64,000 nt of DNA from Afipia sp. P52-10 (GTDB taxonomy: Bacteria; Pseudomonadota; Alphaproteobacteria; Rhizobiales; Xanthobacteraceae): positions 2,474,313 through 2,538,312 of the forward strand of contig NZ_AZSJ01000003.1 of the NCBI RefSeq assembly GCF_000516555.1. The letters run 5' to 3'. Under the pieces are notes generated by a model that worked only from the letters and a program-made list of their open reading frames with translations, made no database searches and was not told the DNA's origin. The translations under genes were made by a program, and so were the position numbers. This document shows positions 1-64,000 of the stretch, one piece after another (position 1 is the stretch's first letter; each line of letters begins with the position of its first letter).

Positions 1-547
1 TTTCGGTCGCCGCGCGCAAATAGGCGCCGAGCTTGCTCTTTTCGATCAGGAGCCAGACGCCGATGCAGAGGATCAGCGAGATGATCACCACCCATGCGCG
101 GTAGAACGGCAGGAACATGAAGCCGAGGTCGTATCCGCCGCGCAGCGCCGCCGGCACCGGATAAGGCAGGGCGGATGCGCCGTAATGGTTCCGGAACAGC
201 CCCTGAATCACCAGCGCGATGCCGAACGTCATCAGGAAGCCGTACAAGTGATCGACATGGGCAAGCCGCGCCAGCAGCACGCGTTCGATGACGATGCCGA
301 ACAGTCCGACCAGCAGCGGCGCAACCAGTAGCGCGATCCAGTAATTCACGCCGAGATAGCTGAGCCCGATCCAAGCGAGGAAGGCGCCCAGCATGTATTG
401 TGCGCCATGGGTGAAGTTGATGATGTTGAGCAGGCCGAAGATGATCGCGAGCCCGAGACTGAGGATCGCGTAGAACGAGCCGTTGATCAGCCCGAGAAGG
501 ATTTGACCGAACAGCGCCTGGAGCGGAATGCCGAATATCTCTGTCAT
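1..547 (-). CDS. livH: Branched-chain amino acid-type ABC transporter permease, LivH family (C-terminus beyond window)
   Basis: Inner-membrane permease of a Liv-type (HAAT family) ABC importer. About 180 N-terminal residues are visible, starting MTEIFGIPLQ. The stretch around NIINFTHGAQYMLGAF is the hallmark of LivH proteins, and several hydrophobic membrane segments follow. It lies 9 nt downstream of the livF stop in the same minus-strand operon (binding protein, livG, livF, livH), and the partner permease livM is probably next, outside the window. The substrate need not be an amino acid: this family also imports aromatic acids and amides, and the neighbouring monooxygenase makes that plausible. 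Truncation is only by the window edge. Confidence 0.9.
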   Translation of the reverse strand, partial: MTEIFGIPLQALFGQILLGLINGSFYAILSLGLAIIFGLLNIINFTHGAQYMLGAFLAWIGLSYLGVNYWIALLVAPLLVGLFGIVIERVLLARLAHVDHLYGFLMTFGIALVIQGLFRNHYGASALPYPVPAALRGGYDLGFMFLPFYRAWVVIISLILCIGVWLLIEKSKLGAYLRAATE

Positions 548-556
548 GACATGCCT

Positions 557-1330
557 TCAGATTCCGAGATATTTTTGCAGTTTCGCGGCGTGTCGCTCGC
601 GCTCGGCATTCGGGATCATGTCGATCACCTGCCCCTGCTCGACGACGTAGTGCCTGTCGGCGACAGACGCCGCGAAGCGGAAGTTCTGCTCGACCAGGAC
701 GATGGTGAGGCCTGCGCGCTTCAGCATCGCGATCGCACGGCCGATCTGATCGATGATCACCGGCGCCAGTCCCTCGGTCGGCTCGTCCAGCAGCAACAGC
801 GGCGCGCCGGTGCGTAGGACGCGCGCGATCGCCAGCATCTGCTGCTCGCCGCCGGACAGCCGGTTGCCCGGACTTTTCAGCCGCTCGCGCAGGTTGGGAA
901 ACAGGTCGAAGATCTCTGCGAGGCTAAGCTGCGCGGGTCGGACTTGCGGCGGCAGGAACAGGTTCTCCTCGACGCTGAGCTTGCTGTAGATGCCGCGCTC
1001 CTCCGGCACATAGCCGACGCCGAGCCTTGCGATGGCGCGCGCGGCAAGTCCGATCGTCTCGCGCCCTTGCAGCATGATCGATCCCGTCCGCGTCGGCAGA
1101 ATGCTCATGATCGACTTCAGCGTGGTGGTCTTGCCGGCGCCATTGCGGCCGAGCAGCGTCACGGTCTCGCCGGCGGCGACCTCGAAGGTCATGCTATGCA
1201 GCACATGCGACTCGTCGTACCACGCATGCAGGTCGCGAACCTGCAGCATCGGCGGTGCTGTCGCCGTGCCTGCGTGGCGCGCATCGGTCGTTGGAGCGCC
1301 AGTCATCGCATTCGTCGTCGTGTTAGTCAT
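557..1330 (-). CDS. livF: Liv-type ABC transporter ATP-binding protein, LivF family
   Basis: Cytoplasmic ATPase that drives the Liv importer. Walker A GRNGAGKTT is at residues 61-69, the signature LSGGEQQ near 158, and Walker B LLLLDEP near 178-184, followed by the TEGLAP stretch typical of LivF. Length is 257 aa against a usual 235-240; the surplus is an unordered Thr/Ala-rich N-terminus, so a downstream start near residue 28 (MLQVRDLH) is possible. The ATG overlaps the livG stop by 8 nt, which supports the longer start and translational coupling. Confidence 0.93.
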   Translation of the reverse strand: MTNTTTNAMTGAPTTDARHAGTATAPPMLQVRDLHAWYDESHVLHSMTFEVAAGETVTLLGRNGAGKTTTLKSIMSILPTRTGSIMLQGRETIGLAARAIARLGVGYVPEERGIYSKLSVEENLFLPPQVRPAQLSLAEIFDLFPNLRERLKSPGNRLSGGEQQMLAIARVLRTGAPLLLLDEPTEGLAPVIIDQIGRAIAMLKRAGLTIVLVEQNFRFAASVADRHYVVEQGQVIDMIPNAERERHAAKLQKYLGI

Positions 1331-2099
1331 GGCGCGCGGACCCGATATAGGCCTCCACCACGGCGGGATTCTGCGATACGGTTTGATAATCGCCGTCGGC
1401 CAGCACCCGGCCGCGCGCCAGCACGGTGATGCGATCCGACAGCGCCGCCACCACCGAGAGATTGTGTTCCACCATCAGGATGGTGCGGTTGACCGCGGCC
1501 TTGCGGATCACCGCCTCAATGCGGGCGAGGTCCTCGCGGCCCATTCCGGCCATCGGCTCGTCGAGCAGCATCATCTTCGGATCGAGGGCAAGCGTCGTCG
1601 CCAGTTCGAGCGCCCGCTTGTGGCCGTAGGCGAGTTCAGCGGCGGGCGTGGCGGCGACGTCGGCGAGGCCGACGGTGTCGAGGAGCTGCATTGCCGCGTC
1701 GTTGAGCGGCCGCAAGGTCTCTTCCGATCGCCAGAAGGCGAACGAGGCGCCGCGCTTGCGCTGCAGGGCAATGCGTACGTTGGCGAGCGCGCTGAGGCCG
1801 GAGAATACCGCCGAGATCTGAAACGAGCGGACCAGTCCCTGGCGGGCGATCTGGTCCGGCCGCTGATGGGTGATGTCGCAGCCGTCGAAGAGGATCGAGC
1901 CGTCGGTGGGGGCCAAGAACTTGGTCAGCAGATTGAAGCAGGTGGTCTTGCCGGCGCCGTTCGGGCCGATCATCGCGTGGATGGTGCCGCGGCGCACCTG
2001 CAGATCGACATCGCTGACGGCCTTGAGGCCGCCGAATGCCTTCGAGAGGCCGCGCGTCGCCAGGATGATGTCGCCGTGAGGAGGGGAGGCCGCTGTCAT
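1323..2099 (-). CDS. livG: Liv-type ABC transporter ATP-binding protein, LivG family
   Basis: Second ATPase of the importer. Walker A GPNGAGKTT lies near residues 45-53, the degenerate LivG-type signature (AYGHKRALELA) near 160, Walker B MMLLDEP follows, and the MAGMGREDL and VEHN (H-loop) motifs are present. I chose the ATG at 2099 (MTAASPPHGD, 258 aa), the family's normal length; an upstream in-frame ATG at 2144 would add 15 residues of unconserved sequence. The last 8 nt overlap livF. The gap to the binding-protein gene upstream is occupied by a dispersed repeat. Confidence 0.92.
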   Translation of the reverse strand: MTAASPPHGDIILATRGLSKAFGGLKAVSDVDLQVRRGTIHAMIGPNGAGKTTCFNLLTKFLAPTDGSILFDGCDITHQRPDQIARQGLVRSFQISAVFSGLSALANVRIALQRKRGASFAFWRSEETLRPLNDAAMQLLDTVGLADVAATPAAELAYGHKRALELATTLALDPKMMLLDEPMAGMGREDLARIEAVIRKAAVNRTILMVEHNLSVVAALSDRITVLARGRVLADGDYQTVSQNPAVVEAYIGSARHD

Positions 2100-2176
2100 G
2101 GATCGAGAACACACTGGGGCGGGGAACGTCCGGCCTGGAGCCATGACGTTCGGCGGGTGGAAGGGCGAAGCGCAAG

Positions 2177-2271
2177 CGCGATGAGATTTGATGAATCATC
2201 CTCGTGCTGAACTTATTTGTTGAAGCGTGATCCTTTCGGAAAACCGCTGCACACTGTTCCGGATCACGCTT
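2177..2271. repeat. Composite dispersed intergenic repeat, copy 1
   Basis: About 95 bp between the binding-protein gene stop and livG. It reads, in order: GCGATGAGATTT, a segment ending CATCCTCGTGCT, AGCGTGATCC, CGGAAAACCGCT, and GGATCACGCTT at the right edge. The reverse complement of 45108-45230 contains the same blocks in the same order with an extra ~25 bp in the middle. The copy touches the 3' end of the binding-protein gene. Blocks AGCGTGATCC and GGATCACGCT can pair, so the transcript could form a stem-loop. Confidence 0.8.
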
Positions 2272-3482
2272 CAGGTCTTGACCAGCGGGCAGGTGCTTTC
2301 GCTCAGCGGCTTGAAGGCTCTCTCGCCTGGAAGCTCGCGCACCACCTTGAAGACATCCCAGGTCTCCTTGATCTCGCTCTTCGGCTTCACCTCGAGTAGC
2401 CAAGTCGGCCGCATCAGCCGCCCGTCGGCGCGCACCTTGCCGTTCGGCGTGACGAGGTCGTCGACCGGCATCTCGTGCAGCGCCTTCAGGATGGTGGCGG
2501 TGTCCTTCGTTCCCGCGGCGCGAACGGCCTTCAGGAATTGCGTCGCGGCGCTGTAGGCGATCGCATGCGCCTCCGAAGGCGGCTTGCCATTGCGCTTCCA
2601 GAAGCGGCGGCCGAAGTCGCGGGATTTGTCGTCGCGGTCCCAATAGAAGATGCTGTTGTGGACGATGCCTTCCATCGCATCCACGCCGATCGACATCACG
2701 TTGTAGAGCTGCAGGCCGAAGGCCGCGGCCTTCTGGCGTTTCCAGATGCCGAATTCGTTGCCTTGCTTGATGAAGCGTTCGAGATCGTCGCCGCTGGCGA
2801 TCAGGCCGATCACCTTCGCGCGCGAGTTCTGCGCCTGCAGCAGCAGCGAGGCCATGTCGAGGGTGTTGGGCGGGAAGCGGAGCTTGCCGAGCACCTTGCC
2901 GCCGTTCTCCTCGACCTTGCGCGTCGCGTCGATTTCGAGCGCGTGGCCGAACGCATAGTCGGCTGTCAGGAAGAACCACGAGTCGCCGCCCTGCTGGGTC
3001 AGTTCGGTCGCGGTGCCGGCGCTCTGCATGTAGGTGTCGTAACCCCAGTGGAAGGAGTGCGGGTTGCAGTACTTGCCGGTGAGGTCCGAACTCGACGCGC
3101 CGCTGATGATGATCGTCTTGTTCTTTTCCTTGACGATGCTCTGGCAGGCGATCGCGACGGCGGAGTTGCCGAGATCGGTGATAACATCGACCCCTTCCTG
3201 ATCGAGCCAGCGGCGCGCGATCGCCGAGCCGATGTCAGGCTTGTTCTGGTGATCGGCGAACACGACTTCGACCGGCATGCCGTTAACCGAGCCGCCGAAG
3301 TCCTCGACCGCCATCCGCGTGCCGTCCACGGAGCCCTGGCCCAGCACCGCCGAAAGCACGCCAGACATGTCGGTCAGCACGCCGATCTTGACCTTGTCGG
3401 TCTGCGCGTAGCTCCGCCGGCCGGCGAGGCTGACGGCCCCGGCGAGGGCGGTTGCTCCAAACGCGCGTCGCGAAAGCCTCAT
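2271..3482 (-). CDS. Liv-type ABC transporter periplasmic substrate-binding protein
   Basis: Type I periplasmic binding protein of the LivJ/LivK superfamily, 403 aa. The N-terminus MRLSRRAFGATALAGAVSLAGRR carries an SRRAF twin-arginine-like motif, a hydrophobic core and a likely cleavage after SYA. The mature part begins KVKIGVLTDMSGVLSAVLGQG, the classic start of this fold. It is the first gene of the transporter operon and is divergent from an IclR regulator; the 40-bp element at 3515-3554 sits just upstream. Homologues of this kind often bind aromatic or small carboxylic compounds rather than leucine, but the sequence alone does not tell the ligand. Confidence 0.92.
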   Translation of the reverse strand: MRLSRRAFGATALAGAVSLAGRRSYAQTDKVKIGVLTDMSGVLSAVLGQGSVDGTRMAVEDFGGSVNGMPVEVVFADHQNKPDIGSAIARRWLDQEGVDVITDLGNSAVAIACQSIVKEKNKTIIISGASSSDLTGKYCNPHSFHWGYDTYMQSAGTATELTQQGGDSWFFLTADYAFGHALEIDATRKVEENGGKVLGKLRFPPNTLDMASLLLQAQNSRAKVIGLIASGDDLERFIKQGNEFGIWKRQKAAAFGLQLYNVMSIGVDAMEGIVHNSIFYWDRDDKSRDFGRRFWKRNGKPPSEAHAIAYSAATQFLKAVRAAGTKDTATILKALHEMPVDDLVTPNGKVRADGRLMRPTWLLEVKPKSEIKETWDVFKVVRELPGERAFKPLSESTCPLVKT

Positions 3483-3514
3483 GCTCCTCCTCCCTGGTGT
3501 TTGGATCGTTATTA

Positions 3515-3554
3515 TTGTTCTTTATTTTGGTTTTTTATCTATAATATGGGACAA
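3515..3554. promoter_or_regulatory. Candidate IclR-type operator 1 (40-bp inverted repeat)
   Basis: Half-site TTGTTCTTTATTTT at 3515-3528 and the inverted half-site TTGTCCCATATTAT (reading 3554 to 3541) span exactly 40 bp. The site is strongly AT-rich inside a GC-rich genome, and lies between the divergent binding-protein gene and the IclR gene. The reverse complement of 3515-3534 matches 5353-5372 at 19 of 20 positions. Confidence 0.7.
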
Positions 3555-3701
3555 TGAGCGACAACGTTTGGGTTGTCAACTGAGCGCACGGTCGCGGCGG
3601 TCGCGAACCCGCGGCCCGTATGGCAATCAGCAGACCCGCAGCAGCGAGTCGCGGCACGGCGGCGTCAGCCCCGGCGGATCGCGCGAGAGAGGAAGCCGAC
3701 A

Positions 3702-4481
3702 TTGGCCGTCAAGTCGTCCCGCACCGTTTTCGAAGTCCTGCGGGAGATGTCCAAGGCGGATGGTGCGCTGGGTGCGGCCGACATCGCCAAGATGCTTGGA
3801 TTGCCGCTCAGTACGGCCGCGCGTGCGCTGAACACGCTGGAAGCGGCGGGTTATGTCGCGCGTCAGAACGGCTCAGCGCGTTTCGTGATCGGCAAGTCGG
3901 GGCAGCGGCTCGCCTACGCCTTCATGGCGCAGTTTCCGATCCGCGATCTGGCGCTGCCCTATCTGCAGCAACTGACGCTGCTGTCGGGTTACAGCTCCTC
4001 GCTGTTCATCCGGCTCGGCTGGTATGCGGTCCGTATCGCGCTCATTTCCGGTACGAGTTCGATCGTCAACGTCGCGCCGATCGGCGAGACCCGGCCGCTG
4101 ACGTCCGGCGCGCCATCGCTGGCGATGCTGGCGCAGCTGCCGGAGCAGGAGCTGACGCGGGCGTTGCAGCGGCTCGACCGGGTGGTGGCCGAGAGCGTGC
4201 GCGAGCAGTGCGCGCGCATCCGCGTGCAGGGCTATGCCTATCAGGTGAGTTCGCTGGAGAGCGGCGGCTACGATCTGGCGTTTCCGGTCTCGCATCCGGG
4301 CTGGTCGATGTTCGCGTCGGTCGCGCTCGAAGGATTGATGGTGAGCCTGGAACAGTCGCGCGGCCAGATCGACCAGGCGCGACAGGTCATTGCAGCGCTG
4401 CAGGATGTGGTGGCGCGCGGCCCGGCGTCGCTGGCGCCGCATTATGAGCATGTCAGCCCGGATGCGATCGACCTCGGATGA
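3702..4481 (+). CDS. IclR-family transcriptional regulator
   Basis: DNA-binding regulator with an N-terminal winged helix-turn-helix (VFEVLREMSKADGALGAADIAKMLGLPLSTAARALNTLEAAGYV) and a C-terminal IclR effector-binding domain. The TTG start at 3702 is preceded by GAGAGAGGA at 3685-3693 and gives 259 aa, the family norm. A longer frame from a TTG at 3573 adds 43 arginine-rich residues without family resemblance and is less likely. It is divergent from the Liv binding protein and probably controls that operon through the AT-rich inverted repeat at 3515-3554. The effector is unknown. Confidence 0.85.
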   Translation: MAVKSSRTVFEVLREMSKADGALGAADIAKMLGLPLSTAARALNTLEAAGYVARQNGSARFVIGKSGQRLAYAFMAQFPIRDLALPYLQQLTLLSGYSSSLFIRLGWYAVRIALISGTSSIVNVAPIGETRPLTSGAPSLAMLAQLPEQELTRALQRLDRVVAESVREQCARIRVQGYAYQVSSLESGGYDLAFPVSHPGWSMFASVALEGLMVSLEQSRGQIDQARQVIAALQDVVARGPASLAPHYEHVSPDAIDLG

Positions 4482-4485
4482 GAGG

Positions 4486-5256
4486 TCAGAACATTACTAC
4501 TGGCATCGAAGGGAACATGCGGGCGTGCTGGTTGAGCTCGTCCATCAGCGCCTGGATATCCGGAATGCAGCGGTCGGCGACTTCGCGGGTGAAGCGGAAC
4601 AGCGGTCCGCCGACGACGATGGTGCCGAGCAGCCGCTCGGCCGGGCCGATCACGGGGAACGCCAGAAAGTTCGCGCCGGTCGAGAAGTCCTGATAGCCGC
4701 GCGCGAAGCCGACACGCCGGATCAGGCGCACCTCGTCCCACAACGCCTGCGGATCGGTGATCGTGGTCGGCGTGAAGGCGCGCAGCGGCGTTTCGAGCTC
4801 GATGTAGCGCTCGATCTCCTCGTCGCTCAGATAGGCGAGCAGCAGGCGCGCGCCGGTGCCCGCATGCAAAGGGATCGGCTGGCTGAGCGGTGAGTAGCCG
4901 ACGGTGACGCCCTGGGTCTGGATGCTGTCGATGCACACGCACGAGCGGCCGACCAGGATCGCCAGGAAGGTGCTCTCGGATGTCAGCTCGTGGATGCGCT
5001 GCAGATAGGGGTGACACAGCGAGCGTACGTCGGTCGATTCGGCGGCGAGGCCGAAGGTCAGCACCTGATGCGCGAGCTGGTAGCGCTGCCCGGTCGCGTT
5101 GCGCACCAAGTAGCCCTCCTTCAGCAGAGTATCGAGCGCCTGGAATGCCGAGTTCTTCGAGCAGTTGAGCTCGCGGCTGAGCTCGGTCACGCCCCAGACA
5201 GGCTGCTGGGTGAACAGGCTCAGGGCATTCAGGACCCGCACAGTCCCCTTGTTCAT
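4486..5256 (-). CDS. IclR-family transcriptional regulator (second)
   Basis: A 256-aa IclR protein. Winged helix at the N-terminus (MNKGTVRVLNALSLF through VTELSRELNCSKNSAFQALDTLLKEGYLV), then the effector domain with SESTFLAILVGRSCVCIDSIQ and GTGARLLLAYLSDEE. The ATG at 5256 fits the family start; an upstream in-frame ATG at 5376 would run through the operator and is rejected. Its gene is convergent with the first IclR gene (4-nt gap) and divergent from the Baeyer-Villiger monooxygenase, whose expression it probably controls. The two IclR proteins are clearly different sequences, yet their promoters share the same operator-like element. Confidence 0.88.
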   Translation of the reverse strand: MNKGTVRVLNALSLFTQQPVWGVTELSRELNCSKNSAFQALDTLLKEGYLVRNATGQRYQLAHQVLTFGLAAESTDVRSLCHPYLQRIHELTSESTFLAILVGRSCVCIDSIQTQGVTVGYSPLSQPIPLHAGTGARLLLAYLSDEEIERYIELETPLRAFTPTTITDPQALWDEVRLIRRVGFARGYQDFSTGANFLAFPVIGPAERLLGTIVVGGPLFRFTREVADRCIPDIQALMDELNQHARMFPSMPVVMF

Positions 5257-5332
5257 CGATCGGCTCCGGCTGCAGCGATGCGGCAGTCCCGTATGCCGCA
5301 AGCGGACGGCCGTTGACAACGCGGCTGTCTCA

Positions 5333-5372
5333 GTGTTCTCTAAATTGAGAATAAAACCAAAATAGAGAACAA
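5333..5372. promoter_or_regulatory. Candidate IclR-type operator 2 (40-bp inverted repeat)
   Basis: Half-site GTGTTCTCTAAATT at 5333-5346 and inverted half-site TTGTTCTCTATTTT (reading 5372 to 5359). The arms TGTTCTCTA (5334-5342) and TAGAGAACA (5363-5371) are perfectly complementary. Total span is 40 bp, identical to the element at 3515-3554. It lies between the second IclR gene and the monooxygenase gene. A nested TTCTC/GAGAA pair is at 5336-5351. Confidence 0.75.
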
Positions 5373-5437
5373 ACAAGGCTACACTCGGTCCTCATGGGAT
5401 CGGGCCGGTTCTTGGGCCAAAGCGGCGGGAGGATGAG

Positions 5438-7372
5438 ATGTCGGCAAGGATACGCGAGCAGGCCAAGGCGGCGTGTGCGGACGTGGATCGGCTGAGGCGC
5501 GCGCTCGATGGGGCCGACATCGTGCCGCTGATGATGTCGCTCGTGCATCTGACTGGCGATCCGCGCTGGATCGAGGAGGCAGCGCCGCACATCAAGGGCG
5601 GTTGGAGCTTTCTGGCCGACCTTCCGGAGGCTTTGCAGCAGCGTATCCGACAGGCGCTGGTCGAGGCCTTGCAGGCTCTCGCCAGCGGCCGCGCCGAGCC
5701 GGTGACGATCTCCGATGATTTGCTCACGCGGATGATGCACGCCTCCGTCGGCGTTGCGGTGCCGGCCGAATACAATGCGGTGTTTCGCGAGGAAGCGGGG
5801 TTCGATCCACGCGACTACCGGTCGGTGCCCTGGCGCAAGCCGGTGTCGCCGGAGCGGCTTGCGGATTTCCGCGTGCTCGTCATCGGCGCCGGCTTCTCCG
5901 GCATCGGCATGGCGGTGGCGCTGGAGCAGGCCGGCATTCCCTACACCATCATCGAGAAGAACGAGGACGTCGGCGGCACCTGGCTCGAGAACCGCTATCC
6001 CGGCTGCGGCGTCGATACGCCATGCCACTTCTACTCCTATTCCTTCGCGCCGAACCCGGAATGGTCGTCGTTCTTCGCCAAGCGCGACGAGATCCTGAAG
6101 TACATCGTCGACTGCGTCGAACGGTTCGATGTCCGCAAATCGATCCGATTCGGCGAGGAGGTGATCGATGCGCGCTACGACGAAGCCGCGTGCGTCTGGC
6201 GGGTGCGCACCCGTGCCGGTGACGGCACCGAACGTGAGCTTGCCGCCAACGTGCTCGTTCCCTGCGTCGGCGCGCTCAACCGGCCGGCGATCCCCGCCAT
6301 CAGCGGCCTTGCCGATTTCGCCGGGCCGGCCTTCCACACCGCCCAGTGGCGGTCGGACGTGGAGCTGAGGGGCAGGCGCGTGGCGATGATCGGCACCGGC
6401 GCGAGCGGCATGCAAACCGCGCCGTCGATTGCCGGCGATGTCGCGCAACTGACGATCTTCCAGCGCTCGCCGCACTGGGCGATCCGGCATCCACTGTACC
6501 ACGCGCGCGTCAGCGATGACGTGAAGTGGGTGATCCGCCATGTGCCGTTCTATGTCAGCTGGTTCCGCTTCCAATTGTTCTGGGCGGCCTCGGACGGCTT
6601 CCATCGCACTTTGCAGATCGATCCAAGCTGGAGTCAGCCGGCGTTATCGATCAACGCCGAAAACCATCGGATGCGCGAGGAGCTGATCGGTTACATCACC
6701 AGCCAGATCGGAGACCGGCCGGACCTGCTCGCGAAGACCGTGCCGCCGTATCCGCCGTTCGGCAAGCGCATGCTTCGCGACAACAACTGGTACGAGATGC
6801 TGCGCCGTCCGAACGTCGAACTCGTCACCGAGAAGATCGCCCACATCGAGCGTGACGCCATCGTCGCCGCCGACGGCAGGCGCCACCCGGTGGATGCGAT
6901 CGTGCTCGCGACCGGATTCCAGGCGGCACGCATGCTGGGGCCGCTCGAGGTCTATGGGCGGCAGGGCAAGCGGCTGCGCGATTGGTGGGGCGACGACGAT
7001 CCGCGCGCCTATCTCGGCATCACCATGCCGGATTATCCGAACCTGTTCCTGATCTACGGGCCGAACACCAATCTCGCCCATGGCGGCAGCGCGATCTTCC
7101 ATTCGGAATGTCAGATCCGCTACGCGATGGAGGGCATTCGCGAGCTGCTGGAATCAGGGGCGCGGTCGATCGAATGCCGCCGCGCGCCGTTCGAGCGCTA
7201 CAACGAGAAGGTCGACGCCGCCCTGAGCAAGATGGTGTGGTCGCATCCGGCGATGACCAACTGGTACAAGAACAAGCACGGCCGCGTCGTGATGAACTCG
7301 CCGTGGCGCCTTGTCGATTATCGGAACATGACCGAGCACCTCGATCCGTCCGATTATGAGCTGAGCGCGTAG
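5438..7372 (+). CDS. Baeyer-Villiger flavin monooxygenase, 4-hydroxyacetophenone monooxygenase-like
   Basis: FAD/NADPH enzyme that inserts oxygen next to a ketone carbonyl to give an ester. FAD Rossmann motif GAGFSG at residues 150-155, type I Baeyer-Villiger fingerprint FAGPAFHTAQW at 294-304, NADPH motif GTGASG at 319-324. The ~140-residue N-terminal helical extension and the 644-aa total match the 4-hydroxyacetophenone monooxygenase subgroup (about 640 aa) rather than the ~540-aa cyclohexanone group. GGTWLENRYPGCGVDTPCHFYSY is also typical. No esterase to hydrolyse the product is adjacent. Divergent from an IclR regulator with the inverted-repeat element between them. The exact ketone substrate is inference. 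Confidence 0.9.
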   Translation: MSARIREQAKAACADVDRLRRALDGADIVPLMMSLVHLTGDPRWIEEAAPHIKGGWSFLADLPEALQQRIRQALVEALQALASGRAEPVTISDDLLTRMMHASVGVAVPAEYNAVFREEAGFDPRDYRSVPWRKPVSPERLADFRVLVIGAGFSGIGMAVALEQAGIPYTIIEKNEDVGGTWLENRYPGCGVDTPCHFYSYSFAPNPEWSSFFAKRDEILKYIVDCVERFDVRKSIRFGEEVIDARYDEAACVWRVRTRAGDGTERELAANVLVPCVGALNRPAIPAISGLADFAGPAFHTAQWRSDVELRGRRVAMIGTGASGMQTAPSIAGDVAQLTIFQRSPHWAIRHPLYHARVSDDVKWVIRHVPFYVSWFRFQLFWAASDGFHRTLQIDPSWSQPALSINAENHRMREELIGYITSQIGDRPDLLAKTVPPYPPFGKRMLRDNNWYEMLRRPNVELVTEKIAHIERDAIVAADGRRHPVDAIVLATGFQAARMLGPLEVYGRQGKRLRDWWGDDDPRAYLGITMPDYPNLFLIYGPNTNLAHGGSAIFHSECQIRYAMEGIRELLESGARSIECRRAPFERYNEKVDAALSKMVWSHPAMTNWYKNKHGRVVMNSPWRLVDYRNMTEHLDPSDYELSA

Positions 7373-7468
7373 CGACGCTGCACCAGATCATGCCGTCCGC
7401 GCGCTCGGCTCGTGCGTGATGGAACGGCTCTCTGCTTTCGCTGTTGGATCATCGGAAGGAGAGACCCC

Positions 7469-7867
7469 ATGCGTATGATCTGTTTCGCAACCGTCATGCT
7501 GATGGCGTTCGCAGGCCACGCCCAGGCGCAAACGGCGGGCGGCACCACCGGGCCCGCGGGATCGAGCCTCGGTGCGACGCCGAGTCCCAGCGTTTCCCCG
7601 GCGACGCCGGGCACAGGAACAACGCCGGGCGTCGGCTCGCCTGGAACGATGCCAGGTGCGACGGTGCCACCGGCTGGTTCCTCTGTCCCAGGCACCACCG
7701 GCTCCGGCCTGTCATCGCCTGCGCCGACGGGTGCGCCGCCAGTCGCCGGCGTTCCGAACACGTCGACCCCGGGATCGATCGGGACCGGCGCGTCGCCGAG
7801 CGGGTTGCCCGGAGACAATCCGTCCAGTCCGGGATTTCCGGGCAGCGTCGGAAATACGGGGCGCTAG
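7469..7867 (+). CDS. Small secreted Gly/Pro/Ser/Thr-rich protein, function unknown
   Basis: A 132-aa protein with a signal peptide (MRMICFATVMLMAFAGHAQA, cleavage before QTAGG), then a low-complexity segment built of Pro-Gly, Thr-Pro and Ser-Pro steps with no cysteines and no aromatic residue in most of its length. The ATG at 7469 has GGAAGGAGA at 7455-7463. I do not recognise a family. The composition suggests a disordered periplasmic or surface protein. The gene sits between the monooxygenase and the phospholipase D fusion on the same strand but shows no coupling to either. Confidence 0.65.
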   Translation: MRMICFATVMLMAFAGHAQAQTAGGTTGPAGSSLGATPSPSVSPATPGTGTTPGVGSPGTMPGATVPPAGSSVPGTTGSGLSSPAPTGAPPVAGVPNTSTPGSIGTGASPSGLPGDNPSSPGFPGSVGNTGR

Positions 7868-7881
7868 CCGGTCCGCGGTGA

Positions 7882-9993
7882 ATGGAGCAGTTCCGCCCTT
7901 CGTCGATCCTGGTGCCGGGCGATACGGTCTGGCGCGTGTGCGGGGCAGAGCGCTGCGCCGTGCTCAATGATGCGGCTGACTATTTCGCCGCGCTCCGCGC
8001 CGCATTGCTGCTGGCCGAGCGACAGGTCTACATCATCGGCTGGGATATCCATAGCGAGACGGCGCTGGTCGGCCCATCGGGCAAGCCGGACGATGATCTG
8101 CCGGTCGCGCTCGCGCCCTTTCTCTCGGCGCTGCTGGCGGCGAAGACCGAGCTCAAGATCAACATCCTGATCTGGGACTTCGCCACGCTCTACGCCGCCG
8201 AACGCGAATGGGATTCGGCGGCGCGGTTCTCCGCCGGCGGCTTCGGGCGGCTGACATTCTGTCTCGATTCCTCGCTTCCCTTAGGCTCGGCGCAGCATCA
8301 GAAGTTCGTGGTGATCGACGACGCGGTGGCGTTCGCGGGCGGCCTCGATCTGACCATCCGCCGCTGGGATACGACCGAGCATCGCCTCGCGCATCCGTTC
8401 CGGCACGATCCCGCCGGGGTGCCGTACCCGCCGTTCCACGACGTGCAATGCATGGTCGATGGTGCAGCGGCCCGCGCGTTCGGCGAGCTTGCGGTGCGGC
8501 GCTGGCGCGCCGCCGGCTGCACGGTCGACGCTGCGGCTGCGGTTGCCGGCGACCGCTGGCCGGCGTCGGTCAAGCCGCAGTTCGAAAACGTCTCGGTCGG
8601 AATTGCCCGAACCGAACTCGGCGATGCGGGCCGGCCCGCGGTGCAGGAGGTCGATCGTCTGTTTCATGCGTCGATCCGCGCAGCACGGCGGCTGATCTAT
8701 ATCGAGAATCAGTTCACGAGCGCGACGGAGATCGCGCATCTGCTGGCGCAGCGGATGCGCGAGGTCGCAGACTTGCGCGTGCTGATCATCACGCCGAAGA
8801 TGCATGCCTCCTGGTTTGAATCGCAGGCGATGCAGAGCGGTCGCGATGGCTTCCTGCGGCCGTTCGTCGAAGCCGGCATCGCCGAGCGCATCAGGATCCT
8901 CTATCCGCTCATCAGAGACGGGTCTCTGTCCACGCCGGTCATGATCCATAGCAAGGTGATGATCGTCGATGACAAGCTGTTGCGGATTGGATCGGCGAAC
9001 CTGAACAACCGCTCGATGGGTGCGGACACCGAATGCGACGTGGCGATCGAAGCGCGGTCGGATCGCGAGTGCCGGACCGTCGTTGCGTTACGGCATGAGC
9101 TGCTGGCCCATCACTGCGGCCTGACCGCCCACGAGATGGCCGGCAAGGACGCCGACCTGTTCGGCTTTCTCGATAAGCTCGCGGCGTCCGGTGCGGCAAG
9201 GACGCTGCAGCCGATCGAATCCGATGCGACCGCGTTCGCAACGTTGGCGGCTCTCGTCCAGCCGATCGCCGATCCGCCCCGTCCGCTGAACCTGCTGCAC
9301 GCGGCCCGCCGTCTCTGGTCGCCCAGGACGATCCTGGTGATCGTCGGCCTCGTCGTGTCGCTCGCAGGCCTGGCGCTGGCCTGGCGCTACACGCCCTTGC
9401 GCTCTTATGCGAACGTACCGTTCATCGCAGGCCTGCTGGGTGCATACGCGCATTCGGCGCTGGCGCCTTTGTTTGCGGTGCTCGCCTTCGTGGCCGGAGG
9501 GCTGATCGTCTTTCCGGTGGTTGTGCTGATCGCCGCGACCGCCGCGGCGTTCGGGCCATGGATCGGCTTGCCGACGGCAACTGCCGGCGTCATGGCAAGC
9601 GCTCTGGTGGTGTTCCTGATCGGCCGCGGGCTCGGCCGCGAACGGCTGCAGACACTGCTCGGCGCGCGGGCGCTGCGCGTGCAGCGGCGGATCGTCGACA
9701 AGGGCGTGCTCGCTGTTGCCGTCATCCGCATGGTCCCGATCGCGCCGTTCTCGATCGTCAACCTGCTGGCGGGCGCCAGCCAGTTGCGGCTGTTCGATTT
9801 CCTGCTCGGCACGTTGCTCGGGATGGCGCCGGGCCTCGTCGTCATGGCGGCGCTTGGGGCGCAGATCGCCGACTTCGCCCGCAACGCATCGTGGGGCAAT
9901 GCCCTGATGCTCGGGCTGACGATCGTGCTCTGGGTGGCGGTCTGCCTGGCGGTGCAGTTCGTGGTGACATGGTTCATTGGACGGCGCCGGTGA
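7882..9993 (+). CDS. Phospholipase D/cardiolipin synthase-like protein fused to a VTT (DedA-like) membrane domain
   Basis: A 703-aa fusion. Two HKD catalytic motifs, HQKFVVIDD at residues 139-147 and HSKVMIVDD at 356-364 (followed by GSANLNNRS), define a phosphatidyl-transferase or phospholipase of the PLD superfamily. From about residue 480 there are several hydrophobic segments forming a VTT/SNARE-associated domain, a lipid-scramblase-type fold. The next gene overlaps the stop by 4 nt and encodes an endonuclease/exonuclease/phosphatase protein. E. coli has a comparable pairing in ybhP-clsB, so a role in phospholipid or cardiolipin synthesis is a reasonable inference. Confidence 0.9.
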   Translation: MEQFRPSSILVPGDTVWRVCGAERCAVLNDAADYFAALRAALLLAERQVYIIGWDIHSETALVGPSGKPDDDLPVALAPFLSALLAAKTELKINILIWDFATLYAAEREWDSAARFSAGGFGRLTFCLDSSLPLGSAQHQKFVVIDDAVAFAGGLDLTIRRWDTTEHRLAHPFRHDPAGVPYPPFHDVQCMVDGAAARAFGELAVRRWRAAGCTVDAAAAVAGDRWPASVKPQFENVSVGIARTELGDAGRPAVQEVDRLFHASIRAARRLIYIENQFTSATEIAHLLAQRMREVADLRVLIITPKMHASWFESQAMQSGRDGFLRPFVEAGIAERIRILYPLIRDGSLSTPVMIHSKVMIVDDKLLRIGSANLNNRSMGADTECDVAIEARSDRECRTVVALRHELLAHHCGLTAHEMAGKDADLFGFLDKLAASGAARTLQPIESDATAFATLAALVQPIADPPRPLNLLHAARRLWSPRTILVIVGLVVSLAGLALAWRYTPLRSYANVPFIAGLLGAYAHSALAPLFAVLAFVAGGLIVFPVVVLIAATAAAFGPWIGLPTATAGVMASALVVFLIGRGLGRERLQTLLGARALRVQRRIVDKGVLAVAVIRMVPIAPFSIVNLLAGASQLRLFDFLLGTLLGMAPGLVVMAALGAQIADFARNASWGNALMLGLTIVLWVAVCLAVQFVVTWFIGRRR

Positions 9994-10673
9994 CGGACAC
10001 GATCCGGGTGATGACATGGAATGTGCACGGCACGTTCGCGCTCAATCCGCATTTCGATCTGGAGGGCGTGTCGGCGATCATCCGCAAGTGGTCGCCGGAT
10101 ATCGTCGCGCTGCAGGAGGTGGATTCGCGTGGCCGCACCGACGATCCGTTTGCGCGCCTGGCGGATGTCGTCGGCATCCACCGCGCGGAAGCCCGCTCGA
10201 TCGTCACCCGCGACGGCGACTACGGTCAGGTTCTGCTCAGCCGCTGGCCGTTCGCGGACGTTCCGGTCGTCAGCGATGTGTCCTACCAGGAGCGGGAGCC
10301 GCGCCGGGCGATCGCAGCCTGCGTCGAGACGCCGATCGGCGAGGTCAAGGTGATCGCCACCCATCTCGGTCTCAGCATCCATGAACGCTATGAACAGGCG
10401 CAGGCGCTGATCCGGCTGGCGGATGCGCCGCGCGTGATCATCGCCGGAGATTTCAACGACTGGTTCTGGGTGAAATCGGTGCGGCGCGTGCTGGCGCGCC
10501 GCTGCCCGATGCGGACGCGGCTGCGGACCTTTCCGGCGCGCTGGCCGCTGTTGCGGCTCGACCGCATCTATACGGCGTCGAACGGCACCATCCGGCGCGC
10601 CTGGACCGACCGCGACGCCCGCCGGCATTCCGACCACCTGCCGGTGCTGGCCGATATCAGTTTCGCGCCGTGA
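9990..10673 (+). CDS. Endonuclease/exonuclease/phosphatase-family protein
   Basis: A 227-aa metal-dependent phosphoesterase of the DNase I-like fold. Ordered motifs are MTWNVHGT near the N-terminus, LQEVDSR, ATHLG, AGDFNDW and the terminal SDHLPVLADI, which supply the metal and catalytic Asn, Glu, Asp and His residues. The GTG start at 9990 overlaps the phospholipase stop in GTGA, so translation is coupled. A longer frame from 9558 lies inside the phospholipase gene and is a shadow. Probable phosphatase or nuclease partner of the PLD-VTT protein, as with YbhP and ClsB in E. coli. Confidence 0.85.
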   Translation: MTDTIRVMTWNVHGTFALNPHFDLEGVSAIIRKWSPDIVALQEVDSRGRTDDPFARLADVVGIHRAEARSIVTRDGDYGQVLLSRWPFADVPVVSDVSYQEREPRRAIAACVETPIGEVKVIATHLGLSIHERYEQAQALIRLADAPRVIIAGDFNDWFWVKSVRRVLARRCPMRTRLRTFPARWPLLRLDRIYTASNGTIRRAWTDRDARRHSDHLPVLADISFAP

Positions 10674-10693
10674 GCCGGGCAGCGGCGCACCGG

Positions 10694-11572
10694 CTATCGC
10701 GGCAGCGTCAGGAACTTGCTCAGCGGCGCGGAGCGGTCGGACGAGCGCCAGGCCATCGCAAAGTTGAGAGTGACGTCGAGGTCGGCGACACGGCGCACCA
10801 TGACCGTCTGATCGTTGAGCTGGCGCACGCGCTCTGCGTTGACGAAGCCGACCGCAAGGCCGAGGCAGGCGAGCGAGAGGATGCCTTCGCCCGCCCTTGC
10901 ATCGTAGACGATCCGCGGCGACAGGCCCTTGGCGATGCAGGCGTTCATCAGGTTGTCGTAGGCGACTGCGCTCACCGCGCGGGGAATCCAGGCAAACTGC
11001 TCGTCGGCGAGATCGCGCAGATAGATCACCCTGCGGGTGGCGAGCCGATGCTTTTTCGGCATCGCCAGCACATAGGAGTGGCGGCCGAGATCGGCGAAGG
11101 TGAGATCCTTCGGGTCCGGCGGAGAGCGATAGACGAAGCCGACATCGAGGCCGCCGGATGCGAGCAACTCGATCTGCCGCCGGCTGCCGAGCGGTTTCAG
11201 ATCCAGATCGATATGGGGATGCTTGGCGCGGAACTGCTGGATCAGCTTGAGAACGATCGGCGTCCGGGCGACGATTTCGTTGATGCCGACGCGCAGGGAG
11301 CCTTCCACCCCTTGGGCGAGCCGCTTGATGCGGTCGGTCGCGAGCTGGAAATTTCGCGTCAGCTGCCGCGTGTCCTCATAGAGCTGCTTGCCTGCCAGCG
11401 ACAGCCGTACGCCGCGGGGAAAGCGCTCGAACAGGGCGACGCCGAGTTCGTCCTCCATCGCTTTGATGCGCCGCGATAGGGCCGACTGTGCGATGCCCAG
11501 GCGCGATGCGGCACGCTCGAAGTGTTCCTCCTCGGCGGCCGCAATGAAAAATGGCAGGTGACGAAGGACCAT
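10694..11572 (-). CDS. LysR-family transcriptional regulator
   Basis: A 292-aa LysR regulator: N-terminal helix-turn-helix MVLRHLPFFIAAAEEEHFERAASRLGIAQSALSRRIKAMEDELG and a C-terminal periplasmic-binding-like effector domain. The ATG at 11572 follows AGGAAAAG; a 425-aa version would be far too long and runs into the intergenic promoter. It is divergent from the second Baeyer-Villiger-type gene (262-bp gap), the usual LysR arrangement for controlling its neighbour. I could not settle a T-N11-A operator among several candidates. The effector is unknown. Confidence 0.9.
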   Translation of the reverse strand: MVLRHLPFFIAAAEEEHFERAASRLGIAQSALSRRIKAMEDELGVALFERFPRGVRLSLAGKQLYEDTRQLTRNFQLATDRIKRLAQGVEGSLRVGINEIVARTPIVLKLIQQFRAKHPHIDLDLKPLGSRRQIELLASGGLDVGFVYRSPPDPKDLTFADLGRHSYVLAMPKKHRLATRRVIYLRDLADEQFAWIPRAVSAVAYDNLMNACIAKGLSPRIVYDARAGEGILSLACLGLAVGFVNAERVRQLNDQTVMVRRVADLDVTLNFAMAWRSSDRSAPLSKFLTLPR

Positions 11573-11834
11573 GTCTTTTCCTCGTTTCCGCGTTCCGCCG
11601 ATTCCGGTGCTCGATCCGGCATCGTGCGCCATCTCATATCTAGCGCATGCGCCAGTCTCCATGCATGCCGTTTTGATATGTATTCGCCGGAAAATAGCAT
11701 TTGAAAGATGGCCCGGGGGTATGGTCGATTGGTAGCGGTGGGAGGTCTCGGCGCGCCGTGATCGAGCCATTTCGCGCGTCACCATAAGGACGCGTCGGCC
11801 CATAAGAAGAAACCAAGACCGGAGAACACGTCGC

Positions 11835-13673
11835 ATGTCTGACACCAACGCCGCGACAGCCAGGGCGTCTGCACCCGAACAATCGGCCTCCGAAGCATCC
11901 GCGCCGAAGGCGCCGGAGCATCGGGTTGCCGGCCGGCTCGTGATCGATCCGCTGAAGGACACCGCGACCAAGCCGCAGGCCTATTACGACAGCATCAAGA
12001 AGAAGTTCGCCGAGGAGCGCGACCTGCGTCTTGGCTTCCGTCCCGAAGGCAAGTCGCAATACATCACCAACCTGGACGACGATCCGAATCTCGCCAAATA
12101 CGAGATCGATCCGTTCGTCGAAACGCCGATCGAGCGCGCGCCGATCGTCGATACGGTGGAGTGCCTTTGCATCGGCGGCGGCTTCTCGGCGCTGCTGGCT
12201 GCCGCGCGCCTGCGCGAGCGCGGCGTGAAGAGCATCCGCATCATCGAGCGCGGCGCCGACGTCGGCGGTACCTGGTACTGGAACCGTTATCCCGGCATCG
12301 CCTGCGACACCCCTTCCTACGACTACATCCCGCTGCTCGACGAGATGGGCAAGGTGCCGCCGAGCTATTACGCCAAGGGCCCGGAAATCTACGCGCACTG
12401 CCAGGAGATCGCCCGCCGTTATGATCTCTACGATCTCGCCGTGTTCCAGACCACGGTGACCTCGACCATCTGGGACGAGAAGGCCAAGCTCTGGCGGATC
12501 GGCACCGATCGCGGCGACAAGATCTCCGCGCGCTTCGTCATCGTCGCCAACGGCACGCTGTCACAGCCGAAGCTGTCGAGGATCGACGGCATGGAGAGCT
12601 TCAAGGGACATTCGTTCCACACCTCGCGCTTCGATTATAACTACACCGGCCAGGATCTCTCGAAGCTTGGCGACAAGGTCGTCGGCATCATCGGCACCGG
12701 TGCATCCGCGGTGCAGATCATTCCGCGCGTGGCGGCTGCTGCGAAGGAACTCTACGTGTTCCAGCGCACGCCCTCGGCGATCGACATCCGCGACGACATT
12801 CCGACCGATCCGGAGTGGGCGGCGAGCCTGAAGCCGGGCTGGCAGCGCGAGCGCCGCATGAAGCACATGCAGGGCCGCATCCTCACCGAGGAGGAGAAGA
12901 TCGAGCTGGCGAACCTGCCGCGCGAGGAGAAAATCCGCCGCCAGGAAAATCAGAACATCGAGCATATGATGCGCATCCACCGGCGCGTCGATGAGATCGT
13001 CAAGGACAAGGCGACCGCCGATGCGCTGAAGCCGTGGTACATGCATCGCTGCAAACGGCCGACCTATGACGACGTCTATCTGCCGGCGTTCAATCGTCCG
13101 AACGTGCATCTCGTGCACACCGACGGCAAGGGCATCACCCGGATCAGCGAGAAAGGGCCGATGTTCGAAGGCCGCGAGTATCCGCTCGACCTGTTGATCT
13201 ACGCCACCGGCTTCGTGGTGCAGAAGACCGGCATCTACAACGAGATCCGCGGCGAGGGCGGCCTCGAGCTGAACGACAAGTACAAGGAAGGCATGCGCAC
13301 CGTCTTCGGCGTGCACTCGCAAGGCTACCCGAACCTGTTCATCATGGGCGGCTATCAGGCCTCGTTCCAGTTCAACCTGACCTTCATGCTGCAGACCCAG
13401 GCCGAATACATCGCCGACTGCATCAAGTTTGTCCGCGACAACGGCCATACCACGATCGATGCGAAGCCGGACACCGAGCAGTGGTGGGTTGACGAGGTAA
13501 TCAAGAACCGCGGTCGCACCAACCGCAATAAGGAGTGCACGCCCGGCTACTACAACTTCGAGGGCGAGGATCAGCGCCGGCAGGACGGCAACTACAACGG
13601 CACCTTCCTGCAATATTATACGCACATGACCGACGTGAAGAGCGCCATGGCGCAGCACTACACCTTCACGTGA
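11835..13673 (+). CDS. Baeyer-Villiger-type flavin monooxygenase (second)
   Basis: A 612-aa NAD(P)H/FAD monooxygenase. FAD motif GGGFSA at residues 114-119 (final Gly replaced by Ala), GGTWYWNRYPG at 144-154, fingerprint FKGHSFHTSRFD at 256-267 (Phe where Trp is usual, a known type I variant) and NADPH motif GTGASA at 287-292. The ~100-residue N-terminal region and overall length resemble large-ring or steroid ketone monooxygenases. The ORF begins MSDTNAATAR at 11835. A terminator-like hairpin follows at 13718. It is not related closely to the 5438-7372 enzyme: the two differ in N-terminal extension and in the fingerprint. Substrate unknown. Confidence 0.88.
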   Translation: MSDTNAATARASAPEQSASEASAPKAPEHRVAGRLVIDPLKDTATKPQAYYDSIKKKFAEERDLRLGFRPEGKSQYITNLDDDPNLAKYEIDPFVETPIERAPIVDTVECLCIGGGFSALLAAARLRERGVKSIRIIERGADVGGTWYWNRYPGIACDTPSYDYIPLLDEMGKVPPSYYAKGPEIYAHCQEIARRYDLYDLAVFQTTVTSTIWDEKAKLWRIGTDRGDKISARFVIVANGTLSQPKLSRIDGMESFKGHSFHTSRFDYNYTGQDLSKLGDKVVGIIGTGASAVQIIPRVAAAAKELYVFQRTPSAIDIRDDIPTDPEWAASLKPGWQRERRMKHMQGRILTEEEKIELANLPREEKIRRQENQNIEHMMRIHRRVDEIVKDKATADALKPWYMHRCKRPTYDDVYLPAFNRPNVHLVHTDGKGITRISEKGPMFEGREYPLDLLIYATGFVVQKTGIYNEIRGEGGLELNDKYKEGMRTVFGVHSQGYPNLFIMGGYQASFQFNLTFMLQTQAEYIADCIKFVRDNGHTTIDAKPDTEQWWVDEVIKNRGRTNRNKECTPGYYNFEGEDQRRQDGNYNGTFLQYYTHMTDVKSAMAQHYTFT

Positions 13674-13717
13674 CTGCACTCCGCTGATCTGACGGCATCA
13701 TGTGACGATGACCTCTT

Positions 13718-13752
13718 CCGGATCGGGAACGACATAAGAATTCCCGATCCGG
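13718..13752. terminator. Bidirectional hairpin between convergent genes
   Basis: Perfect 12-bp arms CCGGATCGGGAA (13718-13729) and TTCCCGATCCGG (13741-13752) with an 11-nt loop. It sits between the convergent monooxygenase and OsmC genes; a strong T run is missing, so termination efficiency is uncertain. Confidence 0.65.
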
Positions 13753-13810
13753 TGTTTGCTTCATCTTTCTCGCTGATGGCGTGAGACCGGCCCGACCGCA
13801 GTGGGTCACA

Positions 13811-14197
13811 TCATAGCAGCGTCGTGCGGATCGGTGTGCCGCGCTTCAGCGTCTTGGTGACGGGCGTCTTCTCGCAGATGTCGGCAAGCCGGTCGCGCTG
13901 CTCCTTGGTCAGCGTTTGGCCGAACGACACCTCGCGATCGATGCTTTCGTTGCCGGCCTCGTCGCGGCCGAACCGCGCGTCCACCGCGATGCGGCCGAGC
14001 GACCAGCCCTTGCGGTCCGCATACATTCTCAATGTCAGCGAGGTGCAGGCGGCAAGCGACGCCAGCAGCAGCTCGTAAGGCGCAGGCCCGGTGTCGGTGC
14101 CGCCGGAGCTCACCGGCTCATCCGCGGTCAGGTGGTGCGTGCGAGCGCGGATGGTCTGTGCGAGACCGCTTTCGCTGATCAGATGGACGGTAGCCAT
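13811..14197 (-). CDS. OsmC-family (peroxiredoxin-like) protein
   Basis: A 128-aa OsmC/Ohr-superfamily protein that normally reduces organic hydroperoxides with two cysteines. The start region MATVHLISESGLAQTIRARTHHLTADEPVSSGGTDTGPAPYELLLASLAACTSLTLRMYADRKGW is characteristic and holds the first cysteine (AACTS). In the second motif, KTPVTKTL stands where CPV is common, and a cysteine occurs three residues earlier (ICEKTPV), so the resolving residue is shifted or absent. The start at 14197 is preceded by AGGAG; upstream in-frame sequence is arginine-rich noise. Confidence 0.85.
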   Translation of the reverse strand: MATVHLISESGLAQTIRARTHHLTADEPVSSGGTDTGPAPYELLLASLAACTSLTLRMYADRKGWSLGRIAVDARFGRDEAGNESIDREVSFGQTLTKEQRDRLADICEKTPVTKTLKRGTPIRTTLL

Positions 14198-14371
14198 ACT
14201 TGGGATGCTCCTGGACGGGGTCGGATGACGATAGCGCATGCCGGAGCCGTGTAAAACGCAACCGACGCGCGCGGTGATGCGACGGCGCCTCCGCCTTCGG
14301 GTCCGTTTGCGCTTTTGCGTCCCTGTCGGGAAGCACGATATGATGCCCGGCCTGTGTGTCGGAGCCTCGGA

Positions 14372-15619
14372 ATGACCGTACCCCATCAAGAACAGTTGCA
14401 AGAGCGATTGAACGAACTGGCCAAGGTGGCCGTGAATGTCGGTCTGGGCCTGCGGGCCGGACAGGAACTGGTGATGACGGCGCCGGTGGAGGCGCTGCCG
14501 CTGGCGCGGCTGATCACGGAACAGGCCTACCGGGCCGGAGCTTCGCTGGTGACGACGCTCTATTCAGACGATGCGGCAACCTTGCAGCGGTTCCGCTATG
14601 CGCCGGAGGAGAGCTTCGACAAGGCGCCGGGCTGGCTGTTCGACGGCATGGCCGTGGCTTATCGCAATGGTGCCGCACGGCTCGCGATCGTCGGCGAGGA
14701 CCCTTCGCTTCTGTCGGAGCAGGACCCGGGCCGGGTGGCGCGGGCCAACCGTGCGCGTTCGGAGGCCTACAAGCCGGCGCTCGAGCCGATCGTCAATTTC
14801 GACATCAACTGGAGCATCGTTTCCTATGCGACGTCGGCCTGGGCGAAGGCAGTCTTCCCGGACAATCCCGCCCCCCTCGCGCTCGCCAAGCTGTGGGACG
14901 CGATCTTCGCGGCCTCGCGCGTCGACGGTCCGGATTCGGTCGCGGCTTGGCGGCGGCATAACGATGCGCTGCATGCACGCACCGCGCAGCTCAATGCCAA
15001 GCGTTATGCGGCGCTGCATTTTCGCGGTCCTGGTACCGACCTCAACGTCGGGCTCGCCGACGATCACTGGTGGGAGGGCGGTGCGGCAACGGCCAAGAAC
15101 GGCATCGTCTGCAATGCCAACATTCCGAGCGAGGAGGTGTTCTCGACGCCGCATCGGCTGCGCGTCGATGGTGTGGTCCGCAGCACCAAGCCGCTGTCCT
15201 ATCAGGGCACGTTGATCCAGGACATCGCCGTCCGCTTCGAGGCCGGCCGCATCGTCGAGTCCCATGCCCGCACCGGCGCCGACGTGCTGGCCAAGGTGCT
15301 GGCCACCGACGAAGGCGCATGCCGCCTCGGCGAGGTCGCGCTGGTTCCGCATTCGTCGCCGATCTCCAAGAGCGGAGTCCTGTTCTACAACACGCTGTTC
15401 GATGAGAACGCCGCCAGCCACATCGCGCTTGGCCAGTCCTACACCAAATGCATGCGCAACGGCGCCTCGCTGACACAGCAGCAGTTGCTGGAGCGCGGCG
15501 CCAATACCAGCTTGATCCATATCGATTGGATGATCGGTTCCGGAGAGATTGATGTCGATGGCATCGGCCACGATGGCAGCGGTGAGCCGGTGATGCGCAA
15601 GGGCGAATGGGCCACCTGA
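14372..15619 (+). CDS. M29-family metallo-aminopeptidase
   Basis: A 415-aa cytoplasmic aminopeptidase of the AmpS/AmpT/PepS type. Family features are the opening HQEQLQERLNELAKVAVNVGLGLRAGQELVMTAPVEALPLARLI, the metal-ligand region NIPSEEVFSTPHRLRVDG, and the C-terminal block ASHIALGQSYTKC through SLIHIDWMIGSGEIDVDG, with Glu, His and Asp ligands for two metals. The ATG at 14372 lies after CGGAG; the frame open from 14315 has no support. A single-gene unit, divergent from the OsmC gene. Confidence 0.92.
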   Translation: MTVPHQEQLQERLNELAKVAVNVGLGLRAGQELVMTAPVEALPLARLITEQAYRAGASLVTTLYSDDAATLQRFRYAPEESFDKAPGWLFDGMAVAYRNGAARLAIVGEDPSLLSEQDPGRVARANRARSEAYKPALEPIVNFDINWSIVSYATSAWAKAVFPDNPAPLALAKLWDAIFAASRVDGPDSVAAWRRHNDALHARTAQLNAKRYAALHFRGPGTDLNVGLADDHWWEGGAATAKNGIVCNANIPSEEVFSTPHRLRVDGVVRSTKPLSYQGTLIQDIAVRFEAGRIVESHARTGADVLAKVLATDEGACRLGEVALVPHSSPISKSGVLFYNTLFDENAASHIALGQSYTKCMRNGASLTQQQLLERGANTSLIHIDWMIGSGEIDVDGIGHDGSGEPVMRKGEWAT

Positions 15620-15654
15620 CGACGGGCGCCGTGCGTGTCCGGACCAGCGCTTGT

Positions 15655-15696
15655 TTAGATTCGCTCCAAGAAAGCTGCTCTTTGGAGGCAGTCTAA
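15655..15696. promoter_or_regulatory. Two-step hairpin upstream of the AraC regulator
   Basis: Outer arms TTAGA (15655-15659) and TCTAA (15692-15696), inner arms CTCCAA (15664-15669) and TTGGAG (15682-15687), with symmetric 4-nt internal loops and a 12-nt apical loop. It lies 36 nt after the aminopeptidase stop and 122 nt before the AraC gene. Either a terminator without T run or a binding site; the sequence does not decide. Confidence 0.35.
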
Positions 15697-15817
15697 GTGC
15701 TCTGTCCGCCGCAGGTCTGTAGGAACGCATCTGAGGCATGTCGCGCCCACCGGCCTCGGTTCCGGCGCGCCTGCGCTCAGGGTTTGCGTTCGGGATCTGC
15801 GGTCATGGTTTGCGTTC

Positions 15818-16810
15818 ATGGGAATCACCCATCACGTCGCGACGAATGGGTTCAGCGTTTCTGACCTGGTTCGCGTCGGCGCCGAGCTGGCGCTCGGCGT
15901 CGCGCCGGTCGATCTCTCGGCGCAGAGCGTGGAGACGCCGATCTATGCCGGTACGCTGTTGGCGCACGAGGTCCAGCCCGGGCTGACGGCGACCGCTTTC
16001 GACGTCACCTATCTGTCGACCCGGGAATTCGTCGTCGATATGCAGCCGGCGCTGGTTTGCGGGTTACTCTTGCGCGGCGATGCCGACCCGATGGAGGTTG
16101 GCAGCCATGGCTCCGTCGTGCAACGCTTCGAACGGCCTGTGCTCTACGGCTTCGGCAAGACCACCCGCTGCCGCCGCATGTGCATCGCCGACCGGCATTG
16201 CCGGACGGCGGGATTCATCTTGCGGCGGAGCTTCTTCGAGCGTTTCGGTGGCGATATCGCCGACGATGGCCTGTCGGTGTTGCGCGATTTCCTCGATGTG
16301 GACTTCCGCACCGAGGCGCTGGCCCGCTCGCCTCGGCTGGTCGAGATCGCCAATAGGGCCCTCGACCATCCCTACACCGGCGAGCTCGGGCAACTGTTCC
16401 TGGAGAGCAATACGCTCTCCTACCTCGTCGAGGTGGCGGAACTGCTCAAGCAGGAGCGTCGCGTCGTCGCGCTGATGGGCCGCCGCCATTACGACCGGGT
16501 GATGGAGGCACGCGACATCCTCGATGCCGATCTGATCGCGCCGCCGCGGACGCTGGAACTGGCGCGGCGCGTCGGGGTCAACGTCACGACGTTGCAGGCG
16601 AATTTCAAGGCGGTGTTCGACACGACGATCTTCGGCTATGTGCGCGATCAGCGCCTCCTGATGGCGCGTGCGCTTCTGATCGACCACGGTCTGACGATCG
16701 CGGAGGCCGGATACCGCGTCGGCTTCGCGAGCCCGGCCGCCTTCACCGCCGCCTATCGCCGCCGTTTCGGTCATCCGCCCGGCAAGGAGCTCGCGCGCGA
16801 GCAGCGGTGA
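15818..16810 (+). CDS. AraC-family transcriptional regulator of the siderophore receptor
   Basis: A 330-aa protein with a C-terminal AraC/XylS DNA-binding domain: two helix-turn-helix units around LARRVGVNVTTLQANFKAVFDTTIFGYVRDQRLLMARALLI and TIAEAGYRVGFASPAAFTAAYRRRFGHPPGKEL. The N-terminal ~200 residues resemble PchR-like sensor domains, which detect siderophore or its iron complex. It stands 132 nt upstream of a TonB siderophore receptor in the same direction, the standard arrangement for such activators. The start ATG at 15818 is acceptable; an in-frame GTG or later ATG is not favoured. Confidence 0.85.
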   Translation: MGITHHVATNGFSVSDLVRVGAELALGVAPVDLSAQSVETPIYAGTLLAHEVQPGLTATAFDVTYLSTREFVVDMQPALVCGLLLRGDADPMEVGSHGSVVQRFERPVLYGFGKTTRCRRMCIADRHCRTAGFILRRSFFERFGGDIADDGLSVLRDFLDVDFRTEALARSPRLVEIANRALDHPYTGELGQLFLESNTLSYLVEVAELLKQERRVVALMGRRHYDRVMEARDILDADLIAPPRTLELARRVGVNVTTLQANFKAVFDTTIFGYVRDQRLLMARALLIDHGLTIAEAGYRVGFASPAAFTAAYRRRFGHPPGKELAREQR

Positions 16811-16942
16811 GTCCCGCTGTTTCGAGCGCTTCTAAACTGTTTCTCGCGACATCATTCCAACGTTTTGCGATAGCGGCCGGCGTGGCGACGCTCGTTCCGA
16901 CGCTTGTAAGTGAGGCGGGCTCTTGAGGATGGGGAATTGTGA

Positions 16943-19261
16943 ATGCTGCGTGCACGGATGACGACGCTTGCGCTAGGCACGGCGATCAGCGGCGTATGGG
17001 GGATCGCGTTCTTGGCATTGGAGGCGCCGGCATCGCCGGCGGCGGCCCAGGCGAGGGCGCAGTCTGATTCATCGCTGCCGGAAATCCGGGTGCAGGCGCA
17101 GCGCAGGCCGGCCCGCGTGGCGCGGCGCGCTCCGGTGCGGCGGGCGCCGGCCGCGGCCCCTCCGCCGCAGCGCGTGGAGGCACAGGCTCCCGAAACTGGC
17201 GACGGCGGTCGCGGCGGCGAACGGGCAAACGGACCGGTGGTCGGCTATGTCGCAACCCGCAGCGCGACCGGCACCAAAACCGACACGCCGATCCTGGAAA
17301 CGCCGCAGTCGGTCTCGGTGGTCACCAAGGATCAGTTCACCGCCCAGCAGGCGACCACCATTTCCGAGGCGCTGCGCTATACGCCCGGCGTTGCGCTCGA
17401 TTCCTACAGCGCCAACGCGTTCTTCGACAGCGTCAAGGTCCGCGGCTTCGATGCGCCGCGCTATCTCGACGGCCTTCGTCTGCCGCTCGATCCGGGCAGC
17501 CAGTTCGCTTATCCGCGCGTCGAGACCTACGGGCTGGAGCGGATCGAGATCTTGAAAGGCCCGTCCTCCGGCCTCTACGGCCAGAGCGACCCCGGCGGTC
17601 TCGTCAACATGGTCAGCAAGCGGCCGCAGGCTGCGCCGCATTATGAGGTCCAGGGACAGTTCGGTTCGCACGACCGCTTCCAGGGCGCGTTCGATATCGG
17701 CGGACCGATCGACAAGAACGGCGAGTTCCTCTACCGCATCGTCGGTCTTGGCCAGAAAAGCGATACGCAGATCGACTACCAGCAGGACAACAAGCTCTTC
17801 ATTGCGCCGAGCTTTACCTGGCGGCCGAACATCGACACCACGTTCACGATCCTGGCGCACTATCGGGTCTCCGATAATAAAGGCTATCAGCAGTTCGTGC
17901 CGGGCGAGCTCAGCCTGTTCCCGGCTCCCTATGGGCGTGTCCCCTACAGCCGCTATCTCGGCGAGCCCGGCATCGACCGCTACAAGCTGGAGCAGGCGGG
18001 CATCGGCTATGCCTTCGAGCACCGCTTCAACGAATTCCTGCAGTTCCGTCAGAACCTGCGTTACATGGAGGTGAGGAACAATCTCGCGGCGGCGCGCGTC
18101 GAAGGCGTGCTTCCCGACATGCGCAGCATCGCCCGCACGATGAACTACGTGGTGTCGGATTCGAAGAACATCGCGCTCGACAACCAGCTGCAGGCCGATT
18201 TCGCGACCGGATGGCTGAAGCACAAGGTGTTGTTCGGTGTCGATTACATGAACATCGACAGCCATTCGGATTTCCGCACCACGCCGATCGCGCCAATCGA
18301 TGCCTATTATCCGGTCTATGGCGCCGTCGCCGCGCCGCCGGCGTCGCTGGCGCCATTCATCAAGGTCCACACCACACAGAGCCAGGCCGGCGTCTACGTC
18401 CAGGACCAGATCAAGTTCGATCGCTGGACGCTGTCGCTGACCGGGCGGCAGGACTGGGTCAAGACCGAGAACGTGAGCACCGGCGTCTATCCGATGGCCG
18501 GGCTCTACGCCCGCAACGACTCGGCATCGACCGGCCGCGTCGGCCTCAACTATCTGTTCGACTTCGGTCTATCGCCGTATGTGAACTACTCGACCTCGTT
18601 CGTGCCGAACTCCGGCGTCAGCCTGACCGGCGTGTCGTTCAAGCCGACCACCGGTGAAGGCAAGGAGGCCGGCATCAAGTTCCAGCCGTTCGGTTCGAAC
18701 CTGATGCTGACCGCCGCCGTGTTCGACATCCTGCAGAAGAACGTGCTGACGGCGGATCCGACCAATCCGTTCTTCAACACGCAGACCGACGAAGCCCGCG
18801 TGCGCGGCTACGAATTCGAGGCGCGCGGCAACATCACCCGCGAGCTGGAAATCGTCGGCGGCTTCAGCCATCTCGATCCGAAGGTGACGAAGAGTGTGGC
18901 CGGCAACACCGGGAAATATCTGCAGAACACGCCCTTGAGCCAGGCCTCGCTGTGGGCGAAGTACACCTGGTACGAAGGCCCGCTGGCAGGCTTCGGCCTC
19001 GGCGGCGGCGTGCGTTACGTCGGCGAAAGCTACGGCGACGCCGGCAATACCTTCGTGATCCCGTCCTATGTGCTCTACGATGCATCGATCAGCTACGACT
19101 TCGCCTACCTGCGGCCGGACCTGAAGGGCTGGAAGGCGCAGGTCAATGCGATGAACCTGACCGACCGGTATTATGTCGCCTCGTGCGGAACCAGCATCGT
19201 CTACTGCGGACTGGGCGCTGGCCGCACCGTCCTCGGCACGCTGAAGTATAGCTGGAACTAG
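16943..19261 (+). CDS. TonB-dependent siderophore receptor
   Basis: A 772-aa outer-membrane receptor. Signal-like N-terminus to about residue 38 (SPAAAQARAQS), an unusual Arg/Pro/Ala-rich linker at roughly 50-80, then the plug domain (TPILETPQSVSVVTKDQFTAQQATTISEALRYTPGV, RGFDAPRYLDGLRLP, EILKGPSSGLYGQSDPGGLVNMVSKRPQ) and the 22-strand barrel ending in YSWN with the terminal aromatic pattern. No N-terminal signalling domain, so control is by the adjacent AraC protein rather than a surface-signalling sigma factor. Followed at 10 nt by a PepSY protein. Substrate is a ferric siderophore, type unknown. Confidence 0.93.
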   Translation: MLRARMTTLALGTAISGVWGIAFLALEAPASPAAAQARAQSDSSLPEIRVQAQRRPARVARRAPVRRAPAAAPPPQRVEAQAPETGDGGRGGERANGPVVGYVATRSATGTKTDTPILETPQSVSVVTKDQFTAQQATTISEALRYTPGVALDSYSANAFFDSVKVRGFDAPRYLDGLRLPLDPGSQFAYPRVETYGLERIEILKGPSSGLYGQSDPGGLVNMVSKRPQAAPHYEVQGQFGSHDRFQGAFDIGGPIDKNGEFLYRIVGLGQKSDTQIDYQQDNKLFIAPSFTWRPNIDTTFTILAHYRVSDNKGYQQFVPGELSLFPAPYGRVPYSRYLGEPGIDRYKLEQAGIGYAFEHRFNEFLQFRQNLRYMEVRNNLAAARVEGVLPDMRSIARTMNYVVSDSKNIALDNQLQADFATGWLKHKVLFGVDYMNIDSHSDFRTTPIAPIDAYYPVYGAVAAPPASLAPFIKVHTTQSQAGVYVQDQIKFDRWTLSLTGRQDWVKTENVSTGVYPMAGLYARNDSASTGRVGLNYLFDFGLSPYVNYSTSFVPNSGVSLTGVSFKPTTGEGKEAGIKFQPFGSNLMLTAAVFDILQKNVLTADPTNPFFNTQTDEARVRGYEFEARGNITRELEIVGGFSHLDPKVTKSVAGNTGKYLQNTPLSQASLWAKYTWYEGPLAGFGLGGGVRYVGESYGDAGNTFVIPSYVLYDASISYDFAYLRPDLKGWKAQVNAMNLTDRYYVASCGTSIVYCGLGAGRTVLGTLKYSWN

Positions 19262-19271
19262 GAGAATCCCG

Positions 19272-20432
19272 TTGGCCTTGAGTGCTGTATCGTTGCGGCG
19301 GTGGAGTTGGGTCCACAAGTGGTCGAGCGTCATCTGCACCGTGTTCATGCTGCTGTTGTGCGTGACCGGGCTGCCGCTGATCTTCCACGAGGAGATCGAT
19401 GAGCTGCTGCACGAGCAGGTCAAGGCTGCGCCGGTGCCGCCCGGCACGCCGCCGGCCAATCTCGATCAGGTGGTGACGAACGGGCTCGCGCGTGAGCCGG
19501 GGCAGGTCGTGCACTTCCTGGTCTGGGACCCGCACGATCCGAGCGCGATGCTGCTCAGCGTCAACAAGTCGCTCGATTCCGATCCGTCGACCAATCGCTT
19601 CGTGCGGGTCGATACCTACAGCGCCGCCTATCTCGACGCGCCGGATTTCACCCGGCGCTTCACCTACATCATGCTGAAGCTTCACACCGACATGTTCGCG
19701 GGCCTGCCCGGCAAGCTGTTCCTCGGCCTAATGGGCATCCTGTTCTGCGTGGCGATCGTGTCGGGCATCGTCGTCTATGCGCCGTCGATGCGGAAACTGA
19801 AGTTCGGTACCTACCGCCGTGACCGGCCGCGGGTGGTGCGCTGGCTGGACGTGCACAACCTCGCGGGCATCGCGCTGGTGATGTGGACGCTGGTGGTCGG
19901 CTTCACAGGCGTCATCAACACCTGGGCCGATCTGGTCATCAAGATCTGGCAATATGGCCAGCTCGCGGAGATGACGGCGCATTATCGCGACCGGCCCGCG
20001 CCGGCCCGGCTGACCTCGGTCGAGGCGGCGGTGCGCACCGCGCAGCGGGCGGAGCCGCATATGAAGCCGTCCTTCGTCGCCTATCCGGGCACGCTGTTCA
20101 GCAGCAAGAGCCATTATGCGGTGTTCCTGCGCGGCGATACGCCATTGACGTCGCGCCTGTTGAAGCCGGCCCTGATCGACGCCGAGACCGGCGAACTCAC
20201 CGACAGCCGCGAACTGCCGTGGTACGTCTCGACGCTGCTGATTTCGCAGCCGCTGCATTTCGGTGACTATGGCGGCATGCCGTTGAAGATCATCTGGGCG
20301 ATCCTGGACGTTGCGACCATCGTCATCCTGGTCACCGGCCTCTATCTCTGGCTGCGACGGCGGCGAAGCGTGGCGGCCGCGCAGCCCGCAGCGTTCGATG
20401 CCGAAACGACCCGACCGGTGACCTCCCCATGA
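19272..20432 (+). CDS. PepSY-associated transmembrane protein (iron uptake operon)
   Basis: A 386-aa inner-membrane protein of the PepSY-TM family, commonly found beside ferric-siderophore receptors and thought to reduce or release iron in the periplasm. Membrane segments include SSVICTVFMLLLCVTGLPLIFHEE near the N-terminus, LFLGLMGILFCVAIVSGIVVYAP, GIALVMWTLVVGFTGVINTW and a C-terminal LDVATIVILVTGLYLWLRRR. Conserved His residues occur in the first and second helices (WVHKW, LKLHTDMF). The TTG start at 19272 follows GGAGA. Overlaps the next small gene by 4 nt. Confidence 0.88.
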   Translation: MALSAVSLRRWSWVHKWSSVICTVFMLLLCVTGLPLIFHEEIDELLHEQVKAAPVPPGTPPANLDQVVTNGLAREPGQVVHFLVWDPHDPSAMLLSVNKSLDSDPSTNRFVRVDTYSAAYLDAPDFTRRFTYIMLKLHTDMFAGLPGKLFLGLMGILFCVAIVSGIVVYAPSMRKLKFGTYRRDRPRVVRWLDVHNLAGIALVMWTLVVGFTGVINTWADLVIKIWQYGQLAEMTAHYRDRPAPARLTSVEAAVRTAQRAEPHMKPSFVAYPGTLFSSKSHYAVFLRGDTPLTSRLLKPALIDAETGELTDSRELPWYVSTLLISQPLHFGDYGGMPLKIIWAILDVATIVILVTGLYLWLRRRRSVAAAQPAAFDAETTRPVTSP

Positions 20433-20629
20433 CCAGTGGCGCCTTTCGCAAGCCGGTCCGGCAGACGGCCGCGCAGATCTTCACGATTCCAGCGATCCTG
20501 GCGGTGCTCGGCGGCGCCGGCCTCGTGTTCGCGCTGGTCGGCGACGGCTTCTGGGACGGCTTGTCCTGGATCACGCTGTCGGTGCCGATCCCGATCTTCA
20601 TCATCAGCCTGCTGCGCGGCCGGCTCTGA
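20429..20629 (+). CDS. Small two-helix membrane protein coupled to the PepSY gene
   Basis: A 66-aa protein whose ATG overlaps the PepSY stop in ATGA, which suggests translational coupling. Two hydrophobic segments are visible, TIPAILAVLGGAGLVFALVG and ITLSVPIPIFIISLL, with a basic N-terminus and a short basic tail, so it should span the inner membrane twice. I do not recognise a family; comparable small genes follow PepSY-TM genes in many iron operons. It probably assists the PepSY protein. Confidence 0.75.
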   Translation: MTSGAFRKPVRQTAAQIFTIPAILAVLGGAGLVFALVGDGFWDGLSWITLSVPIPIFIISLLRGRL

Positions 20630-20667
20630 GCGAAAGCCCGCTTTCCGCATGGCTTTCGCCCATGCGG
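20630..20667 (+). promoter_or_regulatory. Pair of mutually exclusive hairpins after the iron-uptake operon
   Basis: GCGAAAGCC (20630-20638) can pair with GGCTTTCGC (20651-20659), 9 bp. CCGCATG (20645-20651) can instead pair with CATGCGG (20661-20667), 7 bp. The two stems overlap. There is no T run, so this is a terminator-like or mRNA-stabilising region at most. Confidence 0.35.
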
Positions 20668-20860
20668 TGGCAGCGGTCTCGCCGTCCGGAAACGCCGCCT
20701 CGCGCGGCAGCGCACATTGACCCCGACAATTCCCGCTCGCTAACCTTGCGGCAAGCGCCGTTCACCATGACGGCCGCGCGCGGCATCGCGACAAGCGCTG
20801 CCACGGCGGTCGGCCGGGATACAAGGCGCATGGAAGCAGCAGATCGGGAGAGGACGCAGC

Positions 20861-21904
20861 ATGGCAAAGTTCAAGGTTGTCACCCCCAAGGGCGCAAGCT
20901 TCACCACCGCCGGCGGCGGCTATGCGCTGGAAAGCGAGGCGCTGGCGGCGATCGATGCGGAGATCGTCGAGGCGCCGGCCGACGAGGCGGGTTTCATCGC
21001 CGCGGCGCGTAATGCCGATGCGATCTACGCCAAGGGCATTCCGATGACCAAGGCGATCATCGACAGCCTGGACAATTGCAAGGTGATTTCGCTCGGCAGC
21101 GTCGGCGTCGACAGCGTCGACGTGAAGGCGGCCAGCGCGCGCGGCATTCCCGTGACCAATGTGCCTGACACCTTCATCGAGGAGGTGGCCGACCATGCCA
21201 TGATGCTGCTGCTCGCGGGCTTTCGCCGGCTGATCGTCCAGGATCGGATGGCGCGGGACGGGCGCTGGGCGGAGGGACGGCCGGCGCTGCTCAAGATTCC
21301 GCGGCTCACCGGCCAGACGCTGGGCTTCATCTCGTTCGGGCGGGTGGCGCGGTTGGTCGCCAAGCGTGCGGCGCCGTTCGGCCTGCGGATGATCGCCTAC
21401 GATCCCTTCATCGACGAAACGCTGATGTCGGATCACGGCGTGCTGCCGGCGACGCTGTCGGAGGTGCTGGCACAGTCGGATTTCGTCTCGATGCATGCGC
21501 CGGCGCGGCCCGAGGTGCACCATATGCTGGGTGAGACGCATTTCCGCCAGATGAAACCGTCGGCGATCTTCATCAACACCGGCCGCGGTCCGACCGTGGA
21601 CGAACAGGCGTTGATCCGCGCGCTGCAGGAGGGCTGGATCGCGCATGCGGCGCTGGACGTGCTGGAGAAGGAGCCGCCCTCCCATAACAATCCGCTGCTG
21701 TCGATGGAGAACGTGACGCTGACGGCGCATGTCGCCTCGGCTTCGGCCCGCTTCGACGAGGCCCGCAAGCGCCGTGTCGGCTATGAGCTCTGGCTCGTGC
21801 TGTCGGGCTATTGGCCGATGAGCTGCGTCAATCCGACGGTGCTGCAGACCACGCAGCTTCGGCGCTGGCAGCCGGTCGGCATGGATCGCGGCCCGAACAG
21901 TTAG
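20861..21904 (+). CDS. D-isomer-specific 2-hydroxyacid dehydrogenase, CtBP-like
   Basis: A 347-aa NAD-dependent dehydrogenase of the C-terminal-binding-protein subgroup. Catalytic residues are in place: Arg in LGSVGVDSVD and INTGRGPTVDE regions, Glu in DVLEKEPP and His in TAHVASAS. The nucleotide-binding motif reads LGFISFGRVA where the family has GxIGxGR; the first glycine of the GxGxxG turn is serine. RBS GGAGAGGACGC precedes the ATG. A sugar-type ABC operon starts 386 nt downstream, so a sugar-acid role is possible but unproven. Confidence 0.85.
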   Translation: MAKFKVVTPKGASFTTAGGGYALESEALAAIDAEIVEAPADEAGFIAAARNADAIYAKGIPMTKAIIDSLDNCKVISLGSVGVDSVDVKAASARGIPVTNVPDTFIEEVADHAMMLLLAGFRRLIVQDRMARDGRWAEGRPALLKIPRLTGQTLGFISFGRVARLVAKRAAPFGLRMIAYDPFIDETLMSDHGVLPATLSEVLAQSDFVSMHAPARPEVHHMLGETHFRQMKPSAIFINTGRGPTVDEQALIRALQEGWIAHAALDVLEKEPPSHNNPLLSMENVTLTAHVASASARFDEARKRRVGYELWLVLSGYWPMSCVNPTVLQTTQLRRWQPVGMDRGPNS

Positions 21905-22058
21905 CTAACGGCCCGCGATGGCGGCAGCCCGGTCGCGCATGGCGCGCCGGAACATTGCTGATGCACGATGTTGCTGCGGCGCGATAGGCGCGCTGCATTG
22001 CACGAGATGTTGATCGGCCTCGCGCGCATCCGCGTCGCGAGCGAGATCTTAGACGAAA

Positions 22059-22084
22059 GTCGGCACCGCGATCGCGGTGCCGAC
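22059..22084. terminator. 26-bp perfect palindrome, terminator-like
   Basis: Arms of GTCGGCACCGCGA and its complement meet without a loop (22059-22071, 22072-22084); flanking CGAAA and TTTCG extend it imperfectly. It lies 155 nt past the dehydrogenase stop. Either a terminator for that gene or a protein-binding palindrome. Confidence 0.5.
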
Positions 22085-22222
22085 GTTTCGAACGCGTGGC
22101 GAGATCGGATTCAGCGGCAAACCGACACAGCGATAAATTTCAGTTGCGCATGCCGCGGAAGAAGCGAAAGCTAGCGGCGGCTGCCGGCCTTCGCACCTAG
22201 ACGGCAACGCAGGTGCGATCAA

Positions 22223-22242
22223 TTCGCGAGCGATAACGCGAA
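22223..22242. promoter_or_regulatory. Candidate operator TTCGCG-N8-CGCGAA
   Basis: Six-bp arms at 22223-22228 and 22237-22242, centred 59 nt before the start of the sugar ABC operon. No regulator gene is adjacent, so the cognate protein is unknown. Confidence 0.35.
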
Positions 22243-22290
22243 AGCAAATCCAACAACACAACAACAGAAGCCTGTGTGTGGGAGGAGCAA

Positions 22291-23346
<1,056 letters not shown>

Positions 23347-23366
23347 GCCATACGAGGGAGGACGTC

Positions 23367-24698
23367 ATGCAGGATCACATCAGCCGCCGCGGCGCACTGG
23401 GCCTCGGCCTGTCCGCTGCGGCATTGCTCGCGACCAGGGCTTCGGCGCAATCGACGATCAAGGCGGCGGACGTGCCGGCGCCGGATTTCAAGATCGAAAG
23501 CGGGGCCGGGCTGCGGATGCTGCGGCCGGTCCGCTTCGTGCAGCCCGACGAGGATGTGTTCCGCGCCAACGCCAAGCGCTTCACCGACAAGACCGGCGTC
23601 GAGGTCAAGGTGGATTTCGTCGGCTGGGAGGACATCAACCAGCAGACCGCGGTCACCGCCAACAGCGGCGCCGGGCCGGATATCATCATCGGCTTCTCGG
23701 ATGCGCCGCACATCTACATGGACAAGCTGATCGAACTGACCGACGTCGCCGATTACGTCGGCAAGCGCTATGGCGGCTGGCTTACCATGGCGCAGCGCTA
23801 TGGCAAGCGGCACGGGAGCAATGCCTGGATCGGCCTGCCGTTCGGTGCGAGCGCAGGCCCGCTGATCTATCGCAAGTCGCTGGTGAAGGCTGCGGGTTAT
23901 GACAAGGTGCCGGAGGATCACGCCGGCTTCCTCGACCTGTGCAAGAAGCTGAAGGCGGCGGGCAAGCCGGCCGGCTTCGCGCTCGGTAACGCGGTCGGTG
24001 ACGGCAACGGTTTCGCCAACTGGCTGTTATGGTCGCACAACGCGGCGCTCTTGAACGAGCAGGGCGAGGTGATCATCAACAGCAAGGAGACGATCAACGC
24101 GCTGCGCTACCTGAAGGAGCTGTACCCGACCTTCATCGCCGGCACGACCTCGTGGAACGACGTCAGCAACAACCGCGCTTATTCGTCCGGCGAGATCGGC
24201 ATGACCGCGAACGGCGTCTCGCTCTACTTCTCGATGAAGAACGATCCGGCCACCGCGCCGGTCGCTGAGGATTCCGAGCACCAGTTGCTGCCGAAGGGGC
24301 TCGCCGACAGTTCGCCGATGGCCGGGCTCACCCTCAACGCCATGGTGTTCAAGCACAGCAAGTTCCCGAACGCGGCCAAGGCGTTCCTCATGTTCATGCT
24401 GGAGCGCGAGCAGTACGAGCCGTGGTTGAATGCCAACAGCGGATACTGGTCGCAGCCGCTCGCGGCCTATGCGGATGCGGCGGTGTGGTCCGGCGATCCG
24501 AAGGTCCAGCTGTTCAAGGACGTGATGAATAGCAAGTTCTACACCGGCTATCGCGGGCCGATCTCGCAGGCGAGCGGCGCGGTCAATGCCGACTACGTGC
24601 TGGTGCAGATGTGCGCGTCGGTCGCGACCGATGCCGCGACACCGGAAGCGGCCGCGGCGGAAGCCGAGCGGCGGGCCAAACGCTACTACCGCCGCTGA
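23367..24698 (+). CDS. Extracellular solute-binding protein, family 1 (sugar ABC transporter)
   Basis: A 443-aa periplasmic binding protein. The N-terminus MQDHISRRGALGLGLSAAALLATRASAQ holds an SRRGAL twin-arginine-type signal. Domain sequence includes VFRANAKRFTDKTGVEVKVDFVGWEDINQQTAVTANSGAGPDIIIGFSD, typical of the MalE/UgpB cluster, and the later AAKAFLMFMLEREQYEPWL hinge block. Strong RBS GAGGGAGG before ATG 23367. Sits between the ATPase (20-nt gap) and the permeases. Ligand is not predictable from sequence. Confidence 0.93.
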   Translation: MQDHISRRGALGLGLSAAALLATRASAQSTIKAADVPAPDFKIESGAGLRMLRPVRFVQPDEDVFRANAKRFTDKTGVEVKVDFVGWEDINQQTAVTANSGAGPDIIIGFSDAPHIYMDKLIELTDVADYVGKRYGGWLTMAQRYGKRHGSNAWIGLPFGASAGPLIYRKSLVKAAGYDKVPEDHAGFLDLCKKLKAAGKPAGFALGNAVGDGNGFANWLLWSHNAALLNEQGEVIINSKETINALRYLKELYPTFIAGTTSWNDVSNNRAYSSGEIGMTANGVSLYFSMKNDPATAPVAEDSEHQLLPKGLADSSPMAGLTLNAMVFKHSKFPNAAKAFLMFMLEREQYEPWLNANSGYWSQPLAAYADAAVWSGDPKVQLFKDVMNSKFYTGYRGPISQASGAVNADYVLVQMCASVATDAATPEAAAAEAERRAKRYYRR

Positions 24699-24762
24699 AG
24701 CGGTTCGCGACGGAGCGGCCGCGCCGGGATGAGGCCAGGATGATGGATGCCAGGATGATGCC

Positions 24763-25719
24763 ATGGCTCTGACCACCGCAATCGAACAGAGACAGGTTCG
24801 CGTGCGGTCAAATCCGCTGGCGCGGCTGTTCGACTACAAGCCCTTCCTGATCGTCCTATGCCTCACGCCGGCGATCGGCCTGTTGACCGTGTTCCTGTCC
24901 TACCCGCTGGGGCTCGGCATATGGCTCGCCTTCACCGACACGACGATCGGCCGCAGCGGCGTGTTCGTCGGGCTGGAGAATTTTCAATATCTGCTGAGCG
25001 ATCCGCTCTGGTGGAATGCGGTGTTCTACAGCATCCTCTATACGGGCGTCGCGACGGTCGGCAAGTTCGCCCTCGGCTTCTGGCTGGCGCTGCTGCTGAA
25101 CAACTACCTGCCGTTCAAGAGCTTGATCCGCGCCATCGTGCTGCTGCCGTGGATCGTGCCGACCGTGCTGTCGGCGATCGCGTTCTGGTGGATCTACGAT
25201 CCGCAATTCTCGATCATCTCCTACCTGCTGGTGGATGTGCTCGGCGTTCGCGAGACCAATATCGATTTCCTCGGCAATCCATGGTCGGCGCGGTTTTCGC
25301 TGATCGCCGCCAACATCTGGCGCGGCATCCCGTTCGTTGCGATCTCGCTGCTGGCGGGCCTGCAGACGATCTCGCCGTCGCTGTATGAGGCGGCGATGCT
25401 GGACGGCGCGACGCCCTGGCAGCGCTTTCGCTACATCACCCTGCCGATGATGATGCCGATCCTCGCCATCGTCATGACGTTCTCGATCATCTTCACCTTC
25501 TCTGACTTCCAGCTCGTCTATGCCATCACCCGCGGCGGGCCGGTGAATTCGACGCACCTGCTGGCGACGCTGGCGTTCCAGCGCGGCATCGCCAGCGGCG
25601 AGCTGGCGGAAGGCGCGGCGATCGCCGTGTCGATGATCCCGTTCCTGGTGTTCGCGACCTTGTTCAGCTACTTCGGCCTCGGCCGCCGCAAATGGCAGCG
25701 CGGAGCCGACAATGAGTGA
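24763..25719 (+). CDS. Sugar ABC transporter permease, MalF/UgpA family
   Basis: A 318-aa inner-membrane permease with six predicted helices, including FLIVLCLTPAIGLLTVFLSYPLGLGIWLAF at the N-terminus. The EAA loop EAAMLDGATPWQRFRYITLPMMMPIL near residue 215 contacts the ATPase. The last 8 nt overlap the next permease gene. RBS is weak (AGGATGATGCC) but spacing fits; just upstream the 12-mer GCCAGGATGATG occurs twice. Confidence 0.92.
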   Translation: MALTTAIEQRQVRVRSNPLARLFDYKPFLIVLCLTPAIGLLTVFLSYPLGLGIWLAFTDTTIGRSGVFVGLENFQYLLSDPLWWNAVFYSILYTGVATVGKFALGFWLALLLNNYLPFKSLIRAIVLLPWIVPTVLSAIAFWWIYDPQFSIISYLLVDVLGVRETNIDFLGNPWSARFSLIAANIWRGIPFVAISLLAGLQTISPSLYEAAMLDGATPWQRFRYITLPMMMPILAIVMTFSIIFTFSDFQLVYAITRGGPVNSTHLLATLAFQRGIASGELAEGAAIAVSMIPFLVFATLFSYFGLGRRKWQRGADNE

Positions 25720-26629
25720 TACCGAAACCCTCGGCGGCAAGCCCGCCGCAGCGCCCGCCAGCACCGCGGCCGCGCCGCCGGAGCTGATGTCCTGGGATTC
25801 GCGCAGCCGCCGGATGGTGACGATCTACCTGCCGCTCGCCTGCTTCATCGTCATCCTGCTGTTCCCGTTCTACTGGATGACGCTGACCGCGCTGAAGCCG
25901 AACGCCGAGCTGCTCGACTACAAGACGCACAATCCGTTCTGGGTCACCTCGCCGACGCTCGCGCACATCAAGCATCTGTTGTTCAACACCGCCTATCCGC
26001 ACTGGCTCTGGACGACGATGATCGTCGCGATCAGCGCGACGGTCCTGTCGCTGGTGGCGAGCACGCTGGCGGCCTATGCGATCGAGCGGCTGCGCTTCAA
26101 GGGCAGTCCCTATGTCGGGCTCGGCATCTATCTCGCCTATCTGGTGCCGCAGTCGATCCTGTTCATTCCGCTCGCGACCGTGGTCGTCCAGTTCGGGCTG
26201 TTCGACAGTCCGCTGGCGCTGATCCTGGTGTTTCCGACCTTCCTGATTCCGTTCTGTACCTGGCTGTTGATCGGCTACTTCAAGTCGATCCCCTACGAAC
26301 TCGAGGAGTGCGCACTGGTCGATGGCGCGACGCGGCTGCAGATCCTGCGACGGATCACGCTGCCGCTCGCCGTGCCGGGGTTGATCTCCGCAGGCATTTT
26401 CAGCTTCACGCTGTCCTGGAACGAGTTCATCTATTCGCTGGCCTTCATCCAGAGCAGCGCCAACAAGACCGTTCCGGTCGCGATCCTCACTGAGCTCGTC
26501 TCCGGTGACGTCTATCAGTGGGGCGCCTTGATGGCGGGTTCGCTGTTGGGCTCGCTGCCGGTGGCGCTGTTCTACTCGTTGTTCGTCGATTACTACGTCT
26601 CCTCGCTCACCGGCGCGGTGAAGGAGTAA
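25712..26629 (+). CDS. Sugar ABC transporter permease, MalG/UgpE family
   Basis: A 305-aa permease, second of the pair, overlapping the first by 8 nt. EAA loop ECALVDGATRLQILRRITLPLAVPGLISAGIF is near residue 205; six hydrophobic segments are present. An Ala/Pro-rich N-terminal stretch (residues 10-28) precedes the first helix. It completes the operon; the next gene follows after 187 nt with a stem-loop between. Confidence 0.92.
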   Translation: MSDTETLGGKPAAAPASTAAAPPELMSWDSRSRRMVTIYLPLACFIVILLFPFYWMTLTALKPNAELLDYKTHNPFWVTSPTLAHIKHLLFNTAYPHWLWTTMIVAISATVLSLVASTLAAYAIERLRFKGSPYVGLGIYLAYLVPQSILFIPLATVVVQFGLFDSPLALILVFPTFLIPFCTWLLIGYFKSIPYELEECALVDGATRLQILRRITLPLAVPGLISAGIFSFTLSWNEFIYSLAFIQSSANKTVPVAILTELVSGDVYQWGALMAGSLLGSLPVALFYSLFVDYYVSSLTGAVKE

Positions 26630-26750
26630 AACGTCCACGCTCCGCTGAAGCCATGTCCCTCCCGAAGATGTGAGGTTTGCACGCGGCCGTTCTGCAGGTC
26701 CGCGTTCGCGCTGGTCTGCCTTGCGCTGCCTCGACGGGATTTGACGAAGG

Positions 26751-26778
26751 CTGGTCCGTTTGCGAGGAACGGGACCAG
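26751..26778. terminator. Stem-loop between the sugar ABC operon and the CoxL-like gene
   Basis: CTGGTCCGTT (26751-26760) pairs with AACGGGACCAG (26768-26778) with one bulged base and a 7-nt loop. No T run follows on the plus strand. A weak terminator or an operator for the next gene. Confidence 0.45.
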
Positions 26779-26816
26779 CGATTGTACTGTCAGGAAATGC
26801 GGCTTCGGGGACGAGA

Positions 26817-29147
26817 ATGGATACATTGCCGGACACCATGCGGTTTGGGGCGCGCCAGTCGGTGACGCGCGTTGAGGATCACCGTTTCATCACCGGCCGG
26901 GGCCGCTATGTGGACGATCAGGCCGCCGACGGTGCGCTCTGGCTCGCGGTGTTTCGTTCGCCGCACGCCCATGCGCGGATCGTCGCTGTGGATACGGCGG
27001 CGGCTGCGGCGATGCCGGGCGTGGTCGCGGTGTACACCGGCGCCGATCTCGTCGCCGCCGACGTCGGCGCGATCCCGACGCCGCTGATGTTCCAGCGTCC
27101 CGGCGGCGCGCCGATGACGGTGCCGCCGCGAAGGTTGCTGGCGCATGAGATCGTGCGTTTCGTCGGCGAGGGCGTGGCGGCGGTGGTTGCGACCACGCGC
27201 GAGACGGCACAGGCCGCCTGCGAAGCGATCGAGGCCGACTTCGCGGCGTTGCCCGCGGTGGTTGATCCGACCGCGGCGAGCCTGCCCGATGCGGTGCAGG
27301 TCTGGCCGGAGGCTGGCGGCAATGTGGTCGCGGCCATGAGCTACGGCGATGCCGCCGCGGTGGATGCCGCCTTCGCCAAGGCCGCGCATGTGGTGACGCT
27401 CGATGTCGTCAGCCAGCGTCTCGTGCCGGCGGCGATGGAGCCGCGTTCGACCATGGCCGAGGTCGATCCGAAGAGCGGGCGGCTGACGCTGCATGTGCAG
27501 TCGCAGACGCCGGCGACGACCCGCGACGTGCTGGCCGAAGCGATCCTCAGGCGACCGAAGGACAGCGTGCGGGTGCTGGTGCGCGATATCGGCGGCGGCT
27601 TCGGCCAGAAGACCGGCGTGTATCCGGAAGACGGTCTCGTCGCTTATGCTGCGGTCAAGCTCGGCCGCAAGGTGCGCTGGCGCGCCGATCGCGCCGACGA
27701 ATTCCTCGGCGGCACCCATGGCCGCGACCTGACCTCGACCGCTGCGCTTGCGCTCGACGCGCGCGGCCGCATCCAGGCGTTCCGAGTCACCTCGCTCGGC
27801 AACACTGGAGCTTATCTCACCAGCGCGGGCGCGCTGATCCCGCTGGTGCTCGGCCCGTTCGTCGCCACCGGCACCTACGACATTCCGCTGCTGCACCTCG
27901 ACATCAAGGCGGTGATGACCAACACCGCGCCGCTCGGCGCCTATCGTGGCGCGGGACGGCCGGAGGCGGTCTATGTGATCGAGCGATTGATGGACGCGGC
28001 TGCGCGCCAGCTCAAGATCGATCCATGCAAGCTGCGCAAGATCAACTTCATCAAGCCCGCGCAGATGCCCTATACCAACGGCACCGGGCAGGTCTATGAC
28101 AGCGGCATGTTCGCCCACATGCTCGACCGCGCGGTCGAGAGAGCCGACTGGGACGGCTTTGCCGCGCGCAAGAAGGCCGCCAAGGCAAAGGGCCTGCTCT
28201 ATGGTCGCGGCGTTGCGAGCTACATTGAGTGGACCGGCGCCCGCGCACATAAGGAGCGCGTGAGCCTGCACGCGACCGCGGACGGACGCATCGTGCTGCA
28301 CTCCGCCACTCAGGCGATGGGACAGGGGCTGGAGACGAGCTACGCGCAGATCGTCGCGCAGGCGCTCGGCGTGCCGATGGATGTGATCGATGTGATCCAG
28401 GGCGATACCGATCTCGTGCAGGGGGTCGGCAGCGTCGGCTCGCGCTCGCTGTTCATCGGCGGCACCGCGGTCGCGGTCGCAACCGTCGATCTGATCCGCA
28501 AGGCGCGTGACAAGGCGTCCGAGCTGCTCGAAACTTCGGTCGCCGACATCGAGTATGACGCCGGTTGGCTGTCGGTGGCCGGCACCGACCGCCGCGTCGG
28601 CTTGTTCGAGATCGCAAGCCGCGAGCAGCAGGCGATCCTGAAGGTGGACAGCCAGGGCGAGGTGGATGCGCCGAGCTGGCCGAACGGCGCGCATATCTGC
28701 GAGGTGGAGATCGACCCGCAGACCGGCCGCGTGGCGGTTGCGCGCTACACCACCGTCGACGATGTCGGCGTGCCGATGAATCCGATGCTGGTGTTCGGGC
28801 AGATCCATGGCGGCGTGGCGCAGGGCATCGGCCAGGCGCTGTTCGAGGGCGGCGTCTACAACGAGGACGGGCAGCTTCTGACCGCGAGCTTCCAGGACTA
28901 CGGCATGCCGCGCGCCGACGATCTGCCGGCGATCGATACGACGCTCGACGACTCCGCCCCGTGCCGCACCAATCCATTGGGCGCGAAGGGATGCGGCGAG
29001 TCGGGCGCGATCGGCGCGCCGCCCTGCGTGGTCAATGGCGTGATGGATGCGCTGGCGTCGGTCGGCGTGCAGAACCTGCACGCGCCGCTGACGCCGGCGA
29101 AGATCTGGCAGGCGATCCGCGATGCGCAAGCGGCCGCCGCGGCCTGA
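26817..29147 (+). CDS. Molybdopterin-binding large subunit, xanthine dehydrogenase/CoxL (form II) family
   Basis: A 776-aa Mo-hydroxylase large subunit (CoxL/aldehyde oxidase type). Motif AYRGAGR at residues 375-381 is the form II signature; true CO dehydrogenase (form I) would have AYRCSFR. The catalytic Glu is in GCGESG (residue 728). GGFGQKTG and GQGLETSYAQIVAQ contact the cofactor. The usual partner genes, a FAD medium subunit and an iron-sulfur small subunit, are absent on both sides, so electrons must go to subunits encoded elsewhere. ATG 26817 matches the family start (MRFGARQSVTRVEDHRFITGRGRYVDD). Substrate is probably an aldehyde or N-heterocycle. Confidence 0.88.
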   Translation: MDTLPDTMRFGARQSVTRVEDHRFITGRGRYVDDQAADGALWLAVFRSPHAHARIVAVDTAAAAAMPGVVAVYTGADLVAADVGAIPTPLMFQRPGGAPMTVPPRRLLAHEIVRFVGEGVAAVVATTRETAQAACEAIEADFAALPAVVDPTAASLPDAVQVWPEAGGNVVAAMSYGDAAAVDAAFAKAAHVVTLDVVSQRLVPAAMEPRSTMAEVDPKSGRLTLHVQSQTPATTRDVLAEAILRRPKDSVRVLVRDIGGGFGQKTGVYPEDGLVAYAAVKLGRKVRWRADRADEFLGGTHGRDLTSTAALALDARGRIQAFRVTSLGNTGAYLTSAGALIPLVLGPFVATGTYDIPLLHLDIKAVMTNTAPLGAYRGAGRPEAVYVIERLMDAAARQLKIDPCKLRKINFIKPAQMPYTNGTGQVYDSGMFAHMLDRAVERADWDGFAARKKAAKAKGLLYGRGVASYIEWTGARAHKERVSLHATADGRIVLHSATQAMGQGLETSYAQIVAQALGVPMDVIDVIQGDTDLVQGVGSVGSRSLFIGGTAVAVATVDLIRKARDKASELLETSVADIEYDAGWLSVAGTDRRVGLFEIASREQQAILKVDSQGEVDAPSWPNGAHICEVEIDPQTGRVAVARYTTVDDVGVPMNPMLVFGQIHGGVAQGIGQALFEGGVYNEDGQLLTASFQDYGMPRADDLPAIDTTLDDSAPCRTNPLGAKGCGESGAIGAPPCVVNGVMDALASVGVQNLHAPLTPAKIWQAIRDAQAAAAA

Positions 29148-29180
29148 AAGAGCAGCGCATGAGAGCCTTGTGAGTGAACC

Positions 29181-29213
29181 CGTTGATGCCCGTGCTTGTC
29201 ACGGGCATCAACG
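29181..29213. terminator. Bidirectional terminator hairpin
   Basis: Perfect 14-bp arms CGTTGATGCCCGTG (29181-29194) and CACGGGCATCAACG (29200-29213) with a 5-nt loop, between the convergent CoxL-like and DoxX-like genes. The GATGCCCG...CGGGCATC core resembles the extragenic palindromes common in bradyrhizobial genomes. Confidence 0.7.
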
Positions 29214-29245
29214 TCGCCGCTTGGCGGCTTCGCGCTCAATCAGCC

Positions 29246-29638
29246 TCAGCGAAGCGGCAGCAGCGCACGGACGCGGGGGTCGCGCAGATAAAGCCCGCCC
29301 CAGGCCATCAGGCCGAGCAAAAGGCAGATCACCTGCGGCGGCGAGGCAAACTCCCCAAGCCGGACATGGGTGCAGATCGCGCCGCCGAGAAAGCCGGTGA
29401 CGACAATGGCGCCGAGCATCGCCGTCTGCGGAATTGCGTAGAGCAGGGCGCATACCAGCATGATCGCGCCGAGCACAGGCGCCAACTCGATCGGAAAGCC
29501 CGAGGCATCCATCGCCGGACGCAGCAGGTTGGGTGCGAAAAGCTGCACGCCCGCATCGGCAAGCAGGATAAGCACGACGAGCGCGCTCATCAGATGGCCG
29601 ATCCGGGCCAGGGCGGGCGTGCGGGTGAGGTCGGTCAT
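29246..29638 (-). CDS. DoxX-like family membrane protein
   Basis: A 130-aa protein with four hydrophobic segments (MSALVVLILLADAGVQLF, LAPVLGAIMLVCALLYAIP, MLGAIVVTGFLGGAICTHVRLGE, PPQVICLLLGLMAWGGLYLRD). The pattern, including GGAICTHVRLGE, matches the DoxX-like family of small integral membrane proteins, whose role is unclear (some are linked to thiosulfate or redox processes). Single gene, convergent with the CoxL-like gene. Confidence 0.8.
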   Translation of the reverse strand: MTDLTRTPALARIGHLMSALVVLILLADAGVQLFAPNLLRPAMDASGFPIELAPVLGAIMLVCALLYAIPQTAMLGAIVVTGFLGGAICTHVRLGEFASPPQVICLLLGLMAWGGLYLRDPRVRALLPLR

Positions 29639-29833
29639 TGCGATTGGTCCTCAGGGGCATGATTGTGTTTCAGGTCGGGCGGCGGCCGGTCGGGGTGTGG
29701 ACGATGGCTGCCGATCTACGAACGCTCTGTGTCTTGTGTCACAGATCGCATTGGCGGCATCGGCGCGCCGATGCGAGGCACGGCGCGTTGTGCTATCTGT
29801 CGCGCGTGGATCGAGTTTTCGGAACGCGTGAGG

Positions 29834-30487
29834 ATGGTGCCGGGATTTCTGTTCGATGGGCCGGAGCAGGCCGAGGTCACCATCCTGCTGGCGCACGGCG
29901 CCGGAGCGCCGATGGATTCGCCGGCGATGACCGCGTGTGCTCGGGCGCTGGCCGCGGCAGGTTTTCGTGTGGTCCGCTTCGAATTCGCCTACATGGCGAG
30001 CCGCCGCACGGCTTCGGGCCGCAAGCCGCCGCCACGCGCCGAGACGCTCAAGGAAGAATACCTGGCAGCCGTCGCTGCGCTCGATGCGCATGGACCGCTG
30101 GTGATCGGCGGTAAATCGATGGGTGGACGCGTCGCCAGCATGATCGCCGATACGCTGCACGCCGAGGGGCGGCTCGCCGGGCTGCTGTGTCTTGGTTATC
30201 CGTTCCATCCGGTCGGCAAGCCAGACCAGTTGCGCACGGCGCATCTTGCGACGTTGCGAACGCCGGCACTGATCGCGCAGGGAACGCGCGATCCGTTCGG
30301 CAGCCGCGAGGAGGTTGCGACCTACCACCTCGCCCAGACGATCGAGATTCTCTGGCTCGAGGATGGCGATCACGACCTCAAGCCGCGCAAACGGGTTTCG
30401 GGATTCTCGGCCGCAGACCATCTGCGGACGCTTGGTGTGGCCGTATCGGAATGGGTGCGCGGGATCGTCGGAGTGTCAAAAGCGTGA
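29834..30487 (+). CDS. Alpha/beta hydrolase, KANL3/Tex30 type
   Basis: A 217-aa cytoplasmic alpha/beta hydrolase. The opening TILLAHGAGAPMDSPAMTACARALAAAGFRVVRFEFAYM and the nucleophile elbow IGGKSMGGRVASMIAD (Ser in GKSMGG) are characteristic of this small subgroup; later blocks are LCLGYPFHPVGKPDQLR, APALIAQGTRDPFG-like and DGDHDLKPRK with the catalytic Asp and His. The ATG at 29834 is chosen by the family start; the frame stays open upstream to 29663 but lacks similarity. Substrate unknown. Confidence 0.85.
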   Translation: MVPGFLFDGPEQAEVTILLAHGAGAPMDSPAMTACARALAAAGFRVVRFEFAYMASRRTASGRKPPPRAETLKEEYLAAVAALDAHGPLVIGGKSMGGRVASMIADTLHAEGRLAGLLCLGYPFHPVGKPDQLRTAHLATLRTPALIAQGTRDPFGSREEVATYHLAQTIEILWLEDGDHDLKPRKRVSGFSAADHLRTLGVAVSEWVRGIVGVSKA

Positions 30488-30532
30488 AGCTCGTCGCTGA
30501 ATTGTGATCGCGGACGGCGCGCGATTTGATTT

Positions 30533-30568
30533 GAATGCCGCCTTTCCGCGCGGCCCGCATTCTTTTTT
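30533..30568 (+). terminator. Rho-independent terminator after the hydrolase gene
   Basis: GAATGC (30533-30538) pairs with GCATTC (30557-30562), reinforced by inner GC pairs with a bulge, and is followed directly by six T (30563-30568). Confidence 0.7.
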
Positions 30569-30753
30569 CGGTTAATCCCTGGCGCTTCGGCCAGCGCGCA
30601 CATAGCTCAGCGGGCCGCGGCGTTGGCCGCTCCTGCCGACAGTCTTGCCTGCCGCATGAAACCCGTCATGAATCTTATGGCTGTTGACCAACGTGCCGTT
30701 GGACTAAAGTCGAACGGTCATCCGGAAGGCTATCCGATCGCTGGCTCGCATCC

Positions 30754-32010
30754 GTGGAGTTGTCCGTGAGCGTCAAGTCGTCGTCGATCGCTGAAATCGG
30801 ACAATGGGTCGTTGCGCGCGGGCTGGCTGGCGCATCGGAGGCGGACCTCCTTGACAGCTTCTGCGCCCGCTGTCGCGAGGCGGGGCTGCGCCTGTCGCAC
30901 GGGCTCGTCATCATCGACACGCTGCACCCGACCTATGAAGGCCGCGCCTTCTGGTGGGACCTGACGCAGACCAACGAAAACCGCATGATCGAATACGGGC
31001 CGACCAATACCGGCGAGGCGGCCGAGAAATGGCGGCGCAGCTCATTCTATCATCTGTTGCAGTCCGGCGAACCGGACATGCGGATTCGCATCGGCCAGGA
31101 CCTCACCGCTGATTTTCTCAATCTCGACCGGCTGCGCAGCGAGGGGCACACGGATTACATCGCCTTCGTCCATCGCTTCGACCGTGACGGCTCGATCGGG
31201 GAAATGGATGCGGTCTACTCGCATTGGACCACCACGCATGACGACGGCTTTGCCGACGATGAGCTGGAAGCCTTGCGGACGCTGGTGCCGAGCCTTTCGC
31301 TGGCGGCCAAGTGCATGTCGCTGGTGCGTGTCGCCGGAACGCTGGTCGAGGTCTATCTCGGCCGCGACACCGGCCGGCGTGTGCTGGCGGGACAGATCTC
31401 GCGCGGCGTCGCCGAGCGGATCCATGCCGTGCTGTGGTATTCCGACCTGCGCGATTTCACCGCGATCTCCGAGACGATCCCGCCGGAGGAGATCATGCCG
31501 ATGCTCAACGCCTATGCGGAAGCGGTCATCTCGTCGATCCAGTCGGAAGGCGGCGAAGTGCTGAAGCTGACGGGCGACGGCGTGCTGGCGATCTTCAATG
31601 CGGAGATCGGCACCCAGGCTGGCCACGCCGCGCTGCGCGCCGAGCGTGCGATGCGGCTGAAGGTCGAGGCGCTCAACCAGCAGCGCGCAGCGGACGGCAG
31701 GCCGGTGACGGAGGTCTATCTCGGCCTGCATGTCGGCGACGTGTTCTACGGTAACATCGGCAGCGGCGACCGGCTCGACTTCACGGTGATCGGGCCTGCA
31801 GTGAACGAGGTCTGCCGCATCGCGACGATGTGCCGTTCGGCAGGCCGGTTGATGCTGGCCTCCACCGATTTCATCCGGGCGGCGACGCGGGCGGAGCGGC
31901 AGCGGCTCGTTTCGGTGGGGCGGTTCGCTTTGCGCGGGGTCGAGCGGCCGCGCGAGCTGTTCACGCTCGACCGCTACCATGACGGCGACCCGGCCGGGCA
32001 CGCCAACTGA
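30754..32010 (+). CDS. Class III adenylate cyclase with unidentified N-terminal sensor domain
   Basis: A 418-aa signalling protein. The C-terminal catalytic domain (about 225-400) has all key residues: metal-binding Asp231 (YSDLRDFT) and Asp275 (KLTGDGV), adenine-specifying Lys271 and Asp342 (LDFTVIG), and transition-state Asn351 and Arg355 (NEVCRI). It should therefore make cAMP. The first ~220 residues show no familiar GAF, PAS or CHASE motif to my eye; they read as a soluble domain with YEGRAFWWDLTQ and FVHRFDRDG. The start is GTG at 30754 with GGAAGG upstream. A common architecture in rhizobia, with many paralogues per genome. Confidence 0.9.
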   Translation: MELSVSVKSSSIAEIGQWVVARGLAGASEADLLDSFCARCREAGLRLSHGLVIIDTLHPTYEGRAFWWDLTQTNENRMIEYGPTNTGEAAEKWRRSSFYHLLQSGEPDMRIRIGQDLTADFLNLDRLRSEGHTDYIAFVHRFDRDGSIGEMDAVYSHWTTTHDDGFADDELEALRTLVPSLSLAAKCMSLVRVAGTLVEVYLGRDTGRRVLAGQISRGVAERIHAVLWYSDLRDFTAISETIPPEEIMPMLNAYAEAVISSIQSEGGEVLKLTGDGVLAIFNAEIGTQAGHAALRAERAMRLKVEALNQQRAADGRPVTEVYLGLHVGDVFYGNIGSGDRLDFTVIGPAVNEVCRIATMCRSAGRLMLASTDFIRAATRAERQRLVSVGRFALRGVERPRELFTLDRYHDGDPAGHAN

Positions 32011-32060
32011 CGGATTTTATGGCAGGATCGATCCCGCCGAGACGATGTGATGAGGGGCTC

Positions 32061-33308
32061 ATGATGATGCATGCGCATTCTTTCCAGGCCGGCACACCGG
32101 CGCTCCGTTCCCTCGGCTTCGTGCTGGCGGCGCTGTCGCTTGCAGCCTGCGACGGCACCAAGCAGCAGACCGCGCAGAGCCCGCCCGTGGTCACCGTCGC
32201 CGCACCCACGCAGCGCGTCGTCACCGATTGGGACGAGTTCGTCGGCCGCTTCGAGGCTACCCAGCAGGTGCAGGTCCGCGCGCGCGTCGGCGGTTTCGTC
32301 AAGAGCATCGACTTCAAGGACGGCGCGATGGTCAAGACCGGCGATCTGCTCTACGTGATCGATCCGCGCCCCTATGAGGCGGTGCAGCTGCAGGCGCGGG
32401 GTCAGCTCGCCGACGCCAAGGCCCGGCAGACCCTCGCCGAGCGCGAACTCGCCCGCGCCACCGAACTGAGCAAGACCCAGGCGGTGTCGGAAAGCGTCGT
32501 CGACCAGCGGCGCCAGCAGCTGCAGGCGGCGCAGGCCGCGGTGCTGCAGGCCGAAGGCGTGCTCGAGCGCGCCTCGCTCGACGTCGAATTCACCCGCGTC
32601 ACCGCGCCGATCGATGGTCGCATCAGCCGCCATCTGGTCGCGCTCGGCAACCTGGTGCAGGGCGGCGACAGCGGCTCGACCGTGCTGACCTCGATCGTAT
32701 CGATGGACCCGATCCACATCTACTTCGATATGGATGAAGCGACCTACCTGAAGAACAACCGGCTCTGGTTCGAAGGCAAGCGGCCAAGCTCGCGCGACAC
32801 GCCGAATCCGGTGCAGATCACCCTGTCCGGCGAGAGCAAGCCGTCGCGCGAAGGCAAGATGGACTTCCTCGACAACCGGCTCGACATCGCCACCGGAACG
32901 CTGCGCGGCCGCGCGATCGTGCCGAACACCGATCTATCGATCCTGCCCGGCCAGTTCGCCCGCGTGCGGGTGCTCGGCAGCGCGCCGTATCAGGCGCTGC
33001 TGCTGCCGGATACGGCGATCACCAACGATCAGTCGCGCAAGGTGGTGTTCGTCGTCAACAAGGACGACGTGGTGGAGATGCGGCCCGTCGTGCTTGGTCC
33101 GCTGGATGACGGCCTGCGGGTGGTGCGCGAAGGCATCAACGCCGACGACCGGGTGATCGTCGATGGCCTGCAGCGCGCGCGGATCGGCGCCAAGGTGACG
33201 CCGCAGACCACCAAGGCGCCGCCGCCCCCGGCCGCGCCGGCCGCAGAATCCGCGAAGGAGTCCGTCAAGGAACCGGTGGTGCAGCCGGCGAAGGGCGACA
33301 GGTCATGA
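32061..33308 (+). CDS. RND efflux periplasmic adaptor (membrane fusion) lipoprotein
   Basis: A 415-aa AcrA/MexE-type adaptor. Lipobox LSLAAC places the lipidated cysteine at residue 30. Order: barrel-sandwich half (VRARVGGFVKSIDFKDGAMVKTGDLLYVIDPRPYE), coiled-coil hairpin (ARQTLAERELARATELSKTQAVSESVVDQRRQQLQAAQAAV), second lipoyl half (VTAPIDGRISRHLVALGNLVQGG), beta-barrel, and a Pro/Ala/Lys-rich tail. Start at 32061 (MMMHAHS) follows GAGGGGC. Overlaps the pump gene by 4 nt. No outer-membrane factor or regulator gene is adjacent. Confidence 0.93.
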   Translation: MMMHAHSFQAGTPALRSLGFVLAALSLAACDGTKQQTAQSPPVVTVAAPTQRVVTDWDEFVGRFEATQQVQVRARVGGFVKSIDFKDGAMVKTGDLLYVIDPRPYEAVQLQARGQLADAKARQTLAERELARATELSKTQAVSESVVDQRRQQLQAAQAAVLQAEGVLERASLDVEFTRVTAPIDGRISRHLVALGNLVQGGDSGSTVLTSIVSMDPIHIYFDMDEATYLKNNRLWFEGKRPSSRDTPNPVQITLSGESKPSREGKMDFLDNRLDIATGTLRGRAIVPNTDLSILPGQFARVRVLGSAPYQALLLPDTAITNDQSRKVVFVVNKDDVVEMRPVVLGPLDDGLRVVREGINADDRVIVDGLQRARIGAKVTPQTTKAPPPPAAPAAESAKESVKEPVVQPAKGDRS

Positions 33309-36300
33309 ACATCGGCCATCTCTCGATCCGCCAGCCGGTGCTGGCGATGGTGCTGTCGATCGTGCTGCTGATCGTCGGCGGCATCGCCTACTGGACGCTG
33401 CCGGTCGCCGAATATCCGCAGGTCGCTTCGCCGACCGTGGTCGTCACCACGCAGTATCCCGGCGCGTCGGCGCAGACCGTGGCCGATACGGTGGCGACGC
33501 CGATCGAGCAGGAGATCAACGGCGTCGAGGACATGCTGTACATGTACAGCCAGGCGACGTCCGACGGCCGCCTGACGATCACCGTCACATTCAAACTCGG
33601 CACCGACCTCGACAAGGCGCAGGTGCTGGTGCAGAACCGCGTCGCGATCGCCGAGCCGCGGCTGCCGGAGGAGGTGCGGCGCAGCGGCGTGGTCACGCGC
33701 AAGAACAGCCCGGACCTGCTGCTGGTGGTGTTCATGCTGTCGCCGGACAACACCTACGATCAGCTCTACATCTCCAACTACGCATTGCGGCAGGTGCGCG
33801 ACCAACTGCTGCGCCTCGATGGCGTCGGCGACATCCAGATCTTCGGCGCGCGCGATTACTCGATGCGGCTGTGGCTGGACCCGGACAAGATTTCCGCGCT
33901 CGGCATGACCGCGACTGACGTGCTGGCGGCGGTGCGGTCGCAGAATCTGCAGATCGCCGGCGGCCAGATCGGCGAGGCGCCGATCTCCGATCGCGCCTTC
34001 CAGCTCAACCTGACCTTCACCGGTCGCCTCAGCAGCGTGCAGCAGTTCGAAGACATCATCATCAAGGCCGGAGAGGACGGCCGCACCGTGCGGCTGCGCG
34101 ATGTGGCCCGCGTCGAGCTCGGCGCATTGTCGTATTCATCGAACTCGTTCCTGCTGCAAAAACCGTCGGTGGCGCTCGCGGTCTCGCAGCGGCCAGGCTC
34201 GAACGCGCTCGGCACTGCCAAGCTGATCGCCGATGCGATGGAGAAGCTGAAGCAGGACTTCCCGCGCGGCCTCGAATACAACATCGGCTACAACCCGACC
34301 GAGTTCATTGCCCGTTCGGTGAGTGAGCTGATCAAGACGATCTACGAGGCGATGCTGCTGGTCGTCATCGTCGTGCTGGTGTTCCTGCAAGGCTGGCGGG
34401 CGGCGGTGATCCCGATCCTGGCGATTCCGGTCTCGCTGGTTGGCACCTTCGCGGTGATGGCGGCGCTCGGCTACTCGATCAACAACCTCACCCTGTTCGG
34501 GCTGGTGCTGGCGGTCGGCATCGTCGTCGACGATGCGATCGTCGTGGTGGAGAATGTCGAGCGCCATCTCGCCAACGGCAAGTCGCCGCGCGAGGCTGCG
34601 TTCGCGACCATGAGCGAGGTCGGCGGCGCGCTGGTGTCGATCGCACTGGTGCTGGCCGCGGTGTTCGTGCCGACGGCGTTCCTGGAAGGAATCACCGGCG
34701 AGTTCTTCCGGCAGTTTGCGATCACCATCGCGGTCGCCACCGCGATCTCCTGCTTCTGTTCGCTGACGCTGTCGCCGGCATTGTCGTCGCTGCTGCTGCG
34801 GCCGCACGCGGCGCATGACGGCCCGTCGCGCAATCCGCTGCTGCGCGCCTGGAACGCCTTCGCCGGCGCCTTCAACCGCGGCTTCGACCGGCTGTCGCGC
34901 GGTTACGGGCGGGCGGCCGGCTTCGCCGTGCATCATTCGGCATTGATGCTCGCGCTCTATGCGCTGCTGATCGGCGGCGCCGCCTGGCTGCTGGTGATCA
35001 CGCCGAAGGGCTTCATCCCGGCGCAGGATCGCGGCTACGTCGTCGTCGCCGTGCAGTTGCCGGGGGCGGCGTCGCTGCAGCGGACCACGGACATCGTCCG
35101 CCAGGTCGAGCAGATCGCGTTGAACACGCCGGGTGTCGTGCGCGTGCCGGCCTTCGCCGGCTTCTCCGGCGCGACACGGACACTCGCCAGCAATGCGGCG
35201 GCGCTGTTTCCGGTGTTCGACGAGCCGGAGGAGCGCGCGAAGAAGGGACTGACCACGGCGGCGATCACCGCCGAGTTGCGCAAGCGGCTCGCAGTGATCG
35301 AAGGCGCGATCATCATCGTCATCCCGCCGCCGGCGATTCCCGGCATCGGCACCGGCGGCGGCTTCGCCATGCGGGTGCAGGACCGGCAGGGGCGGGGACC
35401 GGAGCTGTTGGCATCGGCCACCGACGAACTCGTCAACGCGGCGCGGCGCGACCCGCGGCTGACGGCAGTGTTCTCGCCGTTCGGCGCCAACACGCCGCAA
35501 ATCCATGTGGAGGTGGACCGCACCCGCGCGCAGATGCTCGGCGTGCCGATCCAGAATGTCACCGACACGATCGAGACCTATTTCGGCTCAGCCTATGTCA
35601 ACGACTTCAACATCCTCGGCCGCACCTACCGCGTCACCGCCCAGGCGGACCTGCCGTTCCGCAAGGAGACCAGCGACCTCGCGCGGCTGCGGACCAAGAA
35701 TGCCAATGGCGACATGGTGCTGCTCGGCAGCCTGGTCGACTTCCGCAACACGGCGGGGCCGGACCGGGTGCCGCGCTACAACCTATATCCGGCGGCGGAG
35801 ATTCAGGGCGACACCGTGCCGGGCACGAGTTCGACCACCGCGCTCACGATCATGCAGCAGCTCGCCGACCAGGTGCTGCCGAGCGGCATCGCGTTCGAAT
35901 GGACCGACCTGTCGCTGCAGGAATCCACCAGCGGCAATGCCGGCCTCTACATCTTCCCGATCTGCGTGCTGTTCGTCTTCCTCGTCTTGGCGGCGCAGTA
36001 TGGAAGCTGGAGCCTGCCGTTCGCGGTGATCCTGATCGTGCCGATGTGCATCCTCGCCGGCATCGTCGGGGTCCGCATCATGGGGCAGGACGTCAACCTG
36101 CTGACGCAGATCGGCTTCGTCGTGCTGGTGGGCCTCGCGGCCAAGAACGCGATCCTGATCGTCGAGTTCGCGCGCGACATCGAGCTGGAAGGCAAGTCGC
36201 CGGTGGATGCGGTGGTGGAGGCCTGTCACCTGCGGTTGCGGCCGATCCTGATGACGTCGTTCGCCTTCATTCTCGGCGTGCTGCCGCTGGTGATCTCGAC

Positions 36301-36463
36301 CGGCGCCGGTTCGGAGATGCGTCAGGCGGTCGGCGTCGCGGTGTTCTTCGGCATGATCGGCGTGACGCTGTTCGGGCTGATGTTCACGCCGGTGTTCTAC
36401 GTGCTGATCCGCCGCCTGAGCGGGCGCAAGCTGGCGATGCAGGACGCGGCCGAGCCAACGTGA
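33305..36463 (+). CDS. RND multidrug efflux pump inner-membrane transporter (HAE1 family)
   Basis: A 1052-aa proton-driven exporter of the AcrB/MexF type. Twelve transmembrane helices in the usual arrangement: TM1 VLAMVLSIVLLIVGGIAYW, the TM4 proton-relay pair in GIVVDDAIVVVENVERH, and TM7-12 beyond residue 540. Periplasmic docking domains lie between, with the FTAGE-like conserved stretches. The ATG overlaps the adaptor stop in ATGA. Together they form a two-gene efflux operon that must borrow an outer-membrane channel. Substrate range unknown. Confidence 0.95.
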   Translation: MNIGHLSIRQPVLAMVLSIVLLIVGGIAYWTLPVAEYPQVASPTVVVTTQYPGASAQTVADTVATPIEQEINGVEDMLYMYSQATSDGRLTITVTFKLGTDLDKAQVLVQNRVAIAEPRLPEEVRRSGVVTRKNSPDLLLVVFMLSPDNTYDQLYISNYALRQVRDQLLRLDGVGDIQIFGARDYSMRLWLDPDKISALGMTATDVLAAVRSQNLQIAGGQIGEAPISDRAFQLNLTFTGRLSSVQQFEDIIIKAGEDGRTVRLRDVARVELGALSYSSNSFLLQKPSVALAVSQRPGSNALGTAKLIADAMEKLKQDFPRGLEYNIGYNPTEFIARSVSELIKTIYEAMLLVVIVVLVFLQGWRAAVIPILAIPVSLVGTFAVMAALGYSINNLTLFGLVLAVGIVVDDAIVVVENVERHLANGKSPREAAFATMSEVGGALVSIALVLAAVFVPTAFLEGITGEFFRQFAITIAVATAISCFCSLTLSPALSSLLLRPHAAHDGPSRNPLLRAWNAFAGAFNRGFDRLSRGYGRAAGFAVHHSALMLALYALLIGGAAWLLVITPKGFIPAQDRGYVVVAVQLPGAASLQRTTDIVRQVEQIALNTPGVVRVPAFAGFSGATRTLASNAAALFPVFDEPEERAKKGLTTAAITAELRKRLAVIEGAIIIVIPPPAIPGIGTGGGFAMRVQDRQGRGPELLASATDELVNAARRDPRLTAVFSPFGANTPQIHVEVDRTRAQMLGVPIQNVTDTIETYFGSAYVNDFNILGRTYRVTAQADLPFRKETSDLARLRTKNANGDMVLLGSLVDFRNTAGPDRVPRYNLYPAAEIQGDTVPGTSSTTALTIMQQLADQVLPSGIAFEWTDLSLQESTSGNAGLYIFPICVLFVFLVLAAQYGSWSLPFAVILIVPMCILAGIVGVRIMGQDVNLLTQIGFVVLVGLAAKNAILIVEFARDIELEGKSPVDAVVEACHLRLRPILMTSFAFILGVLPLVISTGAGSEMRQAVGVAVFFGMIGVTLFGLMFTPVFYVLIRRLSGRKLAMQDAAEPT

Positions 36464-36500
36464 CAGGAGCACGCCTGGGCAGGCCGCGCCCGCGCTTCGC

Positions 36501-36743
36501 CTAATGCGGGTGGAAGCCCTTCACATGGATGGTGGAGATCGCATTCGCAGTTGCGAAATCGCGTGCGCATTGCAACGCGCTCTGCTGATCGTCGAAGGTG
36601 GACGGTTTGAGGAAGCGGGCGTCGGGACGGCCCGCGCCCGCGGTGCCGCTCACCTCGAACAGGCCCGCAGTCAGCTTGACGACGAGCACATGATTCAGGC
36701 TGGGCACGGCCTCGGTCGGCCGGAGTTCGCGAACATTTGCCAT
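36501..36743 (-). CDS. Hypothetical small protein, 80 aa
   Basis: An 80-aa soluble protein, MANVRELRPTEAVPSLNHVLVVKLTAGLFEVSGTAG..., no signal peptide or membrane segment, one cysteine, ending in GFHPH. The plus-strand alternative in this interval has no family resemblance. The middle (STFDDQQSALQCARDFATANAISTIHVKG) alternates like a small alpha/beta fold that could belong to a conserved hypothetical of this order. Convergent with the RND pump gene and divergent from the Bug-type binding protein. No function can be assigned. Confidence 0.55.
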   Translation of the reverse strand: MANVRELRPTEAVPSLNHVLVVKLTAGLFEVSGTAGAGRPDARFLKPSTFDDQQSALQCARDFATANAISTIHVKGFHPH

Positions 36744-36866
36744 GGCGACATTCCGGGAGCATGATCGGCACCAATACGTGTCTTAGAACGCGTTCGCGTC
36801 CATCGTAGTTCCGTTTCCGGCTTCCAACGATCGTTGTCTTCATTCCTCGATTCCGCAGGAGGACAG

Positions 36867-37850
36867 ATGACCACCCGACGCAGCTTCACGAAGGCCCTGG
36901 CACTCACTTCCTTGCTGTCATCTCCGATGACGCGCGTGTTCGCGCAGACGCAGTATCCGAACAAGGCGATCCAGATGGTGGTCGGTTTTCCGGTCGGGCA
37001 GTCGTCGGATATCGGGGCGCGGGTGATCGCCAAGGCGATGGCGGACGAGTTGAAGCAGACGATCTTCGTCGATAACAAGCCTGGCGCGGCCACCATCATC
37101 GCCCACCAGTTTCTCAAGACGGCACCGGCTGACGGCTACACCATCGCCTTCAGTTCGACCGCGCCGCTGGCGATCAATCCGACGCTCTACAAGAACCTGC
37201 CTTACGACCCGCAGCGGGACTTCGATCCGATTATCCTGATCAACTTCAGTCCGATGTTCCTGGTGACGTCGGCGGACATGCCGGTGCATACCCTGAAGGA
37301 GATGCTGGCCTATGTGAAGGCGAACAAGGAGACGGTGAATTACGGCTCCGGCGGCAGCGGCCTGACCAATCACATCACCATGGAGCTTCTGAAGAAGCAG
37401 GCGGGCATCGACATGCTGCATGTGCCCTACAAGGGGGCGCCGCCGATGCTGTCGGACCTGATGGGCGGCCGGGTGCAGTTCGCGTTCGAGGTGGTGTCGG
37501 CGGTGATGCCGATGGTCCAGGCCGGCAAGATCAGGGTGCTGGGCGTCGCCAGTATGGAGCGTACAGCCGCCGCGCCCGACGTGCCGACGCTGCACGAGCA
37601 GGGGCTGACCGGATTTGAGTCCGGCACCTGGGGCGTGCTGCTGGCGCCGAAGGGGACCCCGGCGCCGATCATCGACAAGCTCAACGCGACCGCCAACAAG
37701 GCTCTGCGGACGCCGGAAGCGATGGAGTACTACGCGCGCAACGGCGCGACGCCGCGGGGCGGCTCCGCCAAGGACTGCGCCGACTTCATGAAGGCCGAAC
37801 GTGAGAAATGGGCGCCGGTGATCATCGCCTCGGGCGCGCAGGTCGACTGA
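36867..37850 (+). CDS. Tripartite tricarboxylate transporter-type substrate-binding protein (Bug/TctC family)
   Basis: A 327-aa periplasmic binding protein. Signal peptide with TRRSF twin-arginine-like start and cleavage near VFAQ. Conserved blocks: YPNKAIQMVVGFPVGQSSDIGARVIAKAM, VDNKPGAATIIAHQFLKTAPADGYT, NYGSGGSGLTNHITMELLKKQAGIDMLHVPYKGAPPMLSDLMGG. RBS AGGAGGA precedes ATG 36867. No tctA or tctB membrane genes nearby, so it is an orphan; Bug proteins are often solitary. Ligand probably a carboxylate. Confidence 0.92.
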   Translation: MTTRRSFTKALALTSLLSSPMTRVFAQTQYPNKAIQMVVGFPVGQSSDIGARVIAKAMADELKQTIFVDNKPGAATIIAHQFLKTAPADGYTIAFSSTAPLAINPTLYKNLPYDPQRDFDPIILINFSPMFLVTSADMPVHTLKEMLAYVKANKETVNYGSGGSGLTNHITMELLKKQAGIDMLHVPYKGAPPMLSDLMGGRVQFAFEVVSAVMPMVQAGKIRVLGVASMERTAAAPDVPTLHEQGLTGFESGTWGVLLAPKGTPAPIIDKLNATANKALRTPEAMEYYARNGATPRGGSAKDCADFMKAEREKWAPVIIASGAQVD

Positions 37851-38199
37851 GTCGCGCCGGCGGGCCGCCCCGTTGGCGGATGGCGTTCGCGACCGATCGC
37901 TGAACTGCGCCGGTTCCCGTTAACGATCTGGTCATCCCCGCTGGAATCGACATCACCCCGTGCGGGTGGATTTCGAACAACCCATTGAATGGATGGAATA
38001 AAATTCCTTTTGAAGGATGCAGGCGCCGAGTTCCATGGTCCGTGTCGTCCATGCAACATGACGCAACAAAGCAACGGTAGGCCACCGATGCTGGGTGTTC
38101 GATTCACCCATCTTCATGCACAGTCGTTCCGCATGTCGCTGCGTCGGCATGTCGCGTGCCTTGGGGGACGCGGGTTGATCTGAATCCAGTGAGGGCGAC
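37851..38199. other. Intergenic region upstream of the outer-membrane barrel gene
   Basis: No gene. It contains a GGAAT-AAA-ATTCC hairpin near 38001 and TGGGTG (38092-38097)/CACCCA (38105-38110) separated by seven bases. GCATGTCGC occurs twice, 18 nt apart. Some of this may be the promoter and 5' leader of the barrel gene; I cannot assign -35/-10 boxes with confidence. Confidence 0.5.
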
Positions 38200-39639
38200 G
38201 TGCGCAAACATTCAATCCGAGGCCTGGGCCTCCTTCCGGTTCTGACGGGCGCCGTTCTGATCTCCGCACCGGCGCTTGGCGCCGACCTTGCGGCACGGCC
38301 CTACACCAAGGCGCCGCCGATGATGGTGCAGGCCTACAACTGGACCGGCTTCTATCTCGGTGTGAACGCCGGCGTCGGCCTTGGCCGCAGCCCGGCGCAG
38401 CTCGCGACCACCGCGGGCACCTTCGAGACCACTCGCCTGTCGCCGTTCGGCGCGATCGGCGGTGCGCAGGTCGGCTACAACTGGCAGACCAGCAACTTCA
38501 TGGGCTTCGGCAACGTCGTGTTCGGCATCGAGGCCGATATCCAGGCCGCCGGCCTGAAGGACGACCGCACCTGCATCCTGCTCTGCGTCGCGGGCGGCCC
38601 GTCGGCCACGATCGAGAACAAGATCGACTGGTTCGGCACTGTGCGCGGCCGCGTCGGTCTCGCCACCGGCTCGGTGCTCACCTACTTCACCGGCGGTCTC
38701 GCCTACGGTTCGGTCAAGACCAACATCACCGAAACGGTCGCCGGCACCGCTACCGGGATCGGCATGAGCGGCACCCGCACCGGCTGGACCATCGGCAGCG
38801 GCGTCGAGGCGGCGCTCGGCGGCAACTGGACCGGCAAGATCGAATACCTGTATGTCGACCTCGGCAAGCAGGACGCCACCTATGTCCTGACCGGCGTTGG
38901 CCACGCCTACACCTCGGATATCCGCCAGCACATCTTCCGCGCCGGCGTGAACTATCGCTTCGGCGGCGGGCTGAACGCGCCGGAGCCGGTGGCGAACTGG
39001 AACGGCCTCTATCTCGGCGCCAACATCGGTTCGGCGACCGCGCGCAACGAGAGCTCGCTGCAGGCCGGCCTCGTCACCGAACGTTTCAACCTGAGCCCGG
39101 ATGGCTACATCGGCGGCTTGCAGATGGGCTACAACTGGCAGGCGGCGAACTGGGTCTGGGGTCTTGAGACCGACATCCAGGGGTCGACCCAGCGTGAGAA
39201 CCGCGGCTGCCTGCTCAGCTGCTCGCCGGCGGCATTCGCGCTGATGAACCAGCAGATGCAGTGGTTCGGCACCGTGCGCGGCCGCGTCGGCTACGCCGTC
39301 GGCCAGTCGCTGTTCTACGCCACCGGCGGTTTCGCCTATGGCGACGTGAAGACCGGCATCAGCGAGGGGCTGGGCGGCGTGCCGTTCAACATCGAGTTCT
39401 CGAAGGTCCGCACCGGCTACGCGGTCGGCGGCGGCATTGAGACGCCGTTCGACATCTTCGGCCTGTTCGGTAAGAACTGGACCTCGAAGACTGAGTATCT
39501 GTATGTCGATCTCGGCAAGAGCTCGAACAGCTACGCCTTCAACGGCGTGGCCCATACCTTCGAGACCAAGGTGCAGGAGCACATCTTCCGCACCGGCCTG
39601 AACTATCACTTCAACACGCCGATCTCGGCGCGCTACTGA
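38200..39639 (+). CDS. Double-domain outer-membrane beta-barrel protein (Omp25/31-like, tandem duplication)
   Basis: A 479-aa secreted porin-like protein with two homologous 8-strand barrel domains in one chain. Domain A runs from about residue 47 (YNWTGFYLGVNAG) to 258 and domain B from about 265 (ANWNGLYLGANIG) to 479. Both contain YNWQ, WFGTVRGRVG, TGGxAYG and EYLYVDLGK at matching places, each ending HIFRxGxNYxF. Normal rhizobial Omp25/31 proteins have a single domain of ~220-280 aa. Signal peptide ends around ALGAD. The start is GTG at 38200 after GAGGGCGAC. A perfect terminator follows. Confidence 0.85.
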   Translation: MRKHSIRGLGLLPVLTGAVLISAPALGADLAARPYTKAPPMMVQAYNWTGFYLGVNAGVGLGRSPAQLATTAGTFETTRLSPFGAIGGAQVGYNWQTSNFMGFGNVVFGIEADIQAAGLKDDRTCILLCVAGGPSATIENKIDWFGTVRGRVGLATGSVLTYFTGGLAYGSVKTNITETVAGTATGIGMSGTRTGWTIGSGVEAALGGNWTGKIEYLYVDLGKQDATYVLTGVGHAYTSDIRQHIFRAGVNYRFGGGLNAPEPVANWNGLYLGANIGSATARNESSLQAGLVTERFNLSPDGYIGGLQMGYNWQAANWVWGLETDIQGSTQRENRGCLLSCSPAAFALMNQQMQWFGTVRGRVGYAVGQSLFYATGGFAYGDVKTGISEGLGGVPFNIEFSKVRTGYAVGGGIETPFDIFGLFGKNWTSKTEYLYVDLGKSSNSYAFNGVAHTFETKVQEHIFRTGLNYHFNTPISARY

Positions 39640-39674
39640 GCGCTGCCCGACCGGTCCTTGTGATCGAGACGCGA

Positions 39675-39707
39675 AAGGCCCCGGCTTCGGATCGAAGCCG
39701 GGGCCTT
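39675..39707. terminator. Strong bidirectional terminator
   Basis: Perfect 15-bp arms AAGGCCCCGGCTTCG (39675-39689) and CGAAGCCGGGGCCTT (39693-39707), 3-nt loop, followed by TCTGCTTTT. It lies between the convergent barrel and peptide-binding-protein genes. Confidence 0.85.
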
Positions 39708-39727
39708 CTGCTTTTCGGCAGGCCTGC

Positions 39728-41305
39728 TCAGAACGCGTAGTCGAGGCCCTTGTAGAACGTGTTCTGATAGAGCATGTGCGGCCGCACGCCCTTCAGCTTG
39801 CGGTTGCTGGTCGTATACATCGCCACGTTCATCACCGGCATCCAGAGATGCTGCTCGGTGACGCGCTTCTGCACCAGGCCGTAGTACTTCGCCCGGTCGG
39901 CATCGGTGAGCGAGGCGCGGCCGAGCTTCAGCCATTCGTCGGTCTGCGCGTCCTTCCAGTTCATTCGGTTCGGCGCCGGTATGTTGGCGGAATCGAAATA
40001 GAAGTTGAGCAGGTCGCCCGCGGACATGTACGGGAACGTCACGGTCCAGAGCTCGTAGTCCTGTTCGGCCATCTTGGCGGGTGCGATGGTCGAGTCATAG
40101 CCGATGATGTTCCAGTCGACGCCGATCTTGCGCATGTAGCCCTGGATCGCTTCGGACACGCGGGGGAAATACGAGACCTGCGTGAACAGCACCTTCGGCG
40201 CGAGCCGCACGCCGTCCTTTTCGCGGAAGCCGTCGGCGCCGGGCTTCCAGCCGGCTTCATCGAGCAGCTTTTTCGCCCGCTCGATGTCCTCTTTGATGAT
40301 ACCCTTGGTGGCTGGGTCGAAGTCGAGCGTCTCCGGTTCGATGAAGGTGTAGGCCGGTGTCGCATTGCCGAGCATGATGCCCTTGACGATCTCGGCGCGG
40401 TTGATGGCGATGTTCATCGCCTCGCGCACCCGTGGGTCGGAGACCATCGGTCGCGAGGTCTTGTAGCCGTAATACATCAGCTGGAAGTTCGGCTTCGCCT
40501 CCTGCACCTGCAGCATCGGTGCGTTCTTCACCTGCTGGATGAATTGCAGCGGGATCTGGTGGGTGATGTCGAACTGGCCGCCCATCATCGCCGCGACTCG
40601 CGCCGAATCCTCCGGCACGATCTTGATCACCAGCCGCTCGAACTTCACCGGACCCTTGTTCTGATACATCGACGGGCCCCACTTGTAGGCGTCGTGGCGC
40701 TTCAGCACGATCTCGGTGCGCGGCTGCCAGGATTCGAAGCACCAGGGGCCGGTGCCGTCGATGCCCTGCACGCCGTAATCCTTGCCGAGCTTCTCCACGC
40801 TGTCCTTGTTGTGGATCGCCATCGTGAAGCTGACGAGATTCATCAACAGGTCGGCGTAAGGCTCATTCAACTCGTATTCGAGCGTGTAGGGATCCGGCGC
40901 CCGCAAGTCCTTGACGTTGCCGGCGCGCCATTTCAGCGGTGCCTTGGTCTCCGGATCGAGCAGGCGGCGGATGCTGTAGATCACGTCGTCGGCAGTGAAT
41001 TTTTTGCCGCTGCAGAACTGCACGTCGTCGCGCAGCTTGAAGGTGTAGGTCTTGCCGTCTTCGCTGATGGTCCATGACTTGGCGAGATAGGGCAGGACGG
41101 TTTTGCCGTCCCAGTCGAGGGCGACCAGGGTGTCCTGGAACATGTTGACGATGTCCGACGATGGCGACCACGTCGTGCGCTGGCCGTCATAATGCGGCGC
41201 GTCGAGCGACTTCATCATCCGCAGCGTCTGCGCCTGCGCGTTCGATGCGACGCCTGCCATCGCCATTGCCGCCAGTGCGGTCGCGGCCAGAACCAACCTG
41301 CGCAT
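39728..41305 (-). CDS. Peptide/nickel-type ABC transporter substrate-binding protein (family 5), orphan
   Basis: A 525-aa periplasmic binding protein of the DppA/OppA cluster. Signal peptide MRRLVLAATALAAMAMAGVASNAQA; mature part has FQDTLVALDWDGKTVLPYLAKSWTISEDGKTYTFKLRDDVQFCSGKKFTADDVIYSIRRLLDPETKAPLKWRAG, the standard first lobe. The ATG at 41305 has GGAGAC upstream; an in-frame ATG 12 nt earlier is less well placed. No permease or ATPase gene is adjacent, so it is an orphan or serves a distant transporter. Likely ligand is a peptide or similar amphipathic compound. Confidence 0.9.
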   Translation of the reverse strand: MRRLVLAATALAAMAMAGVASNAQAQTLRMMKSLDAPHYDGQRTTWSPSSDIVNMFQDTLVALDWDGKTVLPYLAKSWTISEDGKTYTFKLRDDVQFCSGKKFTADDVIYSIRRLLDPETKAPLKWRAGNVKDLRAPDPYTLEYELNEPYADLLMNLVSFTMAIHNKDSVEKLGKDYGVQGIDGTGPWCFESWQPRTEIVLKRHDAYKWGPSMYQNKGPVKFERLVIKIVPEDSARVAAMMGGQFDITHQIPLQFIQQVKNAPMLQVQEAKPNFQLMYYGYKTSRPMVSDPRVREAMNIAINRAEIVKGIMLGNATPAYTFIEPETLDFDPATKGIIKEDIERAKKLLDEAGWKPGADGFREKDGVRLAPKVLFTQVSYFPRVSEAIQGYMRKIGVDWNIIGYDSTIAPAKMAEQDYELWTVTFPYMSAGDLLNFYFDSANIPAPNRMNWKDAQTDEWLKLGRASLTDADRAKYYGLVQKRVTEQHLWMPVMNVAMYTTSNRKLKGVRPHMLYQNTFYKGLDYAF

Positions 41306-41958
41306 GATCGTCTCCATGGTTGTTGTGGATGAGGTGATGCCGGGGCCTGCTCCGCCGCGGCAGAGCGGCAGGATCGTCGTCGCGGTGCAGGGGATCGCCA
41401 AATGGTCGCTAAGCGATCGCCGCCGGACGGCGTGTCGTGCGGCGGGCGCGTCGTTGCGCCGGCGAGGCGCCAAGCACGGCTCGGCGGGGTCGTCATCAGG
41501 CAAGGTCGGTCGGGACTGACCCCGGCGAGGGTCGAAGGATGGCAGTCCAGGCGATGGCCCGCGGCTCCGCGGACGACGGATCGGCCCATGCGTCGCTCCG
41601 GAAATGTCCGATCGACGTGCTGCGTCCCGCAGCGCGAGTTTCCACCCTGCGGACCGCTATCCGGCACGAGCCGTGCGGTCTCTCGTTGTCGAGCAGCCTT
41701 TTTCTTCTGGCGTAGCGCCACCGAAGGAAGAACGCTTCTCCGTCCCGGCGCCGGCTTAAAAAAGCTTGCAGCTTTGCCGGAGAGCGTCAAGGCGAGGTGC
41801 GGTCCGGCACGGCGCGCAATGCTGCGTCAAATTCTCGCAAATATTGCTTCGCAGCACTTTTTCGATCGGCACTTTTCTGGCACCACTAGCATCAAGAGCT
41901 GCCGCCATGACCGCGACGGTCAAGGGTGAGAGAACAGCCGTACAAGGACTGAACAAGA
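41306..41958. other. 653-bp intergenic region between divergent genes
   Basis: The longest gene-free stretch. Plus-strand frames of 175 and 92 aa exist here but are Arg/Cys-rich, lack a convincing RBS or family resemblance and overlap each other. A small hairpin AAAGC-TTGCA-GCTTT sits near 41762 and the end is rich in T runs and GGCAC repeats (around 41868-41883). It must contain promoters for both flanking genes. I see no definite RNA gene. Confidence 0.5.
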
Positions 41959-42966
41959 ATGAAGATTGGCGTTTTTCTGTTTCCCGAGGCGCGTAATCCT
42001 GCTCAGGACGGTCAGATCATCAACGAGACGATCCAGGAAGCCCATCTCGCCGAGAAGCTCGGTGCGGATGCAGTGTTCCTCGCCGAGCATCACTTCGACG
42101 GCAACTGCGTCTATGTCGATCCGCCGACATTCGCCGCGTCGCTCGCGGCTTCCACCAGCCGCATCAAGATCGGCTTCGCGGTGCTGCAGACCTCGCTCTA
42201 TCATCCGCTGCGGCTCGCCGAGCAGCTTTCGCTGCTCGACCATCTGAGCAAGGGACGGCTGATCGTCGGGCTGGGCCGCGGCAGCCTCGTCAACACCCAC
42301 GAATATTCCGGCTACGAGATCGATCCGGACAGCGCGCAGGAGCGTTTCGAGGAGATCGAGAAGATCCTTTTGAAGTGCTGGACCAACGAGCGCGTGGTGC
42401 ATGCCGGCAAGTATTGGAATTTCGAGATCGGCATGCTGCGGCCGCGGCCGTTCAGCGCGCCGCATCCGACCATCCTGCGGTCGACCGCGTCCGACGACTC
42501 GCTGGTGGCGCAGGCGCGCCAGGGGCGGCCGGTGATCATGGCGTCACCGACGGCCAGCCGTGCGGCCAAGGCGCTCGAACTCTATCGCAAGACCATGCGC
42601 GAAGCCGGCTTCGACGAGAAGGCGGTCGAGAATGCGGTGTCACAATGCTGGGCTGCGCGCACGGTGATCATCGCGCCGACCGACAAGGAGGCGAACGAGA
42701 TCGGCATGCCGTACTTCAAGCAGATGCAGGAGTATCGCGCCGCGCAGAGCACCGCCTTCCAGGCCAAGGTCGCGCAAGCCAATGCGCGGATGGCGCCGCA
42801 GATCCTGTGCGGCTCGACCGACAGCATGATGGAGGAGTTCACCGACCTGCAGAAGACCGGCATCGGCGGCGTGATCGTGCGCTTCCGCACCGGGCCGATG
42901 CCGGCGGAATTCGCCAACCGCGGCATGCAGCTGTTCATGAAGGACATCGCGCCGGCGATACACTAA
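41959..42966 (+). CDS. Luciferase-like (LLM class) flavin-dependent oxidoreductase
   Basis: A 335-aa TIM-barrel flavoprotein of the bacterial luciferase superfamily. Conserved features: MKIGVFLFPEARN at the N-terminus, EKLGADAVFLAEHHFDGNCVYVDPPTFAASLAASTSRIKIGFAVLQTSLYHPLRLAEQLSLLDHLSKGRLIVGLGRGS, and the later GVIVRFRTG block. It needs FMNH2 from a separate reductase, which is not adjacent. RBS AAGGACTGAACAAG before ATG 41959. Probable monooxygenase of an organic compound; substrate unknown. Confidence 0.88.
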   Translation: MKIGVFLFPEARNPAQDGQIINETIQEAHLAEKLGADAVFLAEHHFDGNCVYVDPPTFAASLAASTSRIKIGFAVLQTSLYHPLRLAEQLSLLDHLSKGRLIVGLGRGSLVNTHEYSGYEIDPDSAQERFEEIEKILLKCWTNERVVHAGKYWNFEIGMLRPRPFSAPHPTILRSTASDDSLVAQARQGRPVIMASPTASRAAKALELYRKTMREAGFDEKAVENAVSQCWAARTVIIAPTDKEANEIGMPYFKQMQEYRAAQSTAFQAKVAQANARMAPQILCGSTDSMMEEFTDLQKTGIGGVIVRFRTGPMPAEFANRGMQLFMKDIAPAIH

Positions 42967-43010
42967 GCCTGGTCCGGAACGCGGGCGCTGCGCGTGCAGC
43001 CGCGCAGACG

Positions 43011-43040
43011 AATGACGTAAACGACAATGACGTAAACGAT
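43011..43040. repeat. 15-bp tandem direct repeat, two copies
   Basis: AATGACGTAAACGAC (43011-43025) followed at once by AATGACGTAAACGAT (43026-43040), 14 of 15 bases identical, then another AATGG. It lies 45 nt after the LLM gene stop. Confidence 0.8.
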
Positions 43041-43084
43041 AATGGCCGTCGCATGATGCGGCGGCCAATTTCATTTCGACGACC

Positions 43085-43115
43085 TGGATGCCCGGCTCAA
43101 AGGCCGGCATGACGC
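43085..43115. repeat. REP-like extragenic palindrome
   Basis: TGGATGCCCGGC then TCAAAG then GCCGGCATGACG: near-complementary arms with a short loop. This form is typical of the dispersed extragenic palindromes of bradyrhizobia as I recall them; I have not compared databases. Confidence 0.5.
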
Positions 43116-43138
43116 CTGAAATGAGAGCTGACGCCCAG

Positions 43139-43190
43139 CTCCTTTCGAGGAGGTTCCTTTCGAGGAGGCTCCTTTTTGAGGGAGAGCCTC
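43139..43190. repeat. Cluster of mini-hairpins with UUCG loops downstream of the DUF983 gene
   Basis: CTCCT-TTCG-AGGAG (43139-43152) and TCCT-TTCG-AGGA (43155-43166) are two 4-5-bp stems with UUCG tetraloops, followed by GAGGCTC (43165-43171) pairing with GAGCCTC (43184-43190) around a T run. Lies between the convergent LLM and DUF983 genes and may terminate either. Confidence 0.6.
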
Positions 43191-43212
43191 TGACGCGCAT
43201 GGGTTTGCAGCG

Positions 43213-43644
43213 TTACGCGGCGCGCGATGCGCTGGGGACGTCGGTAGCGGACGCAGCCAGGCGGTCCTGACGCGCGGCCTCGAACCCGTGCATGCCGAGC
43301 TGCCACTGCAGCCCGACCACCGCGCCCTTGACCGGCTGCAAGAGCACCAGCGACGAGACCAGCGTCAGCGGCAGCCAGATCGCGAAATGCAGCCAGTAGG
43401 GCGGGGCATAGGCGGTCTCCACCGACAGCACGATCGGCACGATCACATGGCCGACGATGACGATCACCAGATAGGCCGGCAGGTCGTCGGCGCGATGATG
43501 ATGCAGCTCCTCGCCGCAGACGTCGCAACGATCGGCGACCTTCAGGAAGCGGCCGAACAGGCGGCCCTTGCCGCAGTGCGGGCACTTGCCGAGAAAGCCG
43601 CGCAGCATGGCCTGGGTCAGGGTGACGGTGTCAGCGGGGATCAT
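43213..43644 (-). CDS. DUF983 family membrane protein
   Basis: A 143-aa protein. N-terminal zinc-ribbon-like cysteine pairs CPHCGKG and CDVCGEE are separated by a short RLFGRFLKVADR linker, then HHHRADDLPAYLVIVIVGHVIVPIVLSVE and WLHFAIWLPLTLVSSLVLLQPVKG form two membrane helices. This is the DUF983 layout, a family of unknown role, often near respiratory genes. ATG 43644 has AGGAGG; an in-frame ATG further upstream overlaps the divergent MocR promoter. Confidence 0.85.
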   Translation of the reverse strand: MIPADTVTLTQAMLRGFLGKCPHCGKGRLFGRFLKVADRCDVCGEELHHHRADDLPAYLVIVIVGHVIVPIVLSVETAYAPPYWLHFAIWLPLTLVSSLVLLQPVKGAVVGLQWQLGMHGFEAARQDRLAASATDVPSASRAA

Positions 43645-43731
43645 GGAAAGCCTCCTGGCGAGCCTCTCGTTTGCTTGATCCATACAATAGGTATAGAAAC
43701 GCAGACATTCAAAACAAATCGGCCTCATTGC

Positions 43732-45108
43732 ATGGATTGGCTCCCTACAATCTCCGAGCGGTCGGGCCCGCTGTACCTGCGGATCGTCGAGGCGCTGGCG
43801 GCGGACATCGCCAGCGGCCGCCTGTCGCGCGGCCAGCAGCTTCCGACCCACCGCTCGCTCGCCAAGGCGCTGAATGTCGATCTGACCACGGTGACCCGGG
43901 CCTATGGCGAGGCGCGGCGGCGGGGGTTGTTGGATGCGCGGGTCGGCCAGGGGACCTTCGTGTCGGAGACGACGGTGCGCGCGGCGACCGATCTGCCGTA
44001 TCAGGTGAAGATCGATCTTTCGATGAACGTGCCGCCGCATCCGGTGGAGGCCAACCTCGACGTGCGGATCGCGCAGGGGCTGGCGGCGATCCAGAGCGAG
44101 GCGAGCTTCACCGCTTTCCTCAACTACCAGCCGCCGGGCGGCAGCGATGAGCAGCGCGAGGCTGCCGCCGCATGGCTGCGCGCACGCGTGCCCGATGCGC
44201 GCGCCGAGCGCGTCGTCGTCTATCCCGGCAACCAGGCGATCCTGTTCAACGCGCTGCTGACGCTGACCTCGCCCGGCGACGTGGTGCTGACCGAGGAGAT
44301 CACGTTTCCCGGCATCAGGGCGGCGGCTGCGAGACTTGGCGTGCGGCTGGTCGGCGTGGCGATGGACGAAGGCGGTATCCGCCCCGAGGCGTTGAAGCTC
44401 GCCTGCCGGATGCACCGGCCGAAGGCGGTGTATCTGGTGCCGACCCTGCACAACCCGACCACCGCGACGCTCGATCCGGTGCGCCGCAACGCGATCGCCG
44501 CCATCATCCGCAATGTCGATACGGTTTTGATCGAGGACGATGCCTATGGGCTTTTGGAGCCGTCCGCGTCACCGATCGCCAATCTGATTCCGGAGCGGAC
44601 GTATCTCGCGGTCAGCCTGTCGAAGTGCATCGCGCCGGCGCTGCGGGTGTCCTATCTGCTGGCGCCGGATGCGGCCGCCGAGCAGGCGATGCGCAGCAGC
44701 CTGCAGGCGACGATGCAGATGCCGCCGCCGCTGATGGTGGCGCTTGCCACCCACTGGCTGCGGCACGGCATCGCCGATCAGATCGTCGCCGCGATCCGCA
44801 ACGAGGCGGCCGGACGGCAGCAGCTCGCGAGCCGCATCCTGAAGGACCTGCCGTTCGCGGCGCGGCCCGGCGCGCATCACCTCTGGCTGCCGCTGCCGCG
44901 CCGCTGGAGCCGCTCGGATTTCATCGCCCATGTGCTGCGCGATGGTCTTGCGGTGGTGGGCGCCGACGCCTTCGCCGTCGGCGAGGCGGTGCCGCATGCG
45001 GTGCGGGTGTCGCTCGGCGCCGCGCGCAACCGCGCCGAGCTTTCGCAGGCGCTGCATCTGCTGGCGGCGGCGCTGAAGTCGCCGGCCGGAACCGTGCAGA
45101 TCGTCTAA
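43732..45108 (+). CDS. MocR/PdxR-family transcriptional regulator (GntR HTH plus aminotransferase domain)
   Basis: A 458-aa regulator. N-terminal GntR winged helix (PLYLRIVEALAADIASGRLSRGQQLPTHRSLAKALNVDLTTVTRAYGEARRRGLLDARVGQGTFV) and a class I aminotransferase-fold effector domain with the PLP lysine at residue 298 (VSLSKCIAPALRVSY) and the NPTTATLD and DDAYG PLP-contact motifs. Such proteins sense PLP-linked amino acids or amines. It is divergent from the DUF983 gene, and ATAC-N5-GTAT lies at 43682-43694. No clear RBS precedes the ATG, so translation could be leaderless. Confidence 0.88.
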   Translation: MDWLPTISERSGPLYLRIVEALAADIASGRLSRGQQLPTHRSLAKALNVDLTTVTRAYGEARRRGLLDARVGQGTFVSETTVRAATDLPYQVKIDLSMNVPPHPVEANLDVRIAQGLAAIQSEASFTAFLNYQPPGGSDEQREAAAAWLRARVPDARAERVVVYPGNQAILFNALLTLTSPGDVVLTEEITFPGIRAAAARLGVRLVGVAMDEGGIRPEALKLACRMHRPKAVYLVPTLHNPTTATLDPVRRNAIAAIIRNVDTVLIEDDAYGLLEPSASPIANLIPERTYLAVSLSKCIAPALRVSYLLAPDAAAEQAMRSSLQATMQMPPPLMVALATHWLRHGIADQIVAAIRNEAAGRQQLASRILKDLPFAARPGAHHLWLPLPRRWSRSDFIAHVLRDGLAVVGADAFAVGEAVPHAVRVSLGAARNRAELSQALHLLAAALKSPAGTVQIV

Positions 45109-45230
45109 AGCATGATCCGGAAAAGTGTGGAGCGGTTTCCGAAGGGGCTTGTCCTTAGGCTCGACCCGAGGATCACGCTCGAACAATGAGCTAAAGCGCG
45201 AGGATGACTCATCCAAATCTCATCGCGCTT
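45108..45230. repeat. Composite dispersed intergenic repeat, copy 2 (inverted)
   Basis: Starts AAGCATGATCCGG at the MocR stop and ends CATCGCGCTT next to the atpB stop, filling nearly the whole gap between the two convergent genes. Reverse complemented it matches the blocks of 2177-2271 in the same order, with ~25 extra bases (roughly 45146-45170) between AGCGTGATCC and CGGAAACCGCT. AAGCGCGA and TCGCGCTT can pair, and so can the ATGATCC/GGATCACGCT pair. Confidence 0.8.
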
Positions 45231-45979
45231 CAATGACCGGGGTGCAGCGCGTCGTTGAGATACATGCAGGTGAGCATCGTGAAGATGTAGGCCTGCAGCA
45301 ACGCCATCAGCAGTTCGAGGGCGGTGAGGGCCAGCGTCATCGCGAACGGCATGATCGCGCCGATCATTCCGAGCGCGCCGAGGCCGCCGAGGCTCGTCAC
45401 GAAGCCCGCGAACACCTTCAGCGTAATGTGCCCGGCCAGCATCACCGCGAACAAGCGCACCGAGTGGCTCACCGGTCGGGCGAGGTAGGAGATGACCTCG
45501 ATCGGCACGATGAAGGGCGCGAGCGCAAGCGGCACGCCGCTCGGCATGAACAGGCGGAAGAAGCGCAGGCCATTGTGCGCTAGGCCATAGATGGTGACGG
45601 TCAGGAACACGATCATCGCCAGGGCGAAGGTCACGATCAGATGGCTTGTGACGGTGAAGCTGCCCGGCAGCATGCCGATCATGTTGGCGACCAGCACGAA
45701 CAGGAACAGCGAGAACACCAGCGGGAAGAACCGCATCCCGTCCTTGCCGGTGTTGTCCTGCAACGTCTTCGCCACGAACTCGTGGAGCATCTCCGCGGCT
45801 GCCTGCCAGCGTCCGGGGACGAGTTGCCGGCTGCGCGTCGCCAGCGCAAAGAACAGGCCGATGCTCACCACGATCACGGCCATGTAGACGCTGGAATTGG
45901 TGATGTGGATGTCGTGGCCGGCGATCTCGGCGACGCGAAGCAGCGGCTTGATCTCGAACTGTTGGACCGGATCAGCCAC
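45230..45979 (-). CDS. atpB: F0F1 ATP synthase subunit a (isolated paralogue)
   Basis: A 249-aa F0 sector proton-channel protein. The essential Arg is residue 175 in [20 protein letters not shown]; the carboxy-terminal helix [33 protein letters not shown] is the family end. Helices [42 protein letters not shown] and others are present. Start taken as GTG 45979 (VADPVQQFE) with GCGAGG upstream; TTG at 46000 adds seven residues. No atpE, atpF or atpI gene is beside it: the downstream neighbour is a convergent MocR gene. It is probably a second copy, with another atpB in the main operon. Confidence 0.9.
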
Positions 45980-46357
45980 CGCACACCTCGCAACAGACAA
46001 CTGAGACGAATGTCGGACACGATATGCCGAGGCGCCGATGCGGCGCTGGACGGCGGGAGGCGTGGCAGGGACTCATGACATGTCTGCTCCATCATCTCGC
46101 ATGAGAGAGATAACGGGGCCGTCCCCAACGACACGCTGACGCAGGTCGTCCTGCGCAGGCGTTTTTTAAGCGCCGCGGGCGGCGGATGCAAGCGCGCGGG
46201 CTGTTTACGGCCGCAGCGCATGCCCGCTGCGCAAAACCTGCAATGTCAGCAACTGGACCGATGCGACGAGACAAAAGATTCGACGAGACAAAAAAGCAGC
46301 CCGCGATCGGGGTCCTCGGCGGGCTGCGAAAAGAATCGAAAATGATGGGAAAACGAA
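45980..46357. other. Intergenic region with a terminator
   Basis: No gene. It carries the minus-strand terminator at 46288-46327 for the His-rich protein and, next to it, the direct repeat GACGAGACAAAA (about 46265 and 46283). The 5' end should contain the atpB promoter. Confidence 0.55.
46288..46327 (-). terminator. Rho-independent terminator of the His-rich protein gene
   Basis: On the minus strand, GCAGCCCGC (46327-46319) pairs with GCGGGCTGC (46304-46296) over a 14-nt loop and is followed by TTTTTT (46295 down to 46290). Points out of the gene ending at 46358. Confidence 0.8.
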
Positions 46358-46600
46358 TCAGCAGCGGCCCTGCATGCGCAGACCCGGCGGGCAGTGATGG
46401 CCGCGCCAGCCGACCTTGCGGCCGCGGTGCCAGCCCGGAGGCGTGCCGTGCATCTTATGCACCTTCATGTGGTGGTGTCCGCGGGCGTGACCGTGCCCGT
46501 GGCCATGACCGCCTCTCGCTTCAGCGATCGACGGGCCGCCGAGCAACAACGCTGACCCTACGAGACCCGCCAGCAGCAGCGTGGTGTGTTTGAAGCGCAT
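46358..46600 (-). CDS. Small secreted His/Gly-rich protein, function unknown
   Basis: An 80-aa secreted protein. Signal peptide MRFKHTTLLLAGLVGSALLLGGPSIAEA, then GGHGHGHGHARGHHHMKVHKMHGTPPGWHRGRKVGWRGHHCPPGLRMQGRC. Eleven or more His residues and two Cys make metal binding likely. AGGAGG is 8 nt before ATG 46600, while an in-frame ATG two codons upstream (46606) is too close to it. Resembles small nickel- or zinc-storage-like proteins (Hpn type) only in composition; no homology is claimed. Confidence 0.7.
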   Translation of the reverse strand: MRFKHTTLLLAGLVGSALLLGGPSIAEARGGHGHGHGHARGHHHMKVHKMHGTPPGWHRGRKVGWRGHHCPPGLRMQGRC

Positions 46601-46781
46601 CCTCATATCCTCCTGGTTGGCCTGCCCGACGGCGACCACAGCAGGATCGGCATGAACGATCGCTGAATGAGACGGCGCAGGTCCGCTGTGTGCGGTGCAT
46701 CAGCAGGCTTGCAGTGTTAGCAGGCTTACAGCGTTGTGTGCGCCGCAAACGCTCAATGCTTCGTCTGCGCGTGCCTGACCG

Positions 46782-46985
46782 TCATATTGTCGTTGGCAAG
46801 CTGTTCGTCGGCCAGCCGCAGACCTGTGCCATATGATCGATCGCGGCCAGCAGCTTCGACAGGCCCGCCGCCTCGAGCGTTCCATCGCCGTTCGACTTCT
46901 TCACGTCGAGCGCGCAGGCGATCACCAGTCCGATCGCCAAACCCTGTGCGGCTTCTTTATCGGACTTGGATCGGGGCATGGTCAT
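46782..46985 (-). CDS. Hypothetical small protein, 67 aa
   Basis: Begins MTMPRSKSDKEAAQGLAIGLVIACALDVKKSNGDGTLEAAGLSKLLAAIDHMAQVCGWPTNSLPTTI. A short hydrophobic stretch (GLAIGLVIACAL) may be a membrane anchor or packed helix; two Cys are present. RBS weak (GAGA). I do not recognise the family; it is supported mainly by a consistent frame and absence of another gene in the interval. Confidence 0.4.
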   Translation of the reverse strand: MTMPRSKSDKEAAQGLAIGLVIACALDVKKSNGDGTLEAAGLSKLLAAIDHMAQVCGWPTNSLPTTI

Positions 46986-47319
46986 TCTCGTGCGCTTTTG
47001 TCCAGCAATGCGGATGCGATGGCGTGCCAACGCCGATCATGGCGGCAACGGTGCTCCTGTGCGCCGCGGTCGATCGCAGCGGCAGCATGATGCCCGGCGC
47101 CGGAATCCGGCGCTGGACGTATCGCGATCGGATATCTCGCGATCAGGTGGTTTGCGATCACGGGAGGAGTCCTCGGAACATCGCTCGAGCCGCACCTGGC
47201 AATCAAAGTAAACAGAATGCATCATTCTAGGGCGCATTTTGCGGAGACTGCAATCCGGGAATCAAATGCGCTCAAACGCTTCATGCTGAAAAAAATTGCG
47301 AAATAGCGCCGGTATCGGC
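46986..47319. other. Intergenic region with 15-bp-spaced repeats
   Basis: No gene. It contains a 17-bp near-perfect palindrome GCGCCGGAATCCGGCGC at about 47097-47113 and three GCGATC repeats at 47124, 47139 and 47154, exactly 15 bp apart. They precede the small minus-strand gene at 46782-46985. Confidence 0.5.
47124..47159. promoter_or_regulatory. Three GCGATC repeats at 15-bp period
   Basis: GCGATC at 47124-47129, 47139-47144 and 47154-47159. Regular spacing by one and a half helical turns is unlike a stacked operator on one face, so the meaning is uncertain. Could be a cooperative binding site upstream of the small gene. Confidence 0.35.
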
Positions 47320-48066
47320 CTATGGCGAAGGCGTGCGCAGGAGCGCAGTTAAGTCCGATAGCGCACGAATGCTCCAGTCGGGCGCAAACCCGAACCGGTC
47401 TGGCCGCAGTCGTGTCGCCTTGAACATGGTGAGCGGCCCGATCGCGTCCGGATCGCGGCAGTCGTCGGCGAGCGCGGTTGCCGTCACGCGTTCGATCCAG
47501 GCGACCTTGAAGCCGAAGGATTTGGCGCCGCTGACATCGAACGGATTCGATGAGACAAATGCGACGTCGTGCGGATGGATGCCGAGCCTGCGCTCGACGA
47601 GGTCATAGGCGCGCGGGCTCGGCTTGAATACGCCGACGGCATCGACGCTCAGAACAGCGGTGAACAGCGCCGACAGGCCGCTGTTGCGGACGAGCGCGTC
47701 GAGCATTTCCGGACTGCCGTTGGAGAGGATCGCAAGCGGGCGCCCCTGCAGCGCTTCCAGCACCGCTTTGGCATCCGCGTATGGCGCGAGGTGCAGATAT
47801 TGCTCGGCGATCCGGTCCACCGTTGCGGTGTCATGCGCAAGGCCGAGGGCATCCAGCGTGTACTGCAACGAACTCCGGGTGAGCGTCGCGAAATCCTGGT
47901 ATTGCTCCATCAGCGAGCAGAGCCAGCTGTATTCGAGCTGCTTCATCCGCCAGATCTGGGTGATGACCTCGCCGTATCCGGGAAAGGCGCGTTCGGTCTC
48001 GGCGGCGACGGACTGGACGTCGAAGAGCGTGCCATAGGCGTCGAAGACCACGGCCTTGATCGTCAT
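47320..48066 (-). CDS. Haloacid dehalogenase, type II (L-2-haloacid dehalogenase family)
   Basis: A 248-aa HAD-superfamily hydrolase. Nucleophile Asp9 in VVFDAYGTLFD, Thr13, Arg40 (QIWRMKQLEYSW), Ser115/Asn116 (LSNGSPEML), Lys148 (VFKPSPRAYDL) with Tyr154, and Ser172-Ser173-Asn174 then Asp177 in SSNPFDVSG: the set of L-2-haloacid dehalogenase residues. It can hydrolyse 2-halo acids to hydroxy acids, if the specificity matches. ATG 48066 is preceded by GGAGGC. Convergent/tandem unit; no transport gene beside it. Confidence 0.88.
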   Translation of the reverse strand: MTIKAVVFDAYGTLFDVQSVAAETERAFPGYGEVITQIWRMKQLEYSWLCSLMEQYQDFATLTRSSLQYTLDALGLAHDTATVDRIAEQYLHLAPYADAKAVLEALQGRPLAILSNGSPEMLDALVRNSGLSALFTAVLSVDAVGVFKPSPRAYDLVERRLGIHPHDVAFVSSNPFDVSGAKSFGFKVAWIERVTATALADDCRDPDAIGPLTMFKATRLRPDRFGFAPDWSIRALSDLTALLRTPSP

Positions 48067-48302
48067 GCTGCCTCCGCTGATGCTTGCGGGCAGCCTAGTG
48101 GGGCAGCGCCCGAACCGCCAGCCGATCCGGGGACAACAGCCTGCCCGGCCTGGATTTGTCCCTGGGGAACCGCCGTTTCGATTGACATTTCGGGCCCCGC
48201 TCCGTAAAGAACCCGCGACTTCGGGCGGCTTGACCGCCCGGTTTGCTTTTCTAAAGACGTCCGGCCTGCCGAGCACGGTCTTCTCAGATCAGGATTTGAC
48301 CC

Positions 48303-48428
48303 ATGAAGGTCCGTAACTCCTTGAAATCGCTGCGTGGGCGCCATCGCGCCAACCGTCTGGTGCGCCGCAAGGGCCGCGTTTACGTCATCAACAAGGTGCA
48401 GCGCCGCTTCAAGGCCCGCCAGGGCTGA
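48303..48428 (+). CDS. rpmJ: Ribosomal protein L36 (bL36)
   Basis: A 41-aa ribosomal protein, [19 protein letters not shown] through [13 protein letters not shown], lacking the CxxC zinc motif of the other L36 form; this cysteine-free version is normal in alphaproteobacteria. Its length is too short for most gene callers. GGATTTGACCC upstream gives only a weak RBS. Single gene; a TPR gene follows after ~170 nt. Confidence 0.93.
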
Positions 48429-48597
48429 TCCGCAGGCCGCAAGGCCGGGTTCCACGCGGCTCGGCCGGATTGGGTCCAGTTGGGGCCTTGCTCCAGTGCC
48501 GCGGCTCCGTCGTCCAGGCTCACCACCGGGCTAAAATCACACAGGCTTGAGCGTTCCGTCGCTTTCCAGCGTGCTGCCGCGCATCTACACTTCGTGG

Positions 48598-49290
48598 ATG
48601 CTGCCGCCCCGCCTCGCGAACCGCTTCTATCCGGCCCGCTTCTGTGCCCCAGGGGTGGCCGCGTTGGCCTTGGCGCTGGCCGCCGTCTGGCCGGCCAGTT
48701 CGTCCCTTGCCCAAGGCTCTCCTCCGGCAAAGGACGCTCCCCCGACAATCCAGCAACCGAAGGCGCTGCCCGAGGCGCCAGAGAAGCTGCCGCGGGTCGG
48801 CGCCGACCGCAGCCGCGGCCTGGATTTCCTGTTCGGGGCTCTGAAGGCTGCGCCCGACGAGGAAAGCGCCAAGCACGTCGAGGGGCGGATCTGGGCGCTG
48901 TGGACCGCGACCAGCAGCGACACCACCATGCTGCTGATGACGCGCGCCAAGGCCGCGATCGAGAAGAAGCAGCCCGAGGTGGCGCTGAAGCTGCTCGACA
49001 AGGTGGTCCGCCTCAAGCCGGATTACGTCGAGGGCTGGAACCGGCGCGCGACGCTCTACTACCTGCAGAACGATTATGCCAAGGCGCTCGCCGACATCCG
49101 CGAAGTGCTGACGCGGGAGCCGCGCCATTTCGGCGCGCTGGCCGGGCTCGGCATGATCATGCAGGAGCTCGGCGACGACCGCCGCGCGCTTGAGGCGTTT
49201 CGCAAGGCGCTGGAGATCAATCCGCACCTGGAGAAGCTCCCCGACATGGTGAAGACCCTGACCGAAAAGGTCGAGGGCCGTCCGATCTGA
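48598..49290 (+). CDS. Tetratricopeptide-repeat protein, periplasmic
   Basis: A 230-aa protein. ATG 48598 gives MLPPRLANRFYPARFCAPGVAALALALAAVWPASSSLAQG, a signal peptide; an in-frame TTG at 48547 is less likely. The mature half holds two or three TPR units: PEVALKLLDKVVRLKPDYVEGWNRRATLYYLQNDYAKALADIREVLTREPRHFGALAGLGMIMQELGDDRRALEAFRKALEINPHLEKLP. Such proteins scaffold protein contacts in the periplasm. Its 3' end is followed by a perfect hairpin at 49307. Confidence 0.85.
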   Translation: MLPPRLANRFYPARFCAPGVAALALALAAVWPASSSLAQGSPPAKDAPPTIQQPKALPEAPEKLPRVGADRSRGLDFLFGALKAAPDEESAKHVEGRIWALWTATSSDTTMLLMTRAKAAIEKKQPEVALKLLDKVVRLKPDYVEGWNRRATLYYLQNDYAKALADIREVLTREPRHFGALAGLGMIMQELGDDRRALEAFRKALEINPHLEKLPDMVKTLTEKVEGRPI

Positions 49291-49306
49291 ATTCGAGATC
49301 GGATCG

Positions 49307-49327
49307 TTCGCGCGCGTTGCGCGCGAA
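49307..49327 (+). terminator. Hairpin after the TPR gene
   Basis: Perfect 9-bp arms TTCGCGCGC (49307-49315) and GCGCGCGAA (49319-49327), 3-nt loop, followed by AACGGTTTTCTC. Likely terminator. Confidence 0.6.
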
Positions 49328-49428
49328 AACGGTTTTCTCATTCGGAGATCGTGTTTTAATGGATTGGTTGGCTGACGCCGGCCGAGGGCAGTGCCGTTCG
49401 GTCCGGTGAGATCAAGTCGGGTGCTTGC

Positions 49429-50394
49429 ATGAGTGTGATGAGCATCGCCGTCGCGCTGGTGGTGATGGCCGCGCTGACCCAGCTCGGTGTGCTGCTGATC
49501 GAGCGTCGCTATCCGCCGTCGGGACGGATGGTGGAAGTCGATGGCGGCCGGCTGCATGTGGTCGAGCTCGGCCCCGCGCACGATGCCGGCGTGCCGCTCG
49601 TGGTCATTCACGGGGCGAGTTCGAATCTGGAGGCGCTCCGCCACCCGCTCGGCGATCTGTTGGCGCAGGATCGGCGCGTGTTTCTGATCGATCGCCCCGG
49701 CCACGGCTGGAGCACCCGCGATCGGCTGAGCCATTCGACGCCGGCGATGCAGGCACGGATGATCGACGAAGCGCTCGGCAAGCTCGGCGTCGATCGCGCG
49801 ATCATCGTCGGGCATTCCTGGGCCGGCGCGCTCGCGGCCGCCTTCGCGATCCATCATCCCGCACGCGTCGCCGGCCTCGTCATGCTGTCGCCGGTCACCC
49901 ATCGCTGGATCGGCGGTGTGCCCTGGCGTCACAGCCTCGGCGCGCTGCCGGTGATCGGGCCATTGTTCGCCTACACCTTCGCGTTGCCGACGGGGCTGTT
50001 GATGCTCGACAAGGGCGCGCGCGGCGCGTTCCTGCCGCAGACGATCCCGGACAACTACGTGCGCGACACGTCGCTGAAGCTGCTGCTGCGGCCGCGCGAG
50101 TTCCTCGCCAATGCATGGGACATGGTGACGCTGAAGCAGGCGGTGACCGAACAGATGCCGCGCTACGGCGAGATCACCGCGCCGACCGTGGTCATTCACG
50201 GCGACGCCGATACCACGGTGTACCTCGATATCCACGCGCGGCAGTTTGTGAAGGCGGTGCCGCATGCATCGCTGATCGTGCTGCCGGGCGTCGGCCATGT
50301 GATCCAGAATGCGGCGGCAGAGACCATCATCGCGGCGATCGAGACGATGCTGCCGGAGCCGGCCGCCGCGCCCGTGGCGGTCGCGGCGCGCTAA
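49429..50394 (+). CDS. Alpha/beta hydrolase
   Basis: A 321-aa alpha/beta-fold hydrolase with an N-terminal hydrophobic segment (MSIAVALVVMAALTQLGVLLIERRYPP) that may anchor it in the inner membrane. HGASSNLEAL oxyanion motif, DRPGHGWS, nucleophile elbow VGHSWAGALA (Ser), Asp in HGDADTTVY and His in PGVGHVIQ form the catalytic set. Substrate unknown; esterase or peroxidase-like roles are possible. Convergent with pyk, with a shared hairpin at 50452. Confidence 0.85.
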   Translation: MSVMSIAVALVVMAALTQLGVLLIERRYPPSGRMVEVDGGRLHVVELGPAHDAGVPLVVIHGASSNLEALRHPLGDLLAQDRRVFLIDRPGHGWSTRDRLSHSTPAMQARMIDEALGKLGVDRAIIVGHSWAGALAAAFAIHHPARVAGLVMLSPVTHRWIGGVPWRHSLGALPVIGPLFAYTFALPTGLLMLDKGARGAFLPQTIPDNYVRDTSLKLLLRPREFLANAWDMVTLKQAVTEQMPRYGEITAPTVVIHGDADTTVYLDIHARQFVKAVPHASLIVLPGVGHVIQNAAAETIIAAIETMLPEPAAAPVAVAAR

Positions 50395-50451
50395 GACGTT
50401 CTCGAGCGAAGCGGGTACCGGTTCGCGCACAATAATCCGCGCGCTCCGTGC

Positions 50452-50481
50452 GTTTCGGCTCCGATCGAGCGGAGCCGAAAC
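50452..50481. terminator. Bidirectional hairpin between convergent hydrolase and pyk
   Basis: Perfect 12-bp arms GTTTCGGCTCCG (50452-50463) and CGGAGCCGAAAC (50470-50481) with a 6-nt loop. Upstream GAGCGAAGCGGGTACCGGTTCG resembles a repeat frequent in bradyrhizobial genomes. Confidence 0.7.
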
Positions 50482-50534
50482 GACCGATGTCGGCGTGACG
50501 CGTCTTCGTGAAGCGGGTCGGGCGCGCGCTGCGC

Positions 50535-51971
50535 TTAGATCTCGTGAGTGTCTTCCGCGCCGACATAGGCGATGCGCAGCATGTTGGTCGCGCCCGGCGT
50601 GCCGAGCGGAACGCCGGCGACGATGATGACGCGCTGGCCGGCGCGGGCGAAGCCGTCGCGGAAGGCGATCCGGCTCGCGCGGCTGACCATGTCGTCGAGG
50701 TCGTGCGCGTCCTCGGCGATCACACAATGCACGCCCCAGACCAGCGAGATCTTGCGTCCGGTCTGAATCTTCGGCGTGATCGCGACCACCGGCGAGCGCG
50801 GTCGCTCGCGCGCCACGCGCAGCGCGGTCGAGCCCGAGTCGGTCCAGCAGACGATCGCCGACAGGTCGAGCGTTTCGGCGATCTGCCGCGCCGCATCGGC
50901 AATCGCATCGCCCGCCGTCGCTTCGGGTTCGGCGCGTTGCGAGTTGATCACCGAACGGTAGGTCGGATCGCGCTCCACCTCTTCGCCGATGCGGTTCATG
51001 GTGGCGACGGCCTCGACCGGGAATTTGCCCGCGGCGGATTCCGCCGACAGCATCACCGCGTCCGCGCCCTCGAACACCGCGGTCGAGACGTCGGACACCT
51101 CGGCGCGGGTCGGCACCGGGCTCTGGATCATCGATTCCAGCATCTGCGTCGCCACCACCACCGGCTTGCCGGCGCGCTTGGCCATCCGCGTCATCTGCTT
51201 CTGCAGGCCGGGCACACGCTCGACCGGCATCTCCACGCCGAGATCACCGCGCGCCACCATCAGCGCATCGGCGACTTCAATGATCTCGGCGAGGCGGTCG
51301 ATCGCCTGCGGCTTCTCGATCTTCGCCATCACGGCCGCGCGGCCGCGCACCAGCTTCTTGGTCTCGGTCACGTCTTCGGGGCGCTGCACGAACGAGAGCG
51401 CGATCCAATCGACGCCGGCCTGCAGCGCGGCCTCGAGATCGGCACGGTCCTTCGCCGTCATCGCCGAAACCGGCAGGTCGGTATCGGGCAGGCTGACGCC
51501 CTTGCGATCCGACATGCGGCCGCCGACCACGACGCGGGTGACCACGCGTTCGGGCGCGGCGTCCTCGACCACGAGCCGCACCTTGCCGTCGTCGAGCAGC
51601 AGCGCGTGCCCGGCGCGCAGTGCGCTCAGCACTTCCGGATGCGGAAGGTGCACGCGGCGGACGTCGCCAGGCGCTGGATCGGCATCGAGCACGAAACTCT
51701 CGCCGTTGTTGAGCTGCACCGCGCCTTCGGCGAACGAGCCGATCCGCAGTTTCGGCCCCTGCAGATCGACCAGGATGCCGATCGGCCGGCCGTAATTGCT
51801 CTCGATGTTACGGATCGTCGCGACGAACTCGCGCATCTTCTCATGCGGCGTGTGCGACATGTTGATGCGAAAGACGTCAGCCCCGGATTCGAACAGCTTC
51901 CGGATCGTTGCGCTGTCGGAGGAGGCGGGGCCGAGTGTGGCGAGGATCTTGATGCGGCGCAGCCGTCTCAT
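50535..51971 (-). CDS. pyk: Pyruvate kinase
   Basis: A 478-aa glycolytic enzyme making pyruvate and ATP from phosphoenolpyruvate and ADP. Motifs: IKILATLGPASSD at the N-terminus, INMSHT, the active-site block MAKIEKPQAID with the catalytic Lys, MVARGDLGVEMPVERVP (metal-binding Glu/Asp), TQMLESMIQSPVPTRAEVSDV and the C-terminal allosteric domain. The ATG overlaps the upstream DUF1036 gene stop in ATGA. Only pyk in the window. Confidence 0.97.
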   Translation of the reverse strand: MRRLRRIKILATLGPASSDSATIRKLFESGADVFRINMSHTPHEKMREFVATIRNIESNYGRPIGILVDLQGPKLRIGSFAEGAVQLNNGESFVLDADPAPGDVRRVHLPHPEVLSALRAGHALLLDDGKVRLVVEDAAPERVVTRVVVGGRMSDRKGVSLPDTDLPVSAMTAKDRADLEAALQAGVDWIALSFVQRPEDVTETKKLVRGRAAVMAKIEKPQAIDRLAEIIEVADALMVARGDLGVEMPVERVPGLQKQMTRMAKRAGKPVVVATQMLESMIQSPVPTRAEVSDVSTAVFEGADAVMLSAESAAGKFPVEAVATMNRIGEEVERDPTYRSVINSQRAEPEATAGDAIADAARQIAETLDLSAIVCWTDSGSTALRVARERPRSPVVAITPKIQTGRKISLVWGVHCVIAEDAHDLDDMVSRASRIAFRDGFARAGQRVIIVAGVPLGTPGATNMLRIAYVGAEDTHEI

Positions 51972-52549
51972 TTCTTTTGCGCCCCGGGCGGGGTGAGCGA
52001 CGGGGTCACGGGGGAGCCGCCGGGAATTCCGCCTGATGGCGTGGCGCCGCCGGGCAATCCCGGTAGCGGCCGCTGCGCGTTCTGTTCGCCAGTTTCAGTC
52101 AATTGCACGGTCCAGGCTCTCTGTTCTCCGGTGTCGACCTCGAAGAAACCGGTGCGGTCGAACCCGCGCGCCAGGCAATCTTCGGTGCCGCGAATGGTGA
52201 ATTCCTTGTCGCGCGAGCACATGTAGGCTTGGCCTGACCATTCGCCGCCGCGATCGTAGTCGATCGCATAGATATAATAATATCGTGCGACGAGCGTGCC
52301 TCGCAGCAGCGTTTCGCAGCTCTTGGCCGAGATATTCCACCAGCCCTCGGTGTTCCAGCCCTCTGCGTCCTTGTATCCCAGTGCGATGCCGACGCGGCTC
52401 GCTGTGTTGTTGCAGAGGCGGAAGTCCGCACGCGCTGGGCTCGCCGCGAGGACCGACGTGACCACCGTTATGGCGAAGGCGGCCGCGGCCAGTGCCAGGA
52501 GCGGGCGGAGACGTGGGGATGTCGGTCGGAGGCGGTGCGTCGTGCTCAT
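51968..52549 (-). CDS. DUF1036 domain secreted protein
   Basis: A 193-aa periplasmic protein. The start at 52549 gives MSTTHRLRPTSPRLRPLLALAAAAFAITVVTSVLAASPARA, a signal peptide. The DUF1036 domain follows: DFRLCNNTASRVGIALGYKDAEGWNTEGWWNISAKSCETLLRGTLVARYYYIYAIDYDRGGEWSGQAYMCSRDKEFTIRGTEDCLARGFDRTGFFEVDTGEQ, with four conserved Cys. The tail is Pro/Gly-rich. This domain is commonly encoded directly upstream of pyruvate kinase in alphaproteobacteria; role unknown. Confidence 0.88.
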   Translation of the reverse strand: MSTTHRLRPTSPRLRPLLALAAAAFAITVVTSVLAASPARADFRLCNNTASRVGIALGYKDAEGWNTEGWWNISAKSCETLLRGTLVARYYYIYAIDYDRGGEWSGQAYMCSRDKEFTIRGTEDCLARGFDRTGFFEVDTGEQRAWTVQLTETGEQNAQRPLPGLPGGATPSGGIPGGSPVTPSLTPPGAQKK

Positions 52550-52796
52550 ATCGTCCAGCAGGGTGTTCCTTGCGATGATACCCCAGGGGCAAATCAGCGG
52601 TGATCCGGGTCTGATTTCGCGTAACCGTCCCTCGGCTGTCAACGACCTCGGGCCGATTCCACGCAGCGGGCCTGATCACAGTTCACCGATTTGACCGGCT
52701 GCTTGTACTGCGCCGGTATGGCAAAATCCGGGATATTGACTATCTCGGGGTTGTCCGCCCAGGACGCAGGCACAAAGATGCAGGCCACACGGATAC

Positions 52797-52824
52797 GCGC
52801 CCAAGGACAAGCGCCCAAGGACAA
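52797..52824. repeat. 14-bp tandem direct repeat, two copies
   Basis: GCGCCCAAGGACAA at 52797-52810 and again at 52811-52824, identical. It lies just before the start of the DUF1244 gene. Confidence 0.8.
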
Positions 52825-52849
52825 GCTCCAGGAAAATAAGGCGAACGCC

Positions 52850-53149
52850 ATGCCGATCGACGACGCGACCCGCACCGAACTCGAAGCTGCCGCATTTCGA
52901 ACCCTGGTGCAGCATCTGCGGACGCGCACCGACGTCCAGAACATCGACTTGATGAATCTCGCCGGCTTCTGCCGCAACTGTCTGTCGAACTGGCTCAAGG
53001 ACGCGGCCGACGCGCGCGGCGTGCCGCTCAGCAAGGACGAGAGCCGCGAGGCGGTTTACGGCATGCCCTATGAGCAGTGGAAGACCCTGCATCAGAAGGA
53101 GGCTGGTCCGGACCAGCTCGCCGCGATGGCGAAGGCGCACAAGCACTGA
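52850..53149 (+). CDS. DUF1244 family protein
   Basis: A 99-aa soluble protein, MPIDDATRTELEAAAFRTLVQHLRTRTDVQNIDLMNLAGFCRNCLSNWLKDAADARGVPLSKDESREAVYGMPYEQWKTLHQKEA. The FCRNCLSNW core with two Cys and the YGMPYEQWK motif define DUF1244, a family of unknown role found across proteobacteria. Start 52850 is chosen over an upstream frame that adds ~50 unconserved residues (which includes the tandem repeat). Confidence 0.88.
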   Translation: MPIDDATRTELEAAAFRTLVQHLRTRTDVQNIDLMNLAGFCRNCLSNWLKDAADARGVPLSKDESREAVYGMPYEQWKTLHQKEAGPDQLAAMAKAHKH

Positions 53150-53467
53150 TCTGGCGCCGAGTCTCGAGGGGCGCGAGCAGGCTCGGGTTGCCGTGCGTGC
53201 GGTTGCGCAGAGCTCTCTGAACGGCGCGCTGGAACCGATCTCACCGTAACACGCGCCGCGCGAAGGCCGAATCCGCGCGCCGATCAAACGATCGAGGCCA
53301 AGATGTCCAGGCTGCCGTGACGACGCGGTGAATTCGTCTGTGGGTCGCTGTGGATGAGAGGCGGCGCGGCTTGACGCGATCTGCCCCCTGACTGAGGGTG
53401 CTCCCGAAAGCGGGCCCCGGTCGATGCGGCCTCGTTACATATCCTCATCAGCCTGTGGAGTACCCCG
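53150..53467. other. Intergenic region upstream of gapR
   Basis: No gene. It should include the gapR promoter; TTGACG at 53371-53376 is a possible -35 box, but a good -10 is not visible at the expected spacing. Confidence 0.4.
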
Positions 53468-53737
53468 ATGGCCACGCAAGCCGCCGTCAAGGAAGAGCCC
53501 GCGACCCGTTTCGCCAAGGATCAGCTCAAGTCAATCATCGAACGCATCGAGCGGCTGGAGGAGGAGAAGAAGGCGATCTCCGACGATATCCGCGACGTCT
53601 ATGCCGAGGCCAAGGGTAACGGTTACGAGGTGAAGGCGCTGCGCGCCATCGTGCGCATGCGCAAGCAGGATGCCGACGAGCGGCGCGAGCACGAGACGAT
53701 TCTCGAAACCTACATGCAGGCGCTCGGCATGCTCTGA
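53468..53737 (+). CDS. gapR: GapR nucleoid-associated protein (DUF2312)
   Basis: An 89-aa protein, [89 protein letters not shown]. This is the DUF2312 domain, established in Caulobacter as GapR, a tetramer that grips overtwisted DNA ahead of the replication fork and transcription. The helical, charged sequence and length fit. Single gene. Confidence 0.95.
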
Positions 53738-53939
53738 TGAGCGTGCTTTGACACGACGTGATGGAGCAAGACGCGCTCGGCACGACAAGCTTTGACGAGA
53801 CTTGCTGTGCAACACATGCTTTGACGGTGATGCGCGGATACGTCCGCGCCTCACCGTAGGCGCATCAAGCCCGCCACAGGCGCGCAAACCAGATGATGGT
53901 GTCGGGAAGACGACGGCGTGGAAGTGGACGCCGTCGCGC

Positions 53940-55496
53940 TCAGCGCAGCGCTGCGGTCTGCAGGCGGAAGGTCATCATCGGCAGCGTCGCCATCGCCGAG
54001 CCGGTGAAGCGATCGCAAACCAGGCCCGGCGTCGCATCGGCCGCGAAGGTGATGGCGATCGCCGTCTGCGGCTTGACGAAATGGGTGCGCATCGCGGTCA
54101 TGTCCGGTTCACCCAGCACTGTCGAGAGCATGAAGCGGTAGCTGTTCGGCGCGACCACCATCGCCCGCGTCCACGGATCGTCCTCGGGCTTGGCGGTGCT
54201 GGCGCGGGTGACCAGCGTCGGCACCGGCTGCCGGCCCTTCGTCACTACTGAGACCGCGGATGCCATCGGGCTCGCGCCGGCGTTGGCGGGACGGACGCTG
54301 CGCGGCATCGGCGCGCTGGCGGTGACGACCTTCGGCCGTTCGTCGAGCGGGATCTCCGGTGCGAAGGCCATGGCACGGGCCGTCTCCGGTGGCACGCTGG
54401 CGCTTGCGCGCGGGTCACGCACGGCGGCGCGGGCGGTCAGCGCCGCGACCTGCTGCGCCGACGCCTGCTTCGGCGCCGGGATGTCGTCCCAGAAGCCGCG
54501 CGAATTGATGATGTCGGCGACGCTCTGCGGCTTGGCGTCGGCCGGTCGCTTGACGGTCGGTGCTGCGGCGGATGCGACCTGATACGCGGCGGCCGGGCGC
54601 ACGCGCGGCAGCGGCACCGGCTCGGCGCTCTTCGCCGGCGGCTCGGCCTGCGCGACCTTGATCTCCTTCGCCGCAGGCGCTGCGCTCGCGGCCGGAGCCT
54701 CGTCATCCTCCTCGTTGGATTTCGAGGACAACAGCGAGGCCAGGAAGCCCTTCACGCCGCGGCCCGACTGCGCATCCGGGTCGTTGGAGCGACGCGCGAC
54801 ATCGGCCATCGCCAGGTCGTAGCCTTTCAGCGGCCGTCCATCGGAGGGGATGTGCACGGTGCGGCCGTCCGGGAACACGCGCGCGAGCTGGTCGTGGGTC
54901 ATGCGCGGCCAGTGGCGGATGCTGCCGGTGTCGAGGTGGACGAATGGCGAGCCGGAGGTCGGATAGAAGCCGACGCCGCCGCGTTGCAGCCGCAGGCCCG
55001 CGGCGCGGATATCGGCGAGCGCGACGCCCGGAATAAAGAAGTCCATCGCGTGCCCGCGCATGTGCTGGCTGAAGCGCGCGACGCCGGAGGAGCGGCGGCG
55101 CAGCATCGCGTTGGTCTTGGGCGAGCGGTAGGCGGAGATGATGTTGATCGGCTGCTTGCCGCCGACGTCGCGATAGACCTCCCAGACGATGTCGAACAGC
55201 TTCGGATCCATCGTCGTGGAATCCTGGCTGCGCCAGTCGCGGAGGAAGTGATTGAGCTTCTTCAGCGCGGCTTCGTCGTAGCGGCCGTTGCGCTTGAAGG
55301 TGACGGTGAGGTCTTCGCCGGAATGGGTGTGATGAAAGGAGAGGGTTCGGGTCTCGTTCAGCGCCGTGGCGTCTTTGACCGAGCCTCCGGCCGCGACGAG
55401 GAGCAGCGATGTCAGACTGATCTTCAGTCCGAGCCGCGAGAACGTCCCCACACCAATTCGTCGCGTGTCGCGAACCGTCACATACATTCCCGTCAA
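53940..55496 (-). CDS. DUF882 / peptidase M15A-like cell-wall protein
   Basis: A 518-aa protein. N-terminal hydrophobic signal-like segment (GLKISLTSLLLVAAGGSVKDATA), DUF882 domain (NETRTLSFHHTHSGEDLTVTFKRNGRYDEAALKKLNHFLRDWRSQDSTTMDPKLFDIVWEVYRDVGGKQPINIISAYRSPKTNAMLRRRSSGVARFSQHMRGHAMDFFIPG) with the zinc-ligand set His in SQHMRGHAMD and HLDTG, and a long Pro/Ala-rich disordered tail to the end. The domain resembles D,D-carboxypeptidases (YcbK-like). Its neighbour is an L,D-transpeptidase. Confidence 0.82.
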   Translation of the reverse strand: MTGMYVTVRDTRRIGVGTFSRLGLKISLTSLLLVAAGGSVKDATALNETRTLSFHHTHSGEDLTVTFKRNGRYDEAALKKLNHFLRDWRSQDSTTMDPKLFDIVWEVYRDVGGKQPINIISAYRSPKTNAMLRRRSSGVARFSQHMRGHAMDFFIPGVALADIRAAGLRLQRGGVGFYPTSGSPFVHLDTGSIRHWPRMTHDQLARVFPDGRTVHIPSDGRPLKGYDLAMADVARRSNDPDAQSGRGVKGFLASLLSSKSNEEDDEAPAASAAPAAKEIKVAQAEPPAKSAEPVPLPRVRPAAAYQVASAAAPTVKRPADAKPQSVADIINSRGFWDDIPAPKQASAQQVAALTARAAVRDPRASASVPPETARAMAFAPEIPLDERPKVVTASAPMPRSVRPANAGASPMASAVSVVTKGRQPVPTLVTRASTAKPEDDPWTRAMVVAPNSYRFMLSTVLGEPDMTAMRTHFVKPQTAIAITFAADATPGLVCDRFTGSAMATLPMMTFRLQTAALR

Positions 55497-55695
55497 AGAA
55501 CAGTCGAGGAATCCCGCCCGTCGCCCGTCACGGCGGATGAGATGAACGCAGTCTTAAATCAGGAGGGTTAATCGAGATTTACGTTCCCCAACGCAACCCG
55601 CCCAAGTGACCTCCCACGCAGTAGGTTTCGAGTATGGCAAAAAAGAGCCGCCGCGTAACCTTGTGATCGCAGCCCGTGGACGATCGTTAACAAAA

Positions 55696-55723
55696 AAACA
55701 ACCCCGCAGCAGCGGGGTTGTTT
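55696..55723. terminator. Rho-independent terminator of the L,D-transpeptidase gene
   Basis: Perfect 12-bp arms AAACAACCCCGC (55696-55707) and GCGGGGTTGTTT (55712-55723), 4-nt loop. On the minus strand the stem is followed by TTTTTTT, so it terminates the gene that ends at 55764. Confidence 0.85.
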
Positions 55724-55763
55724 AAATGGCCTGGATAATCAGTCGGTTAGCTGGCTGAGAGGC

Positions 55764-58037
55764 TTAGCGGGCGGCCTGCCGCTGCTGAACCCGGCGCTGC
55801 GGCCGGGGCGGGTGTGCCGGCTGGCTGGCCGGCATGCCGAACAGCATCTCGAAGAAGTTGCGGCCGTCGCCGCCGGACGGGGCGGACGAGGCGCCGGCCA
55901 CGCCGCGCGGCAGGTTCGCCGCCGGCCGGCTGTAGTTCGGCTGGGCGTGGTTGACCGCGACTTCCATGCTCTGCCGGTCGTTGCCGCGCAGCACCTGGAG
56001 CAGGCGCGCGTCGCGGCCGTAGATGTCGCGGCGGGTCTGCAGGTGGCCGGCGTCATCGACGTAGGCGGTGTGATAGACGAGGTGCACCGGCAGCGGCGTC
56101 GGGAAGCGCAGGTCGACCTCGCTTGAGCCGTACATGCCGCGGATGCGCGCGGCGGTGTAGTTCTGGCCCGGCATGGTGATGTTGAGCAGCGTCTCGGCGT
56201 AGACGTCCGGATACTGCACGCGCATGCAGCCGTGGCTGTAGGCGCGGGTCTCGTGGGCGAACAGGTGCTTGTCCGGCGTGTCGTGCTGGTAGACCAGGAA
56301 CTTGTTCGGGAAATTGAAGCGGATGCGGCCGAGCGCGTTACCGGCTCCCGGCGGCTGCGAGATGTGGACGCTGCCGTCGCGCCGCTGCACCACCTTCATG
56401 CCCATCCGCTCCATCACGGTCGGGTCCTGTTGCAGCGCCGGCAGGTATTCGTTGTAGACGATCGACGGCGGCACGTTCCACGTCGGGTTGACGGTGATGT
56501 ACTTCATCGTCTCCGTCAGTTCCGGCGTCGCGTGCTTGCCGGGCTTGCCGACGACGACGCGCGTGGTCCACGCCTGGGCGCCGTTGTGCATCACCCGCAG
56601 CGTGTATTCGGGGATGTTCAGCATCACGTAGGCGTTGCCGAGCTTCGGTTCGCCGAGCTGGCGTGGCAGCCAGCGCCAGCGCTCCATGTTGGCGATGATC
56701 AGGTCGATGGTCCGGCCGCGCTTCGGCGCGTTCATCGCGCGGACGGTCTGGGCATCCAGCACGCCGGTCGCCTTCAACTCGGAATCGGCCTGGAATTTGC
56801 GGACCGCGGCGGCGACCGTTTCGTCGTACTTCGTATCGTCGGGATTTTCGGTGATGCCGAGGCGCGCGCGCAAAGCCGGCACCCGTGGGTCCTCCATCGG
56901 CTCGACCGTCTTCTTGGCATTCTTCTTCGGCTTGACGAAGCGCAGCACGGCGCCTTCTTCCATCTTCGCCGGGGCGGTCTCGGTGGTGCCGCGCAGTTCG
57001 GCGAGCTTCGCCTTCAGCGCCTTGTAGCCCTTGTGCGGCGGGTTGTAGGAATCGAGCGTGGCGGCGACATCCGGCGCCGTCGCGAGGTTGGCCAGCACCT
57101 CCGCCGGGTCCGGATTGTGGTCGGGATAGGCGATATCGGCGCTGACACGGGAGGGGTGCAGTCGCCCGCCCTGGGCGTGGCGTGCATAGTCGAGCACGGC
57201 CTCGGTCAGCTTCAGGTCGGCTTCCGCCAGCGCGTCGGGCGAGGTGGCGGCTGCGAAGTCGGGGGTCGGGTAGTCGTCGGGGGAGAGACCGTCGGTCTCG
57301 GCCGCCTTCAGCCGCGCGATCGCGGCCTTGGCCTTGTCGGTGGCGACACCGCTCGCGCTCCACAGCGGCGCGTAGTTGCGTTCCTTGTAGAAGGCTTCGG
57401 CGGCGGCGCGCTCGGCCTTGCGGTCGAAGAAGCGCTGCGCCTTGGTCGCGATCAGCTCCTGCAGCTTGTCTGCCACCGGGTGATCCGCCGCAGCGACGGG
57501 GGCCACAGCCTTCGGTGCGCTCTGATCCTGGGCCTGATCCACGGCAGGCTGGGCCGGGGCTGCGGCCGCCGGAGCCGTCGCCGTTGCGGCTGGCGAGGTT
57601 TCGGCCGGAGCGGTCGTCGCCGGCGGCTGCATCGCGGCCGGAGCGGCGCTGGCACTGGCACTGTCGCTCTTGGTTTCGTTCGCCTGCGTAGCAGGGGCCG
57701 TCGCGGTGGTGACGATCTCGGCGGGCTTGGTGTCCGTGGGCTTGGCGTCGGCGGGTTTCGTTTCAGCGGCGGTCGTGGCGGAGGGCTTCGACGCATCGCC
57801 GTTGGCAAGGCCCATCGCCTGGGCCTTGAAATCGGTTGGTGACGGCGGCGGCGCATTGGCCGGCTCGGGCATCGGCACAGCGGCGTCGATCGCCAGTTCC
57901 GAGGCCGACGCTGCCGGGTTCGACGGGGTGGAGGCCGATTGCGCCGAGGCGTTGCTGGCGGCAACGCCGACGAAGGCGGCGACGGCCGCGGCGATGATGC
58001 GATCATATCCGCCACGGTCAGTTCGATGGTCTCGCAT
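55764..58037 (-). CDS. L,D-transpeptidase (YcbB/LdtD-like)
   Basis: A 757-aa cell-wall enzyme that forms 3-3 crosslinks in peptidoglycan. Signal peptide MRDHRTDRGGYDRIIAAAVAAFVGVAASNASA; a very long Ala/Pro/Thr/Glu-rich linker (about 35-200); a scaffold domain; a peptidoglycan-binding unit (YDETVAAAVRKFQADSELKATGVLDAQTVRAMN); and a C-terminal YkuD catalytic domain with HxxxYSHGCMRVQ, catalytic Cys604. The ATG at 58037 follows AAGGGGTGTGAG. Much longer than E. coli LdtD because of the linker. Confidence 0.9.
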   Translation of the reverse strand: MRDHRTDRGGYDRIIAAAVAAFVGVAASNASAQSASTPSNPAASASELAIDAAVPMPEPANAPPPSPTDFKAQAMGLANGDASKPSATTAAETKPADAKPTDTKPAEIVTTATAPATQANETKSDSASASAAPAAMQPPATTAPAETSPAATATAPAAAAPAQPAVDQAQDQSAPKAVAPVAAADHPVADKLQELIATKAQRFFDRKAERAAAEAFYKERNYAPLWSASGVATDKAKAAIARLKAAETDGLSPDDYPTPDFAAATSPDALAEADLKLTEAVLDYARHAQGGRLHPSRVSADIAYPDHNPDPAEVLANLATAPDVAATLDSYNPPHKGYKALKAKLAELRGTTETAPAKMEEGAVLRFVKPKKNAKKTVEPMEDPRVPALRARLGITENPDDTKYDETVAAAVRKFQADSELKATGVLDAQTVRAMNAPKRGRTIDLIIANMERWRWLPRQLGEPKLGNAYVMLNIPEYTLRVMHNGAQAWTTRVVVGKPGKHATPELTETMKYITVNPTWNVPPSIVYNEYLPALQQDPTVMERMGMKVVQRRDGSVHISQPPGAGNALGRIRFNFPNKFLVYQHDTPDKHLFAHETRAYSHGCMRVQYPDVYAETLLNITMPGQNYTAARIRGMYGSSEVDLRFPTPLPVHLVYHTAYVDDAGHLQTRRDIYGRDARLLQVLRGNDRQSMEVAVNHAQPNYSRPAANLPRGVAGASSAPSGGDGRNFFEMLFGMPASQPAHPPRPQRRVQQRQAAR

Positions 58038-58436
58038 TCTCACACCCCTTGAAGCGAAGCGTCCCAATCGGGATGCCCCCTGCCTTGGAATTCCCGCGGG
58101 CCGGAAGCCTGCGGCGGACGCTGCGCGACGGCAACGATGATTGAAGCCTGCCGGTTCCGTCCGTCGCCTGGCCCGCACGGTCTGCGCACGCAGGCGACTC
58201 TCGCTTTCCACGATAACACAGCACGGTGCAGCGGCCAGTCTCCGCGCCCGTCATTCACGGGAAACTGACTGTAGGTTGCCCCGTTTTGCAATGACTTGCG
58301 CCAAGTCCGCCGGCGCTTTTCCAAACGCTGTCACCGCACTGCAACGGATTGTGGCGAGATCGTGCGCCGCGCGCAGGCGGCTGCACGGCTGATCTGTCGC
58401 GAGGCGGTGCAAGGCAACCGAAAAGCTGCGATGCGC
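58038..58436. other. Intergenic region between the transpeptidase and the response regulator
   Basis: No gene. It holds the promoter and 5' leader of the transpeptidase (minus strand) and the terminator region of the regulator. I see no strong hairpin or convincing promoter box. Confidence 0.4.
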
Positions 58437-59933
58437 TCAGTCGCCCGTCGCCGGTTCCGTCGGTCTGTCGTCCATCGCTTCGAGCTTGCGGTAAAGCGTG
58501 GAGCGGCCGATCTTCAGCCGGCGTGCGACCTCCGACATCTGGCCCCGGTAGTGGGCGATCGCAAAGCGGATCACCTCGGTCTCGATCTCCTCGAGCGGCC
58601 TGGTCTCGCCGTCGGCGGTGAGCAGGTTCAGCATTGCGCCGGGAGCGGCGGGGGCGATCGGGATGTCCTGCTCGATCATCGCCGGCTGCATCGGCCGGAG
58701 CTCGGCCGGCATGTCGAGCGCGAGCGCCGGCGACGGCATCAGCGCCGCTTCGGCGGCGTTCGCCAGCAGCGGGAAGTCGGCCGTGCCGAGCGCGCCGGTG
58801 TCGCTGATGACCACGGCGCGGTACACGGCATTCTCCAGCTGGCGCACGTTGCCGGGCCAGGAGAAGGCGGTCAGCGCCGCCATCGCCTCGGCGCTGACGG
58901 AGGCGCCGGAGCGATTTTCCTCGGCGCAGAAGCGGGCCAGGAAATGACGCAGCAGGTGCGGCACGTCCTCGCGGCGGTTGCGCAAGGGCGGCACGGTCAG
59001 CGGCAGCACATGCAGGCGGTAGAACAGATCCTCGCGGAAGTGGCCCTGCTTCACCCGTTCCAAGAGGTTGCGGTTGGTGGCCGAAATGATGCGGACGTCG
59101 ACCCTGACCGGCTTGCGGCCGCCGACGGCTTCGACCTCGCCTTCCTGCAGCGCCCGCAGGAGCTTCACCTGTGCGGCCTGCGGCAGTTCCGACACCTCGT
59201 CGAGGAACAGCGTGCCGCCGGACGCTTCCACGAACTTGCCGGTGTGACGTTCGGTGGCGCCGGTGAAGGCGCCCTTCTCGTGACCGAACAGGATCGATTC
59301 CACCAGGTTGTCCGGAATCGCACCGCAGTTGACGGCGACAAACGGCTTGGTCGCACGCTCGCTCGAGCCATGGATGGCGCGGGCGACCAGTTCCTTGCCG
59401 ACGCCGGATTCGCCTTCGATCAACACCGGGATCGACGCGTTCGCCGCCTTCTCCGCCATCCGCAGCGTCGCGTCCATCGCCGGACTGCGGGTGATGATGT
59501 CGGCGAAGGTCAGCCGGCCCTCGCGGGCGTGGCGGATGCGCTGCAATTCGCCCTTCAGCGCGCTGGCGGTCAGCGCGTTGCGCAGCGACACCTGCAGCCG
59601 CTCGAGGCCGACCGGCTTGACCACGAAGTCGTGCGCGCCCGCACGCATCGCCGAGACGACGTTGTCGATGCCGCCATGGGCGGTCTGGACAATCACCGGC
59701 ACGACGATGCCGGCCTCGCGCAGCTTCGCCAGCACGCCCATGCCGTCGAGGCCGGGCATGACGAGGTCCAGCACCACCGCATCGATGCGCGGTTCGGCAT
59801 CCGAAGTCAGGTGGGCGACTGCCGCATCGCCGGTCTCGACCGCCAGCGCCTGATAGCCGGAGCGCTGCACCATGTTCTCGATCAGCCGCCGCTGCACCGG
59901 ATCGTCGTCGGCAATCAAAATCGTGGCGGCCAT
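58437..59933 (-). CDS. NtrC-family sigma-54-dependent response regulator
   Basis: A 498-aa regulator. Receiver domain 1-120 with phospho-acceptor Asp56 (AVVLDLVMPGLDG); AAA+ domain with Walker A GESGVGKE at 174-181 and the sigma-54 contact GAFTGA at 221-226; Walker B GGTLFLDEVSELP; C-terminal Fis-type helix-turn-helix from ~455 (IAHYRGQMSEVARRLKIGRSTLYRKLEAM). A Pro/Ala-rich spacer precedes the HTH. No histidine kinase gene is adjacent. Targets unknown; no clear sigma-54 promoter is seen nearby. Confidence 0.93.
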   Translation of the reverse strand: MAATILIADDDPVQRRLIENMVQRSGYQALAVETGDAAVAHLTSDAEPRIDAVVLDLVMPGLDGMGVLAKLREAGIVVPVIVQTAHGGIDNVVSAMRAGAHDFVVKPVGLERLQVSLRNALTASALKGELQRIRHAREGRLTFADIITRSPAMDATLRMAEKAANASIPVLIEGESGVGKELVARAIHGSSERATKPFVAVNCGAIPDNLVESILFGHEKGAFTGATERHTGKFVEASGGTLFLDEVSELPQAAQVKLLRALQEGEVEAVGGRKPVRVDVRIISATNRNLLERVKQGHFREDLFYRLHVLPLTVPPLRNRREDVPHLLRHFLARFCAEENRSGASVSAEAMAALTAFSWPGNVRQLENAVYRAVVISDTGALGTADFPLLANAAEAALMPSPALALDMPAELRPMQPAMIEQDIPIAPAAPGAMLNLLTADGETRPLEEIETEVIRFAIAHYRGQMSEVARRLKIGRSTLYRKLEAMDDRPTEPATGD

Positions 59934-60021
59934 TTGCGGCAGTCCCTTTCGCGCTCAGATGTCCCGAATCGAGGCACTGTGCCGGGTGCGGATTAACGAG
60001 GCATTAATCCGGCTGCGCCGT

Positions 60022-60486
60022 TCAGCGCTTTGCCGGCGAATGTGCGTGCGGGTGTGTGTGGGCAGCGTGCGCCTTGCCGCCGCGCTCGCGCGCCGGGATC
60101 ATCACCACGCGGCCATAACGCACGCCGCGCTCGGCGATTACATGATCGGCGAAGTGCTGAATCTCGCCCCGGCTGCCCTTCAGCGCGGTGATCTCGAGAC
60201 ACGATGCGTCGTCGAGATGCACGTGCATGGTGGCGACGGCGATGTCGTTGTGTTCGTGCGCGGTCTCCACCAGCCGGTGCGAGAGGTTGCGGGCCGCATG
60301 ATCGTAGACATAGACCAGCGCGCCGGCCCAGGGCTCGGCCTGGTCGCCATCGGCCTGCATCTGCGCAAGCCCGTTGCGCGCGAGATCGCGGATCACCTCG
60401 GACCGATTCTGATAGCCGCGCTCTGTCGCGATCGCATCGATCGCGGTCAGCAAATCGTCGTCGAGGGTGATGGTGATCCGCTGCAT
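60022..60486 (-). CDS. nikR: Nickel-responsive regulator NikR
   Basis: A 154-aa repressor. Ribbon-helix-helix domain MQRITITLDDDLLTAIDAIATERGYQNRSEVIRDLARNGL, then the ACT-like nickel-binding domain. Residues equivalent to the E. coli nickel ligands His76, His87, His89 and Cys95 are His77, His88, His90 and Cys96 (HEHND, MHVHLDDASCLE). A His-rich tail (KAHAAHTHPHAHS) follows. ATG 60486. Divergent from a TonB receptor with a matching operator between them. Confidence 0.95.
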   Translation of the reverse strand: MQRITITLDDDLLTAIDAIATERGYQNRSEVIRDLARNGLAQMQADGDQAEPWAGALVYVYDHAARNLSHRLVETAHEHNDIAVATMHVHLDDASCLEITALKGSRGEIQHFADHVIAERGVRYGRVVMIPARERGGKAHAAHTHPHAHSPAKR

Positions 60487-60529
60487 GATGCCTCCGACAA
60501 CTCCGGTTGAACGTCCACAGGTCGCGATT

Positions 60530-60563
60530 CCAGTATGCTGTTTTATTGACATCATCATACTGG
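60530..60563. promoter_or_regulatory. NikR operator (GTATG-N18-CATAC)
   Basis: CCAGTATG (60530-60537) and CATACTGG (60556-60563) are perfect inverted arms around 18 bases. E. coli NikR binds GTATGA-N16-TCATAC, which has the same 18-base distance between GTATG and CATAC. TTGACA at 60546-60551 lies inside it. Position is between nikR and the divergent TonB receptor. Confidence 0.85.
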
Positions 60564-60615
60564 TGGATGATGGTGCCAACGGACAGTGCCGCCGGGCTCG
60601 GTCCGGGGGCTTGAA

Positions 60616-62775
60616 ATGTTCTATCGTGAAGCGAACCGCAGCGCGCGGGCAATTTTTCCGTGCGCCGCGCATGTCTGTGCCATTCTTGCGAGCGGCATTG
60701 TGGCGACGGCGCTTGTTGCAACAGGACTCCTGGCGCCGCGCGCGGCCATCGCACAAAGCAACAGCACGTTGCCGCCGATCGTCGTCAGCACGGAGCAGCA
60801 GCGGGCGCCGGATGCGCCGGTGCCGGCCGCGTTCGGGCCGCCGCGCGAGGCCCCGAAGACGGCGAGCGAAATGGATGTCACGGGCGGCGAGGTCAACGCG
60901 GTCGCGGTGACGCGGCCCGGCGAGGCGCTCGAAGCCGTGCCGGGGCTGATCGTCACCCAGCACTCCGGCGAGGGCAAGGCCAACCAGTATTTCCTGCGCG
61001 GCTTCAATCTCGACCACGGCACCGATTTCGCGATCACCGTCGATGGTATGCCCGCCAACATGCGCACGCACGGGCACGGCCAGGGCTATGCCGACATCAA
61101 CTTCCTGATTCCCGAATTGATCGGGGCGATGCGTGTGCGCAAGGGGCCGTACTTCGCCGACGAGGGCGATTTCTCCTCCGCGGGTGCTGCGCATATCGAC
61201 TACATCAACCGCGTCGACAAGACGTTCGCCGAATTGACCGTCGGCAGCTTCGGCTACCGCCGCGGGCTTGCGGTCGGCTCGCTGCCGGCCTGGAGCGGCA
61301 ACATCCTCGCGGCGCTCGAGGTGACCGGCTACAACGGGCCGTGGGACGTGCCCGACGACGTGCGCAAGATCAATGGCGTTCTGCGCTACAGCGAAGGCAG
61401 TCGCGACGACGGCCTCTCCGTCACCGGGATGGTCTATCGCAACAAGTGGACCTCGACCGATCAGGTCGCGCAGCGCGCGATCGACGAGGGGATCATCGGC
61501 CGCTTCGGCTCGCTCGATCCGACCGACGGCGGCAGCGCCGAGCGCTACTCGCTGTCGGCGCGTTGGGCGAAGACGCACGAGGCCGGCATCACGCGGGTCG
61601 AAGCCTACGGCATTCGTTCGCGGCTGCGGCTGTTCAACAACTTCACCTATTTCCTCGACGATCCGGTCAACGGCGACCAGTTCAGCCAGAGCGACCGCCG
61701 CACGCTCGCCGGGCTCAACGCCAGTCATACCTTCGATCATCGCCTCGGCGATTTGCCGTCGGAGACGGTGATCGGCCTGCAATCGCGCTACGACGACATC
61801 CATGTCGGCCTGACCAAGACCGCGGCGCGGCAGTATCTCTCGACCGTGCGCGACGATCATGTGCGCGAGGGCAGCGTCGCGCTGTATGCGCAGAACACGC
61901 TGCGCTGGACCAGTTGGCTGCGCACCGTAACCGGCGTCCGGCACGACTGGTTCGCCGCCGACGTGGCCAGCGATACGCCGGCGAATTCCGGCAAGGTGCA
62001 GTCGGGCATGACCAGCCCGAAGTTCGGCCTGGTGATCGGTCCGTTCAAGGCGACGGAGTTGTTCTTCAATGCCGGCACTGGCCTGCACAGCAACGATGCG
62101 CGCGGTTCGACCATCACCGTCGATCCGGTGACGAAAATCGATCCGCTGCCGCGCTCGCCGCTGCTGGTGCGCTCGAAGGGCGCGGAGATCGGCGCCCGCA
62201 CGACGATCGTGCCGGGTCTGGAAAGCGCGGTGGCGTTCTTCGTGCTCGATTTCGATTCCGAACTGCTGTTCGTCGGCGATGCCGGTACCACCGAGGCCAG
62301 CCGTCCGAGCCGCCGCGTCGGCGTCGAGTGGACCAACCGCTACGGGGTCAATTCCTGGCTCGCATTTGACGCCGATGTGACATTCACCCGTGCCCGCTTC
62401 ACCGATGCCGATCCGGCGGGCAATTTCATTCCCGGCGCGCCGAATGCGGTGGCCTCGCTGGCGGTGGTGTTCGGCGAGCCGCTCGGCTGGTTCGGCTCGA
62501 TCAAGCTGCGCTATTTTGGTCCACGGCCGCTGGTCGAGGACGGCAGCGTGCGTTCGAAGGCGTCGGCGCTGGTCAACGCCCGGCTCGGCTACCGGTTCGA
62601 AGGCGGCGCCCAGCTTCAACTCGACGTGCTCAACCTGTTCAACGCCAAGACCAACCAGATCGAATACTTCTACGAATCGCGACTGTTTGCGGAAGCAACC
62701 GCGGTTGCGGATCGTCACGTCCACCCGGTCGAGCCGCTGGCGGTGCGGGCCTCGCTGCGGTTGCCATTCAATTAG
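60616..62775 (+). CDS. TonB-dependent receptor, probable nickel importer
   Basis: A 719-aa outer-membrane receptor. Signal peptide ends near AAIAQ at residue ~47, then a short linker with a TonB-box-like PPIVVST, plug domain (RPGEALEAVPGLIVTQHSGEGKANQYFLRGFNLDHGTDFAITVDGMPANMRTHGHGQGYADINFLIPELIGAMRVRKGPYFADEGDFSSAG) and barrel ending in LRLPFN. HGHGQG in the plug may bind metal. The gene is divergent from nikR and shares its operator, so nickel is the most likely substrate. ATG 60616. Confidence 0.9.
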   Translation: MFYREANRSARAIFPCAAHVCAILASGIVATALVATGLLAPRAAIAQSNSTLPPIVVSTEQQRAPDAPVPAAFGPPREAPKTASEMDVTGGEVNAVAVTRPGEALEAVPGLIVTQHSGEGKANQYFLRGFNLDHGTDFAITVDGMPANMRTHGHGQGYADINFLIPELIGAMRVRKGPYFADEGDFSSAGAAHIDYINRVDKTFAELTVGSFGYRRGLAVGSLPAWSGNILAALEVTGYNGPWDVPDDVRKINGVLRYSEGSRDDGLSVTGMVYRNKWTSTDQVAQRAIDEGIIGRFGSLDPTDGGSAERYSLSARWAKTHEAGITRVEAYGIRSRLRLFNNFTYFLDDPVNGDQFSQSDRRTLAGLNASHTFDHRLGDLPSETVIGLQSRYDDIHVGLTKTAARQYLSTVRDDHVREGSVALYAQNTLRWTSWLRTVTGVRHDWFAADVASDTPANSGKVQSGMTSPKFGLVIGPFKATELFFNAGTGLHSNDARGSTITVDPVTKIDPLPRSPLLVRSKGAEIGARTTIVPGLESAVAFFVLDFDSELLFVGDAGTTEASRPSRRVGVEWTNRYGVNSWLAFDADVTFTRARFTDADPAGNFIPGAPNAVASLAVVFGEPLGWFGSIKLRYFGPRPLVEDGSVRSKASALVNARLGYRFEGGAQLQLDVLNLFNAKTNQIEYFYESRLFAEATAVADRHVHPVEPLAVRASLRLPFN

Positions 62776-62986
62776 GGCGTCTCGCAATGAGGGCATCTTG
62801 CAACAAGCCGCGTCTTGCAACGAGCGGGTCTTGTTCGCGGCGTTGTCGTCCCGCGAACGGCGTCACGTCGCTTGAAAATGCCTTGGCGCTGCGCGGCAGG
62901 AACCTGCGCGGCATTGCGCGTCGTTGCAGGCAACGTCATTCGGGCTTATCTATCGGCGGTGCCCGCAAGACAACATTGAGACGTTC

Positions 62987-64000
62987 ATGGCCCCGCGTTC
63001 CTCCGCTCTGCGCAAACCGCCTGTGAAATTCCAAGCGAAATCCCAAGCGAAATCCCAAGTGAAATCCCGCGCGAAGGCCAAAGCTGCAACCAAGCCTAAG
63101 GCCGCGAAGCCCAAGGTCGCGCTTGCAAAGACCGCGACGCTCAAGACCGCGGCGCTGAAGATCGGCAAGCTGCCGGAGTGGAATCTGGCTGATCTCTATC
63201 CGGCGATCGATGCGGTGGAGGTGACGCGCGATCTCGACCGGCTCGACGCGGAGTGCGTCGCCTTCGAGGCTGCCTACAAGGGTAAGCTCGCCGAGGAGAC
63301 CGCGAAGGAGGGCGGCGGCGCATGGCTTGCGGCGGCGGTCCAGCGCTATGAGGCGATCGACGACCTGATGGGGCGGCTCGGCTCCTATGCGGGGCTGATC
63401 CATGCGGGGGACACCGTCGATCCGGCGATCTCGAAATTCTACGGCGACGTCTCGGAGCGGCTGACGGCCGCGTCCGTGCATCTCCTGTTCTTCACGCTGG
63501 AGTTGAACCGGCTCGACGACGCGCTCTTGCAGCAGGCGATGCAGACGCCTGCGCTGGGTCACTATCGGCCATGGCTGGAGGACATCCGCAAGGACAAGCC
63601 GCATGAGCTCGAGGATCGCATCGAGCAACTGTTCCAGGAGAAGTCGCTGACCGGCCGCGGCGCCTGGAACCGGCTGTTCGATCAGACCATCGCGTCGCTG
63701 CGCTTCAAGGTCGGGCCGAAGGAACTGGCGATCGAGCCGACGCTGAACCTCTTGGCCGATCGCTCCGAGGCCAAGCGCAAGCAGGCGGCGGAGGCGCTGG
63801 CGAAGACTTTCAAGGCGAACGAGCGCACCTTCGCGCTGATCACCAACACGCTCGCCAAGGACAAGGAGATTTCCGACCGCTGGCGCAGCTTCCAGGACGT
63901 CGCGGATTCGCGCCATCTCAGCAATCGCGTCGAGCGCGAGGTGGTGGACGCGCTGGTGGCCTCGGTGCGCGCGGCCTACCCACGGCTGTCGCATCGCTAC
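62987..64000 (+). CDS. pepF: M3-family oligoendopeptidase F (C-terminus beyond window)
   Basis: About 338 residues of a cytoplasmic zinc peptidase. After a Lys/Ala-rich N-terminus (residues 12-60), the family sequence begins LPEWNLADLYPAIDAVEVTRDLDRLDAECVAFEAAYKGKL and continues through the M3B helical lobe (GRLGSYAGLIHAGDTVDPAISKFYGDVSERLTAASVHLLFFTLELNRL). The HExxH zinc site lies beyond the end. ATG 62987. The basic extension includes four 12-bp tandem units and is not part of the normal domain. Confidence 0.88.
   Translation, partial: MAPRSSALRKPPVKFQAKSQAKSQVKSRAKAKAATKPKAAKPKVALAKTATLKTAALKIGKLPEWNLADLYPAIDAVEVTRDLDRLDAECVAFEAAYKGKLAEETAKEGGGAWLAAAVQRYEAIDDLMGRLGSYAGLIHAGDTVDPAISKFYGDVSERLTAASVHLLFFTLELNRLDDALLQQAMQTPALGHYRPWLEDIRKDKPHELEDRIEQLFQEKSLTGRGAWNRLFDQTIASLRFKVGPKELAIEPTLNLLADRSEAKRKQAAEALAKTFKANERTFALITNTLAKDKEISDRWRSFQDVADSRHLSNRVEREVVDALVASVRAAYPRLSHRY
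63025..63072. repeat. Four 12-bp tandem units within the peptidase N-terminus
   Basis: Units GAAATTCCAAGC, GAAATCCCAAGC, GAAATCCCAAGT and GAAATCCCGCGC follow without gaps (63025-63072). They encode a four-residue K-S-Q-A-like periodic stretch (KFQAKSQAKSQVKSRA), so copy-number change would keep the frame. Confidence 0.85.

What the first reader, a model, noticed from the sequence alone, without database searches (positions are those of the whole stretch)
60486..62775. NikR operator between nikR and a TonB receptor marks a nickel uptake unit
CCAGTATG-N18-CATACTGG matches the E. coli NikR spacing exactly and is shared by the divergent promoters. All four nickel ligands of NikR are conserved. 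The plug domain has an HGHGQG stretch. Outer-membrane nickel import by TonB receptors is known in Helicobacter; here the sequence supports the same in a rhizobial relative.
Basis: partly seen in the sequence, partly recalled or inferred. Interest (0 to 1): 0.5.

Follow-up and report, generated by a model that had tools for sequence, protein, structure and literature searches.

The report
NikR-controlled outer-membrane nickel receptor gene
The window carries a nickel-sensing repressor gene beside the gene for an outer-membrane import receptor with the repressor's binding site between them, an arrangement seen in many related bacteria and already predicted in print for close relatives.

Summary
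A perfect NikR-type operator (60530-60563) lies between nikR (60022-60486, minus) and a TonB-dependent receptor gene (60616-62775, plus), far beyond chance. A motif-only scan of 149 same-family genomes hit 24; all 25 places read of the 26 found lie beside nikR, a TonB-dependent receptor (in 21 of 25 this family), a NiCoT nickel permease or a small FmdE-domain protein, and 23 of the 24 genomes encode NikR. In relatives whose nikR lies elsewhere the operator stays with the receptor or a NiCoT-receptor operon, so the uptake gene is the conserved target. All four NikR nickel ligands are present, and the genome encodes urease with a HupE/UreJ permease. This is a new member of an already predicted family (Bll6948, RPA4757, pHCG3_081). 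Two corrections: HGHGQG is not a nickel signature, as the histidine pair is also kept in receptors under cobalamin riboswitches; and transport is inferred, not shown. New beside it: a receptor-NiCoT cassette (receptors 97% identical) stands beside urease and nikR with a NikR-like site in one Methylobacterium but under a cobalamin riboswitch in another. NikR operators also front FmdE-domain proteins.

The parts
60022..60486 (-). nikR, nickel-responsive ribbon-helix-helix repressor, 154 aa, with a histidine-rich tail
   Evidence: Pfam NikR_C 9.2e-27 and RHH_1 2e-10; NCBIfam NikR equivalogs over cut-off; E. coli NikR 1q5v E 1.7e-41; ligands H77, H88, H90, C96
60530..60563 (.). NikR operator CCAGTATG-N18-CATACTGG
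   Evidence: conserved in relatives
60546..60551 (+). TTGACA inside the operator spacer, candidate -35 of the receptor gene
   Evidence: read from the sequence; a T-rich stretch with TTG recurs at this place in many rows; the consensus promoter scan did not report a plus-strand promoter
60551..60579 (-). sigma-70-like promoter candidate for nikR (TTGGCA-17-GATGAT) overlapping the operator
   Evidence: 9 of 12 matches; consensus match only
60616..62775 (+). TonB-dependent outer-membrane receptor, 719 aa, predicted nickel receptor
   Evidence: Pfam Plug 4e-13 and TonB_dep_Rec_b-barrel 2.1e-23; model pLDDT 83.5, pTM 0.83; folds like PqqU/YncD, FoxA, FecA and other receptors
61069..61086 (+). HGHGQG codons, receptor residues 152-157, in the plug

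Best explanation
A two-gene nickel-uptake unit. When cytoplasmic nickel is sufficient, Ni(II)-NikR binds 60530-60563 and blocks transcription of the receptor gene, and probably of nikR itself. When nickel is scarce the repressor leaves and the receptor is made. The receptor, driven by TonB-ExbB-ExbD, carries nickel, probably as a chelate, into the periplasm. Inner-membrane carriers encoded elsewhere, most likely the UreJ/HupE protein of the urease operon, take it into the cytoplasm for urease. Shown here by sequence: both genes, the operator, the ligand residues, operator conservation and linkage, urease and UreJ in the genome, and no [NiFe] hydrogenase match. Inferred: binding, direction of regulation, nickel as the substrate, the chelate, and the carrier pairing.
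For: Operator unique in the window. The stricter pattern AGTATG-N17-TCATACT occurs once in the own 5.09 Mb genome, here. In 149 family genomes it hits 24 (26 places); the backwards control has 2 matches in 2 genomes. Of the 26 places 25 were read, and all 25 lie beside NikR, a TonB-dependent receptor, NiCoT or FmdE: a receptor in 22 (one, L075, only 26% identical), NikR in 16. NikR is in 23 of 24 operator genomes and in 36 of the other 125, Fisher p = 4e-10. In G112 and G143 the operator precedes a NiCoT-receptor pair and nikR is on another contig. Of 12 order-level genomes with the receptor 11 have NikR, against 45 of 199 overall. Of 80 named homologues 34 have an operator at up to 1 of 12 mismatches within 700 bp upstream, against 0 of 80 in an equal downstream stretch; 35 have nikR within 4 kb. 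Urease and UreJ are present; hydrogenase is not found. Other receptor genes of this genome sit under cobalamin riboswitches.
Against: No expression, binding or transport data. 16 of 80 named homologues have neither NikR, the operator nor a cobalamin riboswitch, among them L093, the most identical homologue (71%). One operator genome (G241, same genus) has no NikR match; its operator region matches that of G035 and it is listed at 5% contamination, so it may be a stray contig. The family also serves under cobalamin riboswitches (at least 20 of 80), so the substrate may be cobalt or both metals. No permease lies in the unit and none of the own-genome permease loci has a good operator. The receptor-direction promoter is only a partial consensus match (one search lists none).
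Confidence: 0.85

Rival explanations
1. The receptor belongs to a Ni/Co-shared family: it moves nickel and cobalt alike, perhaps on the same chelator, and the regulator in front of it decides which metal it serves. Here NikR makes it a nickel receptor in practice.
For: At least 20 of 80 homologues lie under a cobalamin riboswitch (50 of the 80 loci were scanned with Rfam: 44). NikR and riboswitch labels need at least 3 changes on the receptor tree (65 of 81 rows labelled). M. oryzihabitans L137 (nikR, ureC, NikR-like site, receptor, NiCoT) and M. ajmalii L140 (riboswitch, receptor, NiCoT) share 97.2% receptor identity and 89.8% DNA identity over 3068 bp that spans receptor and NiCoT only.
Against: No transport data for either. 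The L137 operator is imperfect (1 of 12 off) and rests on one locus. The two metals might be separated by a few of the residues that differ.
Confidence: 0.4
2. The receptor imports another ligand, such as an iron siderophore or cobalamin, and NikR control is incidental.
For: Solved relatives by sequence are YncD/PqqU and BtuB; fold matches are mostly siderophore receptors.
Against: Operators and gene neighbours are consistently nickel-related; the fold matches listed are only 12-18% identical; BtuB-like and other receptors in this genome sit under cobalamin riboswitches.
Confidence: 0.08
3. The operator controls nikR only and the receptor lies there by chance.
For: The operator is 43 bp from nikR and a minus-strand promoter candidate overlaps it.
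Against: In genomes with nikR elsewhere the operator stays with the receptor or NiCoT-receptor pair.
Confidence: 0.03

Closest known systems
Predicted nickel TonB-dependent receptors Bll6948 (Bradyrhizobium), RPA4757 (Rhodopseudomonas), pHCG3_081 (Afipia/Oligotropha) and Daro_3944; the prediction is cited to Rodionov et al. 2006
   Same: Related hosts and gene order; the pHCG3 plasmid has hyp genes, nikR and a receptor 53% identical to this one with a NikR site at 1 of 10 mismatches between them
   Different: A separate species and a chromosomal contig; here the neighbours are a response regulator and a pepF-like gene, not hydrogenase genes. The 2006 paper is not held; its predictions were seen as table rows or passages in PMC3400609, PMC7142613 and PMC11247825. 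That pHCG3_081 is the gene read is inferred from the plasmid and gene type
Helicobacter FrpB4, FecA3 and NikH
   Same: NikR-regulated TonB-dependent outer-membrane nickel uptake (passages in PMC7055735, PMC7689651, PMC11247825)
   Different: Those have experimental support; no sequence comparison with them was made here
E. coli NikR-nikABCDE
   Same: Same operator spacing and NikR ligands
   Different: The target is an outer-membrane receptor, not an ABC importer
Cobalamin-riboswitch TonB receptor-NiCoT-CobW unit (Novosphingobium example in PMC7689651, passage)
   Same: Receptor with NiCoT permease; the window's receptor family has such members
   Different: Regulated by a riboswitch and assigned to cobalt

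Membership tests
NikR | RHH DNA-binding domain plus NikR_C nickel domain | tested here: met
   Pfam and NCBIfam
NikR | His-His-His-Cys nickel ligands | tested here: met
   H77, H88, H90, C96; ligand identities recalled
NikR | Nickel-dependent DNA binding | not testable with these tools
   needs purified protein
NikR operator (E. coli type) | GTATGA-N16-TCATAC palindrome | tested here: met
   exact spacing, 11 of 12 arm letters (GTATGC left arm)
NikR operator (E. coli type) | Conserved in front of orthologous genes | tested here: met
TonB-dependent receptor | Plug plus large beta-barrel | tested here: met
   Pfam, model, Foldseek; barrel strands were not counted one by one
TonB-dependent receptor | TonB box and TonB dependence | not tested
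   residues 1-79 have low confidence in the model; tonB/exbBD were not searched
Nickel TonB-dependent receptor | NikR control and nickel gene neighbourhood | tested here: met
Nickel TonB-dependent receptor | Nickel transport | not testable with these tools
   needs an uptake assay
   His pair in 81 of 81 homologues, including 20 under cobalamin riboswitches; not a published defining feature

The most novel reading that the evidence does not exclude
The window's receptor belongs to a metal-neutral outer-membrane receptor family whose metal is set by wiring: the same receptor, at times with a NiCoT permease, is swapped between NikR operators and cobalamin riboswitches, once at 97% receptor identity; and NikR also recruits an FmdE-domain protein, probably secreted, as a further nickel-uptake or nickel-binding part in neighbouring genera.
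Probability: 0.35. Interest if true: 0.55.

Novelty: new member of a known kind. Interest (0 to 1): 0.3.

Why it matters
In the passages read, experimental support for TonB-dependent nickel import is cited for Helicobacter; for these alphaproteobacteria it is prediction. The footprint evidence here makes that prediction strong and testable. The near-identical L137/L140 pair offers a direct test of whether such receptors tell nickel from cobalt, and the FmdE link points to a nickel-linked protein for which no paper naming both FmdE and NikR was found in the held library.

Tried and rejected
A loose motif (GTATG-N18-CATAC, 2 mismatches) in the own genome gave 551 places against 632 for the backwards control, so it carries no signal; its listing did not show the window's own exact site, which one search does. 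One A/T-rich 1-mismatch site (L005) was looked at: it lies before a regulator gene with no visible link to nickel and was dropped.

The own-genome NicO hit (L064) looks RcnA-like, with a histidine-rich loop, and has no operator at up to 1 of 10 mismatches; it was not taken as the partner importer.

Opine metallophore: PF10100 was not found in the own genome, but no control genome rang either, so this says nothing.

A metal site could not be measured in the model because its coordinates are not in the Python box. The HGHGQG-as-nickel idea was rejected. A first script read some loci on the wrong strand and was redone.

Papers: the 2006 source paper is not held; FmdE with NikR, none; FmdE with nickel and periplasmic, 3 papers seen in the listing only; Oligotropha carboxidovorans with NikR and nickel, none.

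Full report
What is there. The operator CCAGTATG-N18-CATACTGG is at 60530-60563, exact, and is the only match at up to 3 mismatches in the window (shuffle mean 0.05). It lies in the 129-bp gap between nikR (60022-60486, minus) and a TonB-dependent receptor (60616-62775, plus). Palindromes of this geometry are common (6 in the window); the sequence is what is specific. E. coli's operator is GTATGA-N16-TCATAC (PMC7055735, passage): same spacing, one arm letter different here.

Is it an operator? I searched for the motif alone, without reference to genes. AGTATG-N17-TCATACT exact occurs in 24 of 149 same-family genomes at 26 places; the same pattern read backwards gives 2 matches in 2 genomes. 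In the own genome it occurs once, at this site. 25 of the 26 places were fetched and read (one of the three in G270 was not). All 25 stand beside NikR, a TonB-dependent receptor, NiCoT or an FmdE-domain protein: a receptor in 22 (one of them, L075, a different receptor at 26% identity), NikR in 16, NiCoT in 2 (both also with the receptor), FmdE with NikR in 3 (L078, L089, L090). Two of the 25 loci (L068, L091) overlap, with two operators 182 bp apart.

NikR itself is found in 59 of 149 family genomes. Of the 24 operator genomes 23 have it, of the other 125 36 do; Fisher p = 4e-10 (related genomes are not independent, so the value is only a guide). The exception, G241, has the same operator sequence and the same receptor identity value as G035 and is listed at 5% contamination.

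What does it control? At order level the receptor is in 12 of 199 genomes and NikR in 45 of 199; 11 of the 12 have NikR. In the six same-family genomes of that scan with both (own genome included), the exact operator stands upstream of the receptor or of the NiCoT gene before it in all six, although nikR is elsewhere in three (G035, G112, G143). In G112 and G143 the order is operator, NiCoT, receptor. Near the remote nikR copies of G035 and G143 no operator at up to 2 of 10 mismatches was found in the loci read (L038, L039; for G112, L035 has only 178 bp upstream). So the uptake genes are the conserved target; autoregulation of nikR is likely where it is adjacent but seems not to be required. 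TTGACA at 60546-60551 lies inside the operator spacer, and a T-rich stretch with TTG recurs there in many of 54 rows (that set holds 24 of the 25 family loci and 30 of the 80 named ones, chosen for having the site). The consensus scan reports only a minus-strand promoter, overlapping the operator. Repression by blocking the polymerase is therefore an inference.

Named homologues. The receptor alignment A1 pulled 80 loci (the best 80 of 580 that encode a relative). 34 of 80 have an operator at up to 1 of 12 mismatches within 700 bp upstream, 0 of 80 in an equal downstream stretch; 35 of 80 have nikR within 4 kb; together 44 of 80. Rfam scans covered 50 of the 80: all 36 without NikR or operator plus 8 with, and 6 more with. 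A cobalamin riboswitch lies before the receptor in 20, all of them among the 36; none in the 14 scanned NikR or operator loci, nor in the window. The other 30 NikR or operator loci were not scanned. 16 of 80 have neither, including L093, the most identical homologue. Three of those 16 hold a weak or odd-spaced operator (L107, L113, L149), and in L114 the contig ends at the gene.

Regulator swap. On a tree of 81 receptors (SH-aLRT support only) NikR and riboswitch labels need at least 3 changes. The sharpest case: L137 (Methylobacterium oryzihabitans: nikR, urease alpha, NikR-like site, receptor, NiCoT) and L140 (M. ajmalii: riboswitch, receptor, NiCoT). The receptors are 97.2% identical and the DNA match, 89.8% over 3068 bp, covers receptor and NiCoT only. 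The L137 site is 1 of 12 off. This suggests that the receptor does not itself fix the metal. That NikR sites mark nickel and B12 riboswitches mark cobalt uptake systems is known (PMC7689651, passages), and a change from nickel to cobalt by riboswitch was proposed for another importer (PMC2667541, passage).

The plug motif. H-x-H-x-Q-G is present in all 81 rows. HGHGQG is in 31 of 35 NikR-linked rows (window included), 9 of 9 operator-only rows, 11 of 16 unlabelled rows and 2 of 20 riboswitch rows, but L137 carries its clade's HAHGQG although it is in the NikR class. It follows descent, not metal. In the separate 12-row alignment one receptor (L029) has NAHAQG.

Host physiology. The own genome has a urease operon with UreJ, a RcnA-like NicO protein and no match to [NiFe] hydrogenase (some control genomes rang). 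Three cobalamin riboswitches lie elsewhere, one before a BtuB-like receptor and one before another receptor (those labels are read from the sequences). So nickel for urease is the likely use.

Known or new. PMC3400609 (passages) lists Bll6948, RPA4757, pHCG3_081 and two Daro proteins as one nickel/cobalt cluster; PMC7142613 (passages) marks BLL6948 as predicted, citing Rodionov et al. 2006; PMC11247825 (passages) names Bll6948 among nickel receptors. The plasmid pHCG3 has hyp genes, nikR, a 1-of-10 operator and a receptor 53% identical to this one. A Bradyrhizobium guangxiense plasmid has operator, NiCoT, receptor and hydrogenase genes, and pHG1 of Cupriavidus necator has a hydrogenase subunit, NiCoT and the receptor (no operator was found in the pHG1 stretch nor in L198, where nikR precedes the receptor). 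The finding is thus a new member of a predicted kind.

Side finding. FmdE-domain proteins occur in 20 of 149 family genomes; the three read in full (L078, L089, L090) start with a signal-like stretch. 10 of the 20 loci have an operator at up to 2 of 12 mismatches just upstream of the gene or of a UreJ-FmdE pair, 6 of them at up to 1; 5 have nikR in the locus. In L078 this gene takes the receptor's place between nikR and a pepF-like gene.

Noticed in passing
L078:964-1464, L089:1549-2046, L090:991-1488; L172-L185: NikR operators stand before small FmdE-domain (PF02663) proteins, beside nikR or UreJ; in L078 the gene takes the receptor's slot between nikR and a pepF-like gene. Candidate nickel-linked periplasmic protein.
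   Followed up: partly
L137:5671-9003 and L140:5481-9009: Near-identical receptor-NiCoT cassette beside urease and nikR with a NikR-like site in one Methylobacterium and under a cobalamin riboswitch in another.
   Followed up: yes
L075 (G219): NikR operator and nikR beside a different TonB-dependent receptor, 26% identical to the window's.
   Followed up: no
L068, L091, L174 (G270): Two NikR operators 182 bp apart between a divergent FmdE gene and the receptor.
   Followed up: no
L077 (G241:C32): Operator region and receptor match those of G035 in another genus while NikR is missing; possibly a stray contig in that assembly.
   Followed up: no
window 46115-46157, minus strand: Marginal Guanidine-II (mini-ykkC) riboswitch match, 34.3 bits against a cut-off of 32, upstream of an ATP synthase a-subunit-like gene; may be chance.
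   Followed up: no
L132, L137, L145: 5_ureB_sRNA matches near the receptor loci, which suggest urease genes nearby.
   Followed up: no
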